A stretch of 64,000 bases of DNA from an uncultured Bacteroidales bacterium. GTDB taxonomy: Bacteria > Bacteroidota > Bacteroidia > Bacteroidales > Paludibacteraceae. The notes beneath the pieces were generated by a model that did no database searches, had not been told where the DNA came from, and worked only from the letters and a program-made list of their open reading frames with translations. This document shows positions 1 to 64,000 of the stretch, in pieces. Position 1 is the first letter of the stretch, and every line of letters starts with the position of its first letter. Location: the NCBI GenBank assembly GCA_900319645.1, contig ONPG01000009.1, positions 33,865 through 97,864 on the forward strand, given 5' to 3'. The translations under genes and the position numbers were made by a program.

Positions 1-23
1 GTACGCTTGCTCGAAAAACACTG

Positions 24-55
24 CAAATGTACTACAAATTATGCACATATACAAA
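24..55 (-). promoter_or_regulatory. Leftward promoter for an off-window gene
   Basis: On the minus strand the -7 element TACATTTG (24-31) and a TTTG -33 element (52-55) are 20 nt apart, the usual Bacteroidota layout. Transcription would leave the window to the left, so the gene it serves is not visible. Confidence 0.5.
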
Positions 56-61
56 CATAAA

Positions 62-92
62 CGCAATTTGGATCAACAAGGAACAAATTGCG
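62..92. repeat. 9-bp inverted repeat upstream of the first gene
   Basis: CGCAATTTG (62-70) and CAAATTGCG (84-92) are exact reverse complements 13 nt apart. This could be an operator or a terminator for an incoming transcript. The rest of 1-336 holds no convincing gene; the minus-strand open frame at 39-269 has no recognisable features. Confidence 0.4.
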
Positions 93-256
93 GGGTCCCC
101 AGAGTAAACCGAAGCCGATAGGCTGTTTGCTATGGGGAGAGCGGAGGCAAGAGTTGCTTCTACGATTTAGCAGAGCGGTATCGTCTTTTGCAATCTCTTT
201 GCCGAACGCGAGAAAAAAGGACCAAAAAGAACCATGAATATATCGCAAAAAAGTAG

Positions 257-264
257 TAATTTTG
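257..264 (+). promoter_or_regulatory. Probable -7 element for the first gene
   Basis: TAATTTTG followed by CAC is a good match to the Bacteroidota -7 consensus and lies about 70 nt before the ATG at 337. I see no clear TTTG at the expected -33 position, so the promoter may be weak or regulated. Confidence 0.45.
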
Positions 265-336
265 CACACAGAATAAAATATACACTAAAAATTCAATAGA
301 TTTTTCTATTTATGCATACATAATACAAAAATTACC

Positions 337-792
337 ATGAGTAAAGATTTAGACATAGAGGATTTATTATTGATGAAATCAAGACGCGATAGAGCTCTTT
401 ATCATCAAAAACTACTTAGAGAATTTCTCTCTACTAACATTCCTGATGTTTATTGCATTTGGACAGAAGAAGATTGGCAAAAGACTATATCTAAACATGC
501 AGAAATATTGTTATACATTGATGCACGTAGTCTGCATTCAGCAGAACAAATAGTTCGTTTGTCGGCAGATAATCCGATGCAGAAGTTCGTGATAGACCAT
601 ATATCAGAATTAGAGGAAGAACAATATCCCATTGCTCAATTATTTTACCACATAATGGATCAACAAGAATATGAATATAATGGAGTTTCTATTGATTTTA
701 GTAGATATTCAATCCTTATGATCCAGCACGATGTAGAAAATGAATATGACAATTTCTACGAATATGGACGTAAGAAATCTGTTCGATTGTAA
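337..792 (+). CDS. Hypothetical protein, 151 aa
   Basis: I do not recognise this family. The protein is soluble-looking, without signal peptide or membrane segment, rich in charged and aromatic residues, with a tyrosine-rich acidic stretch near the C-terminus (YDNFYEYGRKK). It is the first gene of a plus-strand group (337-3068) whose base composition is clearly more AT-rich than the housekeeping genes later in the window, which suggests acquired DNA. The next gene starts 47 nt downstream, so co-transcription is likely. Start chosen at the ATG after the TAATTTTG element. Confidence 0.65.
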   Translation: MSKDLDIEDLLLMKSRRDRALYHQKLLREFLSTNIPDVYCIWTEEDWQKTISKHAEILLYIDARSLHSAEQIVRLSADNPMQKFVIDHISELEEEQYPIAQLFYHIMDQQEYEYNGVSIDFSRYSILMIQHDVENEYDNFYEYGRKKSVRL

Positions 793-839
793 ATAATTAA
801 AATAATCACCTTATATTAACCCTTAAAAACAGTTTTATT

Positions 840-1928
840 ATGGCTGCAAAATCAGTTATTGCAGGAGAGTACATTCTCCAAATTGCAGAGAACGGGCACG
901 TTGATGTAGTACGCGTCTTTCGTAATGCGATGAAAACAATGAAAGACATCGCTGCTAGTAAAAATTTCCCTGTAGAAGAGAAGTGGAATACGCAAGATCT
1001 TGGTCGTCATCTCGTAAAAGAGTTTGGCGATGGTAAAACCGCCAAGTTTGACGATGTGACAATCAACAAGATGCCGGACGGCAAAATTGAAATCTATCAA
1101 GAGTGCAAAAATACCATGGAAGCACTTCGTACAATCTCTGCACAAATCGGATTTACATTAGACGAGAAGTGGAACACGCAAACATCAGGAGCAAAACTTG
1201 CTGCTTATTTGATGGAGCATAAAGAAGAAGCTGATAAATTACTGCAAACACCTAATTCAAAAAAGCGGGAAGCAGCATCTTCTGATGCCAATGAGAAAAA
1301 GAGCATAGGCAAAACAAAAAAGTACACTATTGAAATAGCAGTTCGAGGAAAGGGGGTTCAACTTCTTGAATTGGATGAAGATGAAAAGGATCAGTTGTTA
1401 GAAGAGTCTCTTGATGATGTATATATGGACTGGATAGAGGAAAAAGACTATGAATTCTATATGGAGAAAATATTCCTTATGCCAGAGTGCGATCGATTCC
1501 GTTTAACTATCAAGGATGAGGATGGAAACATCGTATTTGAGACTACTGACCCCAAAACACTAAATGATTACACAATGGACAAAGATGACAATCCGCAAGT
1601 TGAAGGATGGGAGTTTGTCGGAGTAGCGGATGGTATCTATCTTACGCGAATTCAAACACTTAAGGGATGCTACTTTACTGGTGAATTCGAATTGGAAGAT
1701 ACGTTCGATGTAAACAAGTTATATGTCCTTCAATCGGATGAAATCAATGACGAGTTAATGGGTAATTATGTCTATTCTCTCAATGCTATCTACTATCAGC
1801 GTGGAGAAGGATTTGACACCGAACGCGATCAGATAGAACTCGAAGATGAGAGTTTTGCTGAGGAACAATACTACGATACCTATCTGATGGAAGTATCCGA
1901 TGGAGACTACTGGCATAACCTCCAATAA
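840..1928 (+). CDS. Hypothetical acidic protein with an internal N-terminal duplication, 362 aa
   Basis: Two copies of an approximately 60-residue module lie in the first 130 residues. Each has a Val-Tyr/Phe-rich strand, then a helix, then the shared motif EKWNTQ followed by G..L. The first copy spans roughly residues 9-62 and the second 75-125. A lysine-rich linker follows (about 140-160), then an acidic C-terminal half of about 200 residues with no family I can name. There is no signal peptide. The repeated module resembles short repeats seen in unannotated Bacteroidales proteins, but I cannot assign a function. It probably belongs to the same transcription unit as the genes on either side. 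Confidence 0.65.
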   Translation: MAAKSVIAGEYILQIAENGHVDVVRVFRNAMKTMKDIAASKNFPVEEKWNTQDLGRHLVKEFGDGKTAKFDDVTINKMPDGKIEIYQECKNTMEALRTISAQIGFTLDEKWNTQTSGAKLAAYLMEHKEEADKLLQTPNSKKREAASSDANEKKSIGKTKKYTIEIAVRGKGVQLLELDEDEKDQLLEESLDDVYMDWIEEKDYEFYMEKIFLMPECDRFRLTIKDEDGNIVFETTDPKTLNDYTMDKDDNPQVEGWEFVGVADGIYLTRIQTLKGCYFTGEFELEDTFDVNKLYVLQSDEINDELMGNYVYSLNAIYYQRGEGFDTERDQIELEDESFAEEQYYDTYLMEVSDGDYWHNLQ

Positions 1929-2034
1929 GAGGATTAAAAAAATAGCAATGATTTGTTAGTCCTAAATAAAAAAAAAGGAACAATAATGTTTTTTATTTAA
2001 AACCTTGCCGTGTATAGGTCAACGGATTACAACT

Positions 2035-2208
2035 ATGGCTGCTTATAAAGTAACAACAAAGAAAACTCCTTCTCAACCTGCTGGCTTGACAAAAGTATTT
2101 GTACAATCAAGCACCCCAAGTCTTACGCAATTACGTGAATGGTTGTTAAAAGAATACGGAGTAAAAAGTGGAGCTGGAACGGTGGATTTCATTATTGAAA
2201 GAGCGTAA
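2035..2208 (+). CDS. Hypothetical small basic protein, 57 aa
   Basis: The frame can be extended to a TTG at 2005, but the ATG at 2035 (MAAYKVTTKK) is the better start. The protein is small and basic, with a helical LTQLREWLLKEYG stretch in the middle. No family recognised. It sits between the duplicated-module gene and a hairpin at 2253-2278. A very short leader peptide frame (MFFI) lies just upstream at 1986. Confidence 0.5.
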   Translation: MAAYKVTTKKTPSQPAGLTKVFVQSSTPSLTQLREWLLKEYGVKSGAGTVDFIIERA

Positions 2209-2252
2209 ATGCCTTAAAATTGAAGATTGTTAAAACTTTAAGACAATTCAAG

Positions 2253-2278
2253 GCAGCGGAGTTTGACCGCTCCGCTGC
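2253..2278 (+). terminator. 9-bp stem hairpin, terminator-like, copy 1 of 2
   Basis: GCAGCGGAG (2253-2261) pairs perfectly with CTCCGCTGC (2270-2278) around an 8-nt loop containing TTGACC, and is followed by TTTCTATG. A second hairpin with the same size and loop core is at 3101-3126 after the next gene. The two stems differ at one base pair by a compensatory C-G to G-C swap. Confidence 0.55.
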
Positions 2279-2312
2279 TTTCTATGTTCATATTTTAAAA
2301 TAACTATTCCTT

Positions 2313-3068
2313 ATGAATCTTGAAAAAATATTTCGCGATTTTTGTGATTTACTTCAAAAACGAACTTGCGTAACATCGGAAGATACTATTCGATACTATT
2401 GGTTTGCCGCGATGCTGCAGAATGATGCAGATTACGATTTGAATAATTATTCATTAGAATATCCTTACTTTTTGAATGAAGATATCTTTAGCAAAGACCA
2501 GAAAGGGAATATAGCAAAGAAGGAATTGGATTTCCTATATAATAATGGAGAAGAATGTTATTGTATAGAGATAAAATTTCACCGCAATCCAGATCCGGTT
2601 TCCACTTATGCTCATCCAGATGCTGCAGGTAGCCTATTTAACGATCTGATTCGGTTATCTGTTTTTCAACCTGGAAAGGCATACGAACGTTCATCTGAAA
2701 ATGTGATGATTCTTCCTAAAGAAACTCGCAGATTTTTGTTGTATGTTACAGATGACGAGATGAATCAATATTTTACAGATAATAGTAGATCTCAGCAATG
2801 TTTCTTAGATGGATATCGTCAGCCACTTAGAGACTTTTACAAACTTAAAGAAGGAGATATCTGGACACCTTCATTTAAAGAACCGATACCCGAAACATTT
2901 AAAATAAGTGCGCTCTTTTCAATGGCAAATTGTCTCAAATTGTCAAATATGCCTAAAGTACAGCTTGTTTGCTGTAGTGATAATCTAAATGTGGATAGTA
3001 ATTCTATTAAAGGGCAGTCAAAAGAAAACAGACATTGTTATGTTCGTCTGTACGAAGTTGCTGTGTAA
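2313..3068 (+). CDS. PD-(D/E)XK nuclease-like protein, 251 aa
   Basis: The N-terminal half contains KKELDFLY followed about ten residues later by CIEIKFHRN (about residues 70-93). This matches the acidic-residue / E-x-K core of PD-(D/E)XK nuclease folds: a glutamate or aspartate at the end of one strand, then EIK on the next. The rest has no domain I recognise. No signal peptide or membrane segment is present. It could be a nuclease or a catalytically inactive relative of restriction-type enzymes. It lies between the two matching hairpins (2253-2278 and 3101-3126) in an AT-rich accessory segment, so a defence or mobile-element role is possible but not shown. Confidence 0.55.
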   Translation: MNLEKIFRDFCDLLQKRTCVTSEDTIRYYWFAAMLQNDADYDLNNYSLEYPYFLNEDIFSKDQKGNIAKKELDFLYNNGEECYCIEIKFHRNPDPVSTYAHPDAAGSLFNDLIRLSVFQPGKAYERSSENVMILPKETRRFLLYVTDDEMNQYFTDNSRSQQCFLDGYRQPLRDFYKLKEGDIWTPSFKEPIPETFKISALFSMANCLKLSNMPKVQLVCCSDNLNVDSNSIKGQSKENRHCYVRLYEVAV

Positions 3069-3100
3069 ATTTGAATCACATAAAGTAAGAAATAAACAGG

Positions 3101-3126
3101 GCAGGGGAGCTTGACCTCTCCCCTGC
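3101..3126 (+). terminator. 9-bp stem hairpin, terminator-like, copy 2 of 2
   Basis: GCAGGGGAG (3101-3109) pairs perfectly with CTCCCCTGC (3118-3126). The loop again contains TTGACC, as in the hairpin at 2253-2278. No strong T-run follows, so it may be more than a simple terminator. Confidence 0.5.
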
Positions 3127-3179
3127 TCACAAATCCGCCCAACACGGGCAAATGATCTTTGAAGTATTGTAGAGAAAAG

Positions 3180-3584
3180 TTATTCTTCTCCAAGAATTTG
3201 CAGCATTTGTGCCGGAGTTACCACCCGCGGATCAATCGGAAAATGCTTTAAGTTGCCGGTGACAAGGAATGAGTCTTCTTTTGAAAGTGTTACTTCATAG
3301 AAAACACGGTCACTTTCATCAATGAACAATGTATCAACTGACACACGCTCAACTGCGATACCTTTTTTGCGGATATGGTTGAATAATGTATTTCGCTCAT
3401 TTTCTGTAATGTGGAAGTGCTCGCGCGAAAGAACTTCTTGGTATTCTGCCATTATTTCACTATTGTATAGAGGTGTAATTTTCCCAGTAACAATGAACTC
3501 GACCACTTTTGTCGTGGCAGAATCTGGTTTGCGCGTGAAAAGAGCAGACACAAGAACATTAGTGTCAATTACAACATAAATCAT
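3180..3584 (-). CDS. PIN-domain toxin of a toxin-antitoxin pair, 134 aa
   Basis: The N-terminus VVIDTNVLVSALF is the first acidic motif of PIN-domain ribonucleases of the COG1569 type. A conserved glutamate region (SEIMAEYQEVL, residues about 43-53) and the later acidic pair in LSKEDSFLVTGNLKHF complete the expected metal-binding set. Such proteins are toxins that cleave RNA when free of antitoxin. The ATG at 3584 lies 2 nt after the stop of the RelB-like gene, so the two are one transcript. Length is normal and nothing appears broken. Confidence 0.85.
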   Translation of the reverse strand: MIYVVIDTNVLVSALFTRKPDSATTKVVEFIVTGKITPLYNSEIMAEYQEVLSREHFHITENERNTLFNHIRKKGIAVERVSVDTLFIDESDRVFYEVTLSKEDSFLVTGNLKHFPIDPRVVTPAQMLQILGEE

Positions 3585-3586
3585 AA

Positions 3587-3910
3587 TTATGCAGTTTCAA
3601 GTTGTTCTTGTTTTTCACGTTCCATGCGTTCGCGACGTTCCTGACGAGCTTTCCGGATTTCTTCATCAATTTCTTCCATCGTTAAATCAGGTCTATTACT
3701 GCGATCATTAGTATATAACATATCCAATAAAGCCTGACTTGTCGGATCCATTTTTGCGCTAATCTCAAAAGGAATAGAGCGCGTACGAACAACGGCATTG
3801 ATAAACACATTTACTGCCGCATTTACACTCATACCGAATTGCTCGCAGAGGGCATCAAATTGCCTCTTAATGTTATTGTCCACACGGACGGTCATTGCTG
3901 TTTGTGCCAT
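3587..3910 (-). CDS. RelB/DinJ-family antitoxin, 107 aa
   Basis: The N-terminal MTVRVDNNIKRQFDALCEQF is the ribbon-helix-helix DNA-binding part typical of RelB/DinJ antitoxins. It is followed by the family's SVNAAVNVFINAVVR helix and PFEI segment. The C-terminal 45 residues are charged (EIRKARQERRERMEREK) and probably wrap the toxin. It is the first gene of the pair, as in most such operons, with its own promoter at 3965-3995. Pairing of a RelB-type antitoxin with a PIN toxin rather than RelE is a known mix-and-match combination. Confidence 0.85.
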   Translation of the reverse strand: MAQTAMTVRVDNNIKRQFDALCEQFGMSVNAAVNVFINAVVRTRSIPFEISAKMDPTSQALLDMLYTNDRSNRPDLTMEEIDEEIRKARQERRERMEREKQEQLETA

Positions 3911-3964
3911 AATTATTCCTCCTATTTGATGATAATTGATTTCAATATGATTTCATTTCGGCTG

Positions 3965-3995
3965 CAAAAGTAATACAAATATTTGAAATATGCAA
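3965..3995 (-). promoter_or_regulatory. Promoter of the antitoxin-toxin operon
   Basis: On the minus strand TACTTTTG (3965-3972) is preceded, 20 nt away, by TTG (3993-3995). Two similar words, TGATTTCA-like, lie just downstream in the leader (3930-3955) and could be operator half-sites for autoregulation. Confidence 0.6.
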
Positions 3996-4088
3996 GTTTT
4001 TAGACAGAAAAATGCAAAAAATCTCTCTTTTTTCTCTACATACGCATATCTGTGCGTTCGTTTTACTCATATTATTTTTTTTTTCACT

Positions 4089-4295
4089 GGCATAAACGGC
4101 ATAAGTGGCATAAAATTGATAAATAGTAAAAATTTGCACAGTCAGTTTTGTCAGTTTTGTCAGTTTCCTTATTTGTTCAATCTGTCTTGTGAACTGATCA
4201 ATGAACCTCCAAACTGACAATACTGACAATACTGACATATCATTTTTTTGCATTGCATTTTCTCCCTCCAAAGTGCAATAGTGAAATAGTGCAAT
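4089..4295. repeat. Four sets of triplicated 8-9-bp micro-repeats
   Basis: In about 200 bp there are GGCATAA-nn three times (4089-4115, period 9), GTCAGTTTT three times (4141-4167, period 9), CTGACAATA three times (4214-4240, period 9) and AGTGnAAT three times (4272-4295, period 8). The second and third sets are near reverse complements and could pair. The 3911-4548 gap otherwise holds no gene; a minus-strand frame at 3942-4322 simply translates these repeats. Confidence 0.75.
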
Positions 4296-4451
4296 GCATT
4301 TTTTTTCGAACGCACTGTTCAAAAATTCAGCCTTAGTTGTTCTTGTATATTCTTAATGATTATTAGTCATTTATGAGGGTATTACCTGCTTATTCCTTGC
4401 CTGTTCCCCACCTATACCGATTCCATTTTTTCAAAAAGGACTAAAAAGGAC

Positions 4452-4483
4452 TTTGCGTATGTCGGCAAAAAGCAGTACTTTTG
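4452..4483 (+). promoter_or_regulatory. Promoter of the lipoprotein gene
   Basis: TTTG at 4452-4455 and TACTTTTG at 4476-4483 with 20 nt between them. Transcription would begin near 4490, about 60 nt before the ATG at 4549. Confidence 0.65.
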
Positions 4484-4548
4484 CACCGTCAAACGGAGAA
4501 TGCCCAAAATCCACAAAAGAGTAGGCACAATAAACAATCAAATTTATC

Positions 4549-5175
4549 ATGAAAAAAATCTTGTTATTAATCGCATGTGTATCTATCTTATGCGCATGTG
4601 GCGGATCTTCTCCAAAGCCAACGGAGGAATCAAAATCATTGCCGGCTTCCAGCCTGATCATAAAAGGCAAGCATGCAAAATTATTCAAACTGGCAGGTGA
4701 CACGTACAACGTGAACCTTGTAAAAGTCAATGATTCTTGGCAGGTTCGTGTTAAAATGACTATTGCTACCAACACGCCTTTCGAGAAAATCAAAAATAGC
4801 AGTTGTTTTGAGCGCGAATTGAAAGGTCCTTACGGCAAATTACTGAATAGCAGCGATGTCGAATTGGAATCATTGGAAATGAATGGTAGTGATTGGGAAA
4901 CACTGCTCCAAGAGGATGAAGAATCGGAATTGGCTATCGGCTGCAATACATGGACATACAAGCACATGGAGTACGAAAGAGCCAAAGAGATATTCGACAA
5001 TACAGTTGCTGTGGAAATCTCCGGATTGGAATTAAAACCTCTGAAAAAGGAGAGTCTCAAATCCGCCACCCAATCCATAATGGAAGATCAAGACATCCAA
5101 GATTTGAAAGATGCAGCAGAAACAGCCGGAAAACTGCTTGAAGCAGAAAAAGACCTGTTGAATGCTTTATTTTAA
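4549..5175 (+). CDS. Putative lipoprotein, 208 aa, unknown function
   Basis: The N-terminus is a classic lipoprotein signal: MKK, a hydrophobic core, and lipobox ILCAC with the lipidated cysteine at about residue 17, then a Gly/Ser-rich tether (GGSSPKPTEESK). The mature part is acidic and probably beta-rich up to residue 150, ending in a charged helical tail. No domain is recognised. The next gene, a small membrane protein, begins 32 nt downstream and is probably co-transcribed. Confidence 0.75.
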   Translation: MKKILLLIACVSILCACGGSSPKPTEESKSLPASSLIIKGKHAKLFKLAGDTYNVNLVKVNDSWQVRVKMTIATNTPFEKIKNSSCFERELKGPYGKLLNSSDVELESLEMNGSDWETLLQEDEESELAIGCNTWTYKHMEYERAKEIFDNTVAVEISGLELKPLKKESLKSATQSIMEDQDIQDLKDAAETAGKLLEAEKDLLNALF

Positions 5176-5206
5176 TTAACTATATTAACTCTAAATTTTC
5201 TGTATT

Positions 5207-5728
5207 ATGTTAACAATTTTATGGTGGGCTTTAGTTGCCCTGTGTTTATGTTTCGGTTTCCTGGGATGTTTCATCAACAAAGTTCCCGGACCGATTGCTG
5301 TGGTAATTGCAACACTCCTTGCTATTCTGTGCCTCGACATTCCTATTGAGTGGAGCACATTTGGTATCATCACTGCGTTGGCAATTGCCAGCATGATTGT
5401 TTCCAAACTGCTTGTCAAACTGGTAAAAAAACTCCAAGAGTATTCCAAACGTGCCACATGGGGAACGACCATCGGTTCTATTATCGGTCTGCTTTTGGTT
5501 TATGGTGCTACTTCCTCTGATTCCAAGGCGCTTCTTATTACCATGCTGATTGTCGGCTTTGTTGTATTGCCTTTCGTTTTGGCTTTCTTGCTGGAACTGA
5601 CGAACAAACAAGGTGCCCTCATGGCTTTGAAGTGTGCCACATCGGCCACATGCGCCTATTTGTCCGATACGCTCTTGAAACTGGCGGTATTCGTGTATGC
5701 TATTTATGTTATTTTTCAAATAGGATAA
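5207..5728 (+). CDS. DUF456-like integral membrane protein, 173 aa
   Basis: About four to five hydrophobic segments cover most of the protein (roughly residues 1-20, 28-45, 50-70, 90-105, 110-130 and 145-172). The first part, with GCFINKVPGP between two helices, resembles the opening of DUF456 family membrane proteins, where a short G-C/P-x-x-PG turn links the first helices. The remainder matches this family in size and topology. Function is unknown. It follows the lipoprotein gene closely. The assignment to DUF456 rests on the visible motif only. Confidence 0.6.
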   Translation: MLTILWWALVALCLCFGFLGCFINKVPGPIAVVIATLLAILCLDIPIEWSTFGIITALAIASMIVSKLLVKLVKKLQEYSKRATWGTTIGSIIGLLLVYGATSSDSKALLITMLIVGFVVLPFVLAFLLELTNKQGALMALKCATSATCAYLSDTLLKLAVFVYAIYVIFQIG

Positions 5729-5794
5729 AACTTTTATTGGGGCTCTGAAACAGGGCGGGCGGAAACTCCGTCTGCCTTGTTTTTTTTATAATTA

Positions 5795-5826
5795 TTTGCA
5801 TATATCAAAAAAATATCGTATCTTTG
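5795..5826 (+). promoter_or_regulatory. Promoter of the PH-domain/kinase operon
   Basis: TTTG at 5795-5798 and TATCTTTG at 5819-5826 are 20 nt apart, an excellent Bacteroidota promoter. The transcript would begin near 5832, very close to the ATG at 5849. Confidence 0.7.
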
Positions 5827-5848
5827 CACCAAAAATACAAATACCACT

Positions 5849-6124
5849 ATGACATATACATTTGTAGCAAGCCGGATCTCCGGCAATGGGAATGCCATTT
5901 TTCCGGACAAACTGATCATCGATGACGACAAAGTGACCTATTACAAAGGCAAAATCATCGGCTATGATCAATCGGTTATCATGCGTGAACGCATCGGTTC
6001 TGTCAATATTTCCATGCACTTGCTCTTTGGCAACATTGTCATTGAAAGCAAAGGCAGCCAAACCATTCATGCAGAAGGATTCACACGCTCCGATGCCAAA
6101 CGGATTTTGGAATTATTGTCATAA
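5849..6124 (+). CDS. Small PH-domain-like protein, 91 aa
   Basis: A short all-beta protein ending in a helix (TRSDAKRILELLS), with the pattern of a bacterial pleckstrin-homology fold: seven short strands such as NAIFPDKLIIDDDKVTYY and GNIVIESKG, then the capping helix. Proteins of this kind usually bind other proteins or lipids; no catalytic residues are visible. Its stop codon directly abuts the ATG of the next gene at 6125, so translation is coupled with the HTH-like/kinase pair. Confidence 0.55.
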   Translation: MTYTFVASRISGNGNAIFPDKLIIDDDKVTYYKGKIIGYDQSVIMRERIGSVNISMHLLFGNIVIESKGSQTIHAEGFTRSDAKRILELLS

Positions 6125-6706
6125 ATGAATAAATACTCTCCGGAAATAGCGACATTGCGGATGGATATTGAGCGCGAGGTGAAGCGCAAGATCCGTACGC
6201 CGTACGACTTCGAGTTCCTCGCTGGCGTCATCTGGGAGCGGCTGCACGAGAACCTCTCGCCCACGACACTCAAGCGCCTCTGGGGCTATATCGATGGAGC
6301 CGACACCACGCGCCGCACGACCCTTTGCCTGCTTGCGCAGTTCCTCGGCTTTGCCGACTGGGAAGCGTACGAAGCCTCTCTGACTACGCGCACGGACATT
6401 GAGAGTGCCGCTTTTGAGGGCGAAGGTATCCATATTGACGACCTGCAAAAAGGCGACAGGGTAGAGGTGACGTGGCTGCCAAACCGCCGGTGTGTCTTCC
6501 GTTATGAAGGCGAAGCACATTTCCTTGTCCTCGAATCCGAGAACGCCAAAATCCATGTTGGCGACACCTTCGACACCGCCTGTTTCCTCGTTGGCAAACC
6601 GATGTACCTGGATAAGTTACAAAGGGATGAAGAACCAAGTACGAAAGAAGGCGTTTCGTATGTCGCAGGCTCAAAAAACGGTCTGAATTCCGTCAGGAAA
6701 CTGTAA
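6125..6706 (+). CDS. HTH-like regulator linked to a Ser/Thr kinase, 193 aa
   Basis: Two parts are visible. Residues about 20-85 (TLKRLWGYIDG, then TRRTTLCLLAQFLGFADWEAY) match a helical N-terminal module common in Bacteroidota, often joined to signalling proteins and probably DNA- or protein-binding. Residues about 95-193 form a beta-rich domain with GDRVEVTWLPNRRC and GDTFDTACFLVGKPMYLD. The gene lies between the PH-like gene (0 nt gap) and the kinase gene (1 nt gap), so the three form one unit. A second copy of only the C-terminal domain lies at 8294-8635. The base composition of this trio is GC-richer than the genes before it. Confidence 0.65.
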   Translation: MNKYSPEIATLRMDIEREVKRKIRTPYDFEFLAGVIWERLHENLSPTTLKRLWGYIDGADTTRRTTLCLLAQFLGFADWEAYEASLTTRTDIESAAFEGEGIHIDDLQKGDRVEVTWLPNRRCVFRYEGEAHFLVLESENAKIHVGDTFDTACFLVGKPMYLDKLQRDEEPSTKEGVSYVAGSKNGLNSVRKL

Positions 6707-6707
6707 T

Positions 6708-7883
6708 ATGGAAAGCTCGTCTAACTTCATAGTGCCGGATGATTTCTCGTCAGAATGGCGTAATATCGTTCTTGTGCAGAGCCATTCGCGCACGATTATC
6801 TATACTGCTACGAGGTATGGCAGGCGCTTTGTGCTCAAAGCTCTTGCGCCCGAAGTTGCCTCTCTGACGGAAAACCGGTTACAACAAGAACAGGAGTTCC
6901 AACTCGGCATCCGGCTTGTCCATCCAAACATCGCCGCCACCTATTCATTGGAAGAAATAGACGGAGTAGGGCGCTGTATCGTGCAGGAATGGATTGACGG
7001 AATAACGCTCGGCGAGTGGCTACGCACCAAACCGTCCAAAGCCGTACGGAAACGGGTGTTCTCACAACTCTTGGATGCCCTCGAATACATCCATAGCCTG
7101 CAACTCGTCCACCATGATCTCAAGCCGGATAATATCCTTATCACCCGGAATGGCGCGAACGTCAAACTGATCGATTTCGGTCTGTCGGCGACGGACGCTA
7201 CTATCACACCCGTTCCGAACGACCCGCGCAAAGACATTGAGGCCCTGCAACGCCTCTTCCCGGACATCTGTCCCAAAGGACATTTTGCCAACATATCCGC
7301 CTTGCGCAAAGTCCTCAACCGCCGTAACAGACTCATGTTCCTCTTGCCCGTACTCCTGTCCGCTCTTCTGTTGGCAGCGGCTGCCGCGCTTCTCTATATT
7401 TCCTGGCAAGAACGCCAGTCCGAGCAGCTGCGTATTGATGAACTGAACGCGCAAATAGCCGCTTATGAAGAACGTGAACGTGCGCAACAGGAAATGCAGC
7501 AGCGTATTGATGAGATGAGTGCACAGATAGAGGCTTATGAAGAACAAGAACGTGAACAATTAAAGGAGAAAAAACGGTATGAAGCTATGTGTGCACAAGT
7601 GGACTTTTATATCGCACAAGAGCGTGAGCAATTATTAGAGATAGTTAATCGCCGCCAGTCCTATGAAGAAGAAATACTGGCTCACGAAAAGGATGCGTAT
7701 GATAATGATCGCGTTACGGATTCTTTTGAAAAGAAGCGGGATTCGCTACTCAATTTGTACGACGAATCAGATCCGCTTCGGGAGCAGTTCTGGCAGAGGT
7801 GGGAACGTTTAGAAAAAGTTATGTATAAAGAAGTTTCTCATTATGCATGGCATCGTCCTCGTTTGAAAAAAAATCAAAAATGA
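6708..7883 (+). CDS. Membrane-anchored Ser/Thr protein kinase, 391 aa
   Basis: The kinase domain fills residues 15 to about 200. Visible landmarks are the ATP-binding lysine in FVLKALAPE (K44), a helix-C glutamate near 61, HHDLKPDNIL (catalytic D137) and DFGLS (D156). The HRD arginine is replaced by histidine. The C-lobe is short after the DFG loop. A transmembrane helix follows at about 208-231, then a long charged coiled coil (about 233-340) with repeats like LNAQIAAYEERER that should lie outside the cytoplasm, so this resembles a transmembrane sensor kinase. The ATG is 1 nt after the stop of the HTH-like gene, suggesting that protein is its partner or substrate. Confidence 0.8.
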   Translation: MESSSNFIVPDDFSSEWRNIVLVQSHSRTIIYTATRYGRRFVLKALAPEVASLTENRLQQEQEFQLGIRLVHPNIAATYSLEEIDGVGRCIVQEWIDGITLGEWLRTKPSKAVRKRVFSQLLDALEYIHSLQLVHHDLKPDNILITRNGANVKLIDFGLSATDATITPVPNDPRKDIEALQRLFPDICPKGHFANISALRKVLNRRNRLMFLLPVLLSALLLAAAAALLYISWQERQSEQLRIDELNAQIAAYEERERAQQEMQQRIDEMSAQIEAYEEQEREQLKEKKRYEAMCAQVDFYIAQEREQLLEIVNRRQSYEEEILAHEKDAYDNDRVTDSFEKKRDSLLNLYDESDPLREQFWQRWERLEKVMYKEVSHYAWHRPRLKKNQK

Positions 7884-8293
7884 TAAAATAAATCATCTAC
7901 CCTGACGAAAAACCGTTTCTTCGTGCAAAAATAAACTAAAAAGGAGGTGAATCAGCTGACAGCAAGTTTACCCCTAAAGGTATGTTCGCCTCATAGCAAC
8001 GTATATGGGGCACAGAACGAAATGTACATCCTTGATTTTGGAAAAGAGCTGTAAAATGAGGGAGTTACTGGAATGCGATTAAAAAAACGAATTGTGCATT
8101 TGCTTGGCATTAGGTTTACATTCGGTTTACATTTTGAGGGGTTGGTGCCCCTTTTATTGTGCATAAACTTTACATTTGCTTGGTATTGACTTGGCATCGG
8201 TTGGCAGGCGCGTTCATAAGATGGTCAAAAGCGCCGCCGATAAACGCCGCTCAGGACGGTCATCAGACGCGCCCGTGCAAACCTATTAAAAGC
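7884..8293. other. Intergenic stretch with short repeats and a weak terminator
   Basis: No gene is visible. The word CATTTGCTTGG[C/T]ATT occurs twice (about 8096 and 8172) and GGTTTACATT twice near 8112-8133. A short hairpin GGGG/CCCC followed by TTTT lies at 8138-8155 and may terminate the kinase transcript weakly. Confidence 0.5.
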
Positions 8294-8635
8294 ACGCGCA
8301 CGGACATTGAGAGTGACGCTTTTGAGGGCGAAGGCATCCATATAGACGACCTGCAAAAAGGCGACAGGGTAGAGGTGACGTGGCTGCCTAACCGCCGGTG
8401 TGTCTTCCGTTATGAAGGCGAAGCGCATTTCCTTGTCCTCGAATCCGAAAACGCCAAACTCCATGTCGGCGACTCATTCGACACCGCCTGTTTTCTCATC
8501 GGTCAACCGATGTATCTGGATAATATACAACGAGACGTAGCATCAACCACACAGGATGGTTTTTCTTACGTCGCCGGCTCAAAGCATGGTCTGCACACCG
8601 TCCGCAAATTGTCTTTAATTGTTGATAATTGTTGA
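8294..8635 (+). pseudogene. Duplicated C-terminal fragment of the kinase-linked regulator
   Basis: From the shared ACGCGCACGGACATTGAGAG word onward this stretch encodes the same beta-rich domain as the C-terminal half of the gene at 6125-6706, with only scattered substitutions (for example GDSFDTACFLIGQPMYLD). The N-terminal helical module is absent; the open frame upstream, beginning at a GTG at 8159, is unrelated sequence. Similarity ends near 8611 and the frame runs into a TGA at 8635. It is best read as a partial duplication, probably not functional, although the domain itself is intact and could be expressed from an upstream start. Confidence 0.7.
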
Positions 8636-8673
8636 CTTAAAAAATTTGTGTCCTTTGTGCCCCATCAAAATCC

Positions 8674-8704
8674 GTTTCGTCCATTTTGCCGGATACCATC
8701 CGGC
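8674..8704 (-). repeat. 31-nt tagged hairpin element, copy 1 of 3
   Basis: Read on the minus strand: GCCGGAT-GGT-ATCCGGC, a perfect 7-3-7 hairpin, followed by AAAATGGACGAAAC. Two more copies of this hairpin plus GGACGAAAC tag lie at 62684-62714 and 62726-62756, next to the paralog of the gene at 9102. Confidence 0.7.
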
Positions 8705-8709
8705 CATCT

Positions 8710-8733
8710 ATCCGCCAAGTTTGGCGGATTTTT
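8710..8733 (+). terminator. Palindromic terminator (9-2-9)
   Basis: ATCCGCCAA-GT-TTGGCGGAT is a perfect palindrome followed by TTTTTCC. It is a good intrinsic terminator, and its sequence pattern (ATC-nn-CCAA / TTGG-nn-GAT) is shared with the two palindromes at 8812 and 8843 downstream. Confidence 0.6.
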
Positions 8734-8762
8734 CCTTTTTCTCACTTTCTCCGTTCAAAACA

Positions 8763-8794
8763 TTTGCATATTCCAAAATTTTTTTGTACCTTTG
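8763..8794 (+). promoter_or_regulatory. Promoter of the first paralog gene
   Basis: TTTG at 8763-8766 and TACCTTTG at 8787-8794, 20 nt apart, with CAC after the -7 element. Transcription should start near 8801, giving a leader of about 300 nt before the ATG at 9102. Confidence 0.7.
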
Positions 8795-8811
8795 CACCCG
8801 CAAATCCCTGC

Positions 8812-8862
8812 ATCGACCAATTTTGGTCGATTCTCACATTTCATCGACCAATTTTGGTCGAT
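8812..8862 (+). repeat. Two identical palindromes 31 bp apart in the leader
   Basis: ATCGACCAA-TT-TTGGTCGAT occurs at 8812-8831 and 8843-8862. Start-to-start distance is 31 bp, close to three helical turns. They lie just after the predicted transcription start, so they could be operators or RNA hairpins. Confidence 0.8.
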
Positions 8863-8942
8863 TATCACGCCAAATAGGGTAGAGCACCCATTCACCTCCT
8901 CGGACGCAAACCGAGTTTTTTTCGACACTTTTAGCCTCTAAA

Positions 8943-8997
8943 AGGGGGTGATAAGGGGGTGATTACGGGGTGATAAGGGGGAGATTAGGAGGATATT
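8943..8997 (+). repeat. 11-bp tandem repeat array, five units
   Basis: Units AGGGGGTGATA, AGGGGGTGATT, ACGGGGTGATA, AGGGGGAGATT and AGGAGGATATT follow each other without gaps. In the reverse sense each starts with ATCAC or a close variant. Two further 11-bp arrays with the same start, at 40411-40454 and 63341-63384, occur in the window. Confidence 0.8.
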
Positions 8998-9040
8998 CAG
9001 CCGAGAGCAACGGGAGGATGAACCAAGCAAAGAAAGCTTA

Positions 9041-9066
9041 TCTGACATTCTGTCAGAACGACAGAA
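9041..9066 (+). repeat. Overlapping alternative hairpins
   Basis: TCTGACA-TTC-TGTCAGA (9041-9057) is a perfect 7-3-7 palindrome. TTCTGTC-AGAAC-GACAGAA (9048-9066) is a perfect hairpin sharing its right part. The two are mutually exclusive, as in an attenuator-type switch, 36 nt before the ATG at 9102. Confidence 0.6.
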
Positions 9067-9101
9067 ATATAAATAAATTACTGCAAAAAACATGCCGAAA
9101 T

Positions 9102-9599
9102 ATGTCTAAAATCAAGTTTTACGCTCCTGTTCATGAAATGAACGGAGAGTTTGAAAAAGGAAGCGGAATCATCATGCGAAAGAAAAAATTCCGCGCACCC
9201 AACGGAGCTGTTCTCAAAGAAGGCGTCCAGGAGTCCTACAAGATCGTCAACCCGCGCGATTTTACCAAGAATCCGCAGAAAGACAGAGAGTTAGCCAATA
9301 CGCTGATCTTCGCCGAAACCAAACATCGGTCCTCTGAAATCATCCGTTCCGAGAGATATTCTGACGAAGAAATGGCGGCGATGACGCCCGAAGAACGCGC
9401 TCGTGTTCTGGAACTCAGGCAACAACTTGAGCAGTTCCGAAACCGTTTCTACGCACAGTTCAAAAATCCGGATCCCGAAGCGCCGTTCGAGAAATCGTTA
9501 CGCCCGGGAGCTTCCAAACTCAAACGCAAGCAATACGCCAAACTCGACAATTTCATTCAGGCGATCATTCGTCAGCAACTGACAAACGCCCAACCATAA
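9102..9599 (+). CDS. Basic protein of unknown function, paralog 1 (165 aa)
   Basis: Homologous over its whole length to the gene at 62785-63285. Shared blocks include MSK at the start, KK[FY]R near residue 29, GAVL, VQE[SA]Y, PRDF-KNP-K-ELAN, a PEER/PAEER segment and PDP-AP. The middle (about 85-125) is a charged helical region. There is no signal peptide or membrane segment and the protein is basic, so nucleic-acid binding is possible but unproven. The frame is open from about 8970, but MSK at 9102 matches the paralog start. It has its own promoter and a 300-nt leader full of palindromes and 11-bp repeats; a further nested hairpin follows the stop. I do not recognise the family. Confidence 0.7.
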   Translation: MSKIKFYAPVHEMNGEFEKGSGIIMRKKKFRAPNGAVLKEGVQESYKIVNPRDFTKNPQKDRELANTLIFAETKHRSSEIIRSERYSDEEMAAMTPEERARVLELRQQLEQFRNRFYAQFKNPDPEAPFEKSLRPGASKLKRKQYAKLDNFIQAIIRQQLTNAQP

Positions 9600-9605
9600 A
9601 CGTGT

Positions 9606-9657
9606 ATGGAATGGCGGTCTGCCAAACTGGCAGAAAAAACGCTCATTCCATCTGCCA
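9606..9657. repeat. Nested hairpin after paralog 1
   Basis: Outer arms ATGGAATG (9606-9613) and CATTCCAT (9644-9651) enclose a perfect 7-3-7 palindrome TCTGCCA-AAC-TGGCAGA (9618-9634). A further TCTGCCA half-copy follows at 9651-9657. It may end the paralog transcript or act on the lon promoter 20-40 nt downstream. Confidence 0.65.
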
Positions 9658-9666
9658 AATCCCTCA

Positions 9667-9700
9667 TTTGTAGAACATTCGTTTTTTGGTATTATTTTTG
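9667..9700 (+). promoter_or_regulatory. Possible lon promoter
   Basis: TATTTTTG at 9693-9700 fits the -7 element; a TTTG lies 22 nt upstream (9667-9670), slightly longer than the usual spacing. Leader of about 80 nt to the lon ATG. Confidence 0.4.
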
Positions 9701-9788
9701 TAACTACCAATAAAAAATCAAATAACGAAATGAACCTAATCGTGGTTATGTAAAATAGCATATTGCAATAACTCCTATTTATAATATA

Positions 9789-12167
9789 ATGGCAAAGAAA
9801 ATCGAAGATATAGAAGAAGTGAAGCAATACGAGGTATTGCCTATCCGTAACACCGTGCTCTTTCCAGGAGTCTTGATGCCGGTGGCTGTCTCGCGCAAGT
9901 CAAGTCTCAAACTGGTCAAGGCGGCGCACCGTGCTAAAAATCAGATTGTCGTCCTTACTCAGCGCGACAGTTCGGTCTCAGATCCGGAACCATCCGACCT
10001 CTATTCGCTCGGAACGCTTGCGCGGGTTCTGCAGATTGTGCCGGTTCCCGAACTCGGATCCGGAGAACATGTCATGGCCATTTTGGAAGGCGTCAAACGT
10101 ATTCAAGCTACTGATTTCCAAATTGATGATGACGGCAAGATATATGCCGAAGTGCAATCGCTGGAAGAAGAAATGCCGCTCAAAAACGACAAGCAGTTTA
10201 CTGCTACCCACGATTCCATCCGCGAACTCATCCAGCGTATCCTCAACCACCGCGAGAACCCGCCGGTTGACTTGCAGATGACCCTGCGGTCGATCAATAA
10301 CGGACCTACCCTAATCAACTATATTTGTGCTACTTACGACAATCTTTCGATGGAGAAAAAGATCGACTTGCTCTTCATCGACTCTTTGGCGGAAAGAGCT
10401 ACGGCCCTCTTGGCGATCCTCGAGAAGGACAACGAAATGCTGAATATCAAAGCCGATATACGCAAGCGTACGCATGAGGCGATGGACAAACAGCAACGTG
10501 AGTATTTCCTCCAGCAGGAAATCGAAACCATCAAACAGGATCTGGGAGACACGGGAGCAGAGACCATCAAAGAACTGCGTGAGCGTGCGGAGAAAAAACT
10601 ATGGCCCGAATCGGTAGAGAAAGTCTTTGAGAAAGAGTTGCTCAAACTGGAGCGGATGACGACCCATTCGCCCGACTACTCCACCCAACTGACCTATCTC
10701 GAGACCATGCTTGAACTGCCTTGGAACATCTATTCCGAGGATAATTTCGACATGCAGCACGCCCAGGAAATCCTGAACCGCGACCACTATGGATTGGATA
10801 AAGTGAAGTCCCGTATTGTCGAATACCTGGCGGTACAGCGCCAACTCAGCCTTCGCAGCGAAAAAGACAAAAAAGAACACCCCGTCAAGTCGCCTATTCT
10901 CTGTCTCTACGGACCTCCGGGCGTCGGCAAAACGAGTCTCGGAAAGAGCGTGGCGGAAGCGCTGGGACGCAAGTACGCCCGTGTCTCGCTTGGAGGATTG
11001 CACGATGAAGCAGAGATACGAGGCCACCGCCGTACATACATTGGAGCACTGCCCGGACGCATCATCGACAGTATTAAGAAATGCGGAACCTCCAACCCGG
11101 TCTTCGTCCTCGACGAGATAGACAAAATCGGAGCGGACTACAAGGGCGATCCTACTTCTGCCCTTCTCGAAGTGCTTGACCCTGAGCAGAATAGCACTTT
11201 CCACGACAATTTCCTGGATGTGGATTACGACTTGAGTCGTGTGCTCTTTATCGCTACGGCGAACACGCTGGACACGATCCCGAGACCGCTGCTCGACCGA
11301 ATGGAGCTCATCGAAATGACCGGTTATCTGCAGGAAGAGAAAGAGGAAATTGCCAAACGTCACTTGATTCCCAAAGAACTGGCGAACCACGGACTCAAGC
11401 CCTCGCAACTCAAACTGAAGAAGGAAATCCTCGCGCATATTATTGATGATTACACGCGCGAGTCCGGAGTGCGTTCGCTGGAGCGACAGATTGCTACCAT
11501 ATGCCGCAAGATTGATACCAAACTGGCTCTCGGCGAGGAATACAACGTATCCGTGACGCTCGATGACCTGCGCTCTTATCTCGGACAAGCACGTTTCAGC
11601 CGCGACAGTTGGGAAACCAACAAATACGTCGGAGTCGTCACCGGCTTGGCTTGGACTCAAGTGGGAGGCGAGATCCTCTTTATCGAGACCAGCCTCAGTC
11701 AAAGCAAATCGCCTTCCCTGACCTTGACCGGTAATCTTGGCGATGTGATGAAGGAATCAGCTACGCTTGCTTTAGGCTACGTCAAGGCGCACGCCAAGCA
11801 GTTCGGCATCAAACCAGACGTCTTTGAGAAAACCGCCGTACATATTCACGTGCCGGAAGGAGCTATTCCTAAAGATGGTCCGAGTGCAGGTATCACCATG
11901 ACTACAGCCTTGGTGAGTGCGTTCACAGGAAGGCTTGTCAAACCGCGTATCGCTATGACCGGTGAGATGACACTCCGTGGAAAAGTGTTGCCGATAGGCG
12001 GAGTAAAAGAAAAACTGCTTGCCGCCAAACGGGCTGGAATAACGGATATAATCCTATGCGAAGACAACCGCAAGGACGTAGTGGAAATTCCTGAGATCTA
12101 CCTCAAAGGTCTGCAATTCCACTTCGTGCACGACATCAGCGAAGTAATCAAAGAAGCGCTCCAATAA
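9789..12167 (+). CDS. lon: ATP-dependent protease Lon, 792 aa
   Basis: Cytoplasmic AAA+ serine protease that degrades misfolded and regulatory proteins. Domains in order: N-terminal substrate-binding domain (about 10-205, starting YEVLPIRNTVLFPGV), helical linker, AAA+ ATPase with Walker A GPPGVGKT (375-382) and Walker B FVLDEIDK (about 440), sensor region with FIATAN, and the C-terminal protease domain. The catalytic serine sits in DGPSAG (S699) and the lysine in GGVKEKLLAA (K740). Length is normal for bacterial Lon. It stands alone, between the hairpin-rich paralog 1 zone and a 12-bp terminator that overlaps its stop codon. Confidence 0.97.
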   Translation: MAKKIEDIEEVKQYEVLPIRNTVLFPGVLMPVAVSRKSSLKLVKAAHRAKNQIVVLTQRDSSVSDPEPSDLYSLGTLARVLQIVPVPELGSGEHVMAILEGVKRIQATDFQIDDDGKIYAEVQSLEEEMPLKNDKQFTATHDSIRELIQRILNHRENPPVDLQMTLRSINNGPTLINYICATYDNLSMEKKIDLLFIDSLAERATALLAILEKDNEMLNIKADIRKRTHEAMDKQQREYFLQQEIETIKQDLGDTGAETIKELRERAEKKLWPESVEKVFEKELLKLERMTTHSPDYSTQLTYLETMLELPWNIYSEDNFDMQHAQEILNRDHYGLDKVKSRIVEYLAVQRQLSLRSEKDKKEHPVKSPILCLYGPPGVGKTSLGKSVAEALGRKYARVSLGGLHDEAEIRGHRRTYIGALPGRIIDSIKKCGTSNPVFVLDEIDKIGADYKGDPTSALLEVLDPEQNSTFHDNFLDVDYDLSRVLFIATANTLDTIPRPLLDRMELIEMTGYLQEEKEEIAKRHLIPKELANHGLKPSQLKLKKEILAHIIDDYTRESGVRSLERQIATICRKIDTKLALGEEYNVSVTLDDLRSYLGQARFSRDSWETNKYVGVVTGLAWTQVGGEILFIETSLSQSKSPSLTLTGNLGDVMKESATLALGYVKAHAKQFGIKPDVFEKTAVHIHVPEGAIPKDGPSAGITMTTALVSAFTGRLVKPRIAMTGEMTLRGKVLPIGGVKEKLLAAKRAGITDIILCEDNRKDVVEIPEIYLKGLQFHFVHDISEVIKEALQ

Positions 12168-12184
12168 GAGCGCTTCTTTGATAT
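12149..12184 (+). terminator. Terminator overlapping the lon stop codon
   Basis: CAAAGAAGCGCT (12149-12160) pairs perfectly with AGCGCTTCTTTG (12169-12180). The left arm is inside the last codons of lon and the stop codon is in the loop, so translation to the end should interfere with folding. Confidence 0.6.
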
Positions 12185-12186
12185 TC

Positions 12187-12270
12187 CTTTGTCCATCATC
12201 CATTGTCCATCGTCCATTGTCTTTTGTCCATCGTCCTTTGTCCATTGCCCATCGTCCATCGTCCATCGTC
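12187..12270. repeat. Degenerate 7-bp tandem repeat (TCCATCG-type)
   Basis: About a dozen back-to-back variants of TCCATCG/TCCATTG fill the gap between the convergent lon and XRE genes and touch the last codons of the XRE gene. No gene lies in it. Confidence 0.8.
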
Positions 12271-12667
12271 ACTTTATCCCTTTAAAATATTCTTCAAACG
12301 TATTATCCGAATAATAGACAACTATCTTTGTAATCTGCTTGGAAGGAGCTGCAACTGTTTGCGGCTCCTCTTTGCGTTGCATGGATGCTAAGCGGGCCGC
12401 TTTCGCGTCAGGAGGAAGCTGGTCAAACAACTGCGGATCTTCGCCAGGAACCGTGCGCCACATCTCACCACGACCGGCAATCAGCCATTCCGGGCTGAGA
12501 GTCGGATATTTCTCTAAAATTCGTTGCATAACGTCCAAACTTGGTTTGTTACGGCCTGCCATAATGTTACTGATTGTGCCGGGCTGAATACGTATCTGCT
12601 CAGCAAACTGCCTTGCTGACAGATTGAGCGTCTGGATCAACACTTCTATACGTTCACGTTCATTCAT
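12269..12667 (-). CDS. XRE-family helix-turn-helix regulator, 132 aa
   Basis: Residues about 5-65 form a five-helix HTH_3/XRE domain: LNLSARQFAEQIRIQPGTIS is helix 2-3, with the recognition helix at PGTISNIMAGR, followed by KPSLDVMQRILEKYP. The segment SPEWLIAGRGEMW is the usual continuation in Bacteroidota regulators of this type. The C-terminal half is a proline/alanine linker and a short beta tail (ITKIVVYYSDNTFEEYFKGIK) that probably mediates oligomerisation. It is transcribed from its own promoter at 12739-12770. Targets are unknown. Confidence 0.85.
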   Translation of the reverse strand: MNERERIEVLIQTLNLSARQFAEQIRIQPGTISNIMAGRNKPSLDVMQRILEKYPTLSPEWLIAGRGEMWRTVPGEDPQLFDQLPPDAKAARLASMQRKEEPQTVAAPSKQITKIVVYYSDNTFEEYFKGIK

Positions 12668-12738
12668 AGATTCACAAAAAATTAATCGTACACCTTATTC
12701 TCATTTGCCGCAAAATATGCGTTTTTCAAATGACGGTG

Positions 12739-12770
12739 CAAAGTTACAAAAAAATATCGAAATACACAAA
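12739..12770 (-). promoter_or_regulatory. Promoter of the XRE regulator
   Basis: Minus-strand TAACTTTG (12739-12746) with TTTG (12767-12770) 20 nt away. Leader of about 65 nt. Confidence 0.65.
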
Positions 12771-13352
12771 TCTATACACAATAATTTTGTGAATTTATTT
12801 TCACATATGTATAAATCACGCATTTCACAATGCTGAAATCTATTTGGTGAACACACGAAACACTTTCTATACGCCTCACCAAACAGTCTTCTAAGTCACA
12901 TTTCCACCAGAGATGCTCCATGTTATGTTCTTACCCAACTCTCACAAAGCAACACTACATCAGATAAATATTGCAAACACTTGGGTTTTAGCCAATTAAA
13001 CAAATATTTACAAATGTATCATGGCTATTCCGGCTATTTGAGCCAAAAGTGTGGAACAATACTATAATTGCACTTTAAGTAATTTTATTAACTATTGAAA
13101 TATAGCAAGTTATATTATTTACTATTAAAATTGAATAATGGCTAATAGAGTATAACAGCCTTGAATACCTCTTCCCTACTCTTTCTGTGGAGTTAGAGCC
13201 CATAGTTCACAGGATCAGCAAAAGAAGGTCAAAATAGTTGTGAAAAGCAACCATTTTTATGGGCAGATTATTTCATTTGTGAATGTCAGAAATGACGCTA
13301 AATTTTTGCAAAACAGTGTTCACATTTATTGCTCAGAATTATGAAAAATTTA
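12771..13352. other. Non-coding stretch of about 580 bp, no gene seen
   Basis: AT-rich, with no frame that has a convincing start, composition or family. A frame beginning at 13283 runs through the promoter at 13353-13384 and is therefore unlikely to be a gene. I see no repeats or strong hairpins here. Confidence 0.5.
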
Positions 13353-13384
13353 TTTGCAAATGTAAATTATTTGTAGTACTTTTG
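13353..13384 (+). promoter_or_regulatory. Promoter of a small cistron
   Basis: TTTG (13353-13356) and TACTTTTG (13377-13384) with 20 nt spacing, followed by CAC. Transcription should start near 13391. Confidence 0.7.
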
Positions 13385-13415
13385 CACAACTTTTCGGAAG
13401 AACAACAAACAGTCG

Positions 13416-13565
13416 ATGACACAGCAACAATGGTACATATGGAAGAATCGCGCAGAACGTTTTGTTTTGCGGATATTCACAGAAGATACAAAAAATACCG
13501 GTCCTACGGATGAGGACAGGTATTATTTACACTCCCATTGTGGTACCTTTACACGGTTGCATTGA
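13416..13565 (+). CDS. Small protein, 49 aa, unknown function
   Basis: An ATG 25 nt after the predicted transcription start opens a 49-codon frame (MTQQQWYIWKNRAERFVLRI at the start, ending TFTRLH) with a TGA at 13563-13565. A terminator begins immediately after the stop (13566-13593). Promoter, short leader, frame and terminator thus make a complete small cistron. The protein is basic and aromatic with no signal peptide or membrane helix. I do not recognise it. It is the only frame in the transcript that fits between promoter and terminator, but it could still be a small RNA. Confidence 0.45.
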   Translation: MTQQQWYIWKNRAERFVLRIFTEDTKNTGPTDEDRYYLHSHCGTFTRLH

Positions 13566-13593
13566 TGTCCTTGCCTTCTTGGCAGGACATTTT
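13566..13593 (+). terminator. Terminator of the small cistron
   Basis: TGTCC (13566-13570) pairs with GGACA (13585-13589) and TGCC with GGCA inside it, with a single bulged base, followed by TTTT. Confidence 0.6.
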
Positions 13594-13596
13594 CAT

Positions 13597-14337
13597 TTAT
13601 AATATCTGGAGAAGTTCGCCTATCGAGCGGATTTCATAATCGGCTTCGCCGCTTGGCTGTGATTCGTCTGGACGGCGGTTGAAGAAACATGTGCCCCAGC
13701 CTGCTGCTTTTGCGCCAAGAATATCAGTCGTCATACTGTCGCCTACCATCAGAGACTCATGTGGCAGAACCGGTTCTGAATGGTTTGCACAACTCCTATC
13801 TGTATTGGTTTGGTTCACAGCATCCAAAGCGTGGATGAAAAAACGAATATCTGGCTTGTCATAACCGATATCCATGGATATAAATGTCGCCTCGAAATAG
13901 GACAAGATCCCTGCTCTTTCCAGTCTGCGGCGTTGCAGATGACCGAAACTGTTGCTGGCAGCAAAAAGCCGGTAACCTTTGTTCCGCAAAGCCTCAAGCG
14001 TCTCCTTACTGCCCTCTACCAGCGTGTGGGTCTCGCCCCAAGCAGCACGAAAAGCGTGCTTGAAAGCCTCGGTACGTTCTTGCAACTCCGCCTCTGTCAG
14101 GCCGGCTGCGGTCAGTTCGTTCATGCGGCTGACAAACTCCTGTGGATATAGATCCATCACTTCGGCGATGGTGTGCAAACCGTGTTTGGCTTCCGAGAAA
14201 AGCCGACCGCTGATGGCAAAGAACACGTCGAAAAGCTCCGGATGTTCCGGCATAGCCGCTTCATACGCCTCGCGACAGCAAGGTACGTAATCGAGCAATG
14301 TGTCGTCAATATCTATGAAAATAGCTTTGTATTTCAC
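13597..14337 (-). CDS. HAD-superfamily phosphatase, YjjG-like, 246 aa
   Basis: All four HAD motifs are visible: I, FIDIDDTLLDY (nucleophile D9, general acid D11); II, ASNSFG around residue 130; III, GYDKPDIRFF with the lysine near 160; IV, MVGDSMTTDILGA with the acidic residues near 198. The DTLLDY start and all-helical cap are like YjjG, a nucleotidase that removes non-canonical or excess pyrimidine monophosphates; other phosphoester substrates are possible. It is a single-gene unit; the micro-repeats at 14344-14403 lie just upstream of its start. Confidence 0.8.
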   Translation of the reverse strand: MKYKAIFIDIDDTLLDYVPCCREAYEAAMPEHPELFDVFFAISGRLFSEAKHGLHTIAEVMDLYPQEFVSRMNELTAAGLTEAELQERTEAFKHAFRAAWGETHTLVEGSKETLEALRNKGYRLFAASNSFGHLQRRRLERAGILSYFEATFISMDIGYDKPDIRFFIHALDAVNQTNTDRSCANHSEPVLPHESLMVGDSMTTDILGAKAAGWGTCFFNRRPDESQPSGEADYEIRSIGELLQIL

Positions 14338-14343
14338 GTGTCC

Positions 14344-14403
14344 TGTCAGTTTAGCAATTTAACGGCTAACAATTTAACAGCTTAACAATTTAACAATTTA
14401 ACA
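14344..14403. repeat. Degenerate AACAATTTAAC repeats
   Basis: The word AACAATTTAAC and variants recur five times between the HAD gene start and the tRNA terminator. This is low-complexity intergenic repeat of a type scattered in this genome. Confidence 0.7.
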
Positions 14404-14424
14404 AAAAAGAGCCTGAAAGGCTCT
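14401..14424 (-). terminator. Terminator of tRNA-Pro
   Basis: On the minus strand AGAGCC-TTTCA-GGCTCT followed by TTTTTT, directly downstream of the tRNA. Confidence 0.8.
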
Positions 14425-14431
14425 CATTTTG

Positions 14432-14506
14432 TCGGGTAGGCGAGATTCGAACTCACGACCTCCTGCTCCCAAAGCAGGCATTCTAACCGGGCTGAACTAC
14501 TACCCG
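14432..14506 (-). tRNA. tRNA-Pro (UGG anticodon)
   Basis: The minus strand gives a 75-nt cloverleaf. CGGGTAG pairs with CTACCCG in the acceptor stem. The anticodon stem-loop is CTGC-TTTGGGA-GCAG, with TGG as the anticodon. The T-arm GTGAGTTCGAATCTCGC contains the invariant TTCGA. CCA is not encoded after the discriminator A. It has its own promoter (14581-14612) and terminator (14401-14424). Confidence 0.95.
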
Positions 14507-14580
14507 ATTCCGGTTCTCAATCGCTCCGCTTTTTGGGTGTCCTAAAGGACTAAAAGCCTCTGATTTGCCGAAATCGGGTG

Positions 14581-14612
14581 CAAAATTACTGCTTTTTTTT
14601 GACATATGCAAA
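14581..14612 (-). promoter_or_regulatory. Promoter of tRNA-Pro
   Basis: Minus-strand TAATTTTG (14581-14588) and TTTG (14609-14612), 20 nt apart, about 75 nt upstream of the mature tRNA. Confidence 0.7.
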
Positions 14613-14649
14613 TTTTCTGCTATTTTTTACGAAAAAAATCTCAAAACTC

Positions 14650-14680
14650 TTGCATATTCCATTTATTTTTACTAATTTTG
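14650..14680 (+). promoter_or_regulatory. Promoter of the AsmA-like gene
   Basis: TTG (14650-14652) and TAATTTTG (14673-14680) with 20 nt spacing. The ATG at 14682 would precede the transcription start, which is why the start at 14730 is preferred for the gene. Confidence 0.65.
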
Positions 14681-14729
14681 CATGCAAAATAAAAACAACT
14701 TACTCTTTTTAACCTTAAATGAACCTTTT

Positions 14730-16400
14730 ATGCGTAAAGGAACTAAAATAGCATTATGGATTGTCTTAACCCTTGTTGTCGTGTTGGCAGCAGCTGTTTT
14801 GACCGCTGATATATGGGCTTCACGCGTGGCAAACAAAGCCATACAAAAAGCCATTAATAATGACACTACCACCACGACTATCATGAGCATCGGGGATGTG
14901 CATGTACTTCTCTTGAGCGGGTGCGTGGGGCTCGAAGATATCTATCTCACTACCGACACGGCTGTAGCCGTGCTGAACGAGGGAAAACTGCAAGCCGTCA
15001 ACCCCCAAAACAAGAAACCGGGAATGGCGGTATATGTGCCCTATCTGTCCGTTAATTTCGTGGACTACATTCGTTTCGCCCGCAGAAAGGAATTGAATAT
15101 TCACGACATTGCTATCGATGACCCGCAACTGATGGTACTTCTCGATGAGAAGTATCCTGAGAAATGTCTGCCGGAAATCAAAAAGACCGACACTACTACG
15201 TTGGACGTAAACGAATTCTTGAAAAAAGTGGCTTTGTCGTCTTTCTATCTCAATCGCGCTTCATGCGAACTGCGTAGCGTGCGTACCAAAATGCACGCTA
15301 AAGTAGATAGTATATCTCTGAGCGTAAATGGCCTGAGTTTTAATCTCTTGGACACCACTTTCGCTTACAACGATTCGGTCTATAAACTTTCTATGCAGCA
15401 TGCCTATTTCCGTTTGGCAGACGGCTCGGCTGAGGTGGATACACGTGGATTAGAAACCGAAGACGCCGGTGCACTCAAACTGGGTAAAACACGTTTCCGC
15501 AACCTCATTGACAGCAAGAAAATGGCGGAGCGTGAGAAAGATTATATTACTTGGGTGGATCTGACGGTCAACCGCGTGCAGACTTCGGCTTTCAACCCCA
15601 TTCGCAAGGCTCTGGCGCAAGACTGGACACTCGATTCTGTATATGCGGACGTTCAAAAACTGCATGTCATCCGCGACCAGCATATCAGTCCCAACCGCAA
15701 ATTCCCGGTTCCGCAAGAAATCCTCATGAAGATTCCTGCCAAGTTTGATATCAAGAATGTGGCGGCTGATGTCAATGCGGTGAATATCAATTTCACACTG
15801 GATGCGGTTAACTACGGAAAAATGAATCTGAATGGCCTCAAGGCGAAACTCAAACATGTATCCAACAAAACCAATATTGCTTGGACAAGCAGCGTACGTG
15901 GTACGCTTGGCGGAGAAAGCCGTTTGGACGCTACCTTTGTGATGCACATGAACAAAAACGCTAATTTTGAAACCAGCATAACGGGAACAAACGTGGAATT
16001 GGGAGCGCTGAACGATTTCCTGCGTCCTATTGTCGGACTTACCTGCGAGAGCCATGTGGACACGCTGCAGACGCATTATTCAGGAGATGCCAAAATGGCT
16101 CAGGGTGATTTTCTGATGATGTATCACGGCTTGGACGTTCAGTTCCACAAAGATCAGGACATCGCTGTCAAAGAGATTAAAAACTTCGGCGGTCTGATCC
16201 AGGGCTTTGCCAACAACTTGGTTCCCAAGAGCAATCCGACGGTTGTAGATGCCTACCCGCGCAAGTATGCCGTGGAGTGGAAACACGACGAATACAAACC
16301 TTACCCACTCTTTGTGGTCGGGCCGGTGATCATCGGTGTCGTTGAAACGATGCTACCGGGCTTGTATGTCCACAAGCAGATAAAGTATAACAAAAAGTAA
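14730..16400 (+). CDS. AsmA-like envelope protein, 556 aa
   Basis: An uncleaved N-terminal membrane helix (about residues 6-28, IALWIVLTLVVVLAAAVLTA) is followed by a large periplasmic, beta-strand-rich region. The overall pattern is an N-in anchor, a repeated run of amphipathic strands, and a C-terminal stretch with LGALNDFLRPIVGL and HYSGDAKMAQGDFLMMYHGL. It resembles the AsmA/DUF748 group of proteins that bridge the periplasm and act in outer-membrane lipid homeostasis. No enzyme motifs are present. The assignment to the broad AsmA-like group is inference from architecture. Confidence 0.6.
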   Translation: MRKGTKIALWIVLTLVVVLAAAVLTADIWASRVANKAIQKAINNDTTTTTIMSIGDVHVLLLSGCVGLEDIYLTTDTAVAVLNEGKLQAVNPQNKKPGMAVYVPYLSVNFVDYIRFARRKELNIHDIAIDDPQLMVLLDEKYPEKCLPEIKKTDTTTLDVNEFLKKVALSSFYLNRASCELRSVRTKMHAKVDSISLSVNGLSFNLLDTTFAYNDSVYKLSMQHAYFRLADGSAEVDTRGLETEDAGALKLGKTRFRNLIDSKKMAEREKDYITWVDLTVNRVQTSAFNPIRKALAQDWTLDSVYADVQKLHVIRDQHISPNRKFPVPQEILMKIPAKFDIKNVAADVNAVNINFTLDAVNYGKMNLNGLKAKLKHVSNKTNIAWTSSVRGTLGGESRLDATFVMHMNKNANFETSITGTNVELGALNDFLRPIVGLTCESHVDTLQTHYSGDAKMAQGDFLMMYHGLDVQFHKDQDIAVKEIKNFGGLIQGFANNLVPKSNPTVVDAYPRKYAVEWKHDEYKPYPLFVVGPVIIGVVETMLPGLYVHKQIKYNKK

Positions 16401-16424
16401 GGAGTGTTTTTCTGGGGAAACGCC

Positions 16425-16814
16425 CTACTCTTCTTCCTCGTAATAACCATGCTCGATGCCGAATTGCAGTTCGGCATCTTGTATTAGTTGGACCTGCACG
16501 GCGCTTATCGCACGACCTTCTTCGCGGCAAGCATTGAGCACATAGTTGAGTTGCTCTGTTTCGTCCACGTCTCCGTCCAGATACTCCATCTCGCCGCTCT
16601 CCGGATCCTCACGTAAGAGTCCCTGCTCCTCCAGATAGTCGTCCATCATATCCAGTACAAACAGCACATCATCCTGTGTGAGCGTATAGCCCGAAGGATG
16701 TTCTTCTGTTGCTGCACTTGTCTTGTCTACTTCCGGGATGGTTTTGAGTATAAACTCCACTAATTCCCGCTCTTCTTGCTCCATCAACGCGAGCTCAATC
16801 GTATTATTTTCCAT
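16425..16814 (-). CDS. Hypothetical acidic protein, 129 aa
   Basis: A small, strongly acidic, mostly helical cytoplasmic protein (MEQEERELVEFILKTIPEVD near the start, C-terminal HGYYEEEE). No domain is recognised; similar short acidic proteins occur as conserved unknowns in Bacteroidales. It converges on the AsmA-like gene with a 24-nt gap and diverges from cdsA; its promoter physically overlaps that of cdsA at 16830-16865. Confidence 0.65.
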   Translation of the reverse strand: MENNTIELALMEQEERELVEFILKTIPEVDKTSAATEEHPSGYTLTQDDVLFVLDMMDDYLEEQGLLREDPESGEMEYLDGDVDETEQLNYVLNACREEGRAISAVQVQLIQDAELQFGIEHGYYEEEE

Positions 16815-16829
16815 AAAAATGAGAAATTA

Positions 16830-16865
16830 TTTGCAAAGGTACAATTTTTTTTGTAATTTTGCAAA
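16830..16865. promoter_or_regulatory. Interlocked divergent promoters
   Basis: Plus strand, towards cdsA: TTTG (16830-16833) and TAATTTTG (16854-16861). Minus strand, towards 16814: TTTG (16862-16865) and TACCTTTG (16834-16841). Both have 20-nt spacing, and each -33 element directly abuts the other promoter's -7 element. Confidence 0.75.
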
Positions 16866-16879
16866 AAATTTTGAAAAAA

Positions 16880-17737
16880 ATGAGTGAATTTTGGAAAAGA
16901 ACGCTCAGTGGCACCGTATATGTCGGTGTTGTAGTGGGCAGTATTTTGCTTCATCCGGCTTTTTTCGGAGCTGTGTTTGCAATCATTAGTTTGCTGGCGG
17001 TTCGCGAGTTTCACCTGTTAATGAAATCTTCGCTTCCAAGCCGTGTCTTGGCGGAAATAGCGGCAGTTCTGCTTTTCCTTACCGCTTGGATGCCCGTGGG
17101 GTTATCGGAGACGTGCTATGGATTTCTGATGATTGTGTGCTTTGCCGCCTATTGTCTGGCGGTTATGTCCGGATTGCTTGCTGAATTATGGATGAAGGCC
17201 GAAGATCCTGTGCGCAACTGGGGAAACATACTGCAATCGCAGATCATGATAGCTCTTCCGATTGCGCTGATGTCCGTGCTGATGTTTTTTGACAAATACC
17301 TGTTGCTGGCAGTGTTCGTGCTGATCTGGGTAAATGACAGCGGAGCTTATTGCGTGGGCAGTATGACCGCCAAACGTGCAGGTGGCAATCATAAGATGTT
17401 TCCTCGCGTGAGCCCGAAGAAAAGTTGGGAAGGACTGTTGGGTGGAATGGCTCTGGCGGTTGGCGCAAGCGCTTTGCTGGCATACTTCGGCTGGTTCGAT
17501 TGGTTGGAGAAATTCTCGTCGCTGAATGTCTATCTGACTGCCGCTCTGTTCGCAATCGTCGTAGCTGTGTTCGGCACGCTGGGCGATTTAATGGAGAGCC
17601 TTTTGAAACGTACTATTGGCGTAAAAGACAGTGGCAAATTCATGCCGGGACACGGAGGTGTATTAGATCGCTTTGACAGCATTCTGCTGGCTATTCCCAC
17701 GGCTTTGTTGTTGGTAATCATCGTTTCCCAATGTTGA
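16880..17737 (+). CDS. cdsA: Phosphatidate cytidylyltransferase, 285 aa
   Basis: Makes CDP-diacylglycerol from phosphatidate and CTP for phospholipid synthesis, in the inner membrane. About seven to eight hydrophobic segments cover the protein. The C-terminal signature is clear: FPRVSPKKSWEG, followed by GDLMESLLKRTIGVKDSGKF and the closing HGGVLDRFDSI. Start set at MSEFWKR because the ATG at 16859 precedes the predicted transcription start. The next gene (acyltransferase) starts inside its last codons (7-nt overlap), so the two lipid enzymes are translationally coupled. Confidence 0.95.
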   Translation: MSEFWKRTLSGTVYVGVVVGSILLHPAFFGAVFAIISLLAVREFHLLMKSSLPSRVLAEIAAVLLFLTAWMPVGLSETCYGFLMIVCFAAYCLAVMSGLLAELWMKAEDPVRNWGNILQSQIMIALPIALMSVLMFFDKYLLLAVFVLIWVNDSGAYCVGSMTAKRAGGNHKMFPRVSPKKSWEGLLGGMALAVGASALLAYFGWFDWLEKFSSLNVYLTAALFAIVVAVFGTLGDLMESLLKRTIGVKDSGKFMPGHGGVLDRFDSILLAIPTALLLVIIVSQC

Positions 17738-18591
17738 AATCCTTTGTTTCCATAGTATCGCGCTGGCCGTTGAGCGTGCATTATTGGTTTGCCGATTGGC
17801 TGATTTTTCCGGTGATGTACCATATCGTCCGGTATAGGCGTAAACTGGTGGATCAGAATCTTCGTAACTCTTTCCCTGAGAAGACAGATCAGGAGCGGCA
17901 ACAGATAGCCAAAGATTTCTACCACCAGTTCTGCGACACGATTGTTGAGACCATCTACGGTTACCATTGTTCGGACGAAGAAATGCGCGAACGTGTGGTG
18001 TTTGTGGGAATGGATGAAGTGAACCGCCTGATAGATGCAGCCGGAGGAGGAATATTTATGCTTGCTCACTTCGGTAATTGGGAATGGATGGCAAGTATTC
18101 AGCAATGGGTCTCGCCCGGCGTAACCGAGTTGAATGTATATCGAAAACTTAAGAATGGCAGCATGGACGAATTAATGCTGTCTATTCGCAGCAAACGCGG
18201 TGGATCTTGTGTAGAAAAACAACGAATCTTACGAGAGATGGTCAGATATCGAAGTGAGAAACATCCTATTACCGTCGGACTGCTGAGCGACCAGAAACCC
18301 CGGCCGGAAGTGACACGTACGTGGGTGGAGTTTCTACACCAGGAGACAGGATTCCTGGACGGAGGAGAAGTGCTCGGAAAGAAATTCGGATACCCGGTTT
18401 TCTATCTGTATATAACACGCAAGAAACGCGGTTATTACTGCGTGCAGATGCGAACGATTGCCGCAGATCCGAAAAATACGGCTGAAAGTGAGATAACCCG
18501 GGCTTATGCCAAGCTCCTGGAGGAGAATATACAGGAACAGCCGGCTATGTGGCTTTGGACACATAACCGTTTTCTATGGAAAAGGATGTGA
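17731..18591 (+). CDS. Lipid A-type lauroyl acyltransferase (LpxL/HtrB family), 286 aa
   Basis: Membrane-associated transferase that adds a secondary acyl chain to lipid A precursors or related lipids. The family's HX4E catalytic motif is present as AHFGNWE (about residues 111-117), and the rest has the expected LPLAT layout: N-terminal hydrophobic segment, GIFMLAHFGNWEW, LSDQKP around 190 and a C-terminal WLWTHNRFLWKR signature. It overlaps the end of cdsA by 7 nt and is followed 28 nt later by a glycosyltransferase, so the three probably form an envelope-lipid operon. Confidence 0.88.
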   Translation: MLKSFVSIVSRWPLSVHYWFADWLIFPVMYHIVRYRRKLVDQNLRNSFPEKTDQERQQIAKDFYHQFCDTIVETIYGYHCSDEEMRERVVFVGMDEVNRLIDAAGGGIFMLAHFGNWEWMASIQQWVSPGVTELNVYRKLKNGSMDELMLSIRSKRGGSCVEKQRILREMVRYRSEKHPITVGLLSDQKPRPEVTRTWVEFLHQETGFLDGGEVLGKKFGYPVFYLYITRKKRGYYCVQMRTIAADPKNTAESEITRAYAKLLEENIQEQPAMWLWTHNRFLWKRM

Positions 18592-18619
18592 TATTTGTCT
18601 TTGAAGATCAGAGATTTAT

Positions 18620-19519
18620 ATGAAATGTAGTGTCATCATATTAAACTGGAATGGCGCATCCATGTTGCGTCAATACCTGCCATCCGTAGTAGCACATACT
18701 ACCCTTCCCGATTGCGAGGTTGTGGTGGCGGACAACGGAAGTACGGACAACAGTCTGGAGGTCCTGAGCAAGGAGTTTCCGAGTGTGCGGGTGATCGCCT
18801 TGGATAAGAACTATGGTTTTGCGGAAGGCTATAACCGGGCAATAGACGAACGGATAAAAGCCGGCGATGTGCCGGAATATGTCGTATTACTCAATTCGGA
18901 TGTGGAGGTTACCGAAGGCTGGTTGAAGCCCTTGACCGCTTATCTGGATGCCCATCCGGATGTGGCGGCTGTGCAACCTAAGATCCGTAGCTGGCGTAAT
19001 CGGAACATGTTTGAACATGCCGGAGCAGCAGGTGGTTTTCTGAACCCATTGGGTTATCCCTATTGCCGGGGAAGGATTTTATGGAAAGTAGAAGAAGACA
19101 AAGGGCAATATGATACCATCGTAGATGTCGATTGGACCTCGGGCGCGTGCATGTGCGTACGCACGAACGTATATAAGGAGTGCGGAGGTTTGGATGCGGC
19201 GTTCTTTGCTCATATGGAGGAGATTGACTTGTGCTGGCGGATGCGCAACAAAGGATGGCGGCTGGTTTGTCTGCCCGAGAGTGTCGTTTATCACTTGGGA
19301 GGCGGTTCTCTCAACTACGAGAGTCCGCGAAAGACTTATCTCAACCATAGAAACAACCTTTTGATGATCTACAAAAACAAACAACACCCTTACGGAGTGC
19401 TGTTTGTGAGATTCTTTCTCGATTATGCCGCGGCGGCTTTCTATCTGCTGCAAGGTCGTTGGGGAGCCTGCAAGGCTGTATTCGAAGCCCGGAGAGATTA
19501 CCGCCGGATGAGAGGATAA
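18620..19519 (+). CDS. Family 2 glycosyltransferase, 299 aa
   Basis: GT-A fold enzyme that moves a sugar from a nucleotide donor, probably onto a lipid- or polysaccharide-linked acceptor. Visible features: opening VIILNWNGASMLRQYLPS, nucleotide-binding VVADNGSTDNS, metal-binding LNSDVEV near residue 95, and a catalytic-region segment HMEEIDLCWRMRNKGW near 205, then HLGGGS. This is the rhamnosyltransferase-like subgroup. There is one hydrophobic patch near the C-terminus. Substrate cannot be told from sequence. It ends before a bidirectional terminator at 19537-19556. Confidence 0.88.
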   Translation: MKCSVIILNWNGASMLRQYLPSVVAHTTLPDCEVVVADNGSTDNSLEVLSKEFPSVRVIALDKNYGFAEGYNRAIDERIKAGDVPEYVVLLNSDVEVTEGWLKPLTAYLDAHPDVAAVQPKIRSWRNRNMFEHAGAAGGFLNPLGYPYCRGRILWKVEEDKGQYDTIVDVDWTSGACMCVRTNVYKECGGLDAAFFAHMEEIDLCWRMRNKGWRLVCLPESVVYHLGGGSLNYESPRKTYLNHRNNLLMIYKNKQHPYGVLFVRFFLDYAAAAFYLLQGRWGACKAVFEARRDYRRMRG

Positions 19520-19536
19520 TCCATCCTCCTTCCCTT

Positions 19537-19565
19537 CCCTCCCCTTTAAGGGAGGGAGAGGAAAA
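19537..19565. terminator. Bidirectional terminator between convergent genes
   Basis: CCCTCCCCTT (19537-19546) pairs with AAGGGAGGG (19548-19556) with one bulged C. A-rich sequence on the right makes it a minus-strand or two-way terminator between the glycosyltransferase and the gene at 19571. Confidence 0.5.
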
Positions 19566-19570
19566 ACAGG

Positions 19571-20983
19571 TTATTGCAACAGATATTTGTGACCATTCTG
19601 GATGACGAAGCCGTGGTAGCCTTTGCCTACCGGACGGCCAAGGATGTCAAACATAGGAGCGTTTCGGTCTATCGCCGGAACGTTTTCTATTGATTCCTCT
19701 TCGCCTCCGCCATAATATTCCTCGTCGGTATAGAACGGCAGTTCGCCTGTGAAAGTGAAGTTATACGTGTTCTTGTTTTCACAAGTCATATAGCCGGCGA
19801 TCGTATAGATGTTGCCTTCCTTGGTAATGGCTACTTGGCCTTCTACGTTATAGGTGTAATCGGTATCGCCTTCTCCGAACTGATAGAAAGAGTATTCACC
19901 CAATTCGTGCACACCTTCTAACGAACCAAGTTCAGCCGTATAAAGATCCAAACCGATATACGGTATTTCCGTTGTGTCGGCATAGAGATAAACCGTGTAA
20001 TTGTAGTTTCCTACTTCCGAATATTCCGACTCGAATACCGCGTCTGCGGCATTGAAATCCAAGAACACAACTTCACCTGTTCCGCTCTGACCTCCTTCTA
20101 TCGAGTCGGTCGGGCTGGCTTCAAAATAGACTCTTACCTCGTAGCAACGGAGTTGCTTGACACAGGAGATGGTCACAGATGTTGCATCCACATCCGTCAA
20201 AACCAATACCGGGTCAGCCGTTACTTCTTCGGCGGAAGCATCTACAAAACTGAGAGTTCCTTTGTCGGCAGTAGCATCAAAATCTTTCTTTACATAACCG
20301 TTGATAACAATACCTTTGATGGCTTTGGTGGCCTCAAAAGTCAGGTCGAAGCCTGCATTGCAGCCAAAATAAGTATCGGTAATGGCACCTTTGGTACAAG
20401 ATACCTGGATATTATTCTTGATAAAAGAATACGTCATGTTATTGCCTGTCGTTTCGCCTTCCGCATTCACAATAGTCGGTTCTGCATATACATATTCCGG
20501 GTCAAGCGTCGGAGGCGTTACGGTTCCTGTGGTGTCCGGCGGGAGAATGTCCGTCGTGTCTCCGTTGACCACGAGTTGCTTGATCAGACGCTGGCCGGAA
20601 GCGCCGAGCGTAAAGACTACAGACGAAGCGTTTCCAGTCCAGGAATCGGTCTTAAGGTCCTCAGCGGAAGTGGATTCGCCGCCAGAAACCAGATTGCCTT
20701 CAGAAACAGCAAGACTTGCATACGCTTTCGTACCTTGTTTGGCAAAAACAATCTGAATAGCGGTCAGGTTTGCGCCCGAAACAGTAATGGTGTTGTTGGC
20801 ATACATGCGCATTCCGTTCTCATAGTACGCAGGAGGATTGTTTCCAGTGCCTTTGTCGAGTGCCACGGAAATACCGTCTGCCGATTGCGAAACTGCATCT
20901 GCGCTGTCAAACACAAAAGTGGTTGCCGCCATAGCCGAAAGAGACAAGCTGATGGCAGCGAAGAAAAGGGAGATTTTTTTCAT
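19571..20983 (-). CDS. Secreted protein with a type IX-like C-terminal tail, 470 aa
   Basis: A cleavable signal peptide (about residues 1-19, ending SAMAA) precedes beta-rich repeats. One segment (about 25-140) looks like a lectin- or choice-of-anchor-type beta sandwich, a second with similar character follows a proline/threonine linker (PPDTTGTVTPP near 150), and a third is near 310-420. The last 35 residues (ILGRPVGKGYHGFVIQNG) resemble the short beta tails found on proteins exported by the type IX system. No enzyme motif is visible. It is followed upstream on the same strand by the Wzi-like barrel gene (27-nt gap), so the two may be co-transcribed. Confidence 0.6.
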   Translation of the reverse strand: MKKISLFFAAISLSLSAMAATTFVFDSADAVSQSADGISVALDKGTGNNPPAYYENGMRMYANNTITVSGANLTAIQIVFAKQGTKAYASLAVSEGNLVSGGESTSAEDLKTDSWTGNASSVVFTLGASGQRLIKQLVVNGDTTDILPPDTTGTVTPPTLDPEYVYAEPTIVNAEGETTGNNMTYSFIKNNIQVSCTKGAITDTYFGCNAGFDLTFEATKAIKGIVINGYVKKDFDATADKGTLSFVDASAEEVTADPVLVLTDVDATSVTISCVKQLRCYEVRVYFEASPTDSIEGGQSGTGEVVFLDFNAADAVFESEYSEVGNYNYTVYLYADTTEIPYIGLDLYTAELGSLEGVHELGEYSFYQFGEGDTDYTYNVEGQVAITKEGNIYTIAGYMTCENKNTYNFTFTGELPFYTDEEYYGGGEEESIENVPAIDRNAPMFDILGRPVGKGYHGFVIQNGHKYLLQ

Positions 20984-21010
20984 TTGAATGTGGTTGTTTA
21001 ATATTGTTTT

Positions 21011-22870
21011 TTAGAAGCCGAAGCTAAGTCCGCAGGTGAACGTTAGGTTCTTTCCCTGGAAATAGAGCGGCGTGAATTTGTTGAGATAATAGGATTCGAG
21101 TTCTGCTCCCGACAGATTCTTGGAGGTCCCGTCCGCATTCCAGCCTCGGTCTTCTCCTGCCACACGGGTGGATGTCGGAGCTGTCGCCTGGGCGTTATTA
21201 TAGCAGATGTCAACATGTGCATAGCAGTTGTTGAACACCTCATATACTGCGCGGAACTTAATCTCGTCATTATTCCAAATCGCTTCATTAAAAGGCTTTT
21301 GCGCAATAATGTTGCTTATCTCCCGGCGCACGTATTTGTACGAATTATATTTGGTATCGCGCGTGTAATCGAGCGTAAGACGCAACGAGCGTGTGGGACG
21401 ATAAGCCAACTGGACAAAGATGGATTGCGCGTTATCGCCCATATAATGTCCCATGTTATACGAATTGGAGGTATAGGCAAGGACAGAAATGGAATGGGTG
21501 TAAGAGGCTATGTATGAGCGCATAAACTCTCCGCGGAGACTTAATCCTTTAACCGGCCATCCGCTCCAGTTGAAGCCAACCAGATAAGAAACCGGGTTCT
21601 TCTCCGGGTTGGATTTTTTCAGACGAGCAAATTTGAACTCGTCCAGAAAGAAAGAACCGTAGAGCCGCAAATGATCCGTCGGACGGATGGTGAGCGTAGC
21701 AAACGCCTGCGAGTTCTGGTTCTCGGAATAGACGCCTTTGGTCAGCAGGTGGTCAAGCGACTTGAAGAAAGCAATCGGAATCAAATAGGCCGCCTGAATA
21801 TTCCGCTCCGCATATACAATCGAGTTTCCGAAGGAGAACTGGATGTATTTAATCGGCATGAAGGTGAACATGTTCGCCGCCATGAACTTGCTACGCGGGC
21901 GATAGTTGATTTTGGCTTCCCCTTCACGATAGGTTTCTTCCACATAGTAGTTCGTGGAATCGAGTACGTTGCTTACGAGCCAGGCGTGGAAATAATCGAA
22001 CTGGAACCACTTGCAGGGCGTCAGTTGGAGTGTGATCATCGGCACAGCCGGATTGTGAGCGGAGAGGATGTTGGACGCATGTTGGGCGTCTCCCCATTGG
22101 ATGCGCTCACGTTGTACGCCTATACTGCCCCACCACGTGTAGAGCGAGATGCCGCCTCGCGAGTCGGAGAAATCTCCGCCGTAGTTGGCTTCTTTGTATT
22201 GCACGCCGGGCAGATTGTTGAGGTAGCCGCCTTTTGTGATTTTAGCGCCGTCTATCTGCGAAGCGGAAGTCGGGAAATAGGACTTGTTGAGATAGCCGGT
22301 TCCTTTCCAGGAGTTGTCGCGAATAGATCCCCAGATAGACAAGTGCTTGGCTATATCCATCTGAATCTCAGCTCCATACCAACGATGGGTGATCATTCCT
22401 TTTCGGTTGGCATAGATGTCCATTCCCAGAATAGGACGCACACGCATTTTGAAGATTTTGTTCTTGGTGAGGATGTGCAAAGACGGATCCGCCAGCGAGA
22501 GATTAGACACAGGCGTGATCCATTGGGTCACGTGTTTATGCCCGTAGCTGTAATAGACGGGAATCGTGTCCTGCTCCAAGGCATAGTCCTGCATGTAGAA
22601 CTGTAAATCCGCTTTTTGCCTGCGCGAGAGAAGCGAATCTTTGCTCTGCGCTTCCGCCAGCCGTGCGGCTATATAGTCGCGGGTATAAGGACGGATGGCA
22701 CTATTGGTTTGAATAATGCCATCCGTAGTCAGTTCCTCTAAGAAATCATAGATCTCCGTATATTCCAATGCCTGCGGAATGCGCTGGGCATAGGAAAATG
22801 AAACGTAAAAACTGAAAACTGAAAGGATAAAGAATCCCAACCATTTTTTATATATGTTAGCACTTTTCAT
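21011..22870 (-). CDS. Wzi-like outer-membrane beta-barrel (capsule assembly family), 619 aa
   Basis: Signal peptide at 1-28 (ending SYAQ). The first 100 residues form a helical domain with LSRRQKADLQFYM, then repeated amphipathic strands rich in aromatic residues fill the rest, ending in LTFCGLSFGF with a terminal phenylalanine, the usual barrel-assembly signal. This layout matches the Caps_assemb_Wzi family, which in other bacteria helps to anchor capsule at the cell surface. No capsule genes lie beside it, so a different envelope role is possible. It is the third gene in a minus-strand run after the 69-residue membrane protein and the OmpH-like chaperone. Confidence 0.75.
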   Translation of the reverse strand: MKSANIYKKWLGFFILSVFSFYVSFSYAQRIPQALEYTEIYDFLEELTTDGIIQTNSAIRPYTRDYIAARLAEAQSKDSLLSRRQKADLQFYMQDYALEQDTIPVYYSYGHKHVTQWITPVSNLSLADPSLHILTKNKIFKMRVRPILGMDIYANRKGMITHRWYGAEIQMDIAKHLSIWGSIRDNSWKGTGYLNKSYFPTSASQIDGAKITKGGYLNNLPGVQYKEANYGGDFSDSRGGISLYTWWGSIGVQRERIQWGDAQHASNILSAHNPAVPMITLQLTPCKWFQFDYFHAWLVSNVLDSTNYYVEETYREGEAKINYRPRSKFMAANMFTFMPIKYIQFSFGNSIVYAERNIQAAYLIPIAFFKSLDHLLTKGVYSENQNSQAFATLTIRPTDHLRLYGSFFLDEFKFARLKKSNPEKNPVSYLVGFNWSGWPVKGLSLRGEFMRSYIASYTHSISVLAYTSNSYNMGHYMGDNAQSIFVQLAYRPTRSLRLTLDYTRDTKYNSYKYVRREISNIIAQKPFNEAIWNNDEIKFRAVYEVFNNCYAHVDICYNNAQATAPTSTRVAGEDRGWNADGTSKNLSGAELESYYLNKFTPLYFQGKNLTFTCGLSFGF

Positions 22871-22902
22871 CGTGTAAAGTTTTCAATTTTCAACGTTTTT
22901 TT

Positions 22903-23499
22903 TTACTTTTTCGCGCAACGTGCGTTGAGCGCTTCGATTACCTCGTTGGTAATGTCATAAGCGTCAGCTGCCTGCAGAATATTGTCCTTGCCGGTGTTGG
23001 CAAAGATGATCTGATAGCGGCCGTCGGCATTAAACTCAGCCAGGAAATTGTTCAGGGTGTCAGCCAACTGGAGATTGAGGTCCTGGTTCTGTTGCAGGAT
23101 TTCGTTGGTCAGTTTGGCTTCCAATTCCTGGAGTTCCTGCTGCTTGCGAATAAGTTTGTTTTGCTCTGCCTCTGCGCGTTCGCGGCTCAGAAATGCGTTA
23201 TTCTCCACTTTGCGCTGGAAATCAGCAGCCTCGCGTTGAAGGGTGTTTGCCTTTGTGTTGAGTTTGAGACGGGCGTCCTCCTGCTTGGTCATCAGTTTGT
23301 CGTTAGCCTCGATAGCGAACGTGTAGTTGAGCAGCACGGAGTCGAGATTGAGGTACGCAACCGGCATTTGTTCGCCAGCAGCGATAGCTTGTGCCACCTC
23401 GGCTTGGCGGGACGCTGGTTTCTGAGTAAAAAAGAGTACGAAAAGGGCTACTACAGCCGCACAAAGTACGCAATTAATTGCGATTTGAATCTTGTTCAT
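22903..23499 (-). CDS. OmpH/Skp-family periplasmic chaperone, 198 aa
   Basis: An N-terminal hydrophobic segment (residues about 8-27) serves as signal or anchor. VAYLNLDSVLLNY begins the small beta core, then a long alpha-helical arm (about 70-155) rich in glutamine, glutamate and lysine, with coiled-coil character, and the closing IIFANTGKDNILQAADAYDIT strand. This is the Skp 'tentacle' layout of proteins that hold unfolded outer-membrane proteins in the periplasm. It lies just before the Wzi-like barrel gene, whose product could be a client. Confidence 0.85.
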   Translation of the reverse strand: MNKIQIAINCVLCAAVVALFVLFFTQKPASRQAEVAQAIAAGEQMPVAYLNLDSVLLNYTFAIEANDKLMTKQEDARLKLNTKANTLQREAADFQRKVENNAFLSRERAEAEQNKLIRKQQELQELEAKLTNEILQQNQDLNLQLADTLNNFLAEFNADGRYQIIFANTGKDNILQAADAYDITNEVIEALNARCAKK

Positions 23500-23547
23500 A
23501 AAAACAATTACAATTTAAAATATTTACAATTCAGTTATTTGTTTCTT

Positions 23548-23757
23548 TTATAGGTCTTTGACCTGAATAGCCTGTTTTTTTGCACGCCGGGCTTCTCGGT
23601 CCAGCGAGGTGGCACAATGGATTTTATTCTCCCTCATCCGCTGATTTTCGTGGATGTGCTGGGAGCGGAAAGTGTGGTCCTTGCGGAGAATAACTCCCAC
23701 GGCAAGAAGCACAACTGCGAGCGCTACAAGCGCTATGACAATCAATAATTGCTGCAT
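23548..23757 (-). CDS. Small single-pass membrane protein, 69 aa
   Basis: One transmembrane helix (about residues 3-25) followed by a basic tail with HIHENQRMRENKIHC and DREARRAKK. Conserved unknowns of this layout (N-terminal helix, MRE-x-KIHC-like segment) occur in Bacteroidales; function is unknown. It is first in the minus-strand run with the OmpH-like gene 48 nt downstream, behind a promoter at 23777-23807. Confidence 0.6.
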   Translation of the reverse strand: MQQLLIVIALVALAVVLLAVGVILRKDHTFRSQHIHENQRMRENKIHCATSLDREARRAKKQAIQVKDL

Positions 23758-23776
23758 AATACCTCAAATTACGCTA

Positions 23777-23807
23777 CAAAATTACACTTTTTTTTTCAAA
23801 CTACCAA
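23777..23807 (-). promoter_or_regulatory. Promoter of the OmpH/Wzi run
   Basis: Minus-strand TAATTTTG (23777-23784) and TTG (23805-23807) with 20-nt spacing. Confidence 0.6.
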
Positions 23808-23825
23808 GCGTTTACATACAAAGTA

Positions 23826-23849
23826 TGTCATTTTTGGGACAGAATGACA
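23826..23849. promoter_or_regulatory. Palindrome TGTCATT...AATGACA between divergent promoters
   Basis: TGTCATT (23826-23832) and AATGACA (23843-23849) are reverse complements. Its right part, GACAGAATGACA, is close to the reverse complement of the TGACATTCTGTCA core of the palindrome at 9041. It sits upstream of both the -33 element at 23805 and that at 23878, as an operator would. Confidence 0.4.
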
Positions 23850-23877
23850 CTTTTTTAATATAAATATGCGTGCGCGC

Positions 23878-23908
23878 TTGCATATATGAAAAAAAAGTTG
23901 TAACTTTG
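23878..23908 (+). promoter_or_regulatory. Promoter of the bactofilin gene
   Basis: TTG (23878-23880) and TAACTTTG (23901-23908), 20 nt apart. Confidence 0.65.
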
Positions 23909-23959
23909 CGCGAAATTTTGCATAGTAGTGCATGAAAGTAGCATATATTAATCAAAAAA

Positions 23960-24337
23960 ATGATATTTAAAATGGGAAATGAAAAGCAAAGCGGAACCGT
24001 TTTTAACGCGTTGACCGCAGGAAGCAAGATTGTAGGAACCATTACAGCCAACAGCGATTACCGTATTGACGGAATGGTGGAAGGCGATTTGAATTGTACA
24101 GGTAAAGTAGTTATAGGCGAAGCCGGAAAAGTGAAAGGAACCGTGGTGTGCCAGAATGCCGAGATTTTGGGAATGATGGATGGCAAAATCACCTGCCAGC
24201 AGCAGCTTTCTCTCCGTTCGAGCGGAAAGATTCAAGGCGATGTGCAGACCAAGACCCTTATCGTAGAACCCGGAGCTTTATTCAACGGCACATGCTCCAT
24301 GGGCGGAAACGCTACCCAAATGCCGGAAAAGAAGTAA
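23960..24337 (+). CDS. Bactofilin (polymer-forming cytoskeletal protein), 125 aa
   Basis: The central 90 residues (about 20-110) show the glycine-rich right-handed beta-helix of bactofilins: GSKIVGTITANSDYRIDGMV, EGDLNCTGKVVIGEAGKVKG, and similar turns every six to seven residues. These proteins polymerise without nucleotide into filaments that shape the cell envelope. Short N- and C-terminal tails are disordered. MGNEKQ at 23972 is an alternative start. It heads a long plus-strand run, with DUF1015 96 nt downstream. Confidence 0.9.
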   Translation: MIFKMGNEKQSGTVFNALTAGSKIVGTITANSDYRIDGMVEGDLNCTGKVVIGEAGKVKGTVVCQNAEILGMMDGKITCQQQLSLRSSGKIQGDVQTKTLIVEPGALFNGTCSMGGNATQMPEKK

Positions 24338-24433
24338 CAGGTTCTCGTTAGCCTCTCGTTAACGTCCCGTCCATGTTATGTTGTTAACCAACCAAACTCA
24401 ACCAATAAAAACACAAAGCAAACAAACACAACT

Positions 24434-25720
24434 ATGCGTATCAAACCATTTCGCGGCATTCGTCCGCCCAAAGAGCTGGTAGAACAAGTGAGCAGCCGTC
24501 CGTACGACGTGCTCAATTCCGAAGAAGCACGTGCCGAAGCGGCAGGTAACGAGAAATCGCTATACCACATCATCAAACCCGAGATCAATTTCGAGCCGGG
24601 AACCGATGAGCACGACGAGCGGGTTTATGGAGCTGCAGTCGAGCAGTTCGCCAAATTCCGCCAGAAAGGCTGGCTGGTTCAGGACGAAAAGGAGAAATAC
24701 TATGTCTATGCGCAAACGATATTGGAGCAAGGCGAAAGTCCGTTAGGCGGAAAGACGCAGTATGGTTTGGTGGTCGGAGCGTGGGTGGATGACTATCTGG
24801 AAGGACGGATCAAGAAGCACGAGTTGACGCGCAAAGACAAAGAGGAAGACCGGATGAAGCATGTGCGCGTGCTGAACGCCAACATGGAGCCGGTATTCTT
24901 TGCCTATCCGCACAGAGACGATTTGGACCAAATCGTGGCGGAGGTGACAAAAAACGAGCCGGAATATGATTTCGTGGCAGCTCCCGAAGGATTCAGACAC
25001 ACGTTCTGGGTGATAAACGACGAAGCGATTATCGAACGTATCACAAAGATTTTCAGCGAGATTCCTTCCATGTATATTGCAGACGGTCACCACAGAAGTG
25101 CTGCCGCGGCAGGAGTCGGCAAGGAACTGAAAGTCAAAAACAGCCAATTGGGAATCAAAGATCCCGAGTCGGACTATTTCCTGGCTGTTTGCTTCCCGGA
25201 CAACCAGCTGAATATCATCGACTACAACCGCGTGGTCAAAGATCTGAACGGGCTGAGCGAACAAGAGTTTCTGCAAGCGCTTGAGAAAGACTTTGATGTC
25301 ACACCGTACGAAGTGCCTGCCACGGATTATGAGGCTGTCAAACCCAAATGTTTGCACAACTTCAGCCTGTATCTTGGCGGCAAATGGTATTCGCTCACAG
25401 CCAAACCCGGGCGATATGATGACAACGATCCGATAGGAGTGCTGGATGTAACTATCTCGAGTTGCCTAATCCTTGACAATATATTAGGTATAAAGGACCT
25501 GAGACGCGACAAACGAATCGATTTCGTGGGCGGCATCCGCGGCCTTGGCGAATTGAAAAGACGCGTGGACAGCGGAGAGATGAAGATGGCACTTGCACTC
25601 TACCCCGTGACCATGAAACAGATCATCGACATAGCAGACAGCGGAAACATTATGCCTCCGAAAACAACATGGTTCGAGCCGAAACTGCGAAGCGGATTAG
25701 TGGTTCACAGTCTGGAGTAA
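24434..25720 (+). CDS. DUF1015 family protein, 428 aa
   Basis: The opening PFRGIRPPKELVEQVSSRPYDVL and internal MYIADGHHRSAAAAGV are signatures of DUF1015, a conserved soluble family of unknown role often found near serine- or amino-acid-metabolism genes. ADGHHR resembles a ParB/Sulfiredoxin-like nucleotide-binding motif, so NTP use is plausible. Length is as expected. The following T9SS gene begins 45 nt later and may be co-transcribed. Confidence 0.88.
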   Translation: MRIKPFRGIRPPKELVEQVSSRPYDVLNSEEARAEAAGNEKSLYHIIKPEINFEPGTDEHDERVYGAAVEQFAKFRQKGWLVQDEKEKYYVYAQTILEQGESPLGGKTQYGLVVGAWVDDYLEGRIKKHELTRKDKEEDRMKHVRVLNANMEPVFFAYPHRDDLDQIVAEVTKNEPEYDFVAAPEGFRHTFWVINDEAIIERITKIFSEIPSMYIADGHHRSAAAAGVGKELKVKNSQLGIKDPESDYFLAVCFPDNQLNIIDYNRVVKDLNGLSEQEFLQALEKDFDVTPYEVPATDYEAVKPKCLHNFSLYLGGKWYSLTAKPGRYDDNDPIGVLDVTISSCLILDNILGIKDLRRDKRIDFVGGIRGLGELKRRVDSGEMKMALALYPVTMKQIIDIADSGNIMPPKTTWFEPKLRSGLVVHSLE

Positions 25721-25765
25721 GAAGCGGAACAGTATTAGTCTGTTAAAGAAGAAAGAATAATCAGA

Positions 25766-27826
25766 GTGAGAAAATTTAGAATATTAAACATCAGTTTGTT
25801 AGCGGCATTCGTATTGCTGCCGGGTTGTAGCATACAACAACGAGTCAAACGTGCCGACAAGAAATACGCGATAGGCGAGTATTTCTCGGCTGCTGACATC
25901 TACAAACAATGTTACAGCCGCCTTTCCACCCAGAAAGACCGGGCTTTGAAAGGTCATGTGGCTTTCCGTCAAGGCGAGTGCTACCGCGTGTTGAACAACA
26001 CACGTGCCGTTAACGCGTACAATAGTGCCATCCGTTGCAAATACCAGTTGCAGGATTCTACGGTCTATCTGAGGCTCGCACAAGTGCTGCAATTCCAAGG
26101 CAAATACAAAGATGCAGCCAAGAACTATGAACTGTATTTGGAGGCGCATCCGAATGACTATTCCGCACGCGCAGGCTTGTATGCGTGCAACAAAGTGAAT
26201 GAGTGGAAAGCCGAACCAAGCCGTTACAAAGTAGCAGAAGCCAAGGAGTTCAATCAGAAACGTTATAGTGCTTTCGCTCCGATGTTTATTGGCAAACAAG
26301 GCGATGCACTCATGTTCACCAGCAACCGTCAGGAACGGCAGAGAGGCAGCAAGAAACTCAAACGAGCCAGCAACGTAACGGGTCAGCAGATGTTCCAACT
26401 CTACCAGACGCGCAAAAATGCCGCCGGAGAATGGGAAGAGATCGAACTGGCGGAAGGTTTGTACGGCGATCAGGAGAACGAGCAGCAGAACGATTCCGCA
26501 GGCAAGCAAGCCGGAAATGCAGAGATAGGCGTTTGCTCCTTTACGCAAGACGGCAAAACCATGTATTTCACTTATTCCAAGCCGATTAACGGTCAGGATT
26601 TGGGCGCTAAGATCTACAAAAGCGAGCGTGCGAGCGGCGAATGGGGCGAAGCACAGGAAGTCAAACTGTTTGCCGACAGTTCGATTACAGTCGGACATCC
26701 GGCTCTGAGTCCGGACGGAGAGAAACTGTATTTCGTAAGTGACGCAGCCGGCGGTTACGGAGGAAAAGACATCTGGATGGCGGAACTGGACGGCGACGAA
26801 TGGGTCAACCCGCAACCGCTCGGACCAAGCATCAATACCAAAGAAAACGAGATGTACCCGTATGTGCATGCCGACGGAAGTTTGTATTTCTCCAGTAACG
26901 GTCATCCGGGTTACGGCGGTTTGGATATCTTCAAAGCCGTGCAGGACACCACGATAAAAGACAGCGTAGTATGGCTGCTCTACAACATGGCTACCCCACT
27001 CAACTCCAACGGAGACGATTTCGGAATCACGTTCGACGGCGAGAGCCAAAACGGCTTTTTCTCCTCGAACCGCAACGAGAAGAAAGCTTATGACAAAATC
27101 TACAGTTTCATCCTTCCCGAGATGGAGTTTCTCGCCGAAGGTACGATTACGGACAACCAGGGCGAAGCGATAGCCGAAGCACGCCTGCGTATCGTGGGTA
27201 GCGATGGAACCAACAGCAAGATGAATGCCCGCCGCGACGGAACCTACAAAATCAAACTGAAGAAAGATGTCAAATATGTCATGTTGGCAAGTGCACGCGG
27301 CTATCTGAACGCCAAAGAACAATGGAACACCATGGACCTGAAAGACAGCAAGACCTATAAAATGGATTTTGTGCTCAACCCGATAAGCCGTCCTGTGCAA
27401 ATGGACAATATATTCTATGAATCAGGTCGTTGGGAGTTGTCGCAAGCATCCGAAAGCGGATTGCAGAGTCTGGTAAAACTGCTGAATGACAATCCGAATA
27501 TCACAATCGAGCTGTCTGCCCACACGGATATGGTGGGTAACGACAAGTTCAACCAGGAGTTGTCGCAAAAACGTGCTCAGGCTTGCTGCGATTATCTCAT
27601 CAAACACGGTATTGAGAAAGAAAGGCTGACGCCTGTCGGCTACGGCGAGCAGAAACCGGTTGTGGCGGACAAAGCTATTCACCAGAAATACAGTTTCATT
27701 CCTCAGGAACAAGTGCTCGACGAAGCGTTTGTATCTTCTCTGCCTGCCGACAAACAGGAGATTTGCAACCAGATTAACCGACGGACGGAGTTCAAAGTGG
27801 TGAAGACAACATACAAGTTGTATTGA
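25766..27826 (+). CDS. porE: PorE-like type IX secretion lipoprotein (TPR - beta propeller - OmpA), 686 aa
   Basis: A lipoprotein signal (lipobox LLPGC, cysteine near residue 21) leads into TPR repeats (about 30-150), a PD40/WD40-like beta-propeller region with LMFTSNR, MYFTYSKP, LYFVSD and LYFSSNGHPGYGG (about 170-450), a carboxypeptidase-regulatory-like fold (about 455-545), and an OmpA_C peptidoglycan-binding domain with SAHTDMVGNDKFNQELSQKR (about 555-660). This order matches PorE, which anchors the type IX secretion machinery to peptidoglycan. The start is GTG, which is unusual but fits the signal peptide. Other OmpA/TPR family members cannot be ruled out. Confidence 0.8.
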   Translation: MRKFRILNISLLAAFVLLPGCSIQQRVKRADKKYAIGEYFSAADIYKQCYSRLSTQKDRALKGHVAFRQGECYRVLNNTRAVNAYNSAIRCKYQLQDSTVYLRLAQVLQFQGKYKDAAKNYELYLEAHPNDYSARAGLYACNKVNEWKAEPSRYKVAEAKEFNQKRYSAFAPMFIGKQGDALMFTSNRQERQRGSKKLKRASNVTGQQMFQLYQTRKNAAGEWEEIELAEGLYGDQENEQQNDSAGKQAGNAEIGVCSFTQDGKTMYFTYSKPINGQDLGAKIYKSERASGEWGEAQEVKLFADSSITVGHPALSPDGEKLYFVSDAAGGYGGKDIWMAELDGDEWVNPQPLGPSINTKENEMYPYVHADGSLYFSSNGHPGYGGLDIFKAVQDTTIKDSVVWLLYNMATPLNSNGDDFGITFDGESQNGFFSSNRNEKKAYDKIYSFILPEMEFLAEGTITDNQGEAIAEARLRIVGSDGTNSKMNARRDGTYKIKLKKDVKYVMLASARGYLNAKEQWNTMDLKDSKTYKMDFVLNPISRPVQMDNIFYESGRWELSQASESGLQSLVKLLNDNPNITIELSAHTDMVGNDKFNQELSQKRAQACCDYLIKHGIEKERLTPVGYGEQKPVVADKAIHQKYSFIPQEQVLDEAFVSSLPADKQEICNQINRRTEFKVVKTTYKLY

Positions 27827-27880
27827 CGATTTGACGAGTGACAAGGTACGATTGATGAACGATTGATATTATTGACAATT

Positions 27881-28675
27881 ATGAAGCAATATTTGGATTT
27901 ATGCAGACGTGTGCTGGCAGAAGGCGCAGAGAAACACGACCGTACAGGAACCGGCACTATCTCTGTGTTCGGACATCAGATGCGTTTTAACATGGCTGAC
28001 GGTTTTCCGTTGTTGACCACCAAGAAACTGCATCTGAAGTCTATCATCTATGAGTTGCTGTGGTTTTTGCAAGGCGACACGAATGTGAAGTATTTGCAGG
28101 AACACGGCGTGCGGATTTGGAATGAATGGGCGGACGAGAACGGCGAATTAGGACCTGTGTATGGTCATCAGTGGCGTTCGTGGCCGGATTATAACGGCGG
28201 CACTATCGACCAGATCAGCAATGTGTTGGAGCAAATCAAGCACAACCCGGACAGCCGTCGCATGATTGTGAGTGCATGGAATGTGGCGGAAGTAGAGAAA
28301 ATGGCACTACCGCCATGTCATAGCCTGTTCCAATTCTATGTGGCAGACGGCAAACTGTCGCTTCAGCTATACCAGCGGAGTGCGGATATTTTCTTGGGTG
28401 TGCCGTTCAACATAGCGAGTTATGCGTTGTTGCTGCAGATGATGGCGCAAGTCACGGGGCTGCAAGCCGGAGAGTTCATACACACACTCGGCGACGCTCA
28501 TATCTATTTGAACCATCTGGAGCAAGTCCGTTTGCAACTGACACGCGAGCCAAGACCGCTGCCGAAAATGGTCATCAATCCGGAGGTAAAAGATTTGTTC
28601 GGATTCCAATATGAGGATTTTAGTTTGGAAGGCTATGACCCGCATCCGCATATAGCAGGCGTGGTGTCCGTTTGA
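27881..28675 (+). CDS. thyA: Thymidylate synthase, 264 aa
   Basis: Converts dUMP to dTMP using methylene-tetrahydrofolate, which it turns to dihydrofolate. The start at MKQYLDL gives 264 residues, the length of E. coli ThyA, and puts the catalytic cysteine of [13 protein letters not shown] at position 146. Other landmarks: DRTGTGT near 20, [20 protein letters not shown], and the substrate-binding [14 protein letters not shown]. It is followed 27 nt later by dihydrofolate reductase, which recycles its product. Confidence 0.97.
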
Positions 28676-28702
28676 CAGACGATTGAAATATATGGAAGCT
28701 TT

Positions 28703-29194
28703 ATGATAAGTATTATAGTAGCGATAGCAGAAAATTACGCGATCGGCAAGAAAGGCGATTTGTTGTGTCACTTGCCGGCAGATTTGAAACATTTCAAGGA
28801 GATTACAAGCGGAAAGACCGTTCTCATGGGCGAGCGGACATTCTTCTCTCTTCCCAAACATCCGCTTCCTAATCGCAGGAACATTGTGCTGACAGACGTA
28901 GCAGGCAAGACGTTTGAAGGAGCAGAAGCGGTTTACTCGTTAGAGGAACTATGTGCAAAAGTGGCTAACAAAGAAGAAGCCTTTGTAATCGGCGGCGGAA
29001 TGGTGTACAGACAGATGATGCCGCTGGCTGACAAACTGTATATCACCCATATTCATCATAGTTGGGAAGACGCAGACACGTTCTTTCCTGAAATAGACAA
29101 GCAGATATGGGAGCAGACAAGCGCAGAAGATCACGAGGCGGACGAGAAAAATCCGTACGGATTTACGTTTGCGGAATACCGCAAGAGAAATTAA
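28703..29194 (+). CDS. folA: Dihydrofolate reductase, 163 aa
   Basis: NADPH-dependent regeneration of tetrahydrofolate. Visible features are the start ISIIVAIAENYAIGKKGDLL (with the Met20-loop region), the substrate aspartate in LPADLKHFK, the LMGERTFFSLP loop, the NADPH-binding GGGMVYRQM motif and the C-terminal FAEYRK strand. Length is normal. It sits immediately after thyA in the usual thyA-folA pairing, with tex 22 nt downstream. Confidence 0.96.
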   Translation: MISIIVAIAENYAIGKKGDLLCHLPADLKHFKEITSGKTVLMGERTFFSLPKHPLPNRRNIVLTDVAGKTFEGAEAVYSLEELCAKVANKEEAFVIGGGMVYRQMMPLADKLYITHIHHSWEDADTFFPEIDKQIWEQTSAEDHEADEKNPYGFTFAEYRKRN

Positions 29195-29216
29195 GAATAA
29201 TAAATGAGATTGAAAA

Positions 29217-31289
29217 TTGGAGAATAATTATTCAAAGATAATAAGCGGAGCAGTCGGTATCGGCGAACGCCAAGTGGCTGCTACGATAACATTGTTGGAC
29301 GAAGGTGCGACAATACCGTTTATTGCGCGATACAGAAAAGAGAAAACAGGCAGTTTGGACGAAGTGCAGATTGCTGATATTCAGGCGTATTACGGTAAAC
29401 TGCAAGAACTAAGCAAACGCAAAGAGACCATCTATGCGAGGTTGGACGAGTTGCAAATCACGGATCCCGAATTGCGAAAGCGCATAGAAAATTGCTGGGA
29501 TGCCACGGAGCTGGAGGATATATACCTGCCCTACAAGCCGCACAAGAAAACAAGAGCTGACATAGCCATCGAGAAAGGTTTGCTTCCGCTGGCAGAAGAG
29601 ATCTTGAAACAGCGTCCAATGCGTTTGCCCGGCAACGAAGAGGATTTGCAAGGTGCACGGGATATTATCGCCCAGCGGATAGCCGAAGACGAGCGCAGCC
29701 GAAACGCTATGCGCCGTGAGTTCACTTATTCGGCTGTGCTGACCTCCAAAGCCGTTAAAACGAAAGCAGAAGAACCGGAAGCGCAAAACTACAAAATCTA
29801 CTTTGATTTCAAGAGTCCGCTTAAATACGTGAAGAGCCATCAGTTGTTAGCGATACGCAGAGCGGAAGCAGAAGGATTCCTGCGTGTGGATATCTCGCCG
29901 GACACGGAAAAAGCCTTGGACAAATTGGCACGTATTTGGCTGAAAGCCAATAACGACACCGCTTATCAGGTGGAGTTAGCGATGGAGGACAGTTACAAGC
30001 GCTTGCTCAAACCCAGTATTGAGACCGAGTTTGCCGCTATGTCGAAAGAGAAGGCCGACCAAGAAGCTATTCGGGTGTTTGCAGACAATTTGCGGCAGTT
30101 GCTGTTAGGTGCTCCGCTGGGTCAGAAACGTGTGCTGGCTTTGGATCCCGGATTCAGGACAGGCTGCAAAACCGTTGTGCTGAACGAACTGGGAGACCTG
30201 CTCATGCACGACGTAATATACCTGCATAACTTGCAGAGTACAAAACGATTGCAAGAATTAATTAAACAATACCAGATAGAGGCAATTGCCATCGGCAACG
30301 GAACCGCCAGCCGCGAGACAGAGGAGATGGCGAGGGAAGTGACCAAGGGACTAAGCGCAAATGGATATAGTGCTCCTCAGATATATGTAGTGAGCGAGGC
30401 GGGAGCTTCGGTATATAGTGCCAGCAAGATAGCTCGTGAAGAGTTTCCCGACGAAGATGTAACCGTTCGCGGAGCTGTGAGCATAGGACGACGACTGATT
30501 GACCCGCTGGCAGAGTTGGTGAAGATAGAGCCGAAATCGATAGGCGTGGGACAATACCAGCACGACGTGGATCAAACGCAACTACGTGACAGCCTGCAAC
30601 AGACCGTGGAAAGCGTGGTGAACTATGTGGGCGTAGATGTGAATACCGCCAGCAAGCACCTGCTGACCTATATCTCCGGTCTGGGACCTGCTCTGGCGCA
30701 AAATATCGTGGACTACCGCAGCCAAAACGGAGCATTCAAAAGCCGGAAAGAGTTGCTGAAAGTGCCGAAATTAGGAAACAAAACCTTTGAACAGGCGGCA
30801 GGATTCTTACGGTTGAAAGGCGCTAATCCTTTGGATAACAGCGCTGTGCACCCTGAGAGTTACGGTATTGTCGAGAAAATGGCAAAAGACCAAGGATGTT
30901 CCGTAACGGATCTGATTGCCGACGAAGAGAAGCGCAAGAAGATAGATCTGAACCGGTATGTGACGGCAGAGGTCGGTATCCCCACCCTGACGGATATCCT
31001 GAAAGAACTAGCGCAACCGGGTCGTGACCCGCGAGGCGAAACCGAAGAGTTTCATTTTGATGAGTCGGTTCACAAGATAGAAGATTTGCAAGTGGGCATG
31101 GTGTTACCCGGTATTGTCACGAATATCAGCGCTTTTGGCGCCTTCGTGGATATGGGTATTCACAAAGACGGATTGATTCATGTTTCGCGTATGCGCGGGC
31201 GTACCTTAAAATTACACCAGCATGTGCGCGTACAAATAGAGGAAATTGACATTAAACGCCAGCGTATCAGTCTGGCAATCAACAATTAA
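29217..31289 (+). CDS. tex: Tex-family S1 RNA-binding protein, 690 aa
   Basis: Conserved nucleic-acid-binding protein thought to affect transcription or RNA turnover. Domains: N-terminal Tex_N helical region with the hallmark ATIPFIARYRKEKTG (about residues 30-45), a YqgF/RNase H-like domain with VLALDPGFRTGCK near 305, a helix-hairpin-helix region with NTASKHLLTYISGLG and KVPKLGNKTFEQAAGFLR, and the C-terminal S1 domain (GMVLPGIVTNISAFGAFVDM, about 620-690). The start is a TTG; no in-frame ATG lies near, and the MENNYSKIISGAVG beginning matches the family. Confidence 0.93.
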   Translation: MENNYSKIISGAVGIGERQVAATITLLDEGATIPFIARYRKEKTGSLDEVQIADIQAYYGKLQELSKRKETIYARLDELQITDPELRKRIENCWDATELEDIYLPYKPHKKTRADIAIEKGLLPLAEEILKQRPMRLPGNEEDLQGARDIIAQRIAEDERSRNAMRREFTYSAVLTSKAVKTKAEEPEAQNYKIYFDFKSPLKYVKSHQLLAIRRAEAEGFLRVDISPDTEKALDKLARIWLKANNDTAYQVELAMEDSYKRLLKPSIETEFAAMSKEKADQEAIRVFADNLRQLLLGAPLGQKRVLALDPGFRTGCKTVVLNELGDLLMHDVIYLHNLQSTKRLQELIKQYQIEAIAIGNGTASRETEEMAREVTKGLSANGYSAPQIYVVSEAGASVYSASKIAREEFPDEDVTVRGAVSIGRRLIDPLAELVKIEPKSIGVGQYQHDVDQTQLRDSLQQTVESVVNYVGVDVNTASKHLLTYISGLGPALAQNIVDYRSQNGAFKSRKELLKVPKLGNKTFEQAAGFLRLKGANPLDNSAVHPESYGIVEKMAKDQGCSVTDLIADEEKRKKIDLNRYVTAEVGIPTLTDILKELAQPGRDPRGETEEFHFDESVHKIEDLQVGMVLPGIVTNISAFGAFVDMGIHKDGLIHVSRMRGRTLKLHQHVRVQIEEIDIKRQRISLAINN

Positions 31290-31302
31290 CATCTGTAAAG
31301 GT

Positions 31303-31773
31303 ATGAAAAAAGCAGTATTACTGATTAGTCTGATTGCGAACGGTTTGTTCGCTTGGGCTCAATTGCCGGATGTCACGCTAAAAGACATCGACGGCAAGAA
31401 TGTGCATGTAGCCGAGTTAGGCAAAAGCGGAAAACCTGTGATTGTTTCTTTTTTCGCCACATGGTGTAAGCCCTGTCTGCGGGAGCTGAAAGCCATCCAT
31501 GAGGTGTATGCCGATTGGCAGGACGAGACAGGCGTAGAGATGTATATCGTCAGCACAGACCAAGGTCAAGACAGCAAGAAAGTGAAGCCGTATGTAGATG
31601 GATACGGCTGGGATTACCATGTGCTTCTGGATCCGAACAGCGAACTCAAGCGGGCTATGAACGTGCAAAATATCCCGCATCTGTTTGTGATTGACAGCCA
31701 CGGAAAAACCGTGTATAACCATACCGGCTATACGGATGGCGGAGAGACAGAGATCAGGCAGTATTTGAAGTAA
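31303..31773 (+). CDS. TlpA-like periplasmic thioredoxin, 156 aa
   Basis: Signal peptide (residues 1-20, ending FAWA) and a thioredoxin fold with the redox motif ATWCKPCLRE (cysteines near 57 and 60), a cis-proline region (VQNIPHLFVID) and ITT-like ending. Its job is probably to reduce disulfides or provide reductant to envelope proteins. Start set at MKKAVLL. The next three or four genes encode an outer-membrane barrel and Omp28-like proteins with their own CxxC motifs, suggesting they work together. Confidence 0.88.
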   Translation: MKKAVLLISLIANGLFAWAQLPDVTLKDIDGKNVHVAELGKSGKPVIVSFFATWCKPCLRELKAIHEVYADWQDETGVEMYIVSTDQGQDSKKVKPYVDGYGWDYHVLLDPNSELKRAMNVQNIPHLFVIDSHGKTVYNHTGYTDGGETEIRQYLK

Positions 31774-31800
31774 GGGAATTTTGTAATTGCTAATCGGTTA

Positions 31801-33519
31801 TTGCTAATTGGTAATTGGATATTGGTGAAAGGCTATAGAGTCATATTAATCGGTTTCTTGCTGGTGAGTTTGTGCTCATGGGCAAAGAACGACACGGTTT
31901 TTGTGAGTGGCAACATTCAGCACGATGGTTTGTTTCCGACTACCGACGCCTCGTCCATGCGCAGTAATCCGCGTGAGAGTTGGGCTAAGATAGACCACCT
32001 GAGCAACACATATGTTGATCTGTCGGTTCACTACCTGAACGACTCCAACCGTGTGGGGTTCAAAGGTCTGCGTGCTTCCACCCGTGGCGAGTTGACCAAA
32101 TGGTCACTCCCCGGTTACGAACATGACTTCGGCGGCTACGGTATGAGTCATCTGAGTGTAGCTGCAGCGTTCGATTGGGGCGAGATCACAGTGGGCGATG
32201 TGTATGGTCAGTTTGGTTCCGGATTTATTCTGAGTCTATACGAAGATAGGGCTTTGGGTGTTGACGGTGCTCTTCGCGGCGCAAAAATAGATCTTACACC
32301 CTATAAAGGCATTCGTCTGACTGCACTCGGTGGCAAGCAACGGAGGTATTGGCAATGCTATACCGACAAAGCTTTCGGTTGGAATTATGGTCGCGACGCA
32401 GCCTTGGGAGCCAATATAGAAATAAGCATAGACGAGTGGTCCGAGCAGATGCGTGAGCTGGATATGGGACTGACCATAGGCGGTAGTTATGTGAGCAAAT
32501 ACGAAGCCTTTGATACCGTCATGGTAGCACGCGGAACAAACATGTACATGTATAACCTGCCCCGTTGGATAGGAGCCGGTGATGTGCGTGCAGAGTGGAG
32601 AATGAAAGGATGGCGTGTGCTTGCCGAATATGCCTACAAAGCCAATGATCCAACAATAGAGAACAATTTCAGTTATCGTCACGGCGACGCGTTTCTGATG
32701 TCGCTGAGTTATTCCAGGAAAGGGATGGCGGTCCTGGCGCAAATCAAGCGTTCGGACAATATGTCTTTCCGTTCGGAGCGTTTGAGAACCGGTTTGGCAG
32801 GACGATTGAACCACATGCCGGCTTTTGCCCAGCAACATACTTATGCGCTGGCGGCTTTATATCCATACGCGACGCAATACACGAATGGCGAGTGGGCTTT
32901 TCAGGGCGAGTTGCGCTATACATGGGCTCGTAAGACCAAGATGGGCGGACGCTACGGCACAACGCTCAAGCTGAGTGCATCGCACATCCGCGGATTAGCC
33001 GGCGAAGGGAGTTGGAACATCCAAACCGGCAAAGACGGCGAGTATTATACCGACGTGAATGTGGAGATGAACAAGCGCATTTCCAAACGCTGGTGGCTGA
33101 ATGCGATGTTGATGTACCAAACTTATAACCAGACCGTTGTGGAGGGGCATGGCGGCTTGGTTCGGTCAGGTATTGTTGTGGCAGATGCTCGTTTTCAAGT
33201 GAACAGCAATATCTCCATGCGCGGCGAGTTGCAATACATGTATTCGCCTCATTACCAAGGTCAGTGGTTGTTTGCTCTATATGAGTTGAGCCTCTATAAC
33301 TGCGTGACCATAAGCGGACAGTATATGTACAATATCGGCTTAGCGCCGGAGGCTACCAACGAGCATTTCTATACTGCGCTGGTGACCTATACCCACGGTG
33401 CACACCGTGTGATGGCCGGTTACACCAAGACGCGAGAGGGATTCAACTGCTCCGGAGGTGTCTGCCGATATGTACCTAAACAGGAAGGCGTTAGCATGAG
33501 TTATAGTTTTAACTGGTAA
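31801..33519 (+). CDS. DUF6029-like outer-membrane barrel, 572 aa
   Basis: A signal peptide (about 10-28, ending CSWA) is followed by repeated amphipathic strands with alternating aromatic and polar residues (for example HLSVAAAFDWGEITVGDVYG, RTGLAGRLN), ending in GVSMSYSFNW with an aromatic terminus. This is a beta-barrel of the kind grouped as DUF6029 in Bacteroidota. No enzymatic motif. The TTG/ATG region at its start overlaps low-complexity TAATTGCTAATCGG-type repeats (31787-31820). It lies inside the TlpA/Omp28 cluster and is probably a surface partner of those lipoproteins. Confidence 0.7.
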   Translation: MLIGNWILVKGYRVILIGFLLVSLCSWAKNDTVFVSGNIQHDGLFPTTDASSMRSNPRESWAKIDHLSNTYVDLSVHYLNDSNRVGFKGLRASTRGELTKWSLPGYEHDFGGYGMSHLSVAAAFDWGEITVGDVYGQFGSGFILSLYEDRALGVDGALRGAKIDLTPYKGIRLTALGGKQRRYWQCYTDKAFGWNYGRDAALGANIEISIDEWSEQMRELDMGLTIGGSYVSKYEAFDTVMVARGTNMYMYNLPRWIGAGDVRAEWRMKGWRVLAEYAYKANDPTIENNFSYRHGDAFLMSLSYSRKGMAVLAQIKRSDNMSFRSERLRTGLAGRLNHMPAFAQQHTYALAALYPYATQYTNGEWAFQGELRYTWARKTKMGGRYGTTLKLSASHIRGLAGEGSWNIQTGKDGEYYTDVNVEMNKRISKRWWLNAMLMYQTYNQTVVEGHGGLVRSGIVVADARFQVNSNISMRGELQYMYSPHYQGQWLFALYELSLYNCVTISGQYMYNIGLAPEATNEHFYTALVTYTHGAHRVMAGYTKTREGFNCSGGVCRYVPKQEGVSMSYSFNW

Positions 33520-33535
33520 CACAATTTTGAGAATC

Positions 33536-34363
33536 ATGAAGAAAGCAATACACATCCTATTTTTAGCCGCTATGCTTTGCGGATGCGAGGTCATTGGCGA
33601 GCAGGACCGATTCATAGAATTGCCCATGGATTCCTCTTGGTTTACAAACACGCGTATGCATGTGCTGGTTGAGTTCACCGGTTTCCGCTGTGTCAACTGT
33701 CCGACAGCAGCAGAGAAAGCACAGGAACTGAGTGATATATATACCGACAAGCTGATAGTTGTTGCGATGCACCCGCAATCGAATCCATTTACGCAAGGAG
33801 CCAAAAAATATGACTACACCTGCCCGGAAGCAGACAGTTATTTCCAGTATTTAGGAGGCACTTCACAGACTGCGTTTCCAGCCGGAAATATCAATCTGAG
33901 AAAGACCGGGGACAACAATTTCTGCGATTATCAGGAGTGGGCGACCAAGTTGTCGGAAGTCTCTCACGAGAGCTCGAACCTGCATGTTCTGATCAATGAT
34001 GTGCAATTAGACCCCACGCGCCGTAAAGTGCAAATAACGGTAGATGCCTATGCGGAGAAGGAGACGGATTGCCGGCTGGCTATTTGGGTGGTAGAGGATA
34101 GTATTTTAGGCGCACAGGCGATGCCGGACGGAAGCAACAATATGGCATATTACCACCGTCATGTGCTACGTCAGACCATAGGCGGAGATCCGTGGGGAAT
34201 GCATGTGCAACTGACACCCCAAAGTCAATCTTTCCAACAGGGCACTACCCTGCCCGAGGAATGGAACATGGCTCATTGCCATCTGGTTGCTGTACTCATG
34301 GACGAGCAAGACAAACAAATACTGAATGCCGCAGAGTATTCTATAAACAACACTATACAATGA
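33536..34363 (+). CDS. Omp28-like lipoprotein with a thioredoxin-type motif, 275 aa
   Basis: Lipoprotein signal with lipobox AMLCGC (cysteine near residue 16). Near residue 50 there is VEFTGFRCVNCPTAAEKAQEL, a CxxC arrangement in a thioredoxin-like fold, and AMHPQSNPF and GTSQTAFPAGNIN behind it, as in Omp28 proteins of Bacteroidota. The C-terminal half is beta-rich with RHVLRQTIGGDPWG. The stop overlaps the ATG of the next gene (ATGA), so translation is coupled. A role as an extracytoplasmic disulfide or redox protein is inferred. Confidence 0.78.
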   Translation: MKKAIHILFLAAMLCGCEVIGEQDRFIELPMDSSWFTNTRMHVLVEFTGFRCVNCPTAAEKAQELSDIYTDKLIVVAMHPQSNPFTQGAKKYDYTCPEADSYFQYLGGTSQTAFPAGNINLRKTGDNNFCDYQEWATKLSEVSHESSNLHVLINDVQLDPTRRKVQITVDAYAEKETDCRLAIWVVEDSILGAQAMPDGSNNMAYYHRHVLRQTIGGDPWGMHVQLTPQSQSFQQGTTLPEEWNMAHCHLVAVLMDEQDKQILNAAEYSINNTIQ

Positions 34364-34938
34364 AAAAGATTTCTACTTTAATCGCAGTTCTGTTAATGAC
34401 GTTTCAGACTGCAAATGCGCTGATTGTCAGCGTGGACGGATATGGTGAGATTTCCGCAGAAGGAATGAACCTGACCATTACCGAGGCAGAAGAAGACCCG
34501 ATGACGGAAGTCAAGCAGATGAACCTTGACGGAGATCTGCTGTGCTCCAGTGCGCTAACCGTAACAGTCACCCGTTCGGAAGCGGGACTGAATGACGAAT
34601 TCTGCTGTGCAGGTCAATGCAAAGCGGGAAACGGCGAGAAGAGCGAGGTTTTCCAATACCAACCGGGCGGAATAGCAACATGGTTCGCCCATTACACACC
34701 TGTCCCCTATTCGGATGTGACGATTGTCTATGTTTTCTCGGATGGAACTGAAAGCCGCACACTCAGCGTGCACTACATCTACCAAGCTGAGGGCGTTGAG
34801 TCGGTAGCTGCTCCGAAAACTGCAAAAGGTGTCTATTCCATAGATGGCACCTTGGTGAATGCAGAGGGAAAGACCGAGGCGCTTCCTGACGGCGTATATA
34901 TCCGGAACGGAAAGAAAATGATCAAAACAACTCATTAA
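34360..34938 (+). CDS. Secreted protein with a type IX-like tail, 192 aa
   Basis: MKKISTLIAVLLMTFQTANA is a signal peptide; the frame is open upstream but the ATG at 34360 overlaps the preceding stop and fits this best. The mature part is a single beta-rich domain, and the last 45 residues (KGVYSIDGTLVNAEGKTEAL and DGVYIRNGKKMIK) look like the short sorting tail seen in type IX-exported proteins. Function unknown. It lies between two Omp28-like genes. Confidence 0.7.
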   Translation: MKKISTLIAVLLMTFQTANALIVSVDGYGEISAEGMNLTITEAEEDPMTEVKQMNLDGDLLCSSALTVTVTRSEAGLNDEFCCAGQCKAGNGEKSEVFQYQPGGIATWFAHYTPVPYSDVTIVYVFSDGTESRTLSVHYIYQAEGVESVAAPKTAKGVYSIDGTLVNAEGKTEALPDGVYIRNGKKMIKTTH

Positions 34939-34957
34939 TAACTAAATGTTTAAGGTT

Positions 34958-36439
34958 ATGAAAAAGAACTTATTATTTTTTACTGTAGCAGGTTTGCTGA
35001 TGTTCGGGATGAATGCGTGCAAACCTCAGAACACGCCGGTAGAGCCCGGTGGAAACGATTCGACGGAAGTAACGCCTCCTGACACCACAGGCGGATTTGT
35101 TGCTAAGGAATTTCCCCGAAAACATCTGATTGAAGAGTTTACGGGACAAAGTTGCGGTTATTGCCCGTACGGAATGGATTGCATTTCCGAGTTTATGCAG
35201 AATGACACCAATTGGGTGTTGATCTTGCATCATTATGGTTATAGTCCCGATAATTTCTCGGTTAACGGAAGTCGTACTATTACCTCTACCTTAGGTGTTA
35301 ACGGCGCTCCGAGTATGGCAATCGATCGTGCTCAGACCCGTTCCGGAGCCGGCAATACCATTATTTTCCATCCGGGTTATTTGCCGGAAACGGACAAGTC
35401 ACAGTTTGAGACGAAGACATATGCCTCTATTGAACTGCAAAACACATATGATGCCGCTTCTCGCGAGCTGAAAGTGCATGTGTCCGGCCAAATCGGTAAA
35501 GAGGATTTCCCGAGCAACTTGAAGCTGACCGTTCTGGTAAAGGAGTCCGGCATGATTGACACTCAGGCAGACTACTACAACACGTTCAACGGATGGCAGG
35601 AGTTCCGTCATGCGAATGCCGTACGTGGTTTCCTTACGAACGAGAAAGGTATCCTCCTGGATGTGGACGAGAAATACACGTATCATGAGGATTTCTCTAT
35701 GACCCTGAGTGATCAATGGGTAGCAGAGAACTGCATGGTGGTTGCATTCCTGACAGAGGATTTCAAGCCGGTAGTGCAAGTGGCAGAGAAACCGGTAGTG
35801 AATGGCAGCAAAGGCGGAGCGGATATTAAGCACGGAGGAGTCAAGGAAGTGCCTGTTTCCGACTACTATCCGGAACCCAATGCCACGGATGGTCCTTCTA
35901 CTTATTCAAAAGAGAAAGGCGAGACTCTGCCTGTGGCAGTTGGTTTCTACACGCCTTATGCGAATTACGGGTTTACTTTCTGGACCATCCAGGCCTATAA
36001 CCAGACAAAGGTTGTTGAAGTAAATGGTACGCAATGTGTTCCGTTTGCCATGATTTATTTGTTCACAGACTTGAATGTCACCGAGTTGCCTCTTGGTACG
36101 TATGAGTTCAACACCTCTGAAAAACCGGGTAGCGCTTATGCCGGATTCCGTGACGACGAACAACATGTAGTAGATGGTAGCGAGTTCTATTTTACTTCCC
36201 TGGCTTATTTGCAGCAAGGCTACTTGCAGCCAGAAGTGGAATGGCTGATTGCGGATGGTACTTTAACCATCGAAGCCGACGGATGGAAGGTGGTTGGTCA
36301 TGCACGTAACGGAGCCAATATCAACCTCAAAGGTACTTCCGCCATCCAGAACGGAGGCCGACAAAATGCTCCGCAGAAGAAGCCTGCCCAGTATGTCAAC
36401 CGTCCTTTGTGGCAAATCGCTCCGAGGATGATCCGCTAA
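34958..36439 (+). CDS. Omp28-related outer-membrane lipoprotein, 493 aa
   Basis: Lipobox MNACK (cysteine near residue 21) with a long proline/threonine tether. Residues about 50-75 contain IEEFTGQSCGYCPYGMDCI, the CxxC motif of Omp28-type proteins, followed by VNGAPSMAIDRAQT with the cis-proline-like element of a thioredoxin fold. The C-terminal 200 residues are beta-rich and unassigned. An earlier ATG (34946) is possible but MKKNLLFF starts a better signal peptide. It is the last gene of the TlpA/DUF6029/Omp28 cluster and is followed by a strong terminator. Confidence 0.8.
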   Translation: MKKNLLFFTVAGLLMFGMNACKPQNTPVEPGGNDSTEVTPPDTTGGFVAKEFPRKHLIEEFTGQSCGYCPYGMDCISEFMQNDTNWVLILHHYGYSPDNFSVNGSRTITSTLGVNGAPSMAIDRAQTRSGAGNTIIFHPGYLPETDKSQFETKTYASIELQNTYDAASRELKVHVSGQIGKEDFPSNLKLTVLVKESGMIDTQADYYNTFNGWQEFRHANAVRGFLTNEKGILLDVDEKYTYHEDFSMTLSDQWVAENCMVVAFLTEDFKPVVQVAEKPVVNGSKGGADIKHGGVKEVPVSDYYPEPNATDGPSTYSKEKGETLPVAVGFYTPYANYGFTFWTIQAYNQTKVVEVNGTQCVPFAMIYLFTDLNVTELPLGTYEFNTSEKPGSAYAGFRDDEQHVVDGSEFYFTSLAYLQQGYLQPEVEWLIADGTLTIEADGWKVVGHARNGANINLKGTSAIQNGGRQNAPQKKPAQYVNRPLWQIAPRMIR

Positions 36440-36465
36440 TACGTGTGAATACGGATTAAGCGTAG

Positions 36466-36503
36466 CAACGCCCTGCAAGATTAAGATGCAGGGCGTTGTT
36501 TTT
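36466..36503. terminator. Strong terminator between Omp28-like gene and dnaA
   Basis: CAACGCCCTGCA (36466-36477) and TGCAGGGCGTTG (36487-36498) form a perfect 12-bp stem with a 9-nt loop and a TTTTTAT tail; it probably serves both converging genes. Confidence 0.85.
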
Positions 36504-37878
36504 ATTTGGTTAGCGAGGACTGAATCTGTGCTATATGTTGTCTCATTACAGGGTCGAACTCCAGTTGTTCGCGTACATAGGCAATCGAGTGCAACATCGT
36601 AGCGTGGGTGCGTTTGCCCATTTTGTAGCCTATCTCCGCCAAAGGACTCTTGGTGAGTTGCTTGCTCAGATAGACAGCCACATGGCGTGCGAGTGTGATT
36701 TCCTTCGAGCGGTTTTGCGACATAATGGCTTTCTCAGGGATGTTGTAGTGCTCGGCTACTGTTCCAATTACGTCTGCTACTGTTACGGGATGCGGCTGAA
36801 TAGCTACGATGTGGCTTACCACCTGCTCGGCGAGCGCCAGATCTATCTCTTTGTCGGTCAGCGTAGAGTGCGCAAGGAGCGAAGCAAGAATACCCTCCAG
36901 ATCACGTACGGAATCCCGTACATTCTGCGCTATAAAATCAACCACTTCCTCCGAGAGCGTGATACCGTCTCTGTGCATTTTGCTGAGCAGGATGTTTCTG
37001 CGTAACTGGTAGTCCGGCTTGGTAATCTCTGCCGTCAGACCGTATTTGAAACGTGTGAGAAGGCGTTCCTCGATGTCCTTGAGTTCAACCGGCGCACGGT
37101 CGCAGGTGAAAATCAGCTGTTTGCGTGACTGTTGCAGGTAGTTGAAGATATGGAAGAAGGTGTCTTGTGTTCCCTTGAGTCCGGCAAAATACTGTATATC
37201 ATCCACAATCAGCACATCGACCGACTGATAGAAATTGAGGAAATCAGGAATCCGGTTGGCGTTGCGTGCGTCCTGGAACTGCAGTTTGAATGTATTGGCA
37301 CTCACATAGAGCACACGTGTCTGCGGATTGAGTTGCTTAGCCTGATTACCTATCGCATTGGCGAGGTGTGTCTTCCCCACTCCGCTACCTCCGTAAATAA
37401 AGAGCGGGTTGAATGCGGTATAGCCTGGTTGCTTGGAGACAGCCACACCTGCAGCGCGCGCGAGTTTATTAGGTTCGCCCGCGATAAAGGAGTCAAACGT
37501 ATAGAGCGCGTTGAGTTGCGGGTCAAGCGAAGCGGCCTGCATATTAGGAGAAACGGGCGGCTGTGCCACGGCAACGGTCTGGGTCGAACCGTTCGACGGA
37601 AGCATAGTGCCGGCTCCCGAAGCCGAGTCGATCAGCACACGGTATTCCAGGCGCGTACCTTGACCGAACACGCGTATGATAGCAGCAGAGAGCAGAGGGA
37701 TGTAGTTTTCCTCGATATATTCCGCTACAAACTGCGATTTCACCTGCAGTACTAAAATGCCATTAGCAAACTGCAACGGAACAATCGGCGCGAACCAAGT
37801 CTGGTAAGCGCTGGTGGTCAAATTGTCAGCCAGGATGGTCTGACATTGAGCCCATTGTTGTTGCAAATTCTGTGTCAT
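36502..37878 (-). CDS. dnaA: Chromosomal replication initiator DnaA, 458 aa
   Basis: AAA+ initiator of replication. Domain I, QQWAQCQTILADNLTTSAYQTWFAPI (about residues 6-30); a linker rich in serine, glycine and proline; the ATPase with Walker A YGGSGVGKTHL and Walker B LIVDDIQYFAG; arginine finger region (ERLLTRFKYG); and the C-terminal DNA-binding domain IV with SKEITLARHVAVYLSKQL and KRTHATMLHSI. Start at MTQNLQQQ because the longer frame begins upstream of the promoter at 37908-37939. Confidence 0.95.
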   Translation of the reverse strand: MTQNLQQQWAQCQTILADNLTTSAYQTWFAPIVPLQFANGILVLQVKSQFVAEYIEENYIPLLSAAIIRVFGQGTRLEYRVLIDSASGAGTMLPSNGSTQTVAVAQPPVSPNMQAASLDPQLNALYTFDSFIAGEPNKLARAAGVAVSKQPGYTAFNPLFIYGGSGVGKTHLANAIGNQAKQLNPQTRVLYVSANTFKLQFQDARNANRIPDFLNFYQSVDVLIVDDIQYFAGLKGTQDTFFHIFNYLQQSRKQLIFTCDRAPVELKDIEERLLTRFKYGLTAEITKPDYQLRRNILLSKMHRDGITLSEEVVDFIAQNVRDSVRDLEGILASLLAHSTLTDKEIDLALAEQVVSHIVAIQPHPVTVADVIGTVAEHYNIPEKAIMSQNRSKEITLARHVAVYLSKQLTKSPLAEIGYKMGKRTHATMLHSIAYVREQLEFDPVMRQHIAQIQSSLTK

Positions 37879-37907
37879 TTTAGTTCCATTTTTGGCGAAA
37901 TCGAGTG

Positions 37908-37939
37908 CAAAGGTACTACATTTTTTTGACATGACCAAA
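37908..37939 (-). promoter_or_regulatory. dnaA promoter
   Basis: Minus-strand TACCTTTG (37908-37915) and TTTG (37936-37939) with 20-nt spacing. In the 244 bp beyond the gene I do not find TTATCCACA-type boxes, so an origin is not shown here. Confidence 0.65.
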
Positions 37940-38100
37940 TTTGCCCGAAATCCGGATTTTTAACTCGTGTGTAAATACCGCTTTTTCAGGGTGTTACGCG
38001 GGGTGTTTTGAAAATCAGTTTTTTATATCGGATATAAGCGTGTAAAGTGCTGATTTATAGGTTTGTTTTGAATGCAAAATAAGTATTACAAAATGTGTAC

Positions 38101-38140
38101 AAAAAGTCCGTAACACGTTGATATGACGAGTGTTACGGAC
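38101..38140 (-). terminator. Terminator of the MCE/amidase operon
   Basis: GTCCGTAACAC (38106-38116) and GTGTTACGGAC (38130-38140) form a perfect 11-bp stem; on the minus strand TTTTT follows, about 45 nt after the stop of the MCE gene. Confidence 0.85.
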
Positions 38141-38182
38141 TGTTGAAAATAATTGTTATTTAGAATCTGCGCAAATATACTT

Positions 38183-39091
38183 TTACTTCTTTTTCTTCTT
38201 TTCTTTAGCTCCGAAAAGGGAGAAATGAACGTATCGTTTAGGATTTGCTTTGAGGTCCACCAGAAGCGAATCGGCGGAGACAACCGCGGAGTCGATATGG
38301 GTATAGAGCGACTTGTTGTAAATGAGCTGTCCGAGGGTGCCTTCCTGTGATTTGAGTCCTGCCAGAATGACGTTAACCTGATCCACCGCCGTGTCCACGC
38401 GTGCGATAGTAGCTTTGAGGTCAGCTTCGCGCACATCCGCTACAATCACATTGAGGTTGGCAAGCGTGGTGTCGGCGTTGTTTACTATAGCAGGCACACG
38501 ATTGTGCATGAGGTTCTTCAGATCGCGTGAAACGACCGTTAGGTCGGAAGAAACGCGGTCTGCGTTTGCGAGGGTGGCGTTGAGATGATCGCCCGCCAGT
38601 TGGCGGTTTACGTTCGCTACGAGCGTGTCAATCTGCTCCACGGTTCCTGCGAGTTTGGCGATTAGTTCTTCCTGCACGGTCTCCACCAGTCCGGGGACAT
38701 ATGTCGTCGGCAGATGTGATCCTTTCGCTACTTGCGATTTGCCGTCCGCCGGAAGTTGCAGCTCGATAGCCATTCCTCCGAGCAGACCGCTTGCCACCAG
38801 AGCCATTTTAGTACCTTGCGGCAGTTTGATGTCCTTGCGGATGGAGATGTCCACGCAAAAAGCGGTATCGGCTGTGAAGTCGTAATGGATGGCATCCACT
38901 TGTCCCACTTTGTGACCGAGGATGTTCACAGCGGCTTGCTCCTCCAAACCGTGGAGATTCGTAAAGCGGCCGTGATAACTGTTGGTGGGCGAGAAGATGT
39001 TTACGCCCTTGAGGAAATTGAATCCGAAAAAGAGAAGGAAAATACAGATGGTGGCTAAAGCGCCGACCTTGATTTCTCGTGCGTATTTCAT
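38183..39091 (-). CDS. MCE/MlaD-family lipid transport protein, 302 aa
   Basis: One N-terminal membrane helix (about residues 9-30) and a single MCE domain in the periplasm (about 38-115: SYHGRFTNLHGLEEQAAVNI, LGHKVGQVDAI, MALVASGLLGGMAIEL) followed by a long helical region with repeats of ANADRV/NADTTL-like stretches that form a tunnel-like coiled-coil, as in MlaD-type substrate-binding proteins. It probably moves phospholipid between the membranes, but no matching ABC transporter genes lie next to it. It is second in an operon with the amidase gene (33-nt gap). Confidence 0.85.
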   Translation of the reverse strand: MKYAREIKVGALATICIFLLFFGFNFLKGVNIFSPTNSYHGRFTNLHGLEEQAAVNILGHKVGQVDAIHYDFTADTAFCVDISIRKDIKLPQGTKMALVASGLLGGMAIELQLPADGKSQVAKGSHLPTTYVPGLVETVQEELIAKLAGTVEQIDTLVANVNRQLAGDHLNATLANADRVSSDLTVVSRDLKNLMHNRVPAIVNNADTTLANLNVIVADVREADLKATIARVDTAVDQVNVILAGLKSQEGTLGQLIYNKSLYTHIDSAVVSADSLLVDLKANPKRYVHFSLFGAKEKKKKK

Positions 39092-39124
39092 ATATATAAG
39101 TACAATTTGTTCATTGGCTATTTG

Positions 39125-40252
39125 TTATTCGTTTTTCAGTTGAATTACCCAGCAATCAGGGAAGAGGGATTTGAGTTCGTTCTGTTTGTTTTGTGCGTCT
39201 TCCTTGGTCGGGAAAGGTCCGACATAGTATTTATACCAGTTACCAATTTGCAAGCAACTGCATTTTTGGCCTTTCAGTTTCGGGTCGGAAGGCTCGAGAG
39301 CATTCCGCGAGGCGCATACCTGAACGCCATAGAGTGTTTGCGCAGCAGGAGCCGGAACAGGGGCAGAGACCTCTTCTGCCGGTTTCGTTTCGGGTTGCTG
39401 AACCGGTTTGTCCTCGGGTTGCTGAAGTTGTTTCTCCTTAGATTGTTGAATCGTTTTCTCCTCGGCCAGGACAGGTTCGGAGGTGATTTTCTCCACGCGT
39501 GTTCTTTGCTTGTGGGTATAGGAACCGAAAGCATCCACCAAAGCTTGCGCCATCTGGTCAATCGTGCCTTTTTTGTTGAGGAATTTCTCCTCGTCCGGGT
39601 TGGAAATGAATCCCATCTCAAAAAGGATAGAAGGACACGCCGTTTTCAGGAGCACCCAGAAAGCAGCTTGTCTCACGCCACGGTCGCCACGGTTGAGCGA
39701 GCCGACAAAATTGTTCTGGACGTATGTGGCAAACTGAAGCGATTGATCCATGTACGAGTTCTGCATGAGTTCGAACATGATATACGAGTCGATGGAGTTC
39801 GGGTCAAAGCCCTGATAAGTCGTTTTGTAGTCCGCCTCGAGCTTCATCACGGCATTCTCGCGCATGGCAACATCGAGGTTTTTCTCCATCTTGTCGGTTC
39901 CGAGAATAAACGTCTCAACGCCGTGAGCAGCTTTGCTTTCCGCCGAGTTAGTGTGGATGGAAATGAAGAGGTCTGCGTTGTTCTTGTTGGCAATGTCTGC
40001 GCGCGTCTGGAGAGGAATGAAGACATCAGTCGAACGGGTATAAACGACCTTGACGTCCGGATATTGTTCCTGAACCAATTCGCCGACTTTGAGAGCCAGA
40101 GAAAGGTTGAGGTCTTTCTCCTGTGAAGTCTTCCCCACGGCTCCTGCATCTTTGCCTCCATGCCCGGGGTCAATAACCAGGGTATAGGACTTGTCAGCCC
40201 ATACGGACAGGCTCATCAGCAAAGCCAAAACAATATAGAAACGCTTACGCAT
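39125..40252 (-). CDS. N-acetylmuramoyl-L-alanine amidase with SPOR domain, 375 aa
   Basis: Cleaves the bond between muramic acid and the peptide in peptidoglycan, for example at division. Signal peptide (1-19), Amidase_3 domain about 20-230 with the zinc motifs TLVIDPGHGGKDAG (His), SIHTNSAES (His) and the catalytic LFEMGFISNPDEE (Glu). A glutamate/proline-rich linker (240-300, repeats of QQPE-type words) leads to a C-terminal SPOR domain (about 305-375, YGVQVCASRNAL) that binds denuded glycan. Own promoter at 40279-40310; the MCE gene follows. Confidence 0.93.
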   Translation of the reverse strand: MRKRFYIVLALLMSLSVWADKSYTLVIDPGHGGKDAGAVGKTSQEKDLNLSLALKVGELVQEQYPDVKVVYTRSTDVFIPLQTRADIANKNNADLFISIHTNSAESKAAHGVETFILGTDKMEKNLDVAMRENAVMKLEADYKTTYQGFDPNSIDSYIMFELMQNSYMDQSLQFATYVQNNFVGSLNRGDRGVRQAAFWVLLKTACPSILFEMGFISNPDEEKFLNKKGTIDQMAQALVDAFGSYTHKQRTRVEKITSEPVLAEEKTIQQSKEKQLQQPEDKPVQQPETKPAEEVSAPVPAPAAQTLYGVQVCASRNALEPSDPKLKGQKCSCLQIGNWYKYYVGPFPTKEDAQNKQNELKSLFPDCWVIQLKNE

Positions 40253-40278
40253 AGTATCGCCAAATTAAAAATCGGGCA

Positions 40279-40310
40279 CAAAGGTACAAAAAATTTTGCA
40301 TATATGCAAA
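40279..40310 (-). promoter_or_regulatory. Amidase/MCE operon promoter
   Basis: Minus-strand TACCTTTG (40279-40286) and TTTG (40307-40310), 20 nt apart, about 27 nt upstream of the ATG. Confidence 0.7.
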
Positions 40311-40410
40311 TAAAATCGTCCTTTCCTATGCTTTTTTTCATTTCTTGTGTTTACAATTTCGTTCAGAAATGGGGATTTTGTGGTATTATCCTCATGGTTC
40401 TCTCATACGA

Positions 40411-40454
40411 ATCACGCTATAATAACGCTATAATCACGCTATAATCACGCTATT
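40411..40454. repeat. 11-bp tandem repeat array, four units
   Basis: ATCACGCTATA, ATAACGCTATA, ATCACGCTATA and ATCACGCTATT follow each other exactly. The array lies between the divergent amidase and rel promoters. The unit start AT[C/A]AC is shared with the arrays at 8943 and 63341. Confidence 0.85.
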
Positions 40455-40519
40455 TTTACCAACAAAAAGCCTCACTTCTGCCATTCCGTCAATCTTTTTT
40501 GAAAAAAAATACGCGCGCA

Positions 40520-40551
40520 CTTGCATATATGAAAAAAAAGTAGTAATTTTG
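40520..40551 (+). promoter_or_regulatory. Promoter of the rel gene
   Basis: CTTG (40520-40523) and TAATTTTG (40544-40551) with 20-nt spacing; leader of about 105 nt to the ATG at 40662. Confidence 0.65.
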
Positions 40552-40661
40552 CACGGTATTTTGACTGACTATGCCCCAAAGACAGAAAACAAGAGGGTGT
40601 GATAACATTCCAAAGACAAAAAAAGGCGGGTGTAAGTACAGAGAAAAGAATACTAAAGGCT

Positions 40662-42905
40662 ATGCAAAAGAGTGCATTTACACAGGAAGAAGAAGCGATG
40701 ATCCAACGCGAGTTCCAAGCGTTGTTGGACGATTACGCGCATACCCCTCACCGTCAGAAAACGGAACTGATCACGCACGCGTTCAATTTTGCACACAAAG
40801 CCCATTACGGCGTGCGCAGGTTGAGCGGAGAACCGTATATCCTTCATCCGATCGCCGTCGCGCGCATCTGCGTGAGCGAAATAGGTTTGGGAAGTACGAG
40901 TATTTGTTCGGCATTGCTGCACGACGTGGTGGAGGATACCGACTACACGGTGGAGGATATTGCAGGTCTGTTTGGCGACAAGATCGCACAGATCGTTTCG
41001 GGTCTGACGAAGATCAGCGGCGGCGTGTTTGGCAGCAAAGCCAGCGAACAAGCGGAGAACTTCCGCAAACTACTGCTGACCATTTCGGACGACATCCGCG
41101 TCGTGCTGATCAAGATAGCCGACCGTCTTCACAACATGCGCACCTTGGGCGCTCAGCCGAAAGACAAACAATACAAGATAGCCGGCGAGACACAGTATAT
41201 CTACGCTCCGCTGGCTCATCGTCTGGGTCTTTTCCCGATAAAGACAGAGTTGGAGGACCTGAGTTTCAAATATGAGCATCCGGAGACGTGGGAAGAGATA
41301 CACGCCAAACTGGAAGCTGTTCGCGGCAAGCAGTTGGAGAGTTTCGAGCAGTTTGCCGAACCTATCCGCGAGCGTCTGGAGAGTATGGGATACACGTTCA
41401 CTTTGAAAGCCCGTATCAAATCGGTCTATTCGATTTGGAAGAAGATGGTTCAAAAACAGATTCCTTTTGAAGACGTGTATGACCTGCTGGCTGTGCGTAT
41501 TGTGTTCACTCCGAACGAGTCGATGAGCGAGAAAGACCAGTGTTGGATGATTTACTCCGCTATCACGGAGATCTATCGTCCTCATCCGGAGCGCATCCGC
41601 GACTGGATCTCCTCGCCCAAAGCAAACGGCTATGAGGCGTTGCACGTGACGGTCATGGGCAAGGACGGCGAATGGGTGGAAGTGCAGATCCGTACGGACC
41701 GTATGCACGAGATAGCCGAACGCGGCTATGCAGCCCATTGGAAGTACAAAACCGGCGAATCGGACGACGGAGAGCTGGACAAGTGGCTTCGCGAGATAAA
41801 AGAGATTCTTGAACATCCGGAGAAAGATGCGATGGAGTTTCTGGGCACCTTCAAGTTGAACCTGTTTGCACAGGAGGTGTTTGTCTTCACACCGAAAGGC
41901 GAAGTGATGACGATGCCTTTAGGCGCAACGGCTCTGGACTTTGCTTTTCTACTCCACTCCGAGCTCGGCGAACATTGTATAGGCGCGAAAGTGAACCATG
42001 CCCTCGTGCCTCTTTCCTACAAACTGAAAGGTGGCGACCAAGTAGAGATCCTCACTTCGTCAAGCCAACATCCGCAGGAGGATTGGCTCGAGATAGCCAC
42101 TACCGCCAAAGCCCGTAACTGCCTTAACCAGTATTTCCGCCGCGAGGAAAGAAGATACATGAAACACGGCGAACAACTGGTGGACGACGCCATCCAGATC
42201 AACCCGAAACTGCAAGGGAACAAAGATATGGTGGTAGCCCGCATGACGAACTACTACAATCTGGAGAACCCGCAGGCGTTGTATTTGCAGATAGGTCAGG
42301 GATTCATTCGTCTGGACAACATCGAGGAAGTGGTGTTCCCCAAGCAGTCGTGGTGGAGCCATGTGCCGTTCATAGGCAGAAAACAACCGGAGATCAGCCT
42401 TCCTCAGCAGGAAGAGAAAGAGATCGTCAAGCCGCAGAAAGGCAAGCCGCATGCGATTGTTCTTACTGACGAGAACTTAGGCAAGGAATACAAACTGAGC
42501 ACCTGCTGCCATCCTATTCCGGGCGACGAAGTGTTAGGATTCCTGGACGAAGACGGACAGATGCATATCCACAAGATTGACTGCCCGGAAGCCAACCTCC
42601 TGAAGACCAGTTTCGGCAAACGTATCTATTCCGCCACATGGAACACCCACCGCGTACAATCTTTTGTGGAGACCATCGAGTTCAAGGGCATAGACAAGTT
42701 CGGCGTGTTTATCCAGGTGTTGCAGACCATCACAACCGAGTTCCACATCAATATGCGCCAGATCAACGTCAGCAGCGACGACGGCATCTTCAAAGGAACG
42801 ATGGAGATATACGTCTATGACCGCAAAGAGCTGGACGAACTGCTGAAAGCAATCCGCAAGATTGACGACATCAAAGAAGTCAAACGCGTGGTCAACGAGA
42901 TTTAA
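40662..42905 (+). CDS. RelA/SpoT-type (p)ppGpp synthetase/hydrolase, 747 aa
   Basis: Makes and degrades the stringent-response alarmone. The HD hydrolase domain (about 30-180) has ALLHDVVEDTDYTVEDI and IADRLHNMRTLG intact, so hydrolysis is expected. The synthetase domain (about 235-345) has YDLLAVRIVF, NGYEALHVTV and EVQIRTDRMHEIAERGYAAH. TGS (about 400-460, FVFTPKGEVMTMPLGATALD), a zinc-finger-like/CC region and a C-terminal ACT domain (about 675-747) follow. The frame is open to a GTG at 40599, but MQKSAFTQEEEAMI is typical of Bacteroidota Rel enzymes. Bifunctional Rel is the usual form in this phylum. Confidence 0.93.
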   Translation: MQKSAFTQEEEAMIQREFQALLDDYAHTPHRQKTELITHAFNFAHKAHYGVRRLSGEPYILHPIAVARICVSEIGLGSTSICSALLHDVVEDTDYTVEDIAGLFGDKIAQIVSGLTKISGGVFGSKASEQAENFRKLLLTISDDIRVVLIKIADRLHNMRTLGAQPKDKQYKIAGETQYIYAPLAHRLGLFPIKTELEDLSFKYEHPETWEEIHAKLEAVRGKQLESFEQFAEPIRERLESMGYTFTLKARIKSVYSIWKKMVQKQIPFEDVYDLLAVRIVFTPNESMSEKDQCWMIYSAITEIYRPHPERIRDWISSPKANGYEALHVTVMGKDGEWVEVQIRTDRMHEIAERGYAAHWKYKTGESDDGELDKWLREIKEILEHPEKDAMEFLGTFKLNLFAQEVFVFTPKGEVMTMPLGATALDFAFLLHSELGEHCIGAKVNHALVPLSYKLKGGDQVEILTSSSQHPQEDWLEIATTAKARNCLNQYFRREERRYMKHGEQLVDDAIQINPKLQGNKDMVVARMTNYYNLENPQALYLQIGQGFIRLDNIEEVVFPKQSWWSHVPFIGRKQPEISLPQQEEKEIVKPQKGKPHAIVLTDENLGKEYKLSTCCHPIPGDEVLGFLDEDGQMHIHKIDCPEANLLKTSFGKRIYSATWNTHRVQSFVETIEFKGIDKFGVFIQVLQTITTEFHINMRQINVSSDDGIFKGTMEIYVYDRKELDELLKAIRKIDDIKEVKRVVNEI

Positions 42906-42942
42906 TTGAAAACTGAAAATAGAAAACTGATAATTGTAAGTT

Positions 42943-44022
42943 ATGAAAAAGATTTTAATGACTCTCTGCATGGCTCTCACAGCAGTAGCCATGATGGCTC
43001 AACAGCCCGTAATAACCTTTGAGAAGACCGAGCATGATTTCGGTAAGATCAACGAAGCCGACGGCCGCGTATCGACCGTATTCACATTCAAGAACGAAGG
43101 AATGAGTCCGCTCGTTCTGAGCAACGTACGCGCCAGTTGCGGATGCACTACTCCGACGTGGACCAAAGAGCCGGTAGAACCGGGTCAGACAGGTACTATC
43201 ACCGTCACATACAACCCCAACGGACGTCCGGGACGTTTCCAGAAAACCGTGACCATCACCTCCAACGCAACCGATGCTACCAAGAAAGTATATATCAAAG
43301 GCGAGGTCATTCCGAAACAAGCCAAACCGTCAGACAAAATGCGTGTGGCAGTGGGCGACCTGCGTATGAAAACCACGACACTTGACCTGGGAACCATCCT
43401 CAAAGGCGAGACAGGCAAAGGCGAATTGGAATATACCAACGTTGCGAAGGAAGATCACAGCGTAGAGCTGGCAGTTAATCCGGCAGACGCTTTCCTTATC
43501 AACCAAGTTACTCTGAGCCCGGTTAAGACCGAGCAGGTGGGTAAGTTCGTATTCGCGCTGGACACCAAGAAAACCAAGTTGTACGGTCCCGTAGTTGTAA
43601 ACGCATACGTGGTTATCGACGGCAAGAAAGAACTGAGCGAGGACTACCGACTAACTATTGCTGCAAACATCGAAGAGGATTTCTCGCAGATGACCCAGGA
43701 AGACCGCATGCAGGCTCCGATTATGGAGGCAGAGGCGGAGATTGATCTGGGAACAATCGCATCCGGCAAGACACTCAAGCGCAATTTCGCCATCAAGAAC
43801 AGCGGTGTGAATCCGCTGGAGATCCGCCGTGTCTATGCGAACGACGAGAAAATGAATGTCAAACCCTGCAAGGCCGTTAAGTCCGGCAAGAAAGGCAACA
43901 TCGCCATCGAGATCAAGACAGACGGCAAGATGCCGGGTAAATACACACGCGAGATTGTCATCATCAGCAACGACTACAAACAGCCGAACAAGAAAGTAAA
44001 CGTAAGCTGGACCATCGAATAA
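42943..44022 (+). CDS. DUF1573 periplasmic protein, 359 aa
   Basis: Signal peptide (1-19, ending MMAQ) and three immunoglobulin-like repeats, each with the DUF1573 signature. The best is VFTFKNEGMSPLVLSNVRAS followed by CGCTTPTWTKEPVEPGQ (about 45-85). DUF1573 proteins are common, conserved and of unknown function in Bacteroidota, probably structural in the envelope. It is followed after 1 nt by meaB. Confidence 0.85.
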   Translation: MKKILMTLCMALTAVAMMAQQPVITFEKTEHDFGKINEADGRVSTVFTFKNEGMSPLVLSNVRASCGCTTPTWTKEPVEPGQTGTITVTYNPNGRPGRFQKTVTITSNATDATKKVYIKGEVIPKQAKPSDKMRVAVGDLRMKTTTLDLGTILKGETGKGELEYTNVAKEDHSVELAVNPADAFLINQVTLSPVKTEQVGKFVFALDTKKTKLYGPVVVNAYVVIDGKKELSEDYRLTIAANIEEDFSQMTQEDRMQAPIMEAEAEIDLGTIASGKTLKRNFAIKNSGVNPLEIRRVYANDEKMNVKPCKAVKSGKKGNIAIEIKTDGKMPGKYTREIVIISNDYKQPNKKVNVSWTIE

Positions 44023-44023
44023 C

Positions 44024-45115
44024 ATGATAGACCATCCTGAAAATAGCAAGGAATACAAAGGGCTGACGGTCAATGCAGGTGTGGAGAACCTACCGAGCGT
44101 GAACCCCTACTCGACCTTCCGACGTCAGAAGAAAACGCTGACGCCGGAGGAATATTTCGAGGGCATCCGAAAAGGCGACATGACCATCCTGAGCCAAGCC
44201 GTGACGCTTGTGGAAAGCAACCTGACAAGCGACCAGAAGATAGCCCAGAAAGTGATAGAGATGTGCCTGCCCTATACAGGCAACTCGATCCGCGTGGGTA
44301 TCACAGGTGTCCCGGGAGCCGGCAAATCGACGTTTATCGAAGCTCTCGGCAGCATGCTCTGCGAGCAAGGCAAACATATCGCCGTACTTGCCATCGACCC
44401 GTCGAGCGAGCGTAGCAAAGGTTCTATCCTCGGCGACAAGACCCGCATGAACGAGTTGTCCGTCAAGTCCAATGCTTTCATCCGCCCCAGTCCGTCCGCA
44501 GGTAGTCTGGGCGGCGTGGCCCGCAAGACGCGCGAGACCATCGTCCTGTGCGAAGCAGCAGGGTTTGACACCATTCTGCTGGAAACGGTAGGCGTCGGTC
44601 AGTCCGAGACAGCCGCCCACTCGATGGTCGATTATTTCCTCCTGCTGCAAGTGACCGGAACAGGCGACGAGTTGCAGGGCATCAAACGCGGAATCATGGA
44701 GATGGCAGACGGTATTGCCATCAATAAGTGCGACGGTAATAATATTGACCGCGCACACGCCGCGCGCGTAGGATTCAAGAATGCACTAGCACTTTTCCCT
44801 CCCCCCGCGTCAGGATGGAAACCCGAAGCCATATGCTGCTCGTCGATTGACCACAGCGGCGTACAGGAGGTTTGGGACAACATCGAGGAATATATCGCAT
44901 TTACCAAGCAAAACGGCTACTTCGATCTTCATCGAACCGAGCAGGCCAAATACTGGATGTACGAAACCATCAACCAGGCTTTGCTGGACGGATTCTACAA
45001 GAACGAGAAGATGGAACACCAGATCGAGGTGGCGGAAAGACAAGTGTTGAACAACGAAATAAGCAGTTTTATAGCTGCACATAACTTATTAGCCGAATAT
45101 GGCAGAAACCAATAG
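44024..45115 (+). CDS. meaB: MeaB/ArgK-type GTPase for methylmalonyl-CoA mutase, 363 aa
   Basis: G-protein chaperone that loads and protects the B12 cofactor of methylmalonyl-CoA mutase. The P-loop is GVPGAGKST (95-103); switch and base-recognition parts are visible (LAIDPSSERSKGSILGDKTRM, ILLETVGVGQSE, INKCDGNN). Its client enzyme is probably the mutase whose C-terminal end is at the right edge of the window (63799-64000), about 19 kb away. The ATG is 1 nt after the DUF1573 stop and the end overlaps dnaB by 17 nt. Confidence 0.93.
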   Translation: MIDHPENSKEYKGLTVNAGVENLPSVNPYSTFRRQKKTLTPEEYFEGIRKGDMTILSQAVTLVESNLTSDQKIAQKVIEMCLPYTGNSIRVGITGVPGAGKSTFIEALGSMLCEQGKHIAVLAIDPSSERSKGSILGDKTRMNELSVKSNAFIRPSPSAGSLGGVARKTRETIVLCEAAGFDTILLETVGVGQSETAAHSMVDYFLLLQVTGTGDELQGIKRGIMEMADGIAINKCDGNNIDRAHAARVGFKNALALFPPPASGWKPEAICCSSIDHSGVQEVWDNIEEYIAFTKQNGYFDLHRTEQAKYWMYETINQALLDGFYKNEKMEHQIEVAERQVLNNEISSFIAAHNLLAEYGRNQ

Positions 45116-46682
45116 AAATAGCACCCGCAAGCGTACCGTCCAAACGCAGATCATCAAAGTCGGAGCCAACGAGATGGGCAAACTGCCCCCTCAGGCTCAG
45201 GAGTTGGAAGATTCCGTGCTCGGCGCAATCATGATTGAGAAAGACGCATACGGATCCGTAGCGGACCTGTTGCGTCCTGAGGTGTTCTACAAGGACCAGA
45301 ACCGCTTGGTGTATGAGGCTATCCGTGCGTTAGCATCCAAGGACCTGCCGATAGATATTCTGTCTGTAGCGGAAAAACTGAAGAACCAGGGCACTCTGGA
45401 TCAGGCAGGCGGAGCTGTTTATCTGGCGGACCTGACACGGCGTGTGGCTTCCACAGCCCATTTGCGCTACCATGCACAGATAGTGGCTCAGAAAGCGACG
45501 GCTCGTGACCTGATTGCCATGGCAGCACAGATAGAGGAAAAAGGATTTGACGAGACCCAGGACATCGAGGAACTGATGCAGGAGGCGGAAGCGGGCATCT
45601 TTGAGATCTCGCAACGCAGCCAGAAACGTGACGTGACGCAGATAGACCCCGTGATCGAAGAAGCGTTCAAACGAATGGAGAAAGCCTCAAAGAACGACGG
45701 TTCCATATCCGGTATTCCTTCAGGATTCGACGCGCTGGACAAGATCACTTCCGGATGGCAGACACCGGATCTCATCATCATCGCCGCACGTCCTGCCATG
45801 GGAAAAACCGCATTCGTCCTTTCGATGGCGAAAAACATCGCGGTTGACAGAAAGATACCCGTAGCCATTTTCTCGCTGGAAATGAGCAACGTACAGCTGG
45901 TTAACCGTTTGATCATGAACGTGTGCGAGATAGAAGGCGAGAAGATCAAAACCGGCAAGATGAGCAAGGAGGATACCAAACGGCTCAATACGAAAATCAA
46001 TATTATGAAAGGAGCCCCACTCTACATGGACGACACACCTTCTCTGTCGATTTTCGAGTTGCGGTCTAAAGCCCGCAAACTGGTTCGCGAGCATGGTATC
46101 CGAATGATTATCATTGACTACCTGCAGCTGATGAATGCACAGGGCTCCAGTTTCGGAAGTCGCGAGCAGGAGGTGTCCATCATTTCCCGCAACCTGAAAG
46201 CACTTGCCAAAGAGCTGGATATACCTATAATCGCCCTCTCGCAGTTGAACCGCGGTGTGGAATCGCGTCAGGGTATAGAGGGCAAGACTCCGCAGTTGAG
46301 CGACTTGCGTGAGTCGGGAGCCATCGAGCAGGATGCCGATATGGTGTGCTTCATCCACCGTCCTGAATACTACCACCTCTACAGCGACGAGAAAACAGGC
46401 AAAGACCTGCGCGGTTTGGCGCAGATCATCGTGGCAAAACACCGTAACGGTGCTACCGACTCCATCTGGCTGCGTTTCCGCGGCAAATATGCCAAGTTCC
46501 AGAACGAGAGCGAGGGCATTGACGATGACGAGTTAGCTCCGATGCCGGCTGCCACAGGAGGCGTGTCTATCCAGTCCAGTATGAATAACAATATCGGAGC
46601 CGTGTCGTTCGGGCAGCAGATGTCCCCCGATGGCATTTCCGCCACCAACAGCATGGGCGAAGATATAAGCCAACCTTTTTAA
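45099..46682 (+). CDS. dnaB: Replicative DNA helicase DnaB, 527 aa
   Basis: Unwinds DNA at the replication fork. N-terminal DnaB_N domain (about 25-125, PPQAQELEDSVLGAIMIEKD), linker helix, and RecA-like C-domain with Walker A ARPAMGKTAF, Walker B MIIIDYLQLM, the arginine-finger region and the DnaB signature LSDLRESGAIEQDADMV. The C-terminal tail is serine/asparagine-rich and disordered. No intein. The overlap with meaB (17 nt) suggests coupling. Confidence 0.96.
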   Translation: MAETNRNSTRKRTVQTQIIKVGANEMGKLPPQAQELEDSVLGAIMIEKDAYGSVADLLRPEVFYKDQNRLVYEAIRALASKDLPIDILSVAEKLKNQGTLDQAGGAVYLADLTRRVASTAHLRYHAQIVAQKATARDLIAMAAQIEEKGFDETQDIEELMQEAEAGIFEISQRSQKRDVTQIDPVIEEAFKRMEKASKNDGSISGIPSGFDALDKITSGWQTPDLIIIAARPAMGKTAFVLSMAKNIAVDRKIPVAIFSLEMSNVQLVNRLIMNVCEIEGEKIKTGKMSKEDTKRLNTKINIMKGAPLYMDDTPSLSIFELRSKARKLVREHGIRMIIIDYLQLMNAQGSSFGSREQEVSIISRNLKALAKELDIPIIALSQLNRGVESRQGIEGKTPQLSDLRESGAIEQDADMVCFIHRPEYYHLYSDEKTGKDLRGLAQIIVAKHRNGATDSIWLRFRGKYAKFQNESEGIDDDELAPMPAATGGVSIQSSMNNNIGAVSFGQQMSPDGISATNSMGEDISQPF

Positions 46683-46709
46683 CGAGAATAAAACAAACAA
46701 GAACATACT

Positions 46710-48107
46710 ATGCAAAGAACAGAAGTAAAAGACGCACTCAAACGTACGGATTTCGGTTCGGAAATCAATGTACGCGGATGGGTTCGCAGCCGTCGAGGCA
46801 ACAAGAGCATTTCATTTATTGCCCTTAACGACGGTTCAACAATCAAAAACATACAAATCGTTGTTGATTTGGAGAAATTCAGCGAGGAGATGCTTAAACC
46901 GGTTACCACCGGCTCGTGTATTTCCGCAACAGGAATCCTGGTTGAGAGCCAGGGAGCAGGACAAGCCGTGGAGATTCAGTTGACCGAATTGGAGGTCTAT
47001 GGAACTGCTGATCCCGAGAAATACCCGCTGCAAAAGAAAGGACTGTCGATGGAATACCTCCGTACGATTGCTCATCTCAGACCTCGTACCAACACTTTCG
47101 GAGCCGTATTCCGTATCCGTCACAACATGGCGATGGCTATTCACACCTATTTCCACGAGCACGGCTATTTCTATTTCCACACGCCTCTCATCACCGCCAG
47201 CGACTGCGAGGGAGCAGGTCAGATGTTCCAAGTGACCACCAAGAACCTCTATAATCTTAAGAAAACCGAGGATGGTCAGATTGATTACAGCGACGATTTC
47301 TTCGGCAAGATGGCGGCACTAACCGTCAGCGGACAGCTCGAAGGCGAATTAGGAGCCATGGCTCTGGGTAAGATCTATACCTTCGGCCCGACTTTCCGCG
47401 CAGAAAACAGCAACACACCGCGTCACCTGGCGGAGTTCTGGATGATCGAGCCGGAGGTGGCATTCATCCAAAAAGACGAGCTCATGGACCTGGAGGAGGA
47501 TTTTATCAAGTACTGCGTCCGCTGGGCGTTGGATCATTGTATGGACGATCTGGAGTTCCTCAACCAGTTTGTGGACAAAGGGCTGATCGAGCGTCTGAAA
47601 TCCGTAGTCGATACGGAGTTCATTCGTCTGCCTTATACCGAAGGTATTAATATCCTGCAGGAGGCGATCAAGAACGGCAAGAAATTCGAGTTCCCATGCA
47701 ACTGGGGCGATGATCTCAGTTCCGAGCATGAGCGTTTCCTCGTAGAGGAACACTTCAAGAAACCGGTTATCATGACCGACTACCCGAAGGATATCAAAGC
47801 TTTCTATATGAAACTCAACGAGGACGGCAAGACCGTACAAGGCACCGACGTCCTCTTCCCGCAAATAGGCGAGATCATCGGCGGCTCCGTCCGCGAAGAG
47901 AGTCTGGACAAACTGAACGAGGAAATCGAGCGACGCCATATTCCGATGAAAGATATGTGGTGGTATCTCGACACACGCCGTTTCGGTTCGGCTCCTCACG
48001 CCGGCTTCGGTTTGGGATTCGAGCGTTTGATGCTGTTTGTCACCGGCATGCAGAACATCCGCGACGTCATTCCTTTCCCGCGCACTCCGAAATCGGCTGA
48101 GTTCTAA
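46710..48107 (+). CDS. asnS: Asparaginyl-tRNA synthetase, 465 aa
   Basis: Class II synthetase. N-terminal OB-fold anticodon-binding domain (about 15-110, [20 protein letters not shown]), then the catalytic domain with motif 2 ([25 protein letters not shown]) and motif 3 ([23 protein letters not shown]). The [17 protein letters not shown] features separate it from aspartyl enzymes. Length matches bacterial AsnS. It is co-directional with dnaB after 27 nt. Confidence 0.95.
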
Positions 48108-48142
48108 GGAAATACATATACAAACATAACAAACAATCTATT

Positions 48143-51100
48143 ATGAAAAACGAAGTTAATCGCGCTTTCAGGGCGAAGCAAAGACTCTTCTCGCTGATCT
48201 TTGTGCTGGCACTGTCACTGACAGCTACGGCACAGACAGCGCTCAAGGGCAGTGTGGTTGACCAAGTTACGCAAACGCCTGTTATAGGTGCGAAAGTAAC
48301 GCTGGCCAACCAGAACATCTACACCACCACCAACCAGAACGGAGAGTTTCAACTACTCTATCTTGAGGCTGTGGACGAAGAGGTTATTATTGAGGCGGAC
48401 GGCTATGTATCCACCATCGAGCTGGTCCAACTTCAAGACAACCAGTTGACGCAGATGAATCCTGTTGTATTGCAACAGAACATCGTCGAGCAAACCCAGA
48501 ACGAGATCCTGCTCAACCTTACCGAAGAGGAGATGAGCGACGAAGAAGGACGCTCGCAGTCGCAGGCATCATCCTCGTCGGCATCCACTGATGTATTCAA
48601 CTCAACCACCTCATTCGCTTGGTCCACAGCTCGTTACCGTAATCGTGGATATCAGTCTTATGTAGAGAATTACTACATCGAGGGACTGAATTTCAACTCC
48701 TCGGAACGTGGTAATTTCAACTACTCGGCTATGGGTGGCTTGAACGACGCCAGCCGTTACAAAGAGGTTCTCAACCCGATGGAAGCGTCTAACTTCACCT
48801 TTGGCGGTCTCGGACAATCCACCAACTATCTTATGGGCGCCAGCCGGCATGCTCAGGGATGGAATGTGGGTGTTGCCGGAACCAACCGCAACTACAAAGC
48901 CCGTGTGAATGCCACATACGCCAGCGGTGTCATGAGCAACGGATGGTCGGTTGTAGCCCAGTTGGCATACCGCTTCTCGCCGTATATTGACAACAAAGGT
49001 ATCATAGGCGAAGGTATCAAATACTACTCGCTCGGTTATTTCCTTGCCGCAGAGAAAATCTGGGACAACAGCCGCCTCAAACTCATCACTTTCGGTGCTC
49101 CCACCGAGCGTGGCCAAAACGCAGCGGTAACCCAGGAAGTGTATGACCTCACCGGCTCGAACAACTACAACCCGTATTGGGGCTATCAGAACGGCAAAGT
49201 ACGCAACTCGCGTATTGTCAAGTCGTTTGACCCGACCGTGATTGCGGCATACGAGATCAAGCTGGATGAGCAGCAGGTTTTGAAAGTGGCAGCCGGTTAC
49301 CACTATTCGTGGTATTCCAACTCCGCTCTCAACTTCTACAACGCTCCCGACCCGCGTCCGGATTACTACCGCAACCTGCCTTCGGCTATGTGGGACGGAC
49401 AAATTGCCAACCCCTATTACGAGCCTTCAGGTCAGCAGTTGTTTGACGAAAACGGCAATCACTATCCCTGGGGATTGTTTGTCGGTCAGGATCTGAGCGG
49501 CAGAAACCTCGGTTCCGGTTTTGTGGGCGACGACGGCAACCTGATCGGTCCGTCGGTGAACAAAGACCAGTACAACGCCTTGGTTAACCTCTGGAAAAAC
49601 CGAGACAACAAGACCACGCAGATCGACTGGGATAATATCTACGCCTCCAACTTCGCGCAGAACCAGAACGATCCATCCGCTTCCGCACGCTATATTCAAG
49701 AGCGTCGTCACAACGATATCCAGGAGGCTTCCGCGTCGCTCAACTATGCCAACACCAAATACAACCATCTGAAAATGATTGTCGGCCTGGAAGGCAAGTT
49801 CTCGCAAGGTATTCACTACAAGACCATTGACGACATGTTGGGTGGCAACCAGTGGATTGACATTGACGCATTTGCTGACCGTGATATTAAGGAATTGGCA
49901 TCGAATAGCGGATTTACCCAGGAAGACATCCAACTGGTTCGCCAGAATGAGATACGCTATGACTACAATCCTGTAGTTACAGCCGATGGACGCCGTTTCG
50001 GTTACAACTACCGTATCAACATGGGCAATATGAAAGCCTGGTTTCAGAACGAATGGAGTTTCAACGAAGTGGATTTGTACTATGCTCTCCAACTAAATTT
50101 CACCTCTATGCAGCGCTACACCAACATGATCAATGGTCGTGCATGGTATCTGACACGTTTGGCGGAGGAGCAAGGCGATGCTGTCAATGCAGCGAAATAC
50201 TACGGCAAAGACTCCTACAATCGTATTGCCGCCGCAGACCCGTCTCTTTTGAAAGTCGGAGCAGGTATAGTCGGCGATGCACACTATTTCCTCGATCCGG
50301 CTTTCAAACTGGGAGCAACCTACAAGATCAACGGACGCAACCGTTTGAAACTGAATGCGATGGCTCAGACTCGCGCCCCCTATGCACGCGATGCTTATAT
50401 CTCGCAACGCGTACACGACCGCGTAGTGGAGAATATCTACACCCACGATCAGGCGAAATCGCTCAAAGAGTTCTATGCAGCCAGCGAGCGTGCTGTTTCA
50501 GCCGACCTGACTTATGAGTTCAACTACCCTATCGTCCGCGGACGTATCACCGGCTTCTTCACCCAGAGCTGGAATGAGACGGAGATGAACGGTTACTACG
50601 ACGATGAAGCTCGCACGTTTGTCAATCAGGCGCTTACCGGTATCGACAAACGCTTTATGGGAATCGAGGCCGCTGCTTCTGTCAAGATGGGCACTTATTT
50701 CACCCTCACCGGAGCAGCCAGCATAGGCGATTACCGCTATACGAGCAACCCGGATGCAGTTACTTCCGCCGAAAACGGAATGCCGCTCAGCTACGACTAC
50801 ATCAATCAATCTTTGGTTTTTGAGACCAAGGACAAAGTGCTGCTCAAGGGATTGAAACTGGCTACGGGTCCGCAACTCAACGCAAGTCTCAAGCTCTCGT
50901 TCTTCCATCCCAAGATGTGGTTTGCTGACATCACAGTAAACTACCACGACTGGAACTACCTGTCGGTTGCTCCGAGTCGTCGTATGCAAGGTGTATATGC
51001 CGGTACACGTACAGACCTGACAAGGGTGAACGGCTATTTCGGCGACAATAAGACGAATGCCATTCAGACCACCGACGGACAAGCACTGCGCGTTAATTTT

Positions 51101-51493
51101 GACGAGGCTACCGGCGAGGCTGTTTATGAGAATGCAGTACTGGACGCCAACGGAGTGCCGGTTCTCAAGTATCCGTTCAACCTCATGACGATGCAGGAGA
51201 GTCTGGCTGCTACCAACCCGCTCAACCGCTTTATGATTGACGCTTCGGTGGGCAAACTTTTCTACCTCAAAAACCGTCAGTCGCTCTCTCTCAACCTGAG
51301 TGTCACCAACCTCACCAACAACACGCATTTCAAGACCGGAGGCTATCAGCAAGCCCGTCTCCCGCGTGCTACTATCCAGGGTGAGAAGGATTACCAGAAC
51401 CAGGCCATCACCGCAAACGCTTGGAAATACCCGTCCAAGTACTACTATGCGTGGGGAGTTAACTTCTTCTTGTCTGTAACCTACAAATTCTAA
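48143..51493 (+). CDS. TonB-dependent receptor-like outer-membrane barrel, 1116 aa
   Basis: Signal peptide about 12-31 (LSLTATAQ), then a carboxypeptidase-regulatory-like beta-sandwich (about 33-110, LKGSVVDQVTQTPVIGAKVT), a serine-rich linker (QSQASSSSASTDV) and a large barrel with many aromatic strands (for example LAYRFSPYIDNKG), ending in FFLSVTYKF with the terminal phenylalanine. No clear TonB box or full plug is visible, so it may be a receptor relative that does not use TonB. The DUF5689 lipoprotein immediately downstream (5 nt) is a frequent partner, analogous to SusC/SusD. Confidence 0.85.
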   Translation: MKNEVNRAFRAKQRLFSLIFVLALSLTATAQTALKGSVVDQVTQTPVIGAKVTLANQNIYTTTNQNGEFQLLYLEAVDEEVIIEADGYVSTIELVQLQDNQLTQMNPVVLQQNIVEQTQNEILLNLTEEEMSDEEGRSQSQASSSSASTDVFNSTTSFAWSTARYRNRGYQSYVENYYIEGLNFNSSERGNFNYSAMGGLNDASRYKEVLNPMEASNFTFGGLGQSTNYLMGASRHAQGWNVGVAGTNRNYKARVNATYASGVMSNGWSVVAQLAYRFSPYIDNKGIIGEGIKYYSLGYFLAAEKIWDNSRLKLITFGAPTERGQNAAVTQEVYDLTGSNNYNPYWGYQNGKVRNSRIVKSFDPTVIAAYEIKLDEQQVLKVAAGYHYSWYSNSALNFYNAPDPRPDYYRNLPSAMWDGQIANPYYEPSGQQLFDENGNHYPWGLFVGQDLSGRNLGSGFVGDDGNLIGPSVNKDQYNALVNLWKNRDNKTTQIDWDNIYASNFAQNQNDPSASARYIQERRHNDIQEASASLNYANTKYNHLKMIVGLEGKFSQGIHYKTIDDMLGGNQWIDIDAFADRDIKELASNSGFTQEDIQLVRQNEIRYDYNPVVTADGRRFGYNYRINMGNMKAWFQNEWSFNEVDLYYALQLNFTSMQRYTNMINGRAWYLTRLAEEQGDAVNAAKYYGKDSYNRIAAADPSLLKVGAGIVGDAHYFLDPAFKLGATYKINGRNRLKLNAMAQTRAPYARDAYISQRVHDRVVENIYTHDQAKSLKEFYAASERAVSADLTYEFNYPIVRGRITGFFTQSWNETEMNGYYDDEARTFVNQALTGIDKRFMGIEAAASVKMGTYFTLTGAASIGDYRYTSNPDAVTSAENGMPLSYDYINQSLVFETKDKVLLKGLKLATGPQLNASLKLSFFHPKMWFADITVNYHDWNYLSVAPSRRMQGVYAGTRTDLTRVNGYFGDNKTNAIQTTDGQALRVNFDEATGEAVYENAVLDANGVPVLKYPFNLMTMQESLAATNPLNRFMIDASVGKLFYLKNRQSLSLNLSVTNLTNNTHFKTGGYQQARLPRATIQGEKDYQNQAITANAWKYPSKYYYAWGVNFFLSVTYKF

Positions 51494-51498
51494 GCAAT

Positions 51499-52740
51499 AT
51501 GAAGACTTCAAAATATATATTGTACTTTGTACTTTGTACCTTTGTACTTTCCCTGGTATCATGCGAGCCGAAAGCATACTCGCCGGACGATATCTTTACA
51601 TCCGAAGATCAGTTAGCTGAATTGCTCGACAAGGAGAACCCGGAGGGCTACAAGATCTACACCTTGGACGAGTTCGTGGACGCTTTCCTCACTCCGAAGG
51701 GCAATCTCCGCAACGACTCCACGCTCTACCGCAACCGCTCTAATGATGCCAATTTTCCGGACATCTATCTTTTCTCAATCGACACACTGCCTAAGAATGG
51801 CAAGGGCATTTATATCCGCGGACGTGTGACAACCGACGACTACGCCGGCAATTTCTACAAGTCGATGGTTATTCAGCAGATTGTCAACGGAGAGCAGCAG
51901 AACCTGCGTATATCGGTTGATTTAGGTTCGAGCGGCGGTATGTACCAGATGGGTCAGGAAATCCTCATCCGCTGCAACGGACTGGCAGTGGGACGCTATG
52001 CCAACCAACCGCAACTCTGTGTGCCGTCCTACAACAACAACCTCTTTGCCTCCCATTCGGATGACAAGGTGGGATGGGCTCCCGGACGTATTCAGGGATC
52101 GGTATTCCGCTCTGTGACCCGTATGATCGGCGCGCCGGATCGCAAACTGCTCAAATACGACACGCTCAGTCTGAACCAGCTTTATAACATGGTGGAGCAA
52201 TCTCCGGCTATCACGGTGGACGGTATGACGCGTGCAGCGAAAGCCGACGGACGTCTCGTCGTAATCAAGAACGTGCATTTCTCCGGCGAATATAACGAAT
52301 ACGGTGATCTCGCTGAGTGCGACACCCTGCATCCTGATTCATCCAAGAACGCCAACGTCTTTGCGCCCACCACCGGCAATGTCGGCTACCCGCAAGGACG
52401 AGTGCTCAAGGACCAGAACGACAAAGTCATCCTCTGCTCCACATCCGAGTACGCCAAATTCGCTTACTACTACCTCCCGGGAGCTGACAAACATGGTGTT
52501 TCCCAATGCGTTTATTGGGAAGGAACCGTAACGGGTATCTTGGGATGGTATATGGACAATGCCGAGAGTTTCCCGGGTTCCACCAAGGACAGCAAAGGCG
52601 AGAATGCCAAGTCGTATAAATACAACTGGTCCATCTCTCCGCGTGGTATTCCTGGCATCGGCGTGCCGGATATCAATATGCACAACGCACTGGATCCGGA
52701 CGAGCAATGGGAGCCCAAGGAGTACAACCCGAAAGGTTAA
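51499..52740 (+). CDS. DUF5689 lipoprotein, 413 aa
   Basis: The N-terminus carries a lipobox LSLVSCEPK (cysteine near residue 22). The signal peptide's codons contain a short DNA repeat (GTACTTT, three to four times), so the hydrophobic stretch ILYFVLCTFVL was partly built from repeat units. The main domain (about 40-280) has SIDTLPKNGKGIYIRGRVTT and YQMGQEILIRCNGLAVG, matching DUF5689, a beta-rich domain found with TonB-dependent transporters and probably binding ligands at the surface. A second beta-domain with GVSQCVYWEGTVTGILGWY ends the protein. It follows the receptor-like gene by 5 nt. Confidence 0.82.
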   Translation: MKTSKYILYFVLCTFVLSLVSCEPKAYSPDDIFTSEDQLAELLDKENPEGYKIYTLDEFVDAFLTPKGNLRNDSTLYRNRSNDANFPDIYLFSIDTLPKNGKGIYIRGRVTTDDYAGNFYKSMVIQQIVNGEQQNLRISVDLGSSGGMYQMGQEILIRCNGLAVGRYANQPQLCVPSYNNNLFASHSDDKVGWAPGRIQGSVFRSVTRMIGAPDRKLLKYDTLSLNQLYNMVEQSPAITVDGMTRAAKADGRLVVIKNVHFSGEYNEYGDLAECDTLHPDSSKNANVFAPTTGNVGYPQGRVLKDQNDKVILCSTSEYAKFAYYYLPGADKHGVSQCVYWEGTVTGILGWYMDNAESFPGSTKDSKGENAKSYKYNWSISPRGIPGIGVPDINMHNALDPDEQWEPKEYNPKG

Positions 52741-52759
52741 TCACTAATTATTGAAGTTG

Positions 52760-53257
52760 ATGAACTGGTTGGATATACTCCTGCTTCTCCCCTTGCTGGT
52801 AGGACTGGTACGTGGTCTCATGCGAGGTCTGGTCTCCGAGGTCATCGCCATCGCGGTGGTGATCCTCGGTGTGCTCGGCTCAAAGTTGTGGGCTCCACCC
52901 TTTTCCAAATGGCTGTTGACGCAGTTTGCATGGCCGCAACAGGTGTGCGATGTGGTCGCCTATCTGCTCATTTTCCTTGCGATTGCTATCCTGCTTTCTA
53001 TCGCTGCACATTGGATGACCAAAGTGCTGTCAGCTATCCACCTCGGATGGGCAAACAGATTAGGAGGAGCGGTCTTCGGAGTGGCAAAATACGGATTGAT
53101 CGTGCTCATTGTGGTGATGATTATGGATCGAACCAACCAGGCCTACCATTGGCTTGACGACTCGCCGGTGGTCAAATCTTCGGTTGTCTATCCCTATATG
53201 ACTAAGATTGCCAATGATATATTATCTTTCACTGGGAGCGAATTTGGGAAACCGTGA
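52760..53257 (+). CDS. CvpA-family membrane protein, 165 aa
   Basis: Four hydrophobic segments (about 3-22, 25-44, 62-83 and 100-120) and the sequence LDILLLLPLLVGLVRGLMRG place it in the CvpA family, inner-membrane proteins linked in other bacteria to colicin V export or envelope stress. Start chosen at MNWLDI rather than the TTG nine bases earlier. It overlaps folK by 44 nt, an unusually long overlap. Confidence 0.8.
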   Translation: MNWLDILLLLPLLVGLVRGLMRGLVSEVIAIAVVILGVLGSKLWAPPFSKWLLTQFAWPQQVCDVVAYLLIFLAIAILLSIAAHWMTKVLSAIHLGWANRLGGAVFGVAKYGLIVLIVVMIMDRTNQAYHWLDDSPVVKSSVVYPYMTKIANDILSFTGSEFGKP

Positions 53258-53702
53258 GCAGACTATCTCACGTGCATTGGAACAGTTAGAGCAGCATGCA
53301 GGCAAAGTCCTGCGCTGCTCTAACTTGTATTATTCGTCTCCGTGGGGCTTTGAAAGCGTTCATGATTTCTGCAACGTCTGTTGTGCGGTGGTCTCGGAGT
53401 TGTCTCCGCTCGAAATGCTTCATGCTACGCAAGCCGTGGAACGCACACTCGGACGCACGCATAAAACCCTCAATGGTCACTACCAAGACCGTACGATTGA
53501 CATCGATCTCATCCGTGCTTTTGACGATGCCGGCAATGAGATCCACTGCCTAATTCCCAATGATCAATCATCGGTTTCCGATCAGCAATCACCAATAAGC
53601 CACGTCCCGTTGCTCTCCCTCCCCCATCCTCTTTGGCAGCAACGTGATTTCGTCCGCATTCCATTAAGCGAGATCTTGGACATTGATGTTAATTCTTTAT
53701 AA
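53214..53702 (+). CDS. folK: HPPK (2-amino-4-hydroxy-6-hydroxymethyldihydropteridine diphosphokinase), 162 aa
   Basis: Adds pyrophosphate to the pterin in folate synthesis. SLGANLGNREQTISRALEQL, SSPWGFES with FCNVCCAV, and the signature RTHKTLNGHYQDRTIDIDLI (about 81-100) with the catalytic aspartates are all present. Near residue 118 a serine/glutamine-rich insert (NDQSSVSDQQSPISHV) precedes the usual LPHP segment; its DNA looks like the AT-rich intergenic repeats of this genome. The start at 53214 lies inside cvpA (44-nt overlap). Confidence 0.88.
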   Translation: MIYYLSLGANLGNREQTISRALEQLEQHAGKVLRCSNLYYSSPWGFESVHDFCNVCCAVVSELSPLEMLHATQAVERTLGRTHKTLNGHYQDRTIDIDLIRAFDDAGNEIHCLIPNDQSSVSDQQSPISHVPLLSLPHPLWQQRDFVRIPLSEILDIDVNSL

Positions 53703-53739
53703 AGAACTCTGTAAGGTTGGCAATGTACAAACCCATTAA

Positions 53740-53841
53740 ATGAAAGTGAATATGGAAGAATTGATCGTCAGAGAGAGTCGCAGCGAAGACCTTATTAAAA
53801 AGGGGGCTTTTATAAAAAAAAGAAGATACAAAGATGTGTGA
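53740..53841 (+). CDS. Possible very small basic protein, 33 aa
   Basis: An ATG at 53740 opens a short frame with MEELIVRESRSEDLIKKGAF in the middle and a lysine/arginine-rich end (KKRRYKDV). No family recognised and no clear promoter. It might be a remnant, since the neighbouring minus-strand region is decayed. Confidence 0.2.
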   Translation: MKVNMEELIVRESRSEDLIKKGAFIKKRRYKDV

Positions 53842-53860
53842 AATAATCGTGCCCCCGCGG

Positions 53861-54110
53861 CTAAGAATCAGTGAATGTGTGAATGAAGGGCGAGCAGAAA
53901 CGTGTTTTCTTAAAATAATACGGATCGTTGTACCCTAGTGCATTTAGGATTTCCTTTAACAAACGAGGCGATTTTACTTGTTGCAAAAATGGTTCAATCT
54001 TATCCCAAGTTAACGCAGGGTCTAAAGAATATGTCTCAATCACTTGCTGCCAACTTACCGCCGACTTACTGACTACTTGCTGACCACTAACTGAATTGAA
54101 TATTACTCTA
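53861..54110 (-). pseudogene. Remnant of a winged-helix-like C-terminal segment
   Basis: The minus strand reads ALTWDKIEPFLQQVKSPRLL, then a helical ALGYNDPYYFKKTRF stretch that looks like the C-terminal winged-helix end of AlbA-type ATP-binding or Fic-associated proteins. The first 20 or so residues of the open frame (SGQQVVSKSAVSWQQV) come from a 20-bp DNA repeat. No start codon is convincing. It probably belongs to the same decayed locus as 54111-54533. Confidence 0.4.
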
Positions 54111-54533
54111 TTATCTAATAGTAGCCTTTCTTCGGCCTTTCATTCGACGCAAAACGCCCATTCTTCTCAGTTCGGCTATATCGGTCTCAATTGTTCGGTC
54201 GGACACACTGAAGTTTTACGAAGTCTTTTCCGAAGCCTTTTCCGAAATCTTTTCCGAAATGGCCTTTGCGGTTAAGAAAGGATTCTCATTAATCAGTTCT
54301 ATGATAGCACGTTGTCTTTCCGTTAATTGCAAACAGTCAACCTTTCCGCCATTCAAACCGCCATCTTCGTACATACCGGGACCGGCAAACATATCATAGT
54401 ACCCGAATTTCTTGGGCACATGATGCCGACCTATTATCTTGCGATAGGAAGGAAAATACTCCGAAATGATAGTCGCTTTTACCCTCGAAGAATCCGTCTG
54501 CTGTTTTAAAAAATCCTTATTGTCAGTTGCCAT
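54111..54533 (-). pseudogene. Truncated three-Cys-motif partner gene joined to a wHTH, with an in-frame stop
   Basis: The start MATDNKDFLKQQTDSSRVKA and YYDMFAGPGMYEDG are the beginning of TcmP, a SAM-dependent-methyltransferase-like family that partners phage GP49 or other DNA-associated proteins. After about 70 residues it switches into a winged-helix (LTERQRAIIELINENPFLTA), which is interrupted by a TAA at 54216-54218. Reading on in frame gives SDRTIETDIAELRRMGVLRR, the rest of the wHTH, up to 54111. So a fusion or recombination junction and a nonsense mutation are both present. The locus is decayed. Confidence 0.65.
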
Positions 54534-54577
54534 AGATTGTATGCAATAATTCAATAGTAAGGTGATTTTTACCCAAT

Positions 54578-55912
54578 CTATAATAGTCCTGCCATATAAA
54601 CTGGCACCAACATAGTGTCTCCGTCCTTGCGGAGATCTTTTGTATATAACAAGTACCTGTTACTAATTCTTGATGAATATTTTTCACAAAATGCGTCCAA
54701 TGATGCGTGCGTTTTATATCCAGATGATTTTACTTCAACCGGACAAATTTTCTTCCCACGAGACAACATAAAATCAATCTCATAGTTATGCTTTTTGTCT
54801 TTCGGAAATGTGTAATAGAACAACTCATTCCCAGCTGCAGTAAGCATCTGTGCAATAAGATTTTCGTATATATAACCAAGATTTGCTTCTAGTTTGTCGC
54901 TCAACAGTTTATCATAGATAACATTTTCTGTGTATTCTTTATCCCAGAAACATAGCGTTACAAACAGCCCTGCATCAGCTACAAACATTTTATAGCGTTC
55001 CGGATCTTTATTCAAGGACATACCTACATTGGGGTCTGTACAATGATAACTGAATAACACTGTCTTACTTTGTTCCAAATCTTGCAGCAATTCATTCATC
55101 TTTGTTTCTGTCTGTCGGCCAATAACAGTAAATGGCTGGTAACGCGACTCATTATTGCTTAATTGCGCAGGGATGTTCTTGAATAGGCGTTCTGCATTCC
55201 CGCTGGCATCTAATTTCTGGAAATCATCCAGATATAATTGGATTATATTGCGTTTTGTCTTATCTACCAGGCTCAAATTATTCGTGTCAAGAAAAGTGTT
55301 TACTGCCTGAGGCATTCCACCAACAAGCATGTATAATCGCAGCTCACGCATTTGCTTGCGAGTGACTCCGTCTCCTATAGACATACGGGCATCAAACTGT
55401 TGTTTCAGTAGCGGAATGGTTGCTGTATCCCCTAATGCCCAACGGAACTCTTCATAGTCCATTGGCAACATCGCAATACGATTTTCCTCACTCGGAATAG
55501 TAATCTTTTGGGTGTTCTTTTTGATACTGATGAGTGATCCTGTCTCTATATAGTCATACCGTCCGTCTTTTACAAGGTATTTGATTGCCTGACGCGCACG
55601 GGGACAATTCTGTACTTCATCAAAAATTATTACGGATTTACGAGTGTGGAGTGTCACATTATAATGTTGCTGCAACTTTACAAATATCCGATCCAGATTC
55701 ATTAAATTATTCCATAAATCCAATATCTCTTGATCTGCTTCGTTGAAATCAATGAGTATATACGATTCGTACTCTTGCCGTGCGAACAACTCTACAATTG
55801 TTGACTTGCCTACGCGGCGCGCACCCTCCACCAAAATGGCAGTACTACCATTCGCGGTTTGCTTCCACTCTAACAATTGCTGATAAATCTTGCGCTTAAA
55901 TACTCGTTCCAT
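54578..55912 (-). CDS. AAA-family ATPase with DUF4143 and nuclease-like C-terminus, 444 aa
   Basis: Walker A GARRVGKST (30-38) and Walker B SVIIFDEVQNC (D98, E99) define the ATPase; it belongs to the archaeal-type ATPase group with a DUF4143 C-terminal half. Near the end, NYEIDFML followed about 13 residues later by CPVEVKSS (E393, K395) matches a PD-(D/E)XK nuclease core. Such proteins are widespread in Bacteroidota and may take part in DNA metabolism or defence, but the role is not known. Single gene, own promoter at 55935-55966, which uses a 33-bp repeat copy for its -33 element. Confidence 0.82.
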   Translation of the reverse strand: MERVFKRKIYQQLLEWKQTANGSTAILVEGARRVGKSTIVELFARQEYESYILIDFNEADQEILDLWNNLMNLDRIFVKLQQHYNVTLHTRKSVIIFDEVQNCPRARQAIKYLVKDGRYDYIETGSLISIKKNTQKITIPSEENRIAMLPMDYEEFRWALGDTATIPLLKQQFDARMSIGDGVTRKQMRELRLYMLVGGMPQAVNTFLDTNNLSLVDKTKRNIIQLYLDDFQKLDASGNAERLFKNIPAQLSNNESRYQPFTVIGRQTETKMNELLQDLEQSKTVLFSYHCTDPNVGMSLNKDPERYKMFVADAGLFVTLCFWDKEYTENVIYDKLLSDKLEANLGYIYENLIAQMLTAAGNELFYYTFPKDKKHNYEIDFMLSRGKKICPVEVKSSGYKTHASLDAFCEKYSSRISNRYLLYTKDLRKDGDTMLVPVYMAGLL

Positions 55913-55934
55913 ATACTCATCTTAAAAAACGCTG

Positions 55935-55966
55935 CAAAGATACAAAAAATTTTCCTATCCCGCAAA
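55935..55966 (-). promoter_or_regulatory. Promoter of the ATPase-DUF4143 gene
   Basis: Minus-strand TATCTTTG (55935-55942) and TTTG (55963-55966), 20 nt apart. The -33 element lies inside repeat copy A of the 33-bp repeats. Confidence 0.65.
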
Positions 55967-56207
55967 TTTTAGAAGCAAAAACTTGCACTATCCCGCAAAT
56001 TTTCCCAATTTTAGCGGTTCTCTAATATTTTAAAGCAATAAATACACTCCATATTATATACTAAATAAGCTACAGGAATAGGTCTCATGAGCACTATCCC
56101 GCAAATTTTGCAAGCCAAAACATGCACTATCCCCAAAATGTTTCGAGGAAAGATATGCACTGAGCGTAAAATTCTTAGATCCGAAAGTTACTCTGAGCGT
56201 AAGATTT
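55952..56207. repeat. 33-bp repeats, six copies in two clusters
   Basis: Copies begin at 55952, 55985, 56091, 56124, 56157 and 56191. The core is CTATCCCGCAAATTTT in the first three and decays in the last three (for example CTGAGCGTAAAATTCTT). Units are 33-34 bp. In the minus frame they give an 11-residue period (NLRDSA-like), but stops interrupt copies A and B, so this is non-coding repeat DNA. The 55913-56289 gap has no other feature. Confidence 0.75.
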
Positions 56208-56289
56208 ACATCATGTCCCTTTGTTGGATGACATCCAACGCAATGAACGATGTAATAACCGACTGATAGTCGGTGCAAAGGAAGAATCT

Positions 56290-56538
56290 TTAATCGTGCT
56301 TGTGGATGACAGAGGAAGGATCGATATGAAGAGAGGATTGGTCGTCGAGGGGAATCCACCAGAGTTCTTTGATCTTATGACGAAGGTGTTGACGGTTGAG
56401 GAAATTGATCATCCACTCCATGCGCATAAAACTGCGCTCTAACAAGAAGAACTCACGCCACTGCTTGTCGTTCAACTCCACTATATCAAACGATGGAGTT
56501 GTGGCACTGAAATATCGAAAACGGATGGCAAATAACAT
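56290..56538 (-). CDS. Hypothetical protein, 82 aa, coupled to the SGNH gene
   Basis: The ATG at 56538 is one base after the stop of the SGNH hydrolase-like gene (stop 56540-56542), so translation may be coupled. The product is aromatic (FDIVELNDKQWREFFLLERS, WMINFLNRQHLRHKIKELWW) and has no known domain. It could be the truncated start of a longer gene. A plus-strand frame covers the same bases but has weaker context. Confidence 0.35.
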   Translation of the reverse strand: MLFAIRFRYFSATTPSFDIVELNDKQWREFFLLERSFMRMEWMINFLNRQHLRHKIKELWWIPLDDQSSLHIDPSSVIHKHD

Positions 56539-56539
56539 A

Positions 56540-57565
56540 CTATTGGATGAAACCTAATTCGACTAGACGGTTAGCAATTTCTTCTCCTGCGACTTTAGCT
56601 CCAATTGGAGACCAATGTGTGTCGTTTATGTAATATACATCCTGTACCCCTTTAGCGACTAGACCTCGCATCAGCGGTTTCGTGTTAATTACCCAGGGTT
56701 CTTGTGGTAATTTATCTAATGTGGGGTTATTAGGACGATAGCCACTTATTATGAATGGTTTATATACCTCGTATTTGTCTGCCGCTATCATATACAACAT
56801 ATGAATGCCATGTGCTTCTGAATAAGCATGCAAAGCATTTAAATTTGTATATGCCATATCGTAATCTTCATTTTTTCTTTCTACAAAGCGGAAATCTCCA
56901 TCATTGTCCCATGGAGAATCATAAATATACAATTGGCGCGTTTTATTTTTGTGAGAAAATAAATCTGCTATAAGAGAATAACGGTGAATGGGTTGTTGTT
57001 TTCCGCACGACTTTGTAGTATATTGTACAGCATTATTGAGAACATGCGGTTGCTCCTTTTCTTTGACCACGAATTCCATCTTAGCTGTATCTTGAAAATC
57101 AAGTCCGCACAAACGGCCAACCATAATACGCTCAACAGATTCAACTATCACGATACTTTGTTTAGGAAGTTCATTCCTATTTAATAGTTTGATAAGATGT
57201 TGTTCTGCGGATATGTCTATCGGAGTACGTGAGAAGTTATATACCTCCATTGATAATTGTTCTCCCAAATATTGTGCATAGCCATATTCTTTTTGTTGAG
57301 AAAACGAATCTCCTATAGTAAAGATACAGGGTTTAGAATTATTCGTATCAGATATTATACTATCCGTTTGTTGAATAGGGATTACATATGATTTTTGCGA
57401 AGAATATGTTTGTTGAATTCGTTTGTAATAATCCTTATTGAACATTATTTGCCCCATACGCCCCATATCACCTGTTAAACAAGGGGTAATGTAATATTGA
57501 TAAATTGCAATATATCCATCTATCAATACAAAGAGAATGCAAAATTTTATCAGAAAGCGCTTCAT
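56540..57565 (-). CDS. SGNH hydrolase-like partner of the MBOAT acyltransferase, 341 aa
   Basis: An N-terminal membrane anchor (about 2-22, MKRFLIKFCILFVLIDGYIA) is followed by a periplasmic SGNH/AlgX-like domain: block I IFTIGDSFSQQKEYGY (serine nucleophile in GDSFS, near residue 85) and the C-terminal DTHWSPIGAKVAGEEI (Asp-His). Such proteins work with membrane O-acyltransferases to transfer acetyl or other acyl groups to exported glycans. The frame is open further upstream, but this ATG overlaps the MBOAT stop (ATGA), which fits operon coupling and gives a clean anchor. Confidence 0.8.
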   Translation of the reverse strand: MKRFLIKFCILFVLIDGYIAIYQYYITPCLTGDMGRMGQIMFNKDYYKRIQQTYSSQKSYVIPIQQTDSIISDTNNSKPCIFTIGDSFSQQKEYGYAQYLGEQLSMEVYNFSRTPIDISAEQHLIKLLNRNELPKQSIVIVESVERIMVGRLCGLDFQDTAKMEFVVKEKEQPHVLNNAVQYTTKSCGKQQPIHRYSLIADLFSHKNKTRQLYIYDSPWDNDGDFRFVERKNEDYDMAYTNLNALHAYSEAHGIHMLYMIAADKYEVYKPFIISGYRPNNPTLDKLPQEPWVINTKPLMRGLVAKGVQDVYYINDTHWSPIGAKVAGEEIANRLVELGFIQ

Positions 57566-59013
57566 CAGAATTGGAAATATATAAAAGTTACTGCGTCCGC
57601 GAAGAAATAAATAATCGCAGCTACGATGATAATATAGATAGCATATCGAATGTACCACTTATTTATATTCATTTCAAGCCCATGCTGTTTATTTCTTTGA
57701 AACCATTCAATTATCAACATGACTACTATACAAATAATCAATGGTATTCTTTTGGTAGATCCTCCTTGTGGGATAGAGAATAACGATACATCACACAAAC
57801 CTTGTAAGTAGTGAAATAATGAAGGCATGCCAGGAGCACGGAAGATAATCCAACCTAATACAGCCAAACCAAATGTAACAAGTATTTGCACAGCTTCTTT
57901 CCATGTAGGTAACAAGCGTCCTTCGGCGACATGGTTGGTGTATTTGCGGTTCATGCCGAGAAGGATAAGCGGGAGGAAGAGCAAAGCGTGATATGCGCCC
58001 CAAGCGATAAATGTCCAATTGGCTCCATGCCAAAAGCCGGAGAGCAAGAAGATAACGAAGGTATTACGGACGATTTTCCATTTACCTACACGACTACCAC
58101 CCAACGGGATATAGACGTAATCTCTAAACCATGTTGTCAGCGATATATGCCACCTGCGCCAAAACTCAGCTATATCGCGCGAGAAATACGGATTATTGAA
58201 GTTCCGCATCAGTTTGATACCAAAGAGTTTGGCAGTACCGATGGCAATGTCCGAATAACCGGAGAAGTCGCCGTATATTTGGAAAGTAAAGAGAACAGCA
58301 GCGAGGAGCAAGGTGCTACCCGTTTGGGTATCGTAGGTTGCCCAAACTTGGTCAACATATGTAGCACAATTGTCAGCAACTACTATCTTCTTGAACAAGC
58401 CCCATAGTATCTGACGCATTCCGTCCACGGCTTGGTCGTAATTGAATTTGCGGTTGGTTTGGAACTGCGGCAAGAGGTTTGTTGCTCGTTCAATAGGACC
58501 TGCAACAAGTTGCGGAAAGAAAGCAACGTACGCAAAGAAAGCAACGATGTCGCGTGTAGGTTCTATCTTCTTGCGATAAACGTCAATGGAGTAACTGAGC
58601 GCTTGAAATGTATAGAACGATATTCCTACAGGGAGGATGATTTTTAGCAATAGGCAATCCGTAGATATTCCGAAGAGTTGACCGAACTCGCGAACAAAGA
58701 AATCGTAGTACTTAAAGACAGCGAGGATGGCGAGATTAAGAACGATGTTGGCGGCAGTCCATGCTTTTGCGGCTTTGGGAGTAGACGATTTAGCGATGAG
58801 CAACCCACTGCTCCATGAGCAGAATGATGTAAACGCGATAAGTAATAGGAAACGCCAATCCCACCAGCCGTAGAAGACGTAACTAGCAAGGACTACAAAT
58901 GCGTTTTGCAGTCGCAGCTTGAGATTGTCATTTATGTGGGCGTACCCGATTGCCCAGTAAATCAAAAACACGATGGGCAAATAGAGTGCAAATTCAATAG
59001 AGTTAAATAACAT
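57565..59013 (-). CDS. MBOAT-family O-acyltransferase, 482 aa
   Basis: About ten to twelve hydrophobic segments. The signature region is NFNNPYFSRDIAEFWRRWHI (about residue 290) and the catalytic histidine lies in SGFWHGANWTF (near 345); YIPLGGSR follows the first. The family moves an acyl group across the inner membrane, as AlgI does with alginate. Here the acceptor is not known; the SGNH partner directly downstream completes a two-gene acylation operon. The ATG at 59013 (MLFNSIEFALYLPIVF) is preferred over upstream ones, since it starts the first membrane helix. Its promoter lies about 300 nt upstream, leaving a long structured leader. Confidence 0.88.
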   Translation of the reverse strand: MLFNSIEFALYLPIVFLIYWAIGYAHINDNLKLRLQNAFVVLASYVFYGWWDWRFLLLIAFTSFCSWSSGLLIAKSSTPKAAKAWTAANIVLNLAILAVFKYYDFFVREFGQLFGISTDCLLLKIILPVGISFYTFQALSYSIDVYRKKIEPTRDIVAFFAYVAFFPQLVAGPIERATNLLPQFQTNRKFNYDQAVDGMRQILWGLFKKIVVADNCATYVDQVWATYDTQTGSTLLLAAVLFTFQIYGDFSGYSDIAIGTAKLFGIKLMRNFNNPYFSRDIAEFWRRWHISLTTWFRDYVYIPLGGSRVGKWKIVRNTFVIFLLSGFWHGANWTFIAWGAYHALLFLPLILLGMNRKYTNHVAEGRLLPTWKEAVQILVTFGLAVLGWIIFRAPGMPSLFHYLQGLCDVSLFSIPQGGSTKRIPLIICIVVMLIIEWFQRNKQHGLEMNINKWYIRYAIYIIIVAAIIYFFADAVTFIYFQF

Positions 59014-59085
59014 CGATTGATAGTAATAGCTTATAGTTGTGCATACTATCAATCCACATAAACACAAAGAGCACGAGTACTCATT

Positions 59086-59251
59086 GCATTTACCAAGGTT
59101 AGCCCACGACGGAAACCTTCTACAAAAATGATATACTCGTACTCAACTTACGAGCATTCTACATTTCTTTGTAAAAGGAATCCAACACGGAATCCTTACT
59201 GATTATTTCAGCGTTTTATTTCCTAAAGTTTCGTGGGCTTTCGGTAAATGC
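59086..59251 (-). ncRNA. Structured leader of the MBOAT operon (candidate)
   Basis: Nested complementary segments: GCATTTACC (59086-59094) with GGTAAATGC (59243-59251); AGCCCACGA (59101-59109) with TCGTGGGCT (59231-59239); CCTT/TACAAA (59116-59126) with TTTGTA/AAGG (59168-59178); and an apical hairpin CTCGTA/TACGAG (59136-59154). The region lies within the roughly 300-nt leader expected from the promoter at 59313-59344. It may be a regulatory RNA element; a palindromic mobile-element remnant is the main alternative. Confidence 0.5.
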
Positions 59252-59312
59252 GAAATAATAGTAATGCTTGTTAATATGTGGCGCACGCTTGCGCTTATTT
59301 CAAAATCGAGTG

Positions 59313-59344
59313 CAAAATTACAAAAAAATATTGACGTAGGCAAA
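59313..59344 (-). promoter_or_regulatory. Promoter of the MBOAT operon
   Basis: Minus-strand TAATTTTG (59313-59320) and TTTG (59341-59344) with 20-nt spacing. Confidence 0.65.
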
Positions 59345-59397
59345 TTTTAGGACGTTATTCGTTCAAGAAAGTGGATTTTGAAAGGAAAACACGAAAA

Positions 59398-59422
59398 AAC
59401 TCGCAGTTGGAGGCTGCGAGTT
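59398..59422 (-). terminator. Terminator of the metallophosphoesterase-NTPase gene
   Basis: AACTCGCAG (59398-59406) and CTGCGAGTT (59414-59422) form a perfect 9-bp stem; on the minus strand TTTTTT follows. It lies about 70 nt after the stop. Confidence 0.85.
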
Positions 59423-59491
59423 TTGATGTATTGGCGTAGTTATCTACGTAGGGTAATTATGATAATTATAGCGTAAGAATTTACTGATAAA

Positions 59492-62400
59492 TTAATCTTT
59501 GGTAGTATTTCTAATGGCTGCTTGTTTAATTTTCTCTTTTTCAATAATAATTTCTAATTCGTTTTGTTGATCATGTGTCTCATAAAATTCTCCACTCAAT
59601 ATTTGACGGATTGGTTTTAAAGCATTTTTAATTTCCGGATTATTATCTCTGATAGAATTTAATACTGCTTTCTGTAGAATTGAAAAACGTAACACTTTAT
59701 TATCTAAGACCTCCAATACTTTTTCTACTCTGTCACGATATTTTATAGCATCAATATCCATGAGTACCATTGCCATCATAAACATTCTCATTTGATTTCC
59801 TTCCGGATGTGCTAAGTATGTACGTAATTTCTCTTCAAATACTCTTGTCAAATTTTTCTGAGCTATGGCATCGTAGAAGAAAGCTTCTACTATAATAGGC
59901 ATGCAATTAGAGACTAATTGGACAAAATCCTCATCATCTTCTTCGGCATATGATTTTGCTTCATTAACCAGCATAAAGCCAAGATTGCATGCTCCGTCAA
60001 CAATATAATCAAACATTTCATTAGACAGACCCTCCATATCACAGATATTACTATTTCGATAGATTCTTGCTAACACAAAAATCATTCTTTCTATATTAGC
60101 TGGTGTTAAATCTATCTTGTCATAGTAAATCTTAGGTTTTAAAGTTGTATCTCCTTGCTGGATACCATGCATGGGTAAACTATCAAATTCTTCATCCTCC
60201 GGCATTTTATCCAATCTCTCCATAAGTTCACCTGTCGCATTCTTACTAGCTTCAGTAATTATTACCCGTTGGTGTACTCGGGAGTCAATATCGGAATATT
60301 CTTCTCCTAATGTTATTGGTGTCATAACTTCTTTGATAGAATCAAAGATGCTTTTAAAGGAACTTTTGTCATCTTTACAAAATCCTGCATATAGTTCCCA
60401 TTCATTTCCAAAAGGCATAAAACTATTTTTGATAGTTAGGACATCTTTACGGAAACTAGAGTTCTCGCTCATATGATATGCAATAAAATACTCAAATACA
60501 CCTTTCAAACGTATGGATATTTTGTCATCTGCGTCACGATTGAGAATTCCTTTGGAAAAAAGATAGTTTATAATATCAATAGGGTTATCTGCGAATTTAG
60601 CATGTGATTTTCTGTAGTCTTCAGTAAATTTAGTCAAATCAGCATCAGACAACGCATAATCATGGCGCATAATCTCTACAGCCATCGCTCCGATGTAAGA
60701 TTTTAAATCGTCAAATGTAACACTAAATTCGGAGTCCTTCATGTAATTTCTCACATCCAATAATTCGTCTATATATAACTTTATTAGATCAAAATTATTG
60801 TGCACATTGGCATTGTCTGTTTTAGCACAAATCCATAAAAACAACGAAATAGACCAATAATTTAGGGGAATGTGCATTTGGTCAAAAATCTGAATAAGTT
60901 TTTCTTCTATCTCGCGCTTCCTATTAATCTCTATTGAAGGCCATTTTGCTGTCAGTTGGTGTACCTCACGTACAGTGACATCATGAATGTAATATTTATC
61001 AATATCCGTTCCGTAAAAGTTGATAAGCGGAATCTGGTTTGACATAGTTTCCATTGCTGTCGCGACAAAACGACAATGAGGGAATTTTGCCATCTCTTCT
61101 TTGAGATGACTCATAAAGGCTGAATCTGTTGGGTTTAAATCATCAATAAGTAATAATAGACTATACTTCTTAAAGCGTTCAGTTGTGTCTCTTACGTTTA
61201 ATTCTAAATGGAATCTTAGCAATGTATGTAAATCAATAGCCTTGTTTTTAACTAAAGGATAACTTATATAGTACGGTATTACTTTACGAATGGTAATTTC
61301 ATTAAGAACGTCTAATTGTATTTTCCGCAAGAGAGACGTTTTCCCACGCTTTCCATAACCAAAAATAATAGCTGATTTATCTTGGTATGCAATGTCTTTC
61401 AATTGGTGTCTCTCTCCCTCTTTATGAGAGGTTATTATCTCCTGAACACTCTTATCTTTGATAATAGGTGTATTAAACATCTTCAAAAACATTCCTGTCC
61501 CATGATTTACAAACAAGTCATCCGCTTTCAATAAAGTCTCTTGATATCTTTTGCGTATTAATTTACGAAAGGCATTCTGTTTTATTTTTTCTTGTGACAC
61601 AGGAACATTCACATGAATTTCTCGACCTTTGAGGAATTGGAGCGATGTGTAAATATAAGGAATAACCACTGCTTTTTCTTCGTTTTCATCAAATTCAACA
61701 ATGCTATATCCAAAATTCACGCCACTATCATTTCTATTAAAAGACGCAGGTGCAGATATATGAATCATTCCGACTTCTGCATCGTGATTTACATTTACAG
61801 AAGCTTTATGATAATGCCCAGTAAATAAAATATGACATTTGTCATGTAATTCATCTTCTATTTCACTTGCAACATACTCTTGATAATCAGAAAGGTTATG
61901 ATGTTCTGTGCAGAAAATGTAGTCTGAACCTCGTAAATGTTTTAATGCTTCTCGAACTGCGTATATAGGGAGTAACAACTTTCCTCGATCATTTTTTGAG
62001 TCTCCGCAGCATCTCCAAGAGGAATTTAAAGACAAAAGACCGATAGTATGTCCATTACAGGTAATCTTTCCACATGTATAAAGTTCTGATTTAATCCAAC
62101 TATCATCATAAAATTCATTAATAAAGGCATTATATTCTTTTTGCTCAACTATACTGAGTCCTAACTGAACTTTATCAGCGCAGAAATTATCTAAATCACT
62201 TTGAGTTTTGCATGCATCAATTCCCGTTTTAACAATTGATAATTCTCCTCTAAAAACTCTATCATGATTTCCAGGTGTTAGAAGAATTTGCCCATTAGTG
62301 ATACCAATACTATCCTTTATGGGATTAAATAAAGCGACAGCAGCTCTTTCAAAATTCTCTTTTTTGTCTCCTGTAAATGCTAAATCACCAGAAAACACTA

Positions 62401-62527
62401 TCAAATCTACCTTATTATCGTCAAGACTTGCTTTAAGATTCTCAGCTATCTTTTTACCCATCTCCTCAAAGTCTTCTGGATTATTCGACTTGTAGTGAAA
62501 ATCAGAAATATGTAAAATACGTATCAT
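59492..62527 (-). CDS. Metallophosphoesterase fused to a STAND-like NTPase, candidate defence protein, 1011 aa
   Basis: Residues 1-300 are a calcineurin-like metallophosphoesterase with its metal motifs: D9-x-H11 (HISDFHY), GD at 47-48 (SGDLAF), GNHD at 86-89, HH at 209-210 and GHYH at 237-240. After a linker, an NTPase follows with Walker A GYGKRGKT (390-397) and Walker B LLLLIDDL (D462, D463), then about 450 residues of helical repeat-like sequence. Effector, P-loop core and helical sensor in this order are the plan of STAND/NACHT-type immune proteins. The gene is monocistronic, AT-rich compared with housekeeping genes, with its own promoter (62596-62626) and terminator. A defence role is inference; a repair or signalling phosphoesterase is possible. 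Confidence 0.75.
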   Translation of the reverse strand: MIRILHISDFHYKSNNPEDFEEMGKKIAENLKASLDDNKVDLIVFSGDLAFTGDKKENFERAAVALFNPIKDSIGITNGQILLTPGNHDRVFRGELSIVKTGIDACKTQSDLDNFCADKVQLGLSIVEQKEYNAFINEFYDDSWIKSELYTCGKITCNGHTIGLLSLNSSWRCCGDSKNDRGKLLLPIYAVREALKHLRGSDYIFCTEHHNLSDYQEYVASEIEDELHDKCHILFTGHYHKASVNVNHDAEVGMIHISAPASFNRNDSGVNFGYSIVEFDENEEKAVVIPYIYTSLQFLKGREIHVNVPVSQEKIKQNAFRKLIRKRYQETLLKADDLFVNHGTGMFLKMFNTPIIKDKSVQEIITSHKEGERHQLKDIAYQDKSAIIFGYGKRGKTSLLRKIQLDVLNEITIRKVIPYYISYPLVKNKAIDLHTLLRFHLELNVRDTTERFKKYSLLLLIDDLNPTDSAFMSHLKEEMAKFPHCRFVATAMETMSNQIPLINFYGTDIDKYYIHDVTVREVHQLTAKWPSIEINRKREIEEKLIQIFDQMHIPLNYWSISLFLWICAKTDNANVHNNFDLIKLYIDELLDVRNYMKDSEFSVTFDDLKSYIGAMAVEIMRHDYALSDADLTKFTEDYRKSHAKFADNPIDIINYLFSKGILNRDADDKISIRLKGVFEYFIAYHMSENSSFRKDVLTIKNSFMPFGNEWELYAGFCKDDKSSFKSIFDSIKEVMTPITLGEEYSDIDSRVHQRVIITEASKNATGELMERLDKMPEDEEFDSLPMHGIQQGDTTLKPKIYYDKIDLTPANIERMIFVLARIYRNSNICDMEGLSNEMFDYIVDGACNLGFMLVNEAKSYAEEDDEDFVQLVSNCMPIIVEAFFYDAIAQKNLTRVFEEKLRTYLAHPEGNQMRMFMMAMVLMDIDAIKYRDRVEKVLEVLDNKVLRFSILQKAVLNSIRDNNPEIKNALKPIRQILSGEFYETHDQQNELEIIIEKEKIKQAAIRNTTKD

Positions 62528-62595
62528 AATAAAAAATGTATGTTATTGTTATATGTTGTTATGATTTAACATTTCTACGTGCGCACTTTGCGCTG

Positions 62596-62626
62596 CAAAG
62601 TTACTGATTTTTTTTGATATATGCAA
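62596..62626 (-). promoter_or_regulatory. Promoter of the metallophosphoesterase-NTPase gene
   Basis: Minus-strand TAACTTTG (62596-62603) and TTG (62624-62626) with 20-nt spacing, about 60 nt before the ATG. Confidence 0.65.
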
Positions 62627-62683
62627 GTTTTAATGAAGAAATGTGTAGAATTTCTGCATTTGGTATGCAGAATATTATTTGAT

Positions 62684-62756
62684 GCCGGATGATATCTCGG
62701 CAAATGGACGAAACCTCTTTTTGGTCCCGGATGGTATCTCGGGAAAGGGACGAAAC
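62684..62756 (+). repeat. 31-nt tagged hairpin element, copies 2 and 3
   Basis: Copy 2 (62684-62714): GCCGGAT-GAT-ATC(T)CGGC then AAATGGACGAAAC. Copy 3 (62726-62756): CCCGGAT-GGT-ATC(T)CGGG then AAAGGGACGAAAC. The closing base pair changes from G-C to C-G on both sides. Copy 1 is at 8674-8704 next to the paralog gene. Confidence 0.75.
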
Positions 62757-62784
62757 TTGATTTGGGAGAGAGACACAACTTTAA

Positions 62785-63285
62785 CTACTTTTTTTGCTCC
62801 ATCAAAATCATTGCACGCAGGAAGGCGGGAAGGGAGTAATAATGGCGACGCTGTGGCTTGGCGGAGTTGGGATTGTAGTCCGGTGAGGATTTGGGTAACA
62901 ACGGCGCTTGCGGGTCGGGTGCGCCTTTTAACTGCTTCTCGAAGCGGGTTTGGTAGGAAGCGAGTTGTGCAAGGAGTTGTTCTGCTGTTTCGCGTTCTTC
63001 CGCAGGCAGCACGGCCAGTTCGTCGGATGTCAGTTTGCCGGCTTTCAAAAGTTCAAGTGAACGGCGGTGCGCTTCGCCAAAACGAGTCATGTTGGCGAGC
63101 TCAGCCCCTTTAGGCGGATTCTTCTTAAAGTCACGAGGGAAGTCCACTACATAGGCTTCCTGCACGCAGGTATGCAGCACTGCGCCGGTTTCTGAGCGGT
63201 ATTTCTTCTGGCGGAAGATAGTGCCGTTTTTTGAGTACTTGCCGTGAAGTTCGGCAACGGGGGATTCAAGTAAGGCTTTTGACAT
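62785..63285 (-). CDS. Basic protein of unknown function, paralog 2 (166 aa)
   Basis: Homologous to the protein at 9102-9599 from MSK to the PDP-AP motif: FRQKKYRSETGAVL, CVQEAYVVDFPRDFKKNPPK, GAELANMTRFGEAHRRSLEL and PAEERETAEQ align with the first copy. The C-terminal end is more divergent (QRRHYYSLPAFLRAMIL) but keeps a basic-aromatic pattern. The upstream frame is open, but MSK at 63285 fits the paralog start and the promoter at 63404-63435. The leader of about 110 nt consists largely of an 11-bp array (63341-63384). Two tagged hairpins follow the gene. Not recognised as a known family. Confidence 0.7.
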   Translation of the reverse strand: MSKALLESPVAELHGKYSKNGTIFRQKKYRSETGAVLHTCVQEAYVVDFPRDFKKNPPKGAELANMTRFGEAHRRSLELLKAGKLTSDELAVLPAEERETAEQLLAQLASYQTRFEKQLKGAPDPQAPLLPKSSPDYNPNSAKPQRRHYYSLPAFLRAMILMEQKK

Positions 63286-63340
63286 ATAATATGGTGTGTT
63301 TGTTTGTTCGTTATGGTATCCTCCTGTTTTCAGCTGCTTA

Positions 63341-63384
63341 ATAACGCGAGAATATCGCGGGAATAACGCGGAAATCACGCGGAA
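63341..63384. repeat. 11-bp tandem repeat array, four units
   Basis: ATAACGCGAGA, ATATCGCGGGA, ATAACGCGGAA and ATCACGCGGAA follow each other without gaps, between the predicted transcription start and the ATG of paralog 2. Compare 8943-8997 and 40411-40454. Confidence 0.85.
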
Positions 63385-63403
63385 ATAAAAGCAAAACAGA
63401 GTG

Positions 63404-63435
63404 CAAAGGTACGAAATTATTTTGATATGTGCAAG
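63404..63435 (-). promoter_or_regulatory. Promoter of paralog 2
   Basis: Minus-strand TACCTTTG (63404-63411) and a TTG -33 element inside 63432-63435, 20 nt apart. Confidence 0.65.
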
Positions 63436-63501
63436 AGGGAAGTGCAGATTTTTGCAGAAACAGGCCAGAATATGCCGAATTAGGGCGATTTAGGTATTAG
63501 C

Positions 63502-63791
63502 GGAATAATATTCCTAATAACTACCAAGAAAGGGAAACAGCGGCAAATATGCCGCCGAACAGAACAACCGGCATAATATGCCGGACAATAAACATAGACG
63601 CGATGCTGATGCGTAGCATAGCAGACGAATGACAACCCCGCATGCCATGCGGGACAATTGACGAAAGAAGAAAGAGAACGCGCTAACGGAGGTAGCGCGC
63701 ACAGGACACCGCTATGTCCAGCCGATGAGAGAAGAGAGAGAGAGCCGCCCGAAAAGGCGGCTCTCTCTTTGATCAGCCATGTATGGCTGAT
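63502..63791. other. Hairpin island: nine palindromes in 290 bp
   Basis: From left: GGAAT-AAT-ATTCC (63502-63514), GCGGCA-AATA-TGCCGC (63540-63555), CCGGCAT-AAT-ATGCCGG (63568-63584), ATGCT/AGCAT (63603-63619), CCCGCAT-GCC-ATGCGGG (63637-63653), CGCGCTA/TAGCGCG (63679-63699), GGACA/TGTCC (63704-63719), a 13-bp terminator stem (63737-63768) and ATCAGCCAT-GT-ATGGCTGAT (63772-63791). Two of the 7-3-7 hairpins are each preceded by ACAAC-like sequence and followed by ACAAT. No gene is present; the region is between mutB's 3' end and the paralog 2 promoter. Confidence 0.75.
63737..63770. terminator. Perfect 13-bp terminator stem in the hairpin island
   Basis: AGAGAGAGCCGCC (63737-63749) pairs perfectly with GGCGGCTCTCTCT (63756-63768) around CGAAAA and is followed by TT on the plus strand, TCTCTTC on the minus strand. 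It may terminate mutB. Confidence 0.7.
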
Positions 63792-63798
63792 ACTATCA

Positions 63799-64000
63799 TT
63801 ACTCTTGCATCAGCAGTTGCATTACCACTTTGGCGGAGTATGCGACCGGGGTGCCGGGGCCGAAGATGGCGGCAACGCCGGCTTTGTAGAGGAAGTCATA
63901 ATCCTGCGCGGGGATGACACCACCGGCGGTGACCATGATATCCGGACGGCCGAGTTTCTTGAGCTCCTCGATGACCTGCGGGATGAGGGTCTTGTGACCT
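63799..64000 (-). CDS. mutB: Methylmalonyl-CoA mutase large subunit, C-terminal end (partial)
   Basis: Only the last 66 codons are in the window; the gene continues beyond 64000. The frame reads [20 protein letters not shown] then [19 protein letters not shown] and ends MQLLMQE with TAA at 63799-63801. This is the end of the B12-binding domain of the mutase that interconverts methylmalonyl-CoA and succinyl-CoA (propionate metabolism). MeaB at 44024 is its chaperone. Its 3' region is the hairpin island. Confidence 0.88.

Follow-up and report, generated by a model that had tools for sequence, protein, structure and literature searches.

In REPIN/RAYT systems, as set out in the parts of the published accounts drawn on here, many short, non-autonomous intergenic repeats are associated with a cognate gene that is flanked by the same repeat, and repeat and protein co-vary (PMC3116915, PMC8266576). 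A second point of reference is ParR/parC of plasmid R1, in which, according to the part of the account cited, a protein is paired with short repeats in direct orientation next to the gene that encodes it (PMC4949242). As far as those parts extend, REPIN/RAYT is, by analogy, the nearest counterpart for the population structure of the system described here (PMC3116915) and ParR/parC for its putative direct-repeat binding (PMC4949242), but the defining features of both fail, and the system is therefore filed as neither.

The window, that is, the entire stretch of 64,000 nucleotides analyzed, comes from an assembly of 2.64 Mb that is 84% complete and contains two members of one protein family: gene 1, at 9102–9599 on the forward strand (165 residues, pI 9.83), shortly downstream of which lon begins (9789–12167; named by Pfam), and gene 2, at 62785–63285 on the reverse strand (166 residues, pI 9.56). 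The preliminary description of this DNA had called the two genes homologous, and they are (E 1e-37), 40% of their 161 aligned positions being identical; the 11-bp tandem array that it reported in each leader is likewise present. The array of gene 1 (8940–8999, forward strand) is built from the units GTGATAAGGGG and GTGATTACGGG with variants and has the left end AAAAGGGG, and that of gene 2 (63340–63386, reverse strand) contains the units CCGCGTGATTT, CCGCGTTATTC, and CCGCGATATTC. Upstream of each gene lies, by sequence, a candidate TAccTTTG box (8787–8794, forward strand, for gene 1 and 63404–63411, reverse strand, for gene 2), which we take to be the Bacteroidetes-type −7 box. A terminator-like hairpin with a T run (8899–8922, forward strand) separates the box of gene 1 from its array, and comparable terminator-like features were seen by eye in the related leaders L045, L051, L052, L055, and L056. 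At Rfam gathering scores the window holds only a tRNA and a DUF805b RNA, neither at the arrays; the latter, a cis-regulatory RNA, is located at 4493–4527 (39.2 bits, cut-off 35.6).

As in REPIN/RAYT, the flank of the cognate gene contains the repeat, of which many copies are dispersed (three flavors in this genome and one in the related genome G009), but the second window gene has no dispersed copies of its word, the repeat is a tandem direct 11-bp array rather than a palindrome, the family protein has no HUH (Y1) transposase signature, and its gene belongs to a multi-copy family that is diversifying. Four of the five array strands tested fold no better than their shuffles, L165 being the one that folds better (z −2.0), and this counts against a hairpin substrate. 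The likeness to ParR/parC is that 11-bp direct repeats adjoin the gene of a putative binding protein. The ParR fold is ribbon-helix-helix, whereas the fold predicted for the family combines a beta hairpin with long helices and has no PDB match at E 0.001, and the family arrays are chromosome-wide and come in several words. The array copies that lack a gene (solos) resemble MITEs in being short, non-autonomous intergenic copies that are present or absent between species, but inspection of the aligned solos by eye revealed no terminal inverted repeats or target duplications, the relatives being too diverged for exact empty sites, and the gene-bearing copy has no transposase family match. Neither the aligned solos nor the relatives compared yielded a target-site duplication or an exact solo junction. 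Literature searches in a collection with few subscription papers listed none on such arrays.

We favor, with somewhat better than even confidence, the interpretation that the window genes belong to a two-part repeat system, of which one part is the family, made up of small basic proteins whose genes each lie behind their own 11-bp-period leader array, and the other consists of gene-less array copies dispersed in intergenic DNA. Judged from sequence, this system is characterized by the constant period of 11, the match of words between genes and solos (for three of four flavors here and for one in G009), copying, presence or absence at a single site, confinement to one genus among the genomes searched, and a strong tendency of the solos to lie upstream of a promoter-like box and point at it. 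A length of 11 bp is close to one turn of B-DNA, so that proteins reading the units would be aligned along one face of the helix. The target of each protein would be the double-stranded DNA of its own array, read at one unit per helical turn; binding to the leader array may autoregulate the gene, and the solos would be additional binding sites copied about the genome, non-autonomous and either dependent on the cognate protein or acted on by it, the arrays possibly being copied by a host enzyme. A protein with its own array would then form a pair of the REP/RAYT kind, but one that has neither palindrome nor transposase. The preliminary description had noted a likeness to REP/RAYT on account of the hairpins around the genes and had suggested that the protein may bind, spread, or process them; the likeness and the idea of binding or spreading pointed in the right direction by way of the wrong repeat, since it is the 11-bp leader array, not the hairpins, that tracks the family. 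More tentatively, and at rather less than an even chance, the system may represent a class of selfish elements built on helical-repeat iterons, in which an array-binding protein and its 11-bp array spread together without a transposase of their own, the words diversify, the copies settle upstream of promoters, and several lineages compete within one genome.

The proteins of the family are basic, about 165 residues long, and fast-evolving. A profile built from 36 of them (A1) matched the source genome 11 times at E ≤ 0.001, corresponding to ten loci, one of which is split in two pieces, and it detected the family in 24 of 25 genomes of the same genus and in none of 16 others. Across the order, 3 of 393 genomes matched, every one of the same genus and the source genome among them, and the three genomes in that set from other genera of the same taxonomic family gave no match. 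Among the genomes searched, the family is confined to one genus, of rumen Bacteroidales/Paludibacteraceae MAGs; the contigs of 60 named loci in relatives are labeled Bacteroidales or Paludibacteraceae, many of them ruminant-gut, the single exception being Lachnospiraceae.

All 36 aligned proteins have a pI above 7 (7.9–10.5, median 9.8), and the invariant residues of the family are Met1, Arg26, Arg52, Pro58, Glu63, Arg115, and Gln119, with no invariant His. Neither window protein scores above any curated cut-off in Pfam or NCBIfam, PADLOC returned nothing for the two, profile A1 found no match at E 1 among PDB sequences, and no relative emerged from phages and plasmids searched with the window protein or from IMG/VR searched with alignment A2. 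The statement in the preliminary description that the protein has no transposase motif is borne out by searches of Pfam, NCBIfam, and PHROG, which gave no transposase match for the family, and by the absence of His from the invariant residues. Weak and scattered matches to CSTF_C (3 of the 36 members, best E 8.2e-5), to CHASE3 (1 of the 36, 6.6e-4), to a CII-like PHROG (1 of the 36, 0.0027), and, still more weakly than to CSTF_C and CHASE3, to other families were not used for assignment. The AlphaFold2 models are confident (pLDDT 91.7 for the gene 1 protein and 89.7 for the gene 2 protein) and consist of a beta region or beta hairpin, a pair of long helices, and a helix at the C terminus; a fold search of the PDB with both models returned nothing at E 0.001 and no named DNA-binding domain, and a viral structure library searched with the model of the first window protein gave no match at E 0.001.

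The property that unites the leaders is their period. When the best-fitting period was sought over the range 5–30, a value of 11 or 22 was obtained for 42 of 46 family leaders, a sample that includes near-identical pairs and broken copies; the other four are L060, which is cut by a contig end, L023, L041, and L083. In a second set the same periods were found in 46 of the 52 loci that have no exact match in the first, some of these being near copies of one another (54 of 60 overall), as compared with 21 of 193 control genes, of which 10 scored 11 or higher, the control stretches being 350 nt and the family stretches 350–400. Among 12 further divergent or distant members inspected by eye, about ten have a period of 11 and words that differ widely, the period not being seen in L083 and L088. 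The period is constant and the 11-mer word varies among paralogues, GTGATT being kept exactly in 48 of the 79 leaders that have a word. In a tree of these 79, read by eye, the words largely track the protein clades; GTGATTAGTAG, which occurs in two distant clades, and L122, which is unlike its clade, are exceptions, and the scripted words of L075 and L112 were taken from the wrong segment or strand. GTGATT-type arrays are present in 21 of the 25 same-genus genomes, with one match each in 2 of the 16 others, and it should be noted that the reversed pattern is not a clean null inside the genus because CTTTAGTGATT-type arrays satisfy it. In one genome (G008) the family is matched and GTGATT-type arrays are lacking; in three others (G005, G017, and G020) arrays are present, and each of the three has a single weak match to the family (E 2e-7 to 9e-9, 4e-6).

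In the source genome, a pattern of three GTGATT at 11-bp spacing with up to 3 mismatches gave 157 matches, against 16 for the reversed pattern. Among the matches listed are 44 sites, and every one was examined: two turned out to be gene leaders, to which the leader of the gene at 9102 was added by script. At least 42 solos were found, in four flavors designated ATAGC (at least 18), CATGG (at least 12), GGGG (at least 8), and ATTGG (at least 4). Each flavor has its own conserved left end, the tail often holds the 11-bp step, and the flanks are mostly unrelated, with a neighboring repeat common to some ATAGC solos; shared element ends together with mostly unrelated flanks indicate that the solos spread by copying. 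Three of the four words are carried by resident genes, at L039, at L037, and at 9102 in the window, gene 1 being the candidate partner of the GGGG flavor, whose solos lie outside its leader. No solo with the word of gene 2, and no gene for the ATTGG solos, was found in this 84% complete genome. The ATAGC pattern occurs at 20 sites in the source genome, 19 of them gene-less, and is absent from 40 other genomes. All 10 solos fetched from G009 bear the same TCGCG word as the gene leader there, and most of these solos share a left end that is longer than the one they have in common with the gene; in G016, solos with the word ATTATG are among the matches listed, and none of the four gene leaders read has that word. 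A G-quadruplex was considered and dropped; by eye, the GGGG flavor alone could form one.

The window contains one ATAGC solo (40395–40463, reverse strand), which comprises GTTGGTAAAAATAGC, four GTGATTATAGC-type units, and a diverged tail, its 3′ limit being approximate; there is no family gene with it, and its neighbors, identified by Pfam, are an amidase gene (39125–40252, reverse strand) and relA/spoT (40599–42905, forward strand). Elsewhere in the window, at 54042–54094, there is another array of 11-bp period with ACTTACTGACT-type units and no family gene recognized alongside, and a 33-codon frame at 53741–53842, ending in KKGAFIKKRRYKDV, resembles by eye the first strand of the family and may be a remnant or a chance likeness. 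A second, CCCTCCC-rich repeat was seen by eye to adjoin ATAGC solos often on their left (L163, L197, L198, L203, and L206), so the intergenic repeats of the source genome are composite. Also by eye, a solo 11-bp array with another word (ATGAGCATACG) at 6050–6095 of L037 is followed by a hairpin resembling a terminator and by two small ORFs suggestive of a toxin-antitoxin pair.

The site between the amidase gene and relA was compared among 13 species, the source and 12 relatives picked from 40 with a match; an array is present in four of them, the source included, with four different words, and in nine there is none. No exact empty-site junctions could be defined there, the relatives being too diverged, and the interval of G426, which is longer, seems by eye to contain another gene. 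A second comparison involves lon, detected in 22 of the 25 same-genus genomes. By coordinates, a family gene lies directly upstream of it in five, being of one type in G000, G021, and G022 and of a distant type in G004 and G015, where it was confirmed by sequence and the array word differs; seven other lon regions that were fetched have no family gene. At one site G002 and G004 have different family members, and the downstream 1.4 kb is 90% identical, the comparison covering the downstream side because of a contig end on the upstream side. One leader and gene are 98% identical over 430 bp between the source genome, in which the gene is broken, and G002; the close flanks are unrelated, and pieces of 81 and 65 bp also match 3–4 kb away. 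In four near-identical gene pairs the identity extends roughly from promoter to stop codon, the 3′ end of one pair being cut by a contig end.

None of 45 arrays checked lies inside a picked ORF. On the basis of crude ORF calls, the solos are distributed over divergent, convergent, and codirectional regions as 17, 7, and 17 (expected by length, 7.5, 8.9, and 24.7; p 5.6e-4), and of the codirectional ones 13 of 17 have the same orientation as the genes (p 0.049). A TAnnTTTG box is present within 260 nt downstream, in the sense of the array, of 28 of the 42 listed solos and within 260 nt upstream of 2, the expectation from 200 mononucleotide shuffles being a mean of 3.4 and a maximum of 9; the solos therefore lie upstream of promoter-like boxes and point at them, which may reflect an insertion preference or regulation. 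Regulation would fit the proposal that the family members are fast-evolving, autoregulated transcription factors and that the solos are operators of a regulon, selected upstream of promoters, with copying as a side effect, a proposal to which the preference for divergent regions and the array in the gene's own leader also lend weight. Because of the promoter-pointing bias, we rate it slightly higher, and the two-part repeat system slightly lower, than we otherwise would, but it remains unlikely, if a serious contender: solo ends are common beyond the repeats and the flanks mostly unrelated, as in copied elements, the ATAGC set is missing from 40 other genomes, and the differing words, or lack of any, across species at the amidase-relA site are unsuited to a conserved regulon.

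It is distinctly improbable that the array acts in RNA, the protein binding its own leader transcript and the solos being copied through RNA as run-off leader cDNA. Such a route would account for solos that retain the 5′ part and have no ORF and for the position of the left end that the ATAGC and CATGG gene copies share with their solos, just after the promoter box and near the expected start of transcription, but the left end common to the GGGG gene copy and its solos is about 150 bp downstream of the box, the solos lie upstream of promoter boxes and not behind them (L190 alone among those listed has a box within 40 bp upstream), and the solos of G009 mostly match each other over a longer left end than they match the gene. 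We give very little credence to the idea that the arrays are independent minisatellite-like repeats with the gene as a passenger, for although gene-less arrays occur and the ATTGG flavor has no gene found in the genome, the excess of arrays in both sets of family leaders over the controls and the largely clade-specific words argue against it.

The preliminary description had placed both genes in hairpin islands. Its hairpins around gene 1 at 8688, 8710, 8812, 8843, and 9618 are present, and one at about 9041 is also there, overlapping a hairpin scored at 9048. Around gene 2, in a scan for perfect stems of at least 6 with loops of 2–8, the cluster at 63502–63791 proved to contain six hairpins (63540, 63568, 63637, 63679, 63737, and 63772), not nine; those reported at 62684 and 62726 are imperfect and failed the scan, which gave a further one at 62652. 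The tagged 9-mer said to be shared by these two loci only, GGACGAAAC or its complement, occurs, when scored by itself, at 16558 as well as at 8674, 62706, and 62748. No other 1-kb bins of the window are as rich in hairpins as those of the two gene loci, which also rank first and second among 45 family loci tested (7 and 6 per 800 bp). Across the homologues, a first count, from which L038 was omitted and in which the window islands were partly hidden by crude ORF calls, gave 1.39 hairpins/kb beside family genes versus 1.26 in other intergenic regions (59 versus 116 regions, p 0.49), and a second gave 1.49 versus 0.83 (45 family versus 118 other genes, p 0.0498), at most a weak enrichment, so that hairpin clusters do not hold as a hallmark of the family. 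The window loci being outliers, hairpins were set aside as the main feature, and the feature that generalizes across the family is the 11-bp leader array. That the protein handles the surrounding hairpins is accordingly the least credible reading, favored by the rank of the window loci and opposed by the little or no enrichment elsewhere and the few hairpins flanking L037 and L039. One palindrome, GCCGGAT..ATCCGGC (8688–8704), was found in five contexts among fetched loci of the same genome, including the solo loci L203 and L206, and is thus a dispersed repeat in its own right.

The two-part system of small basic proteins and 11-bp arrays looks like a new kind of partnership between a spreading repeat and a protein. 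If this is true, it would be a non-palindromic counterpart of REPINs in which specificity resides in the 11-bp word and in which the period stays fixed while word and protein change together. It would thereby offer many natural, distinct protein-DNA pairs for the study of how specificity changes and would constitute a new source of sequence turnover beside promoters.
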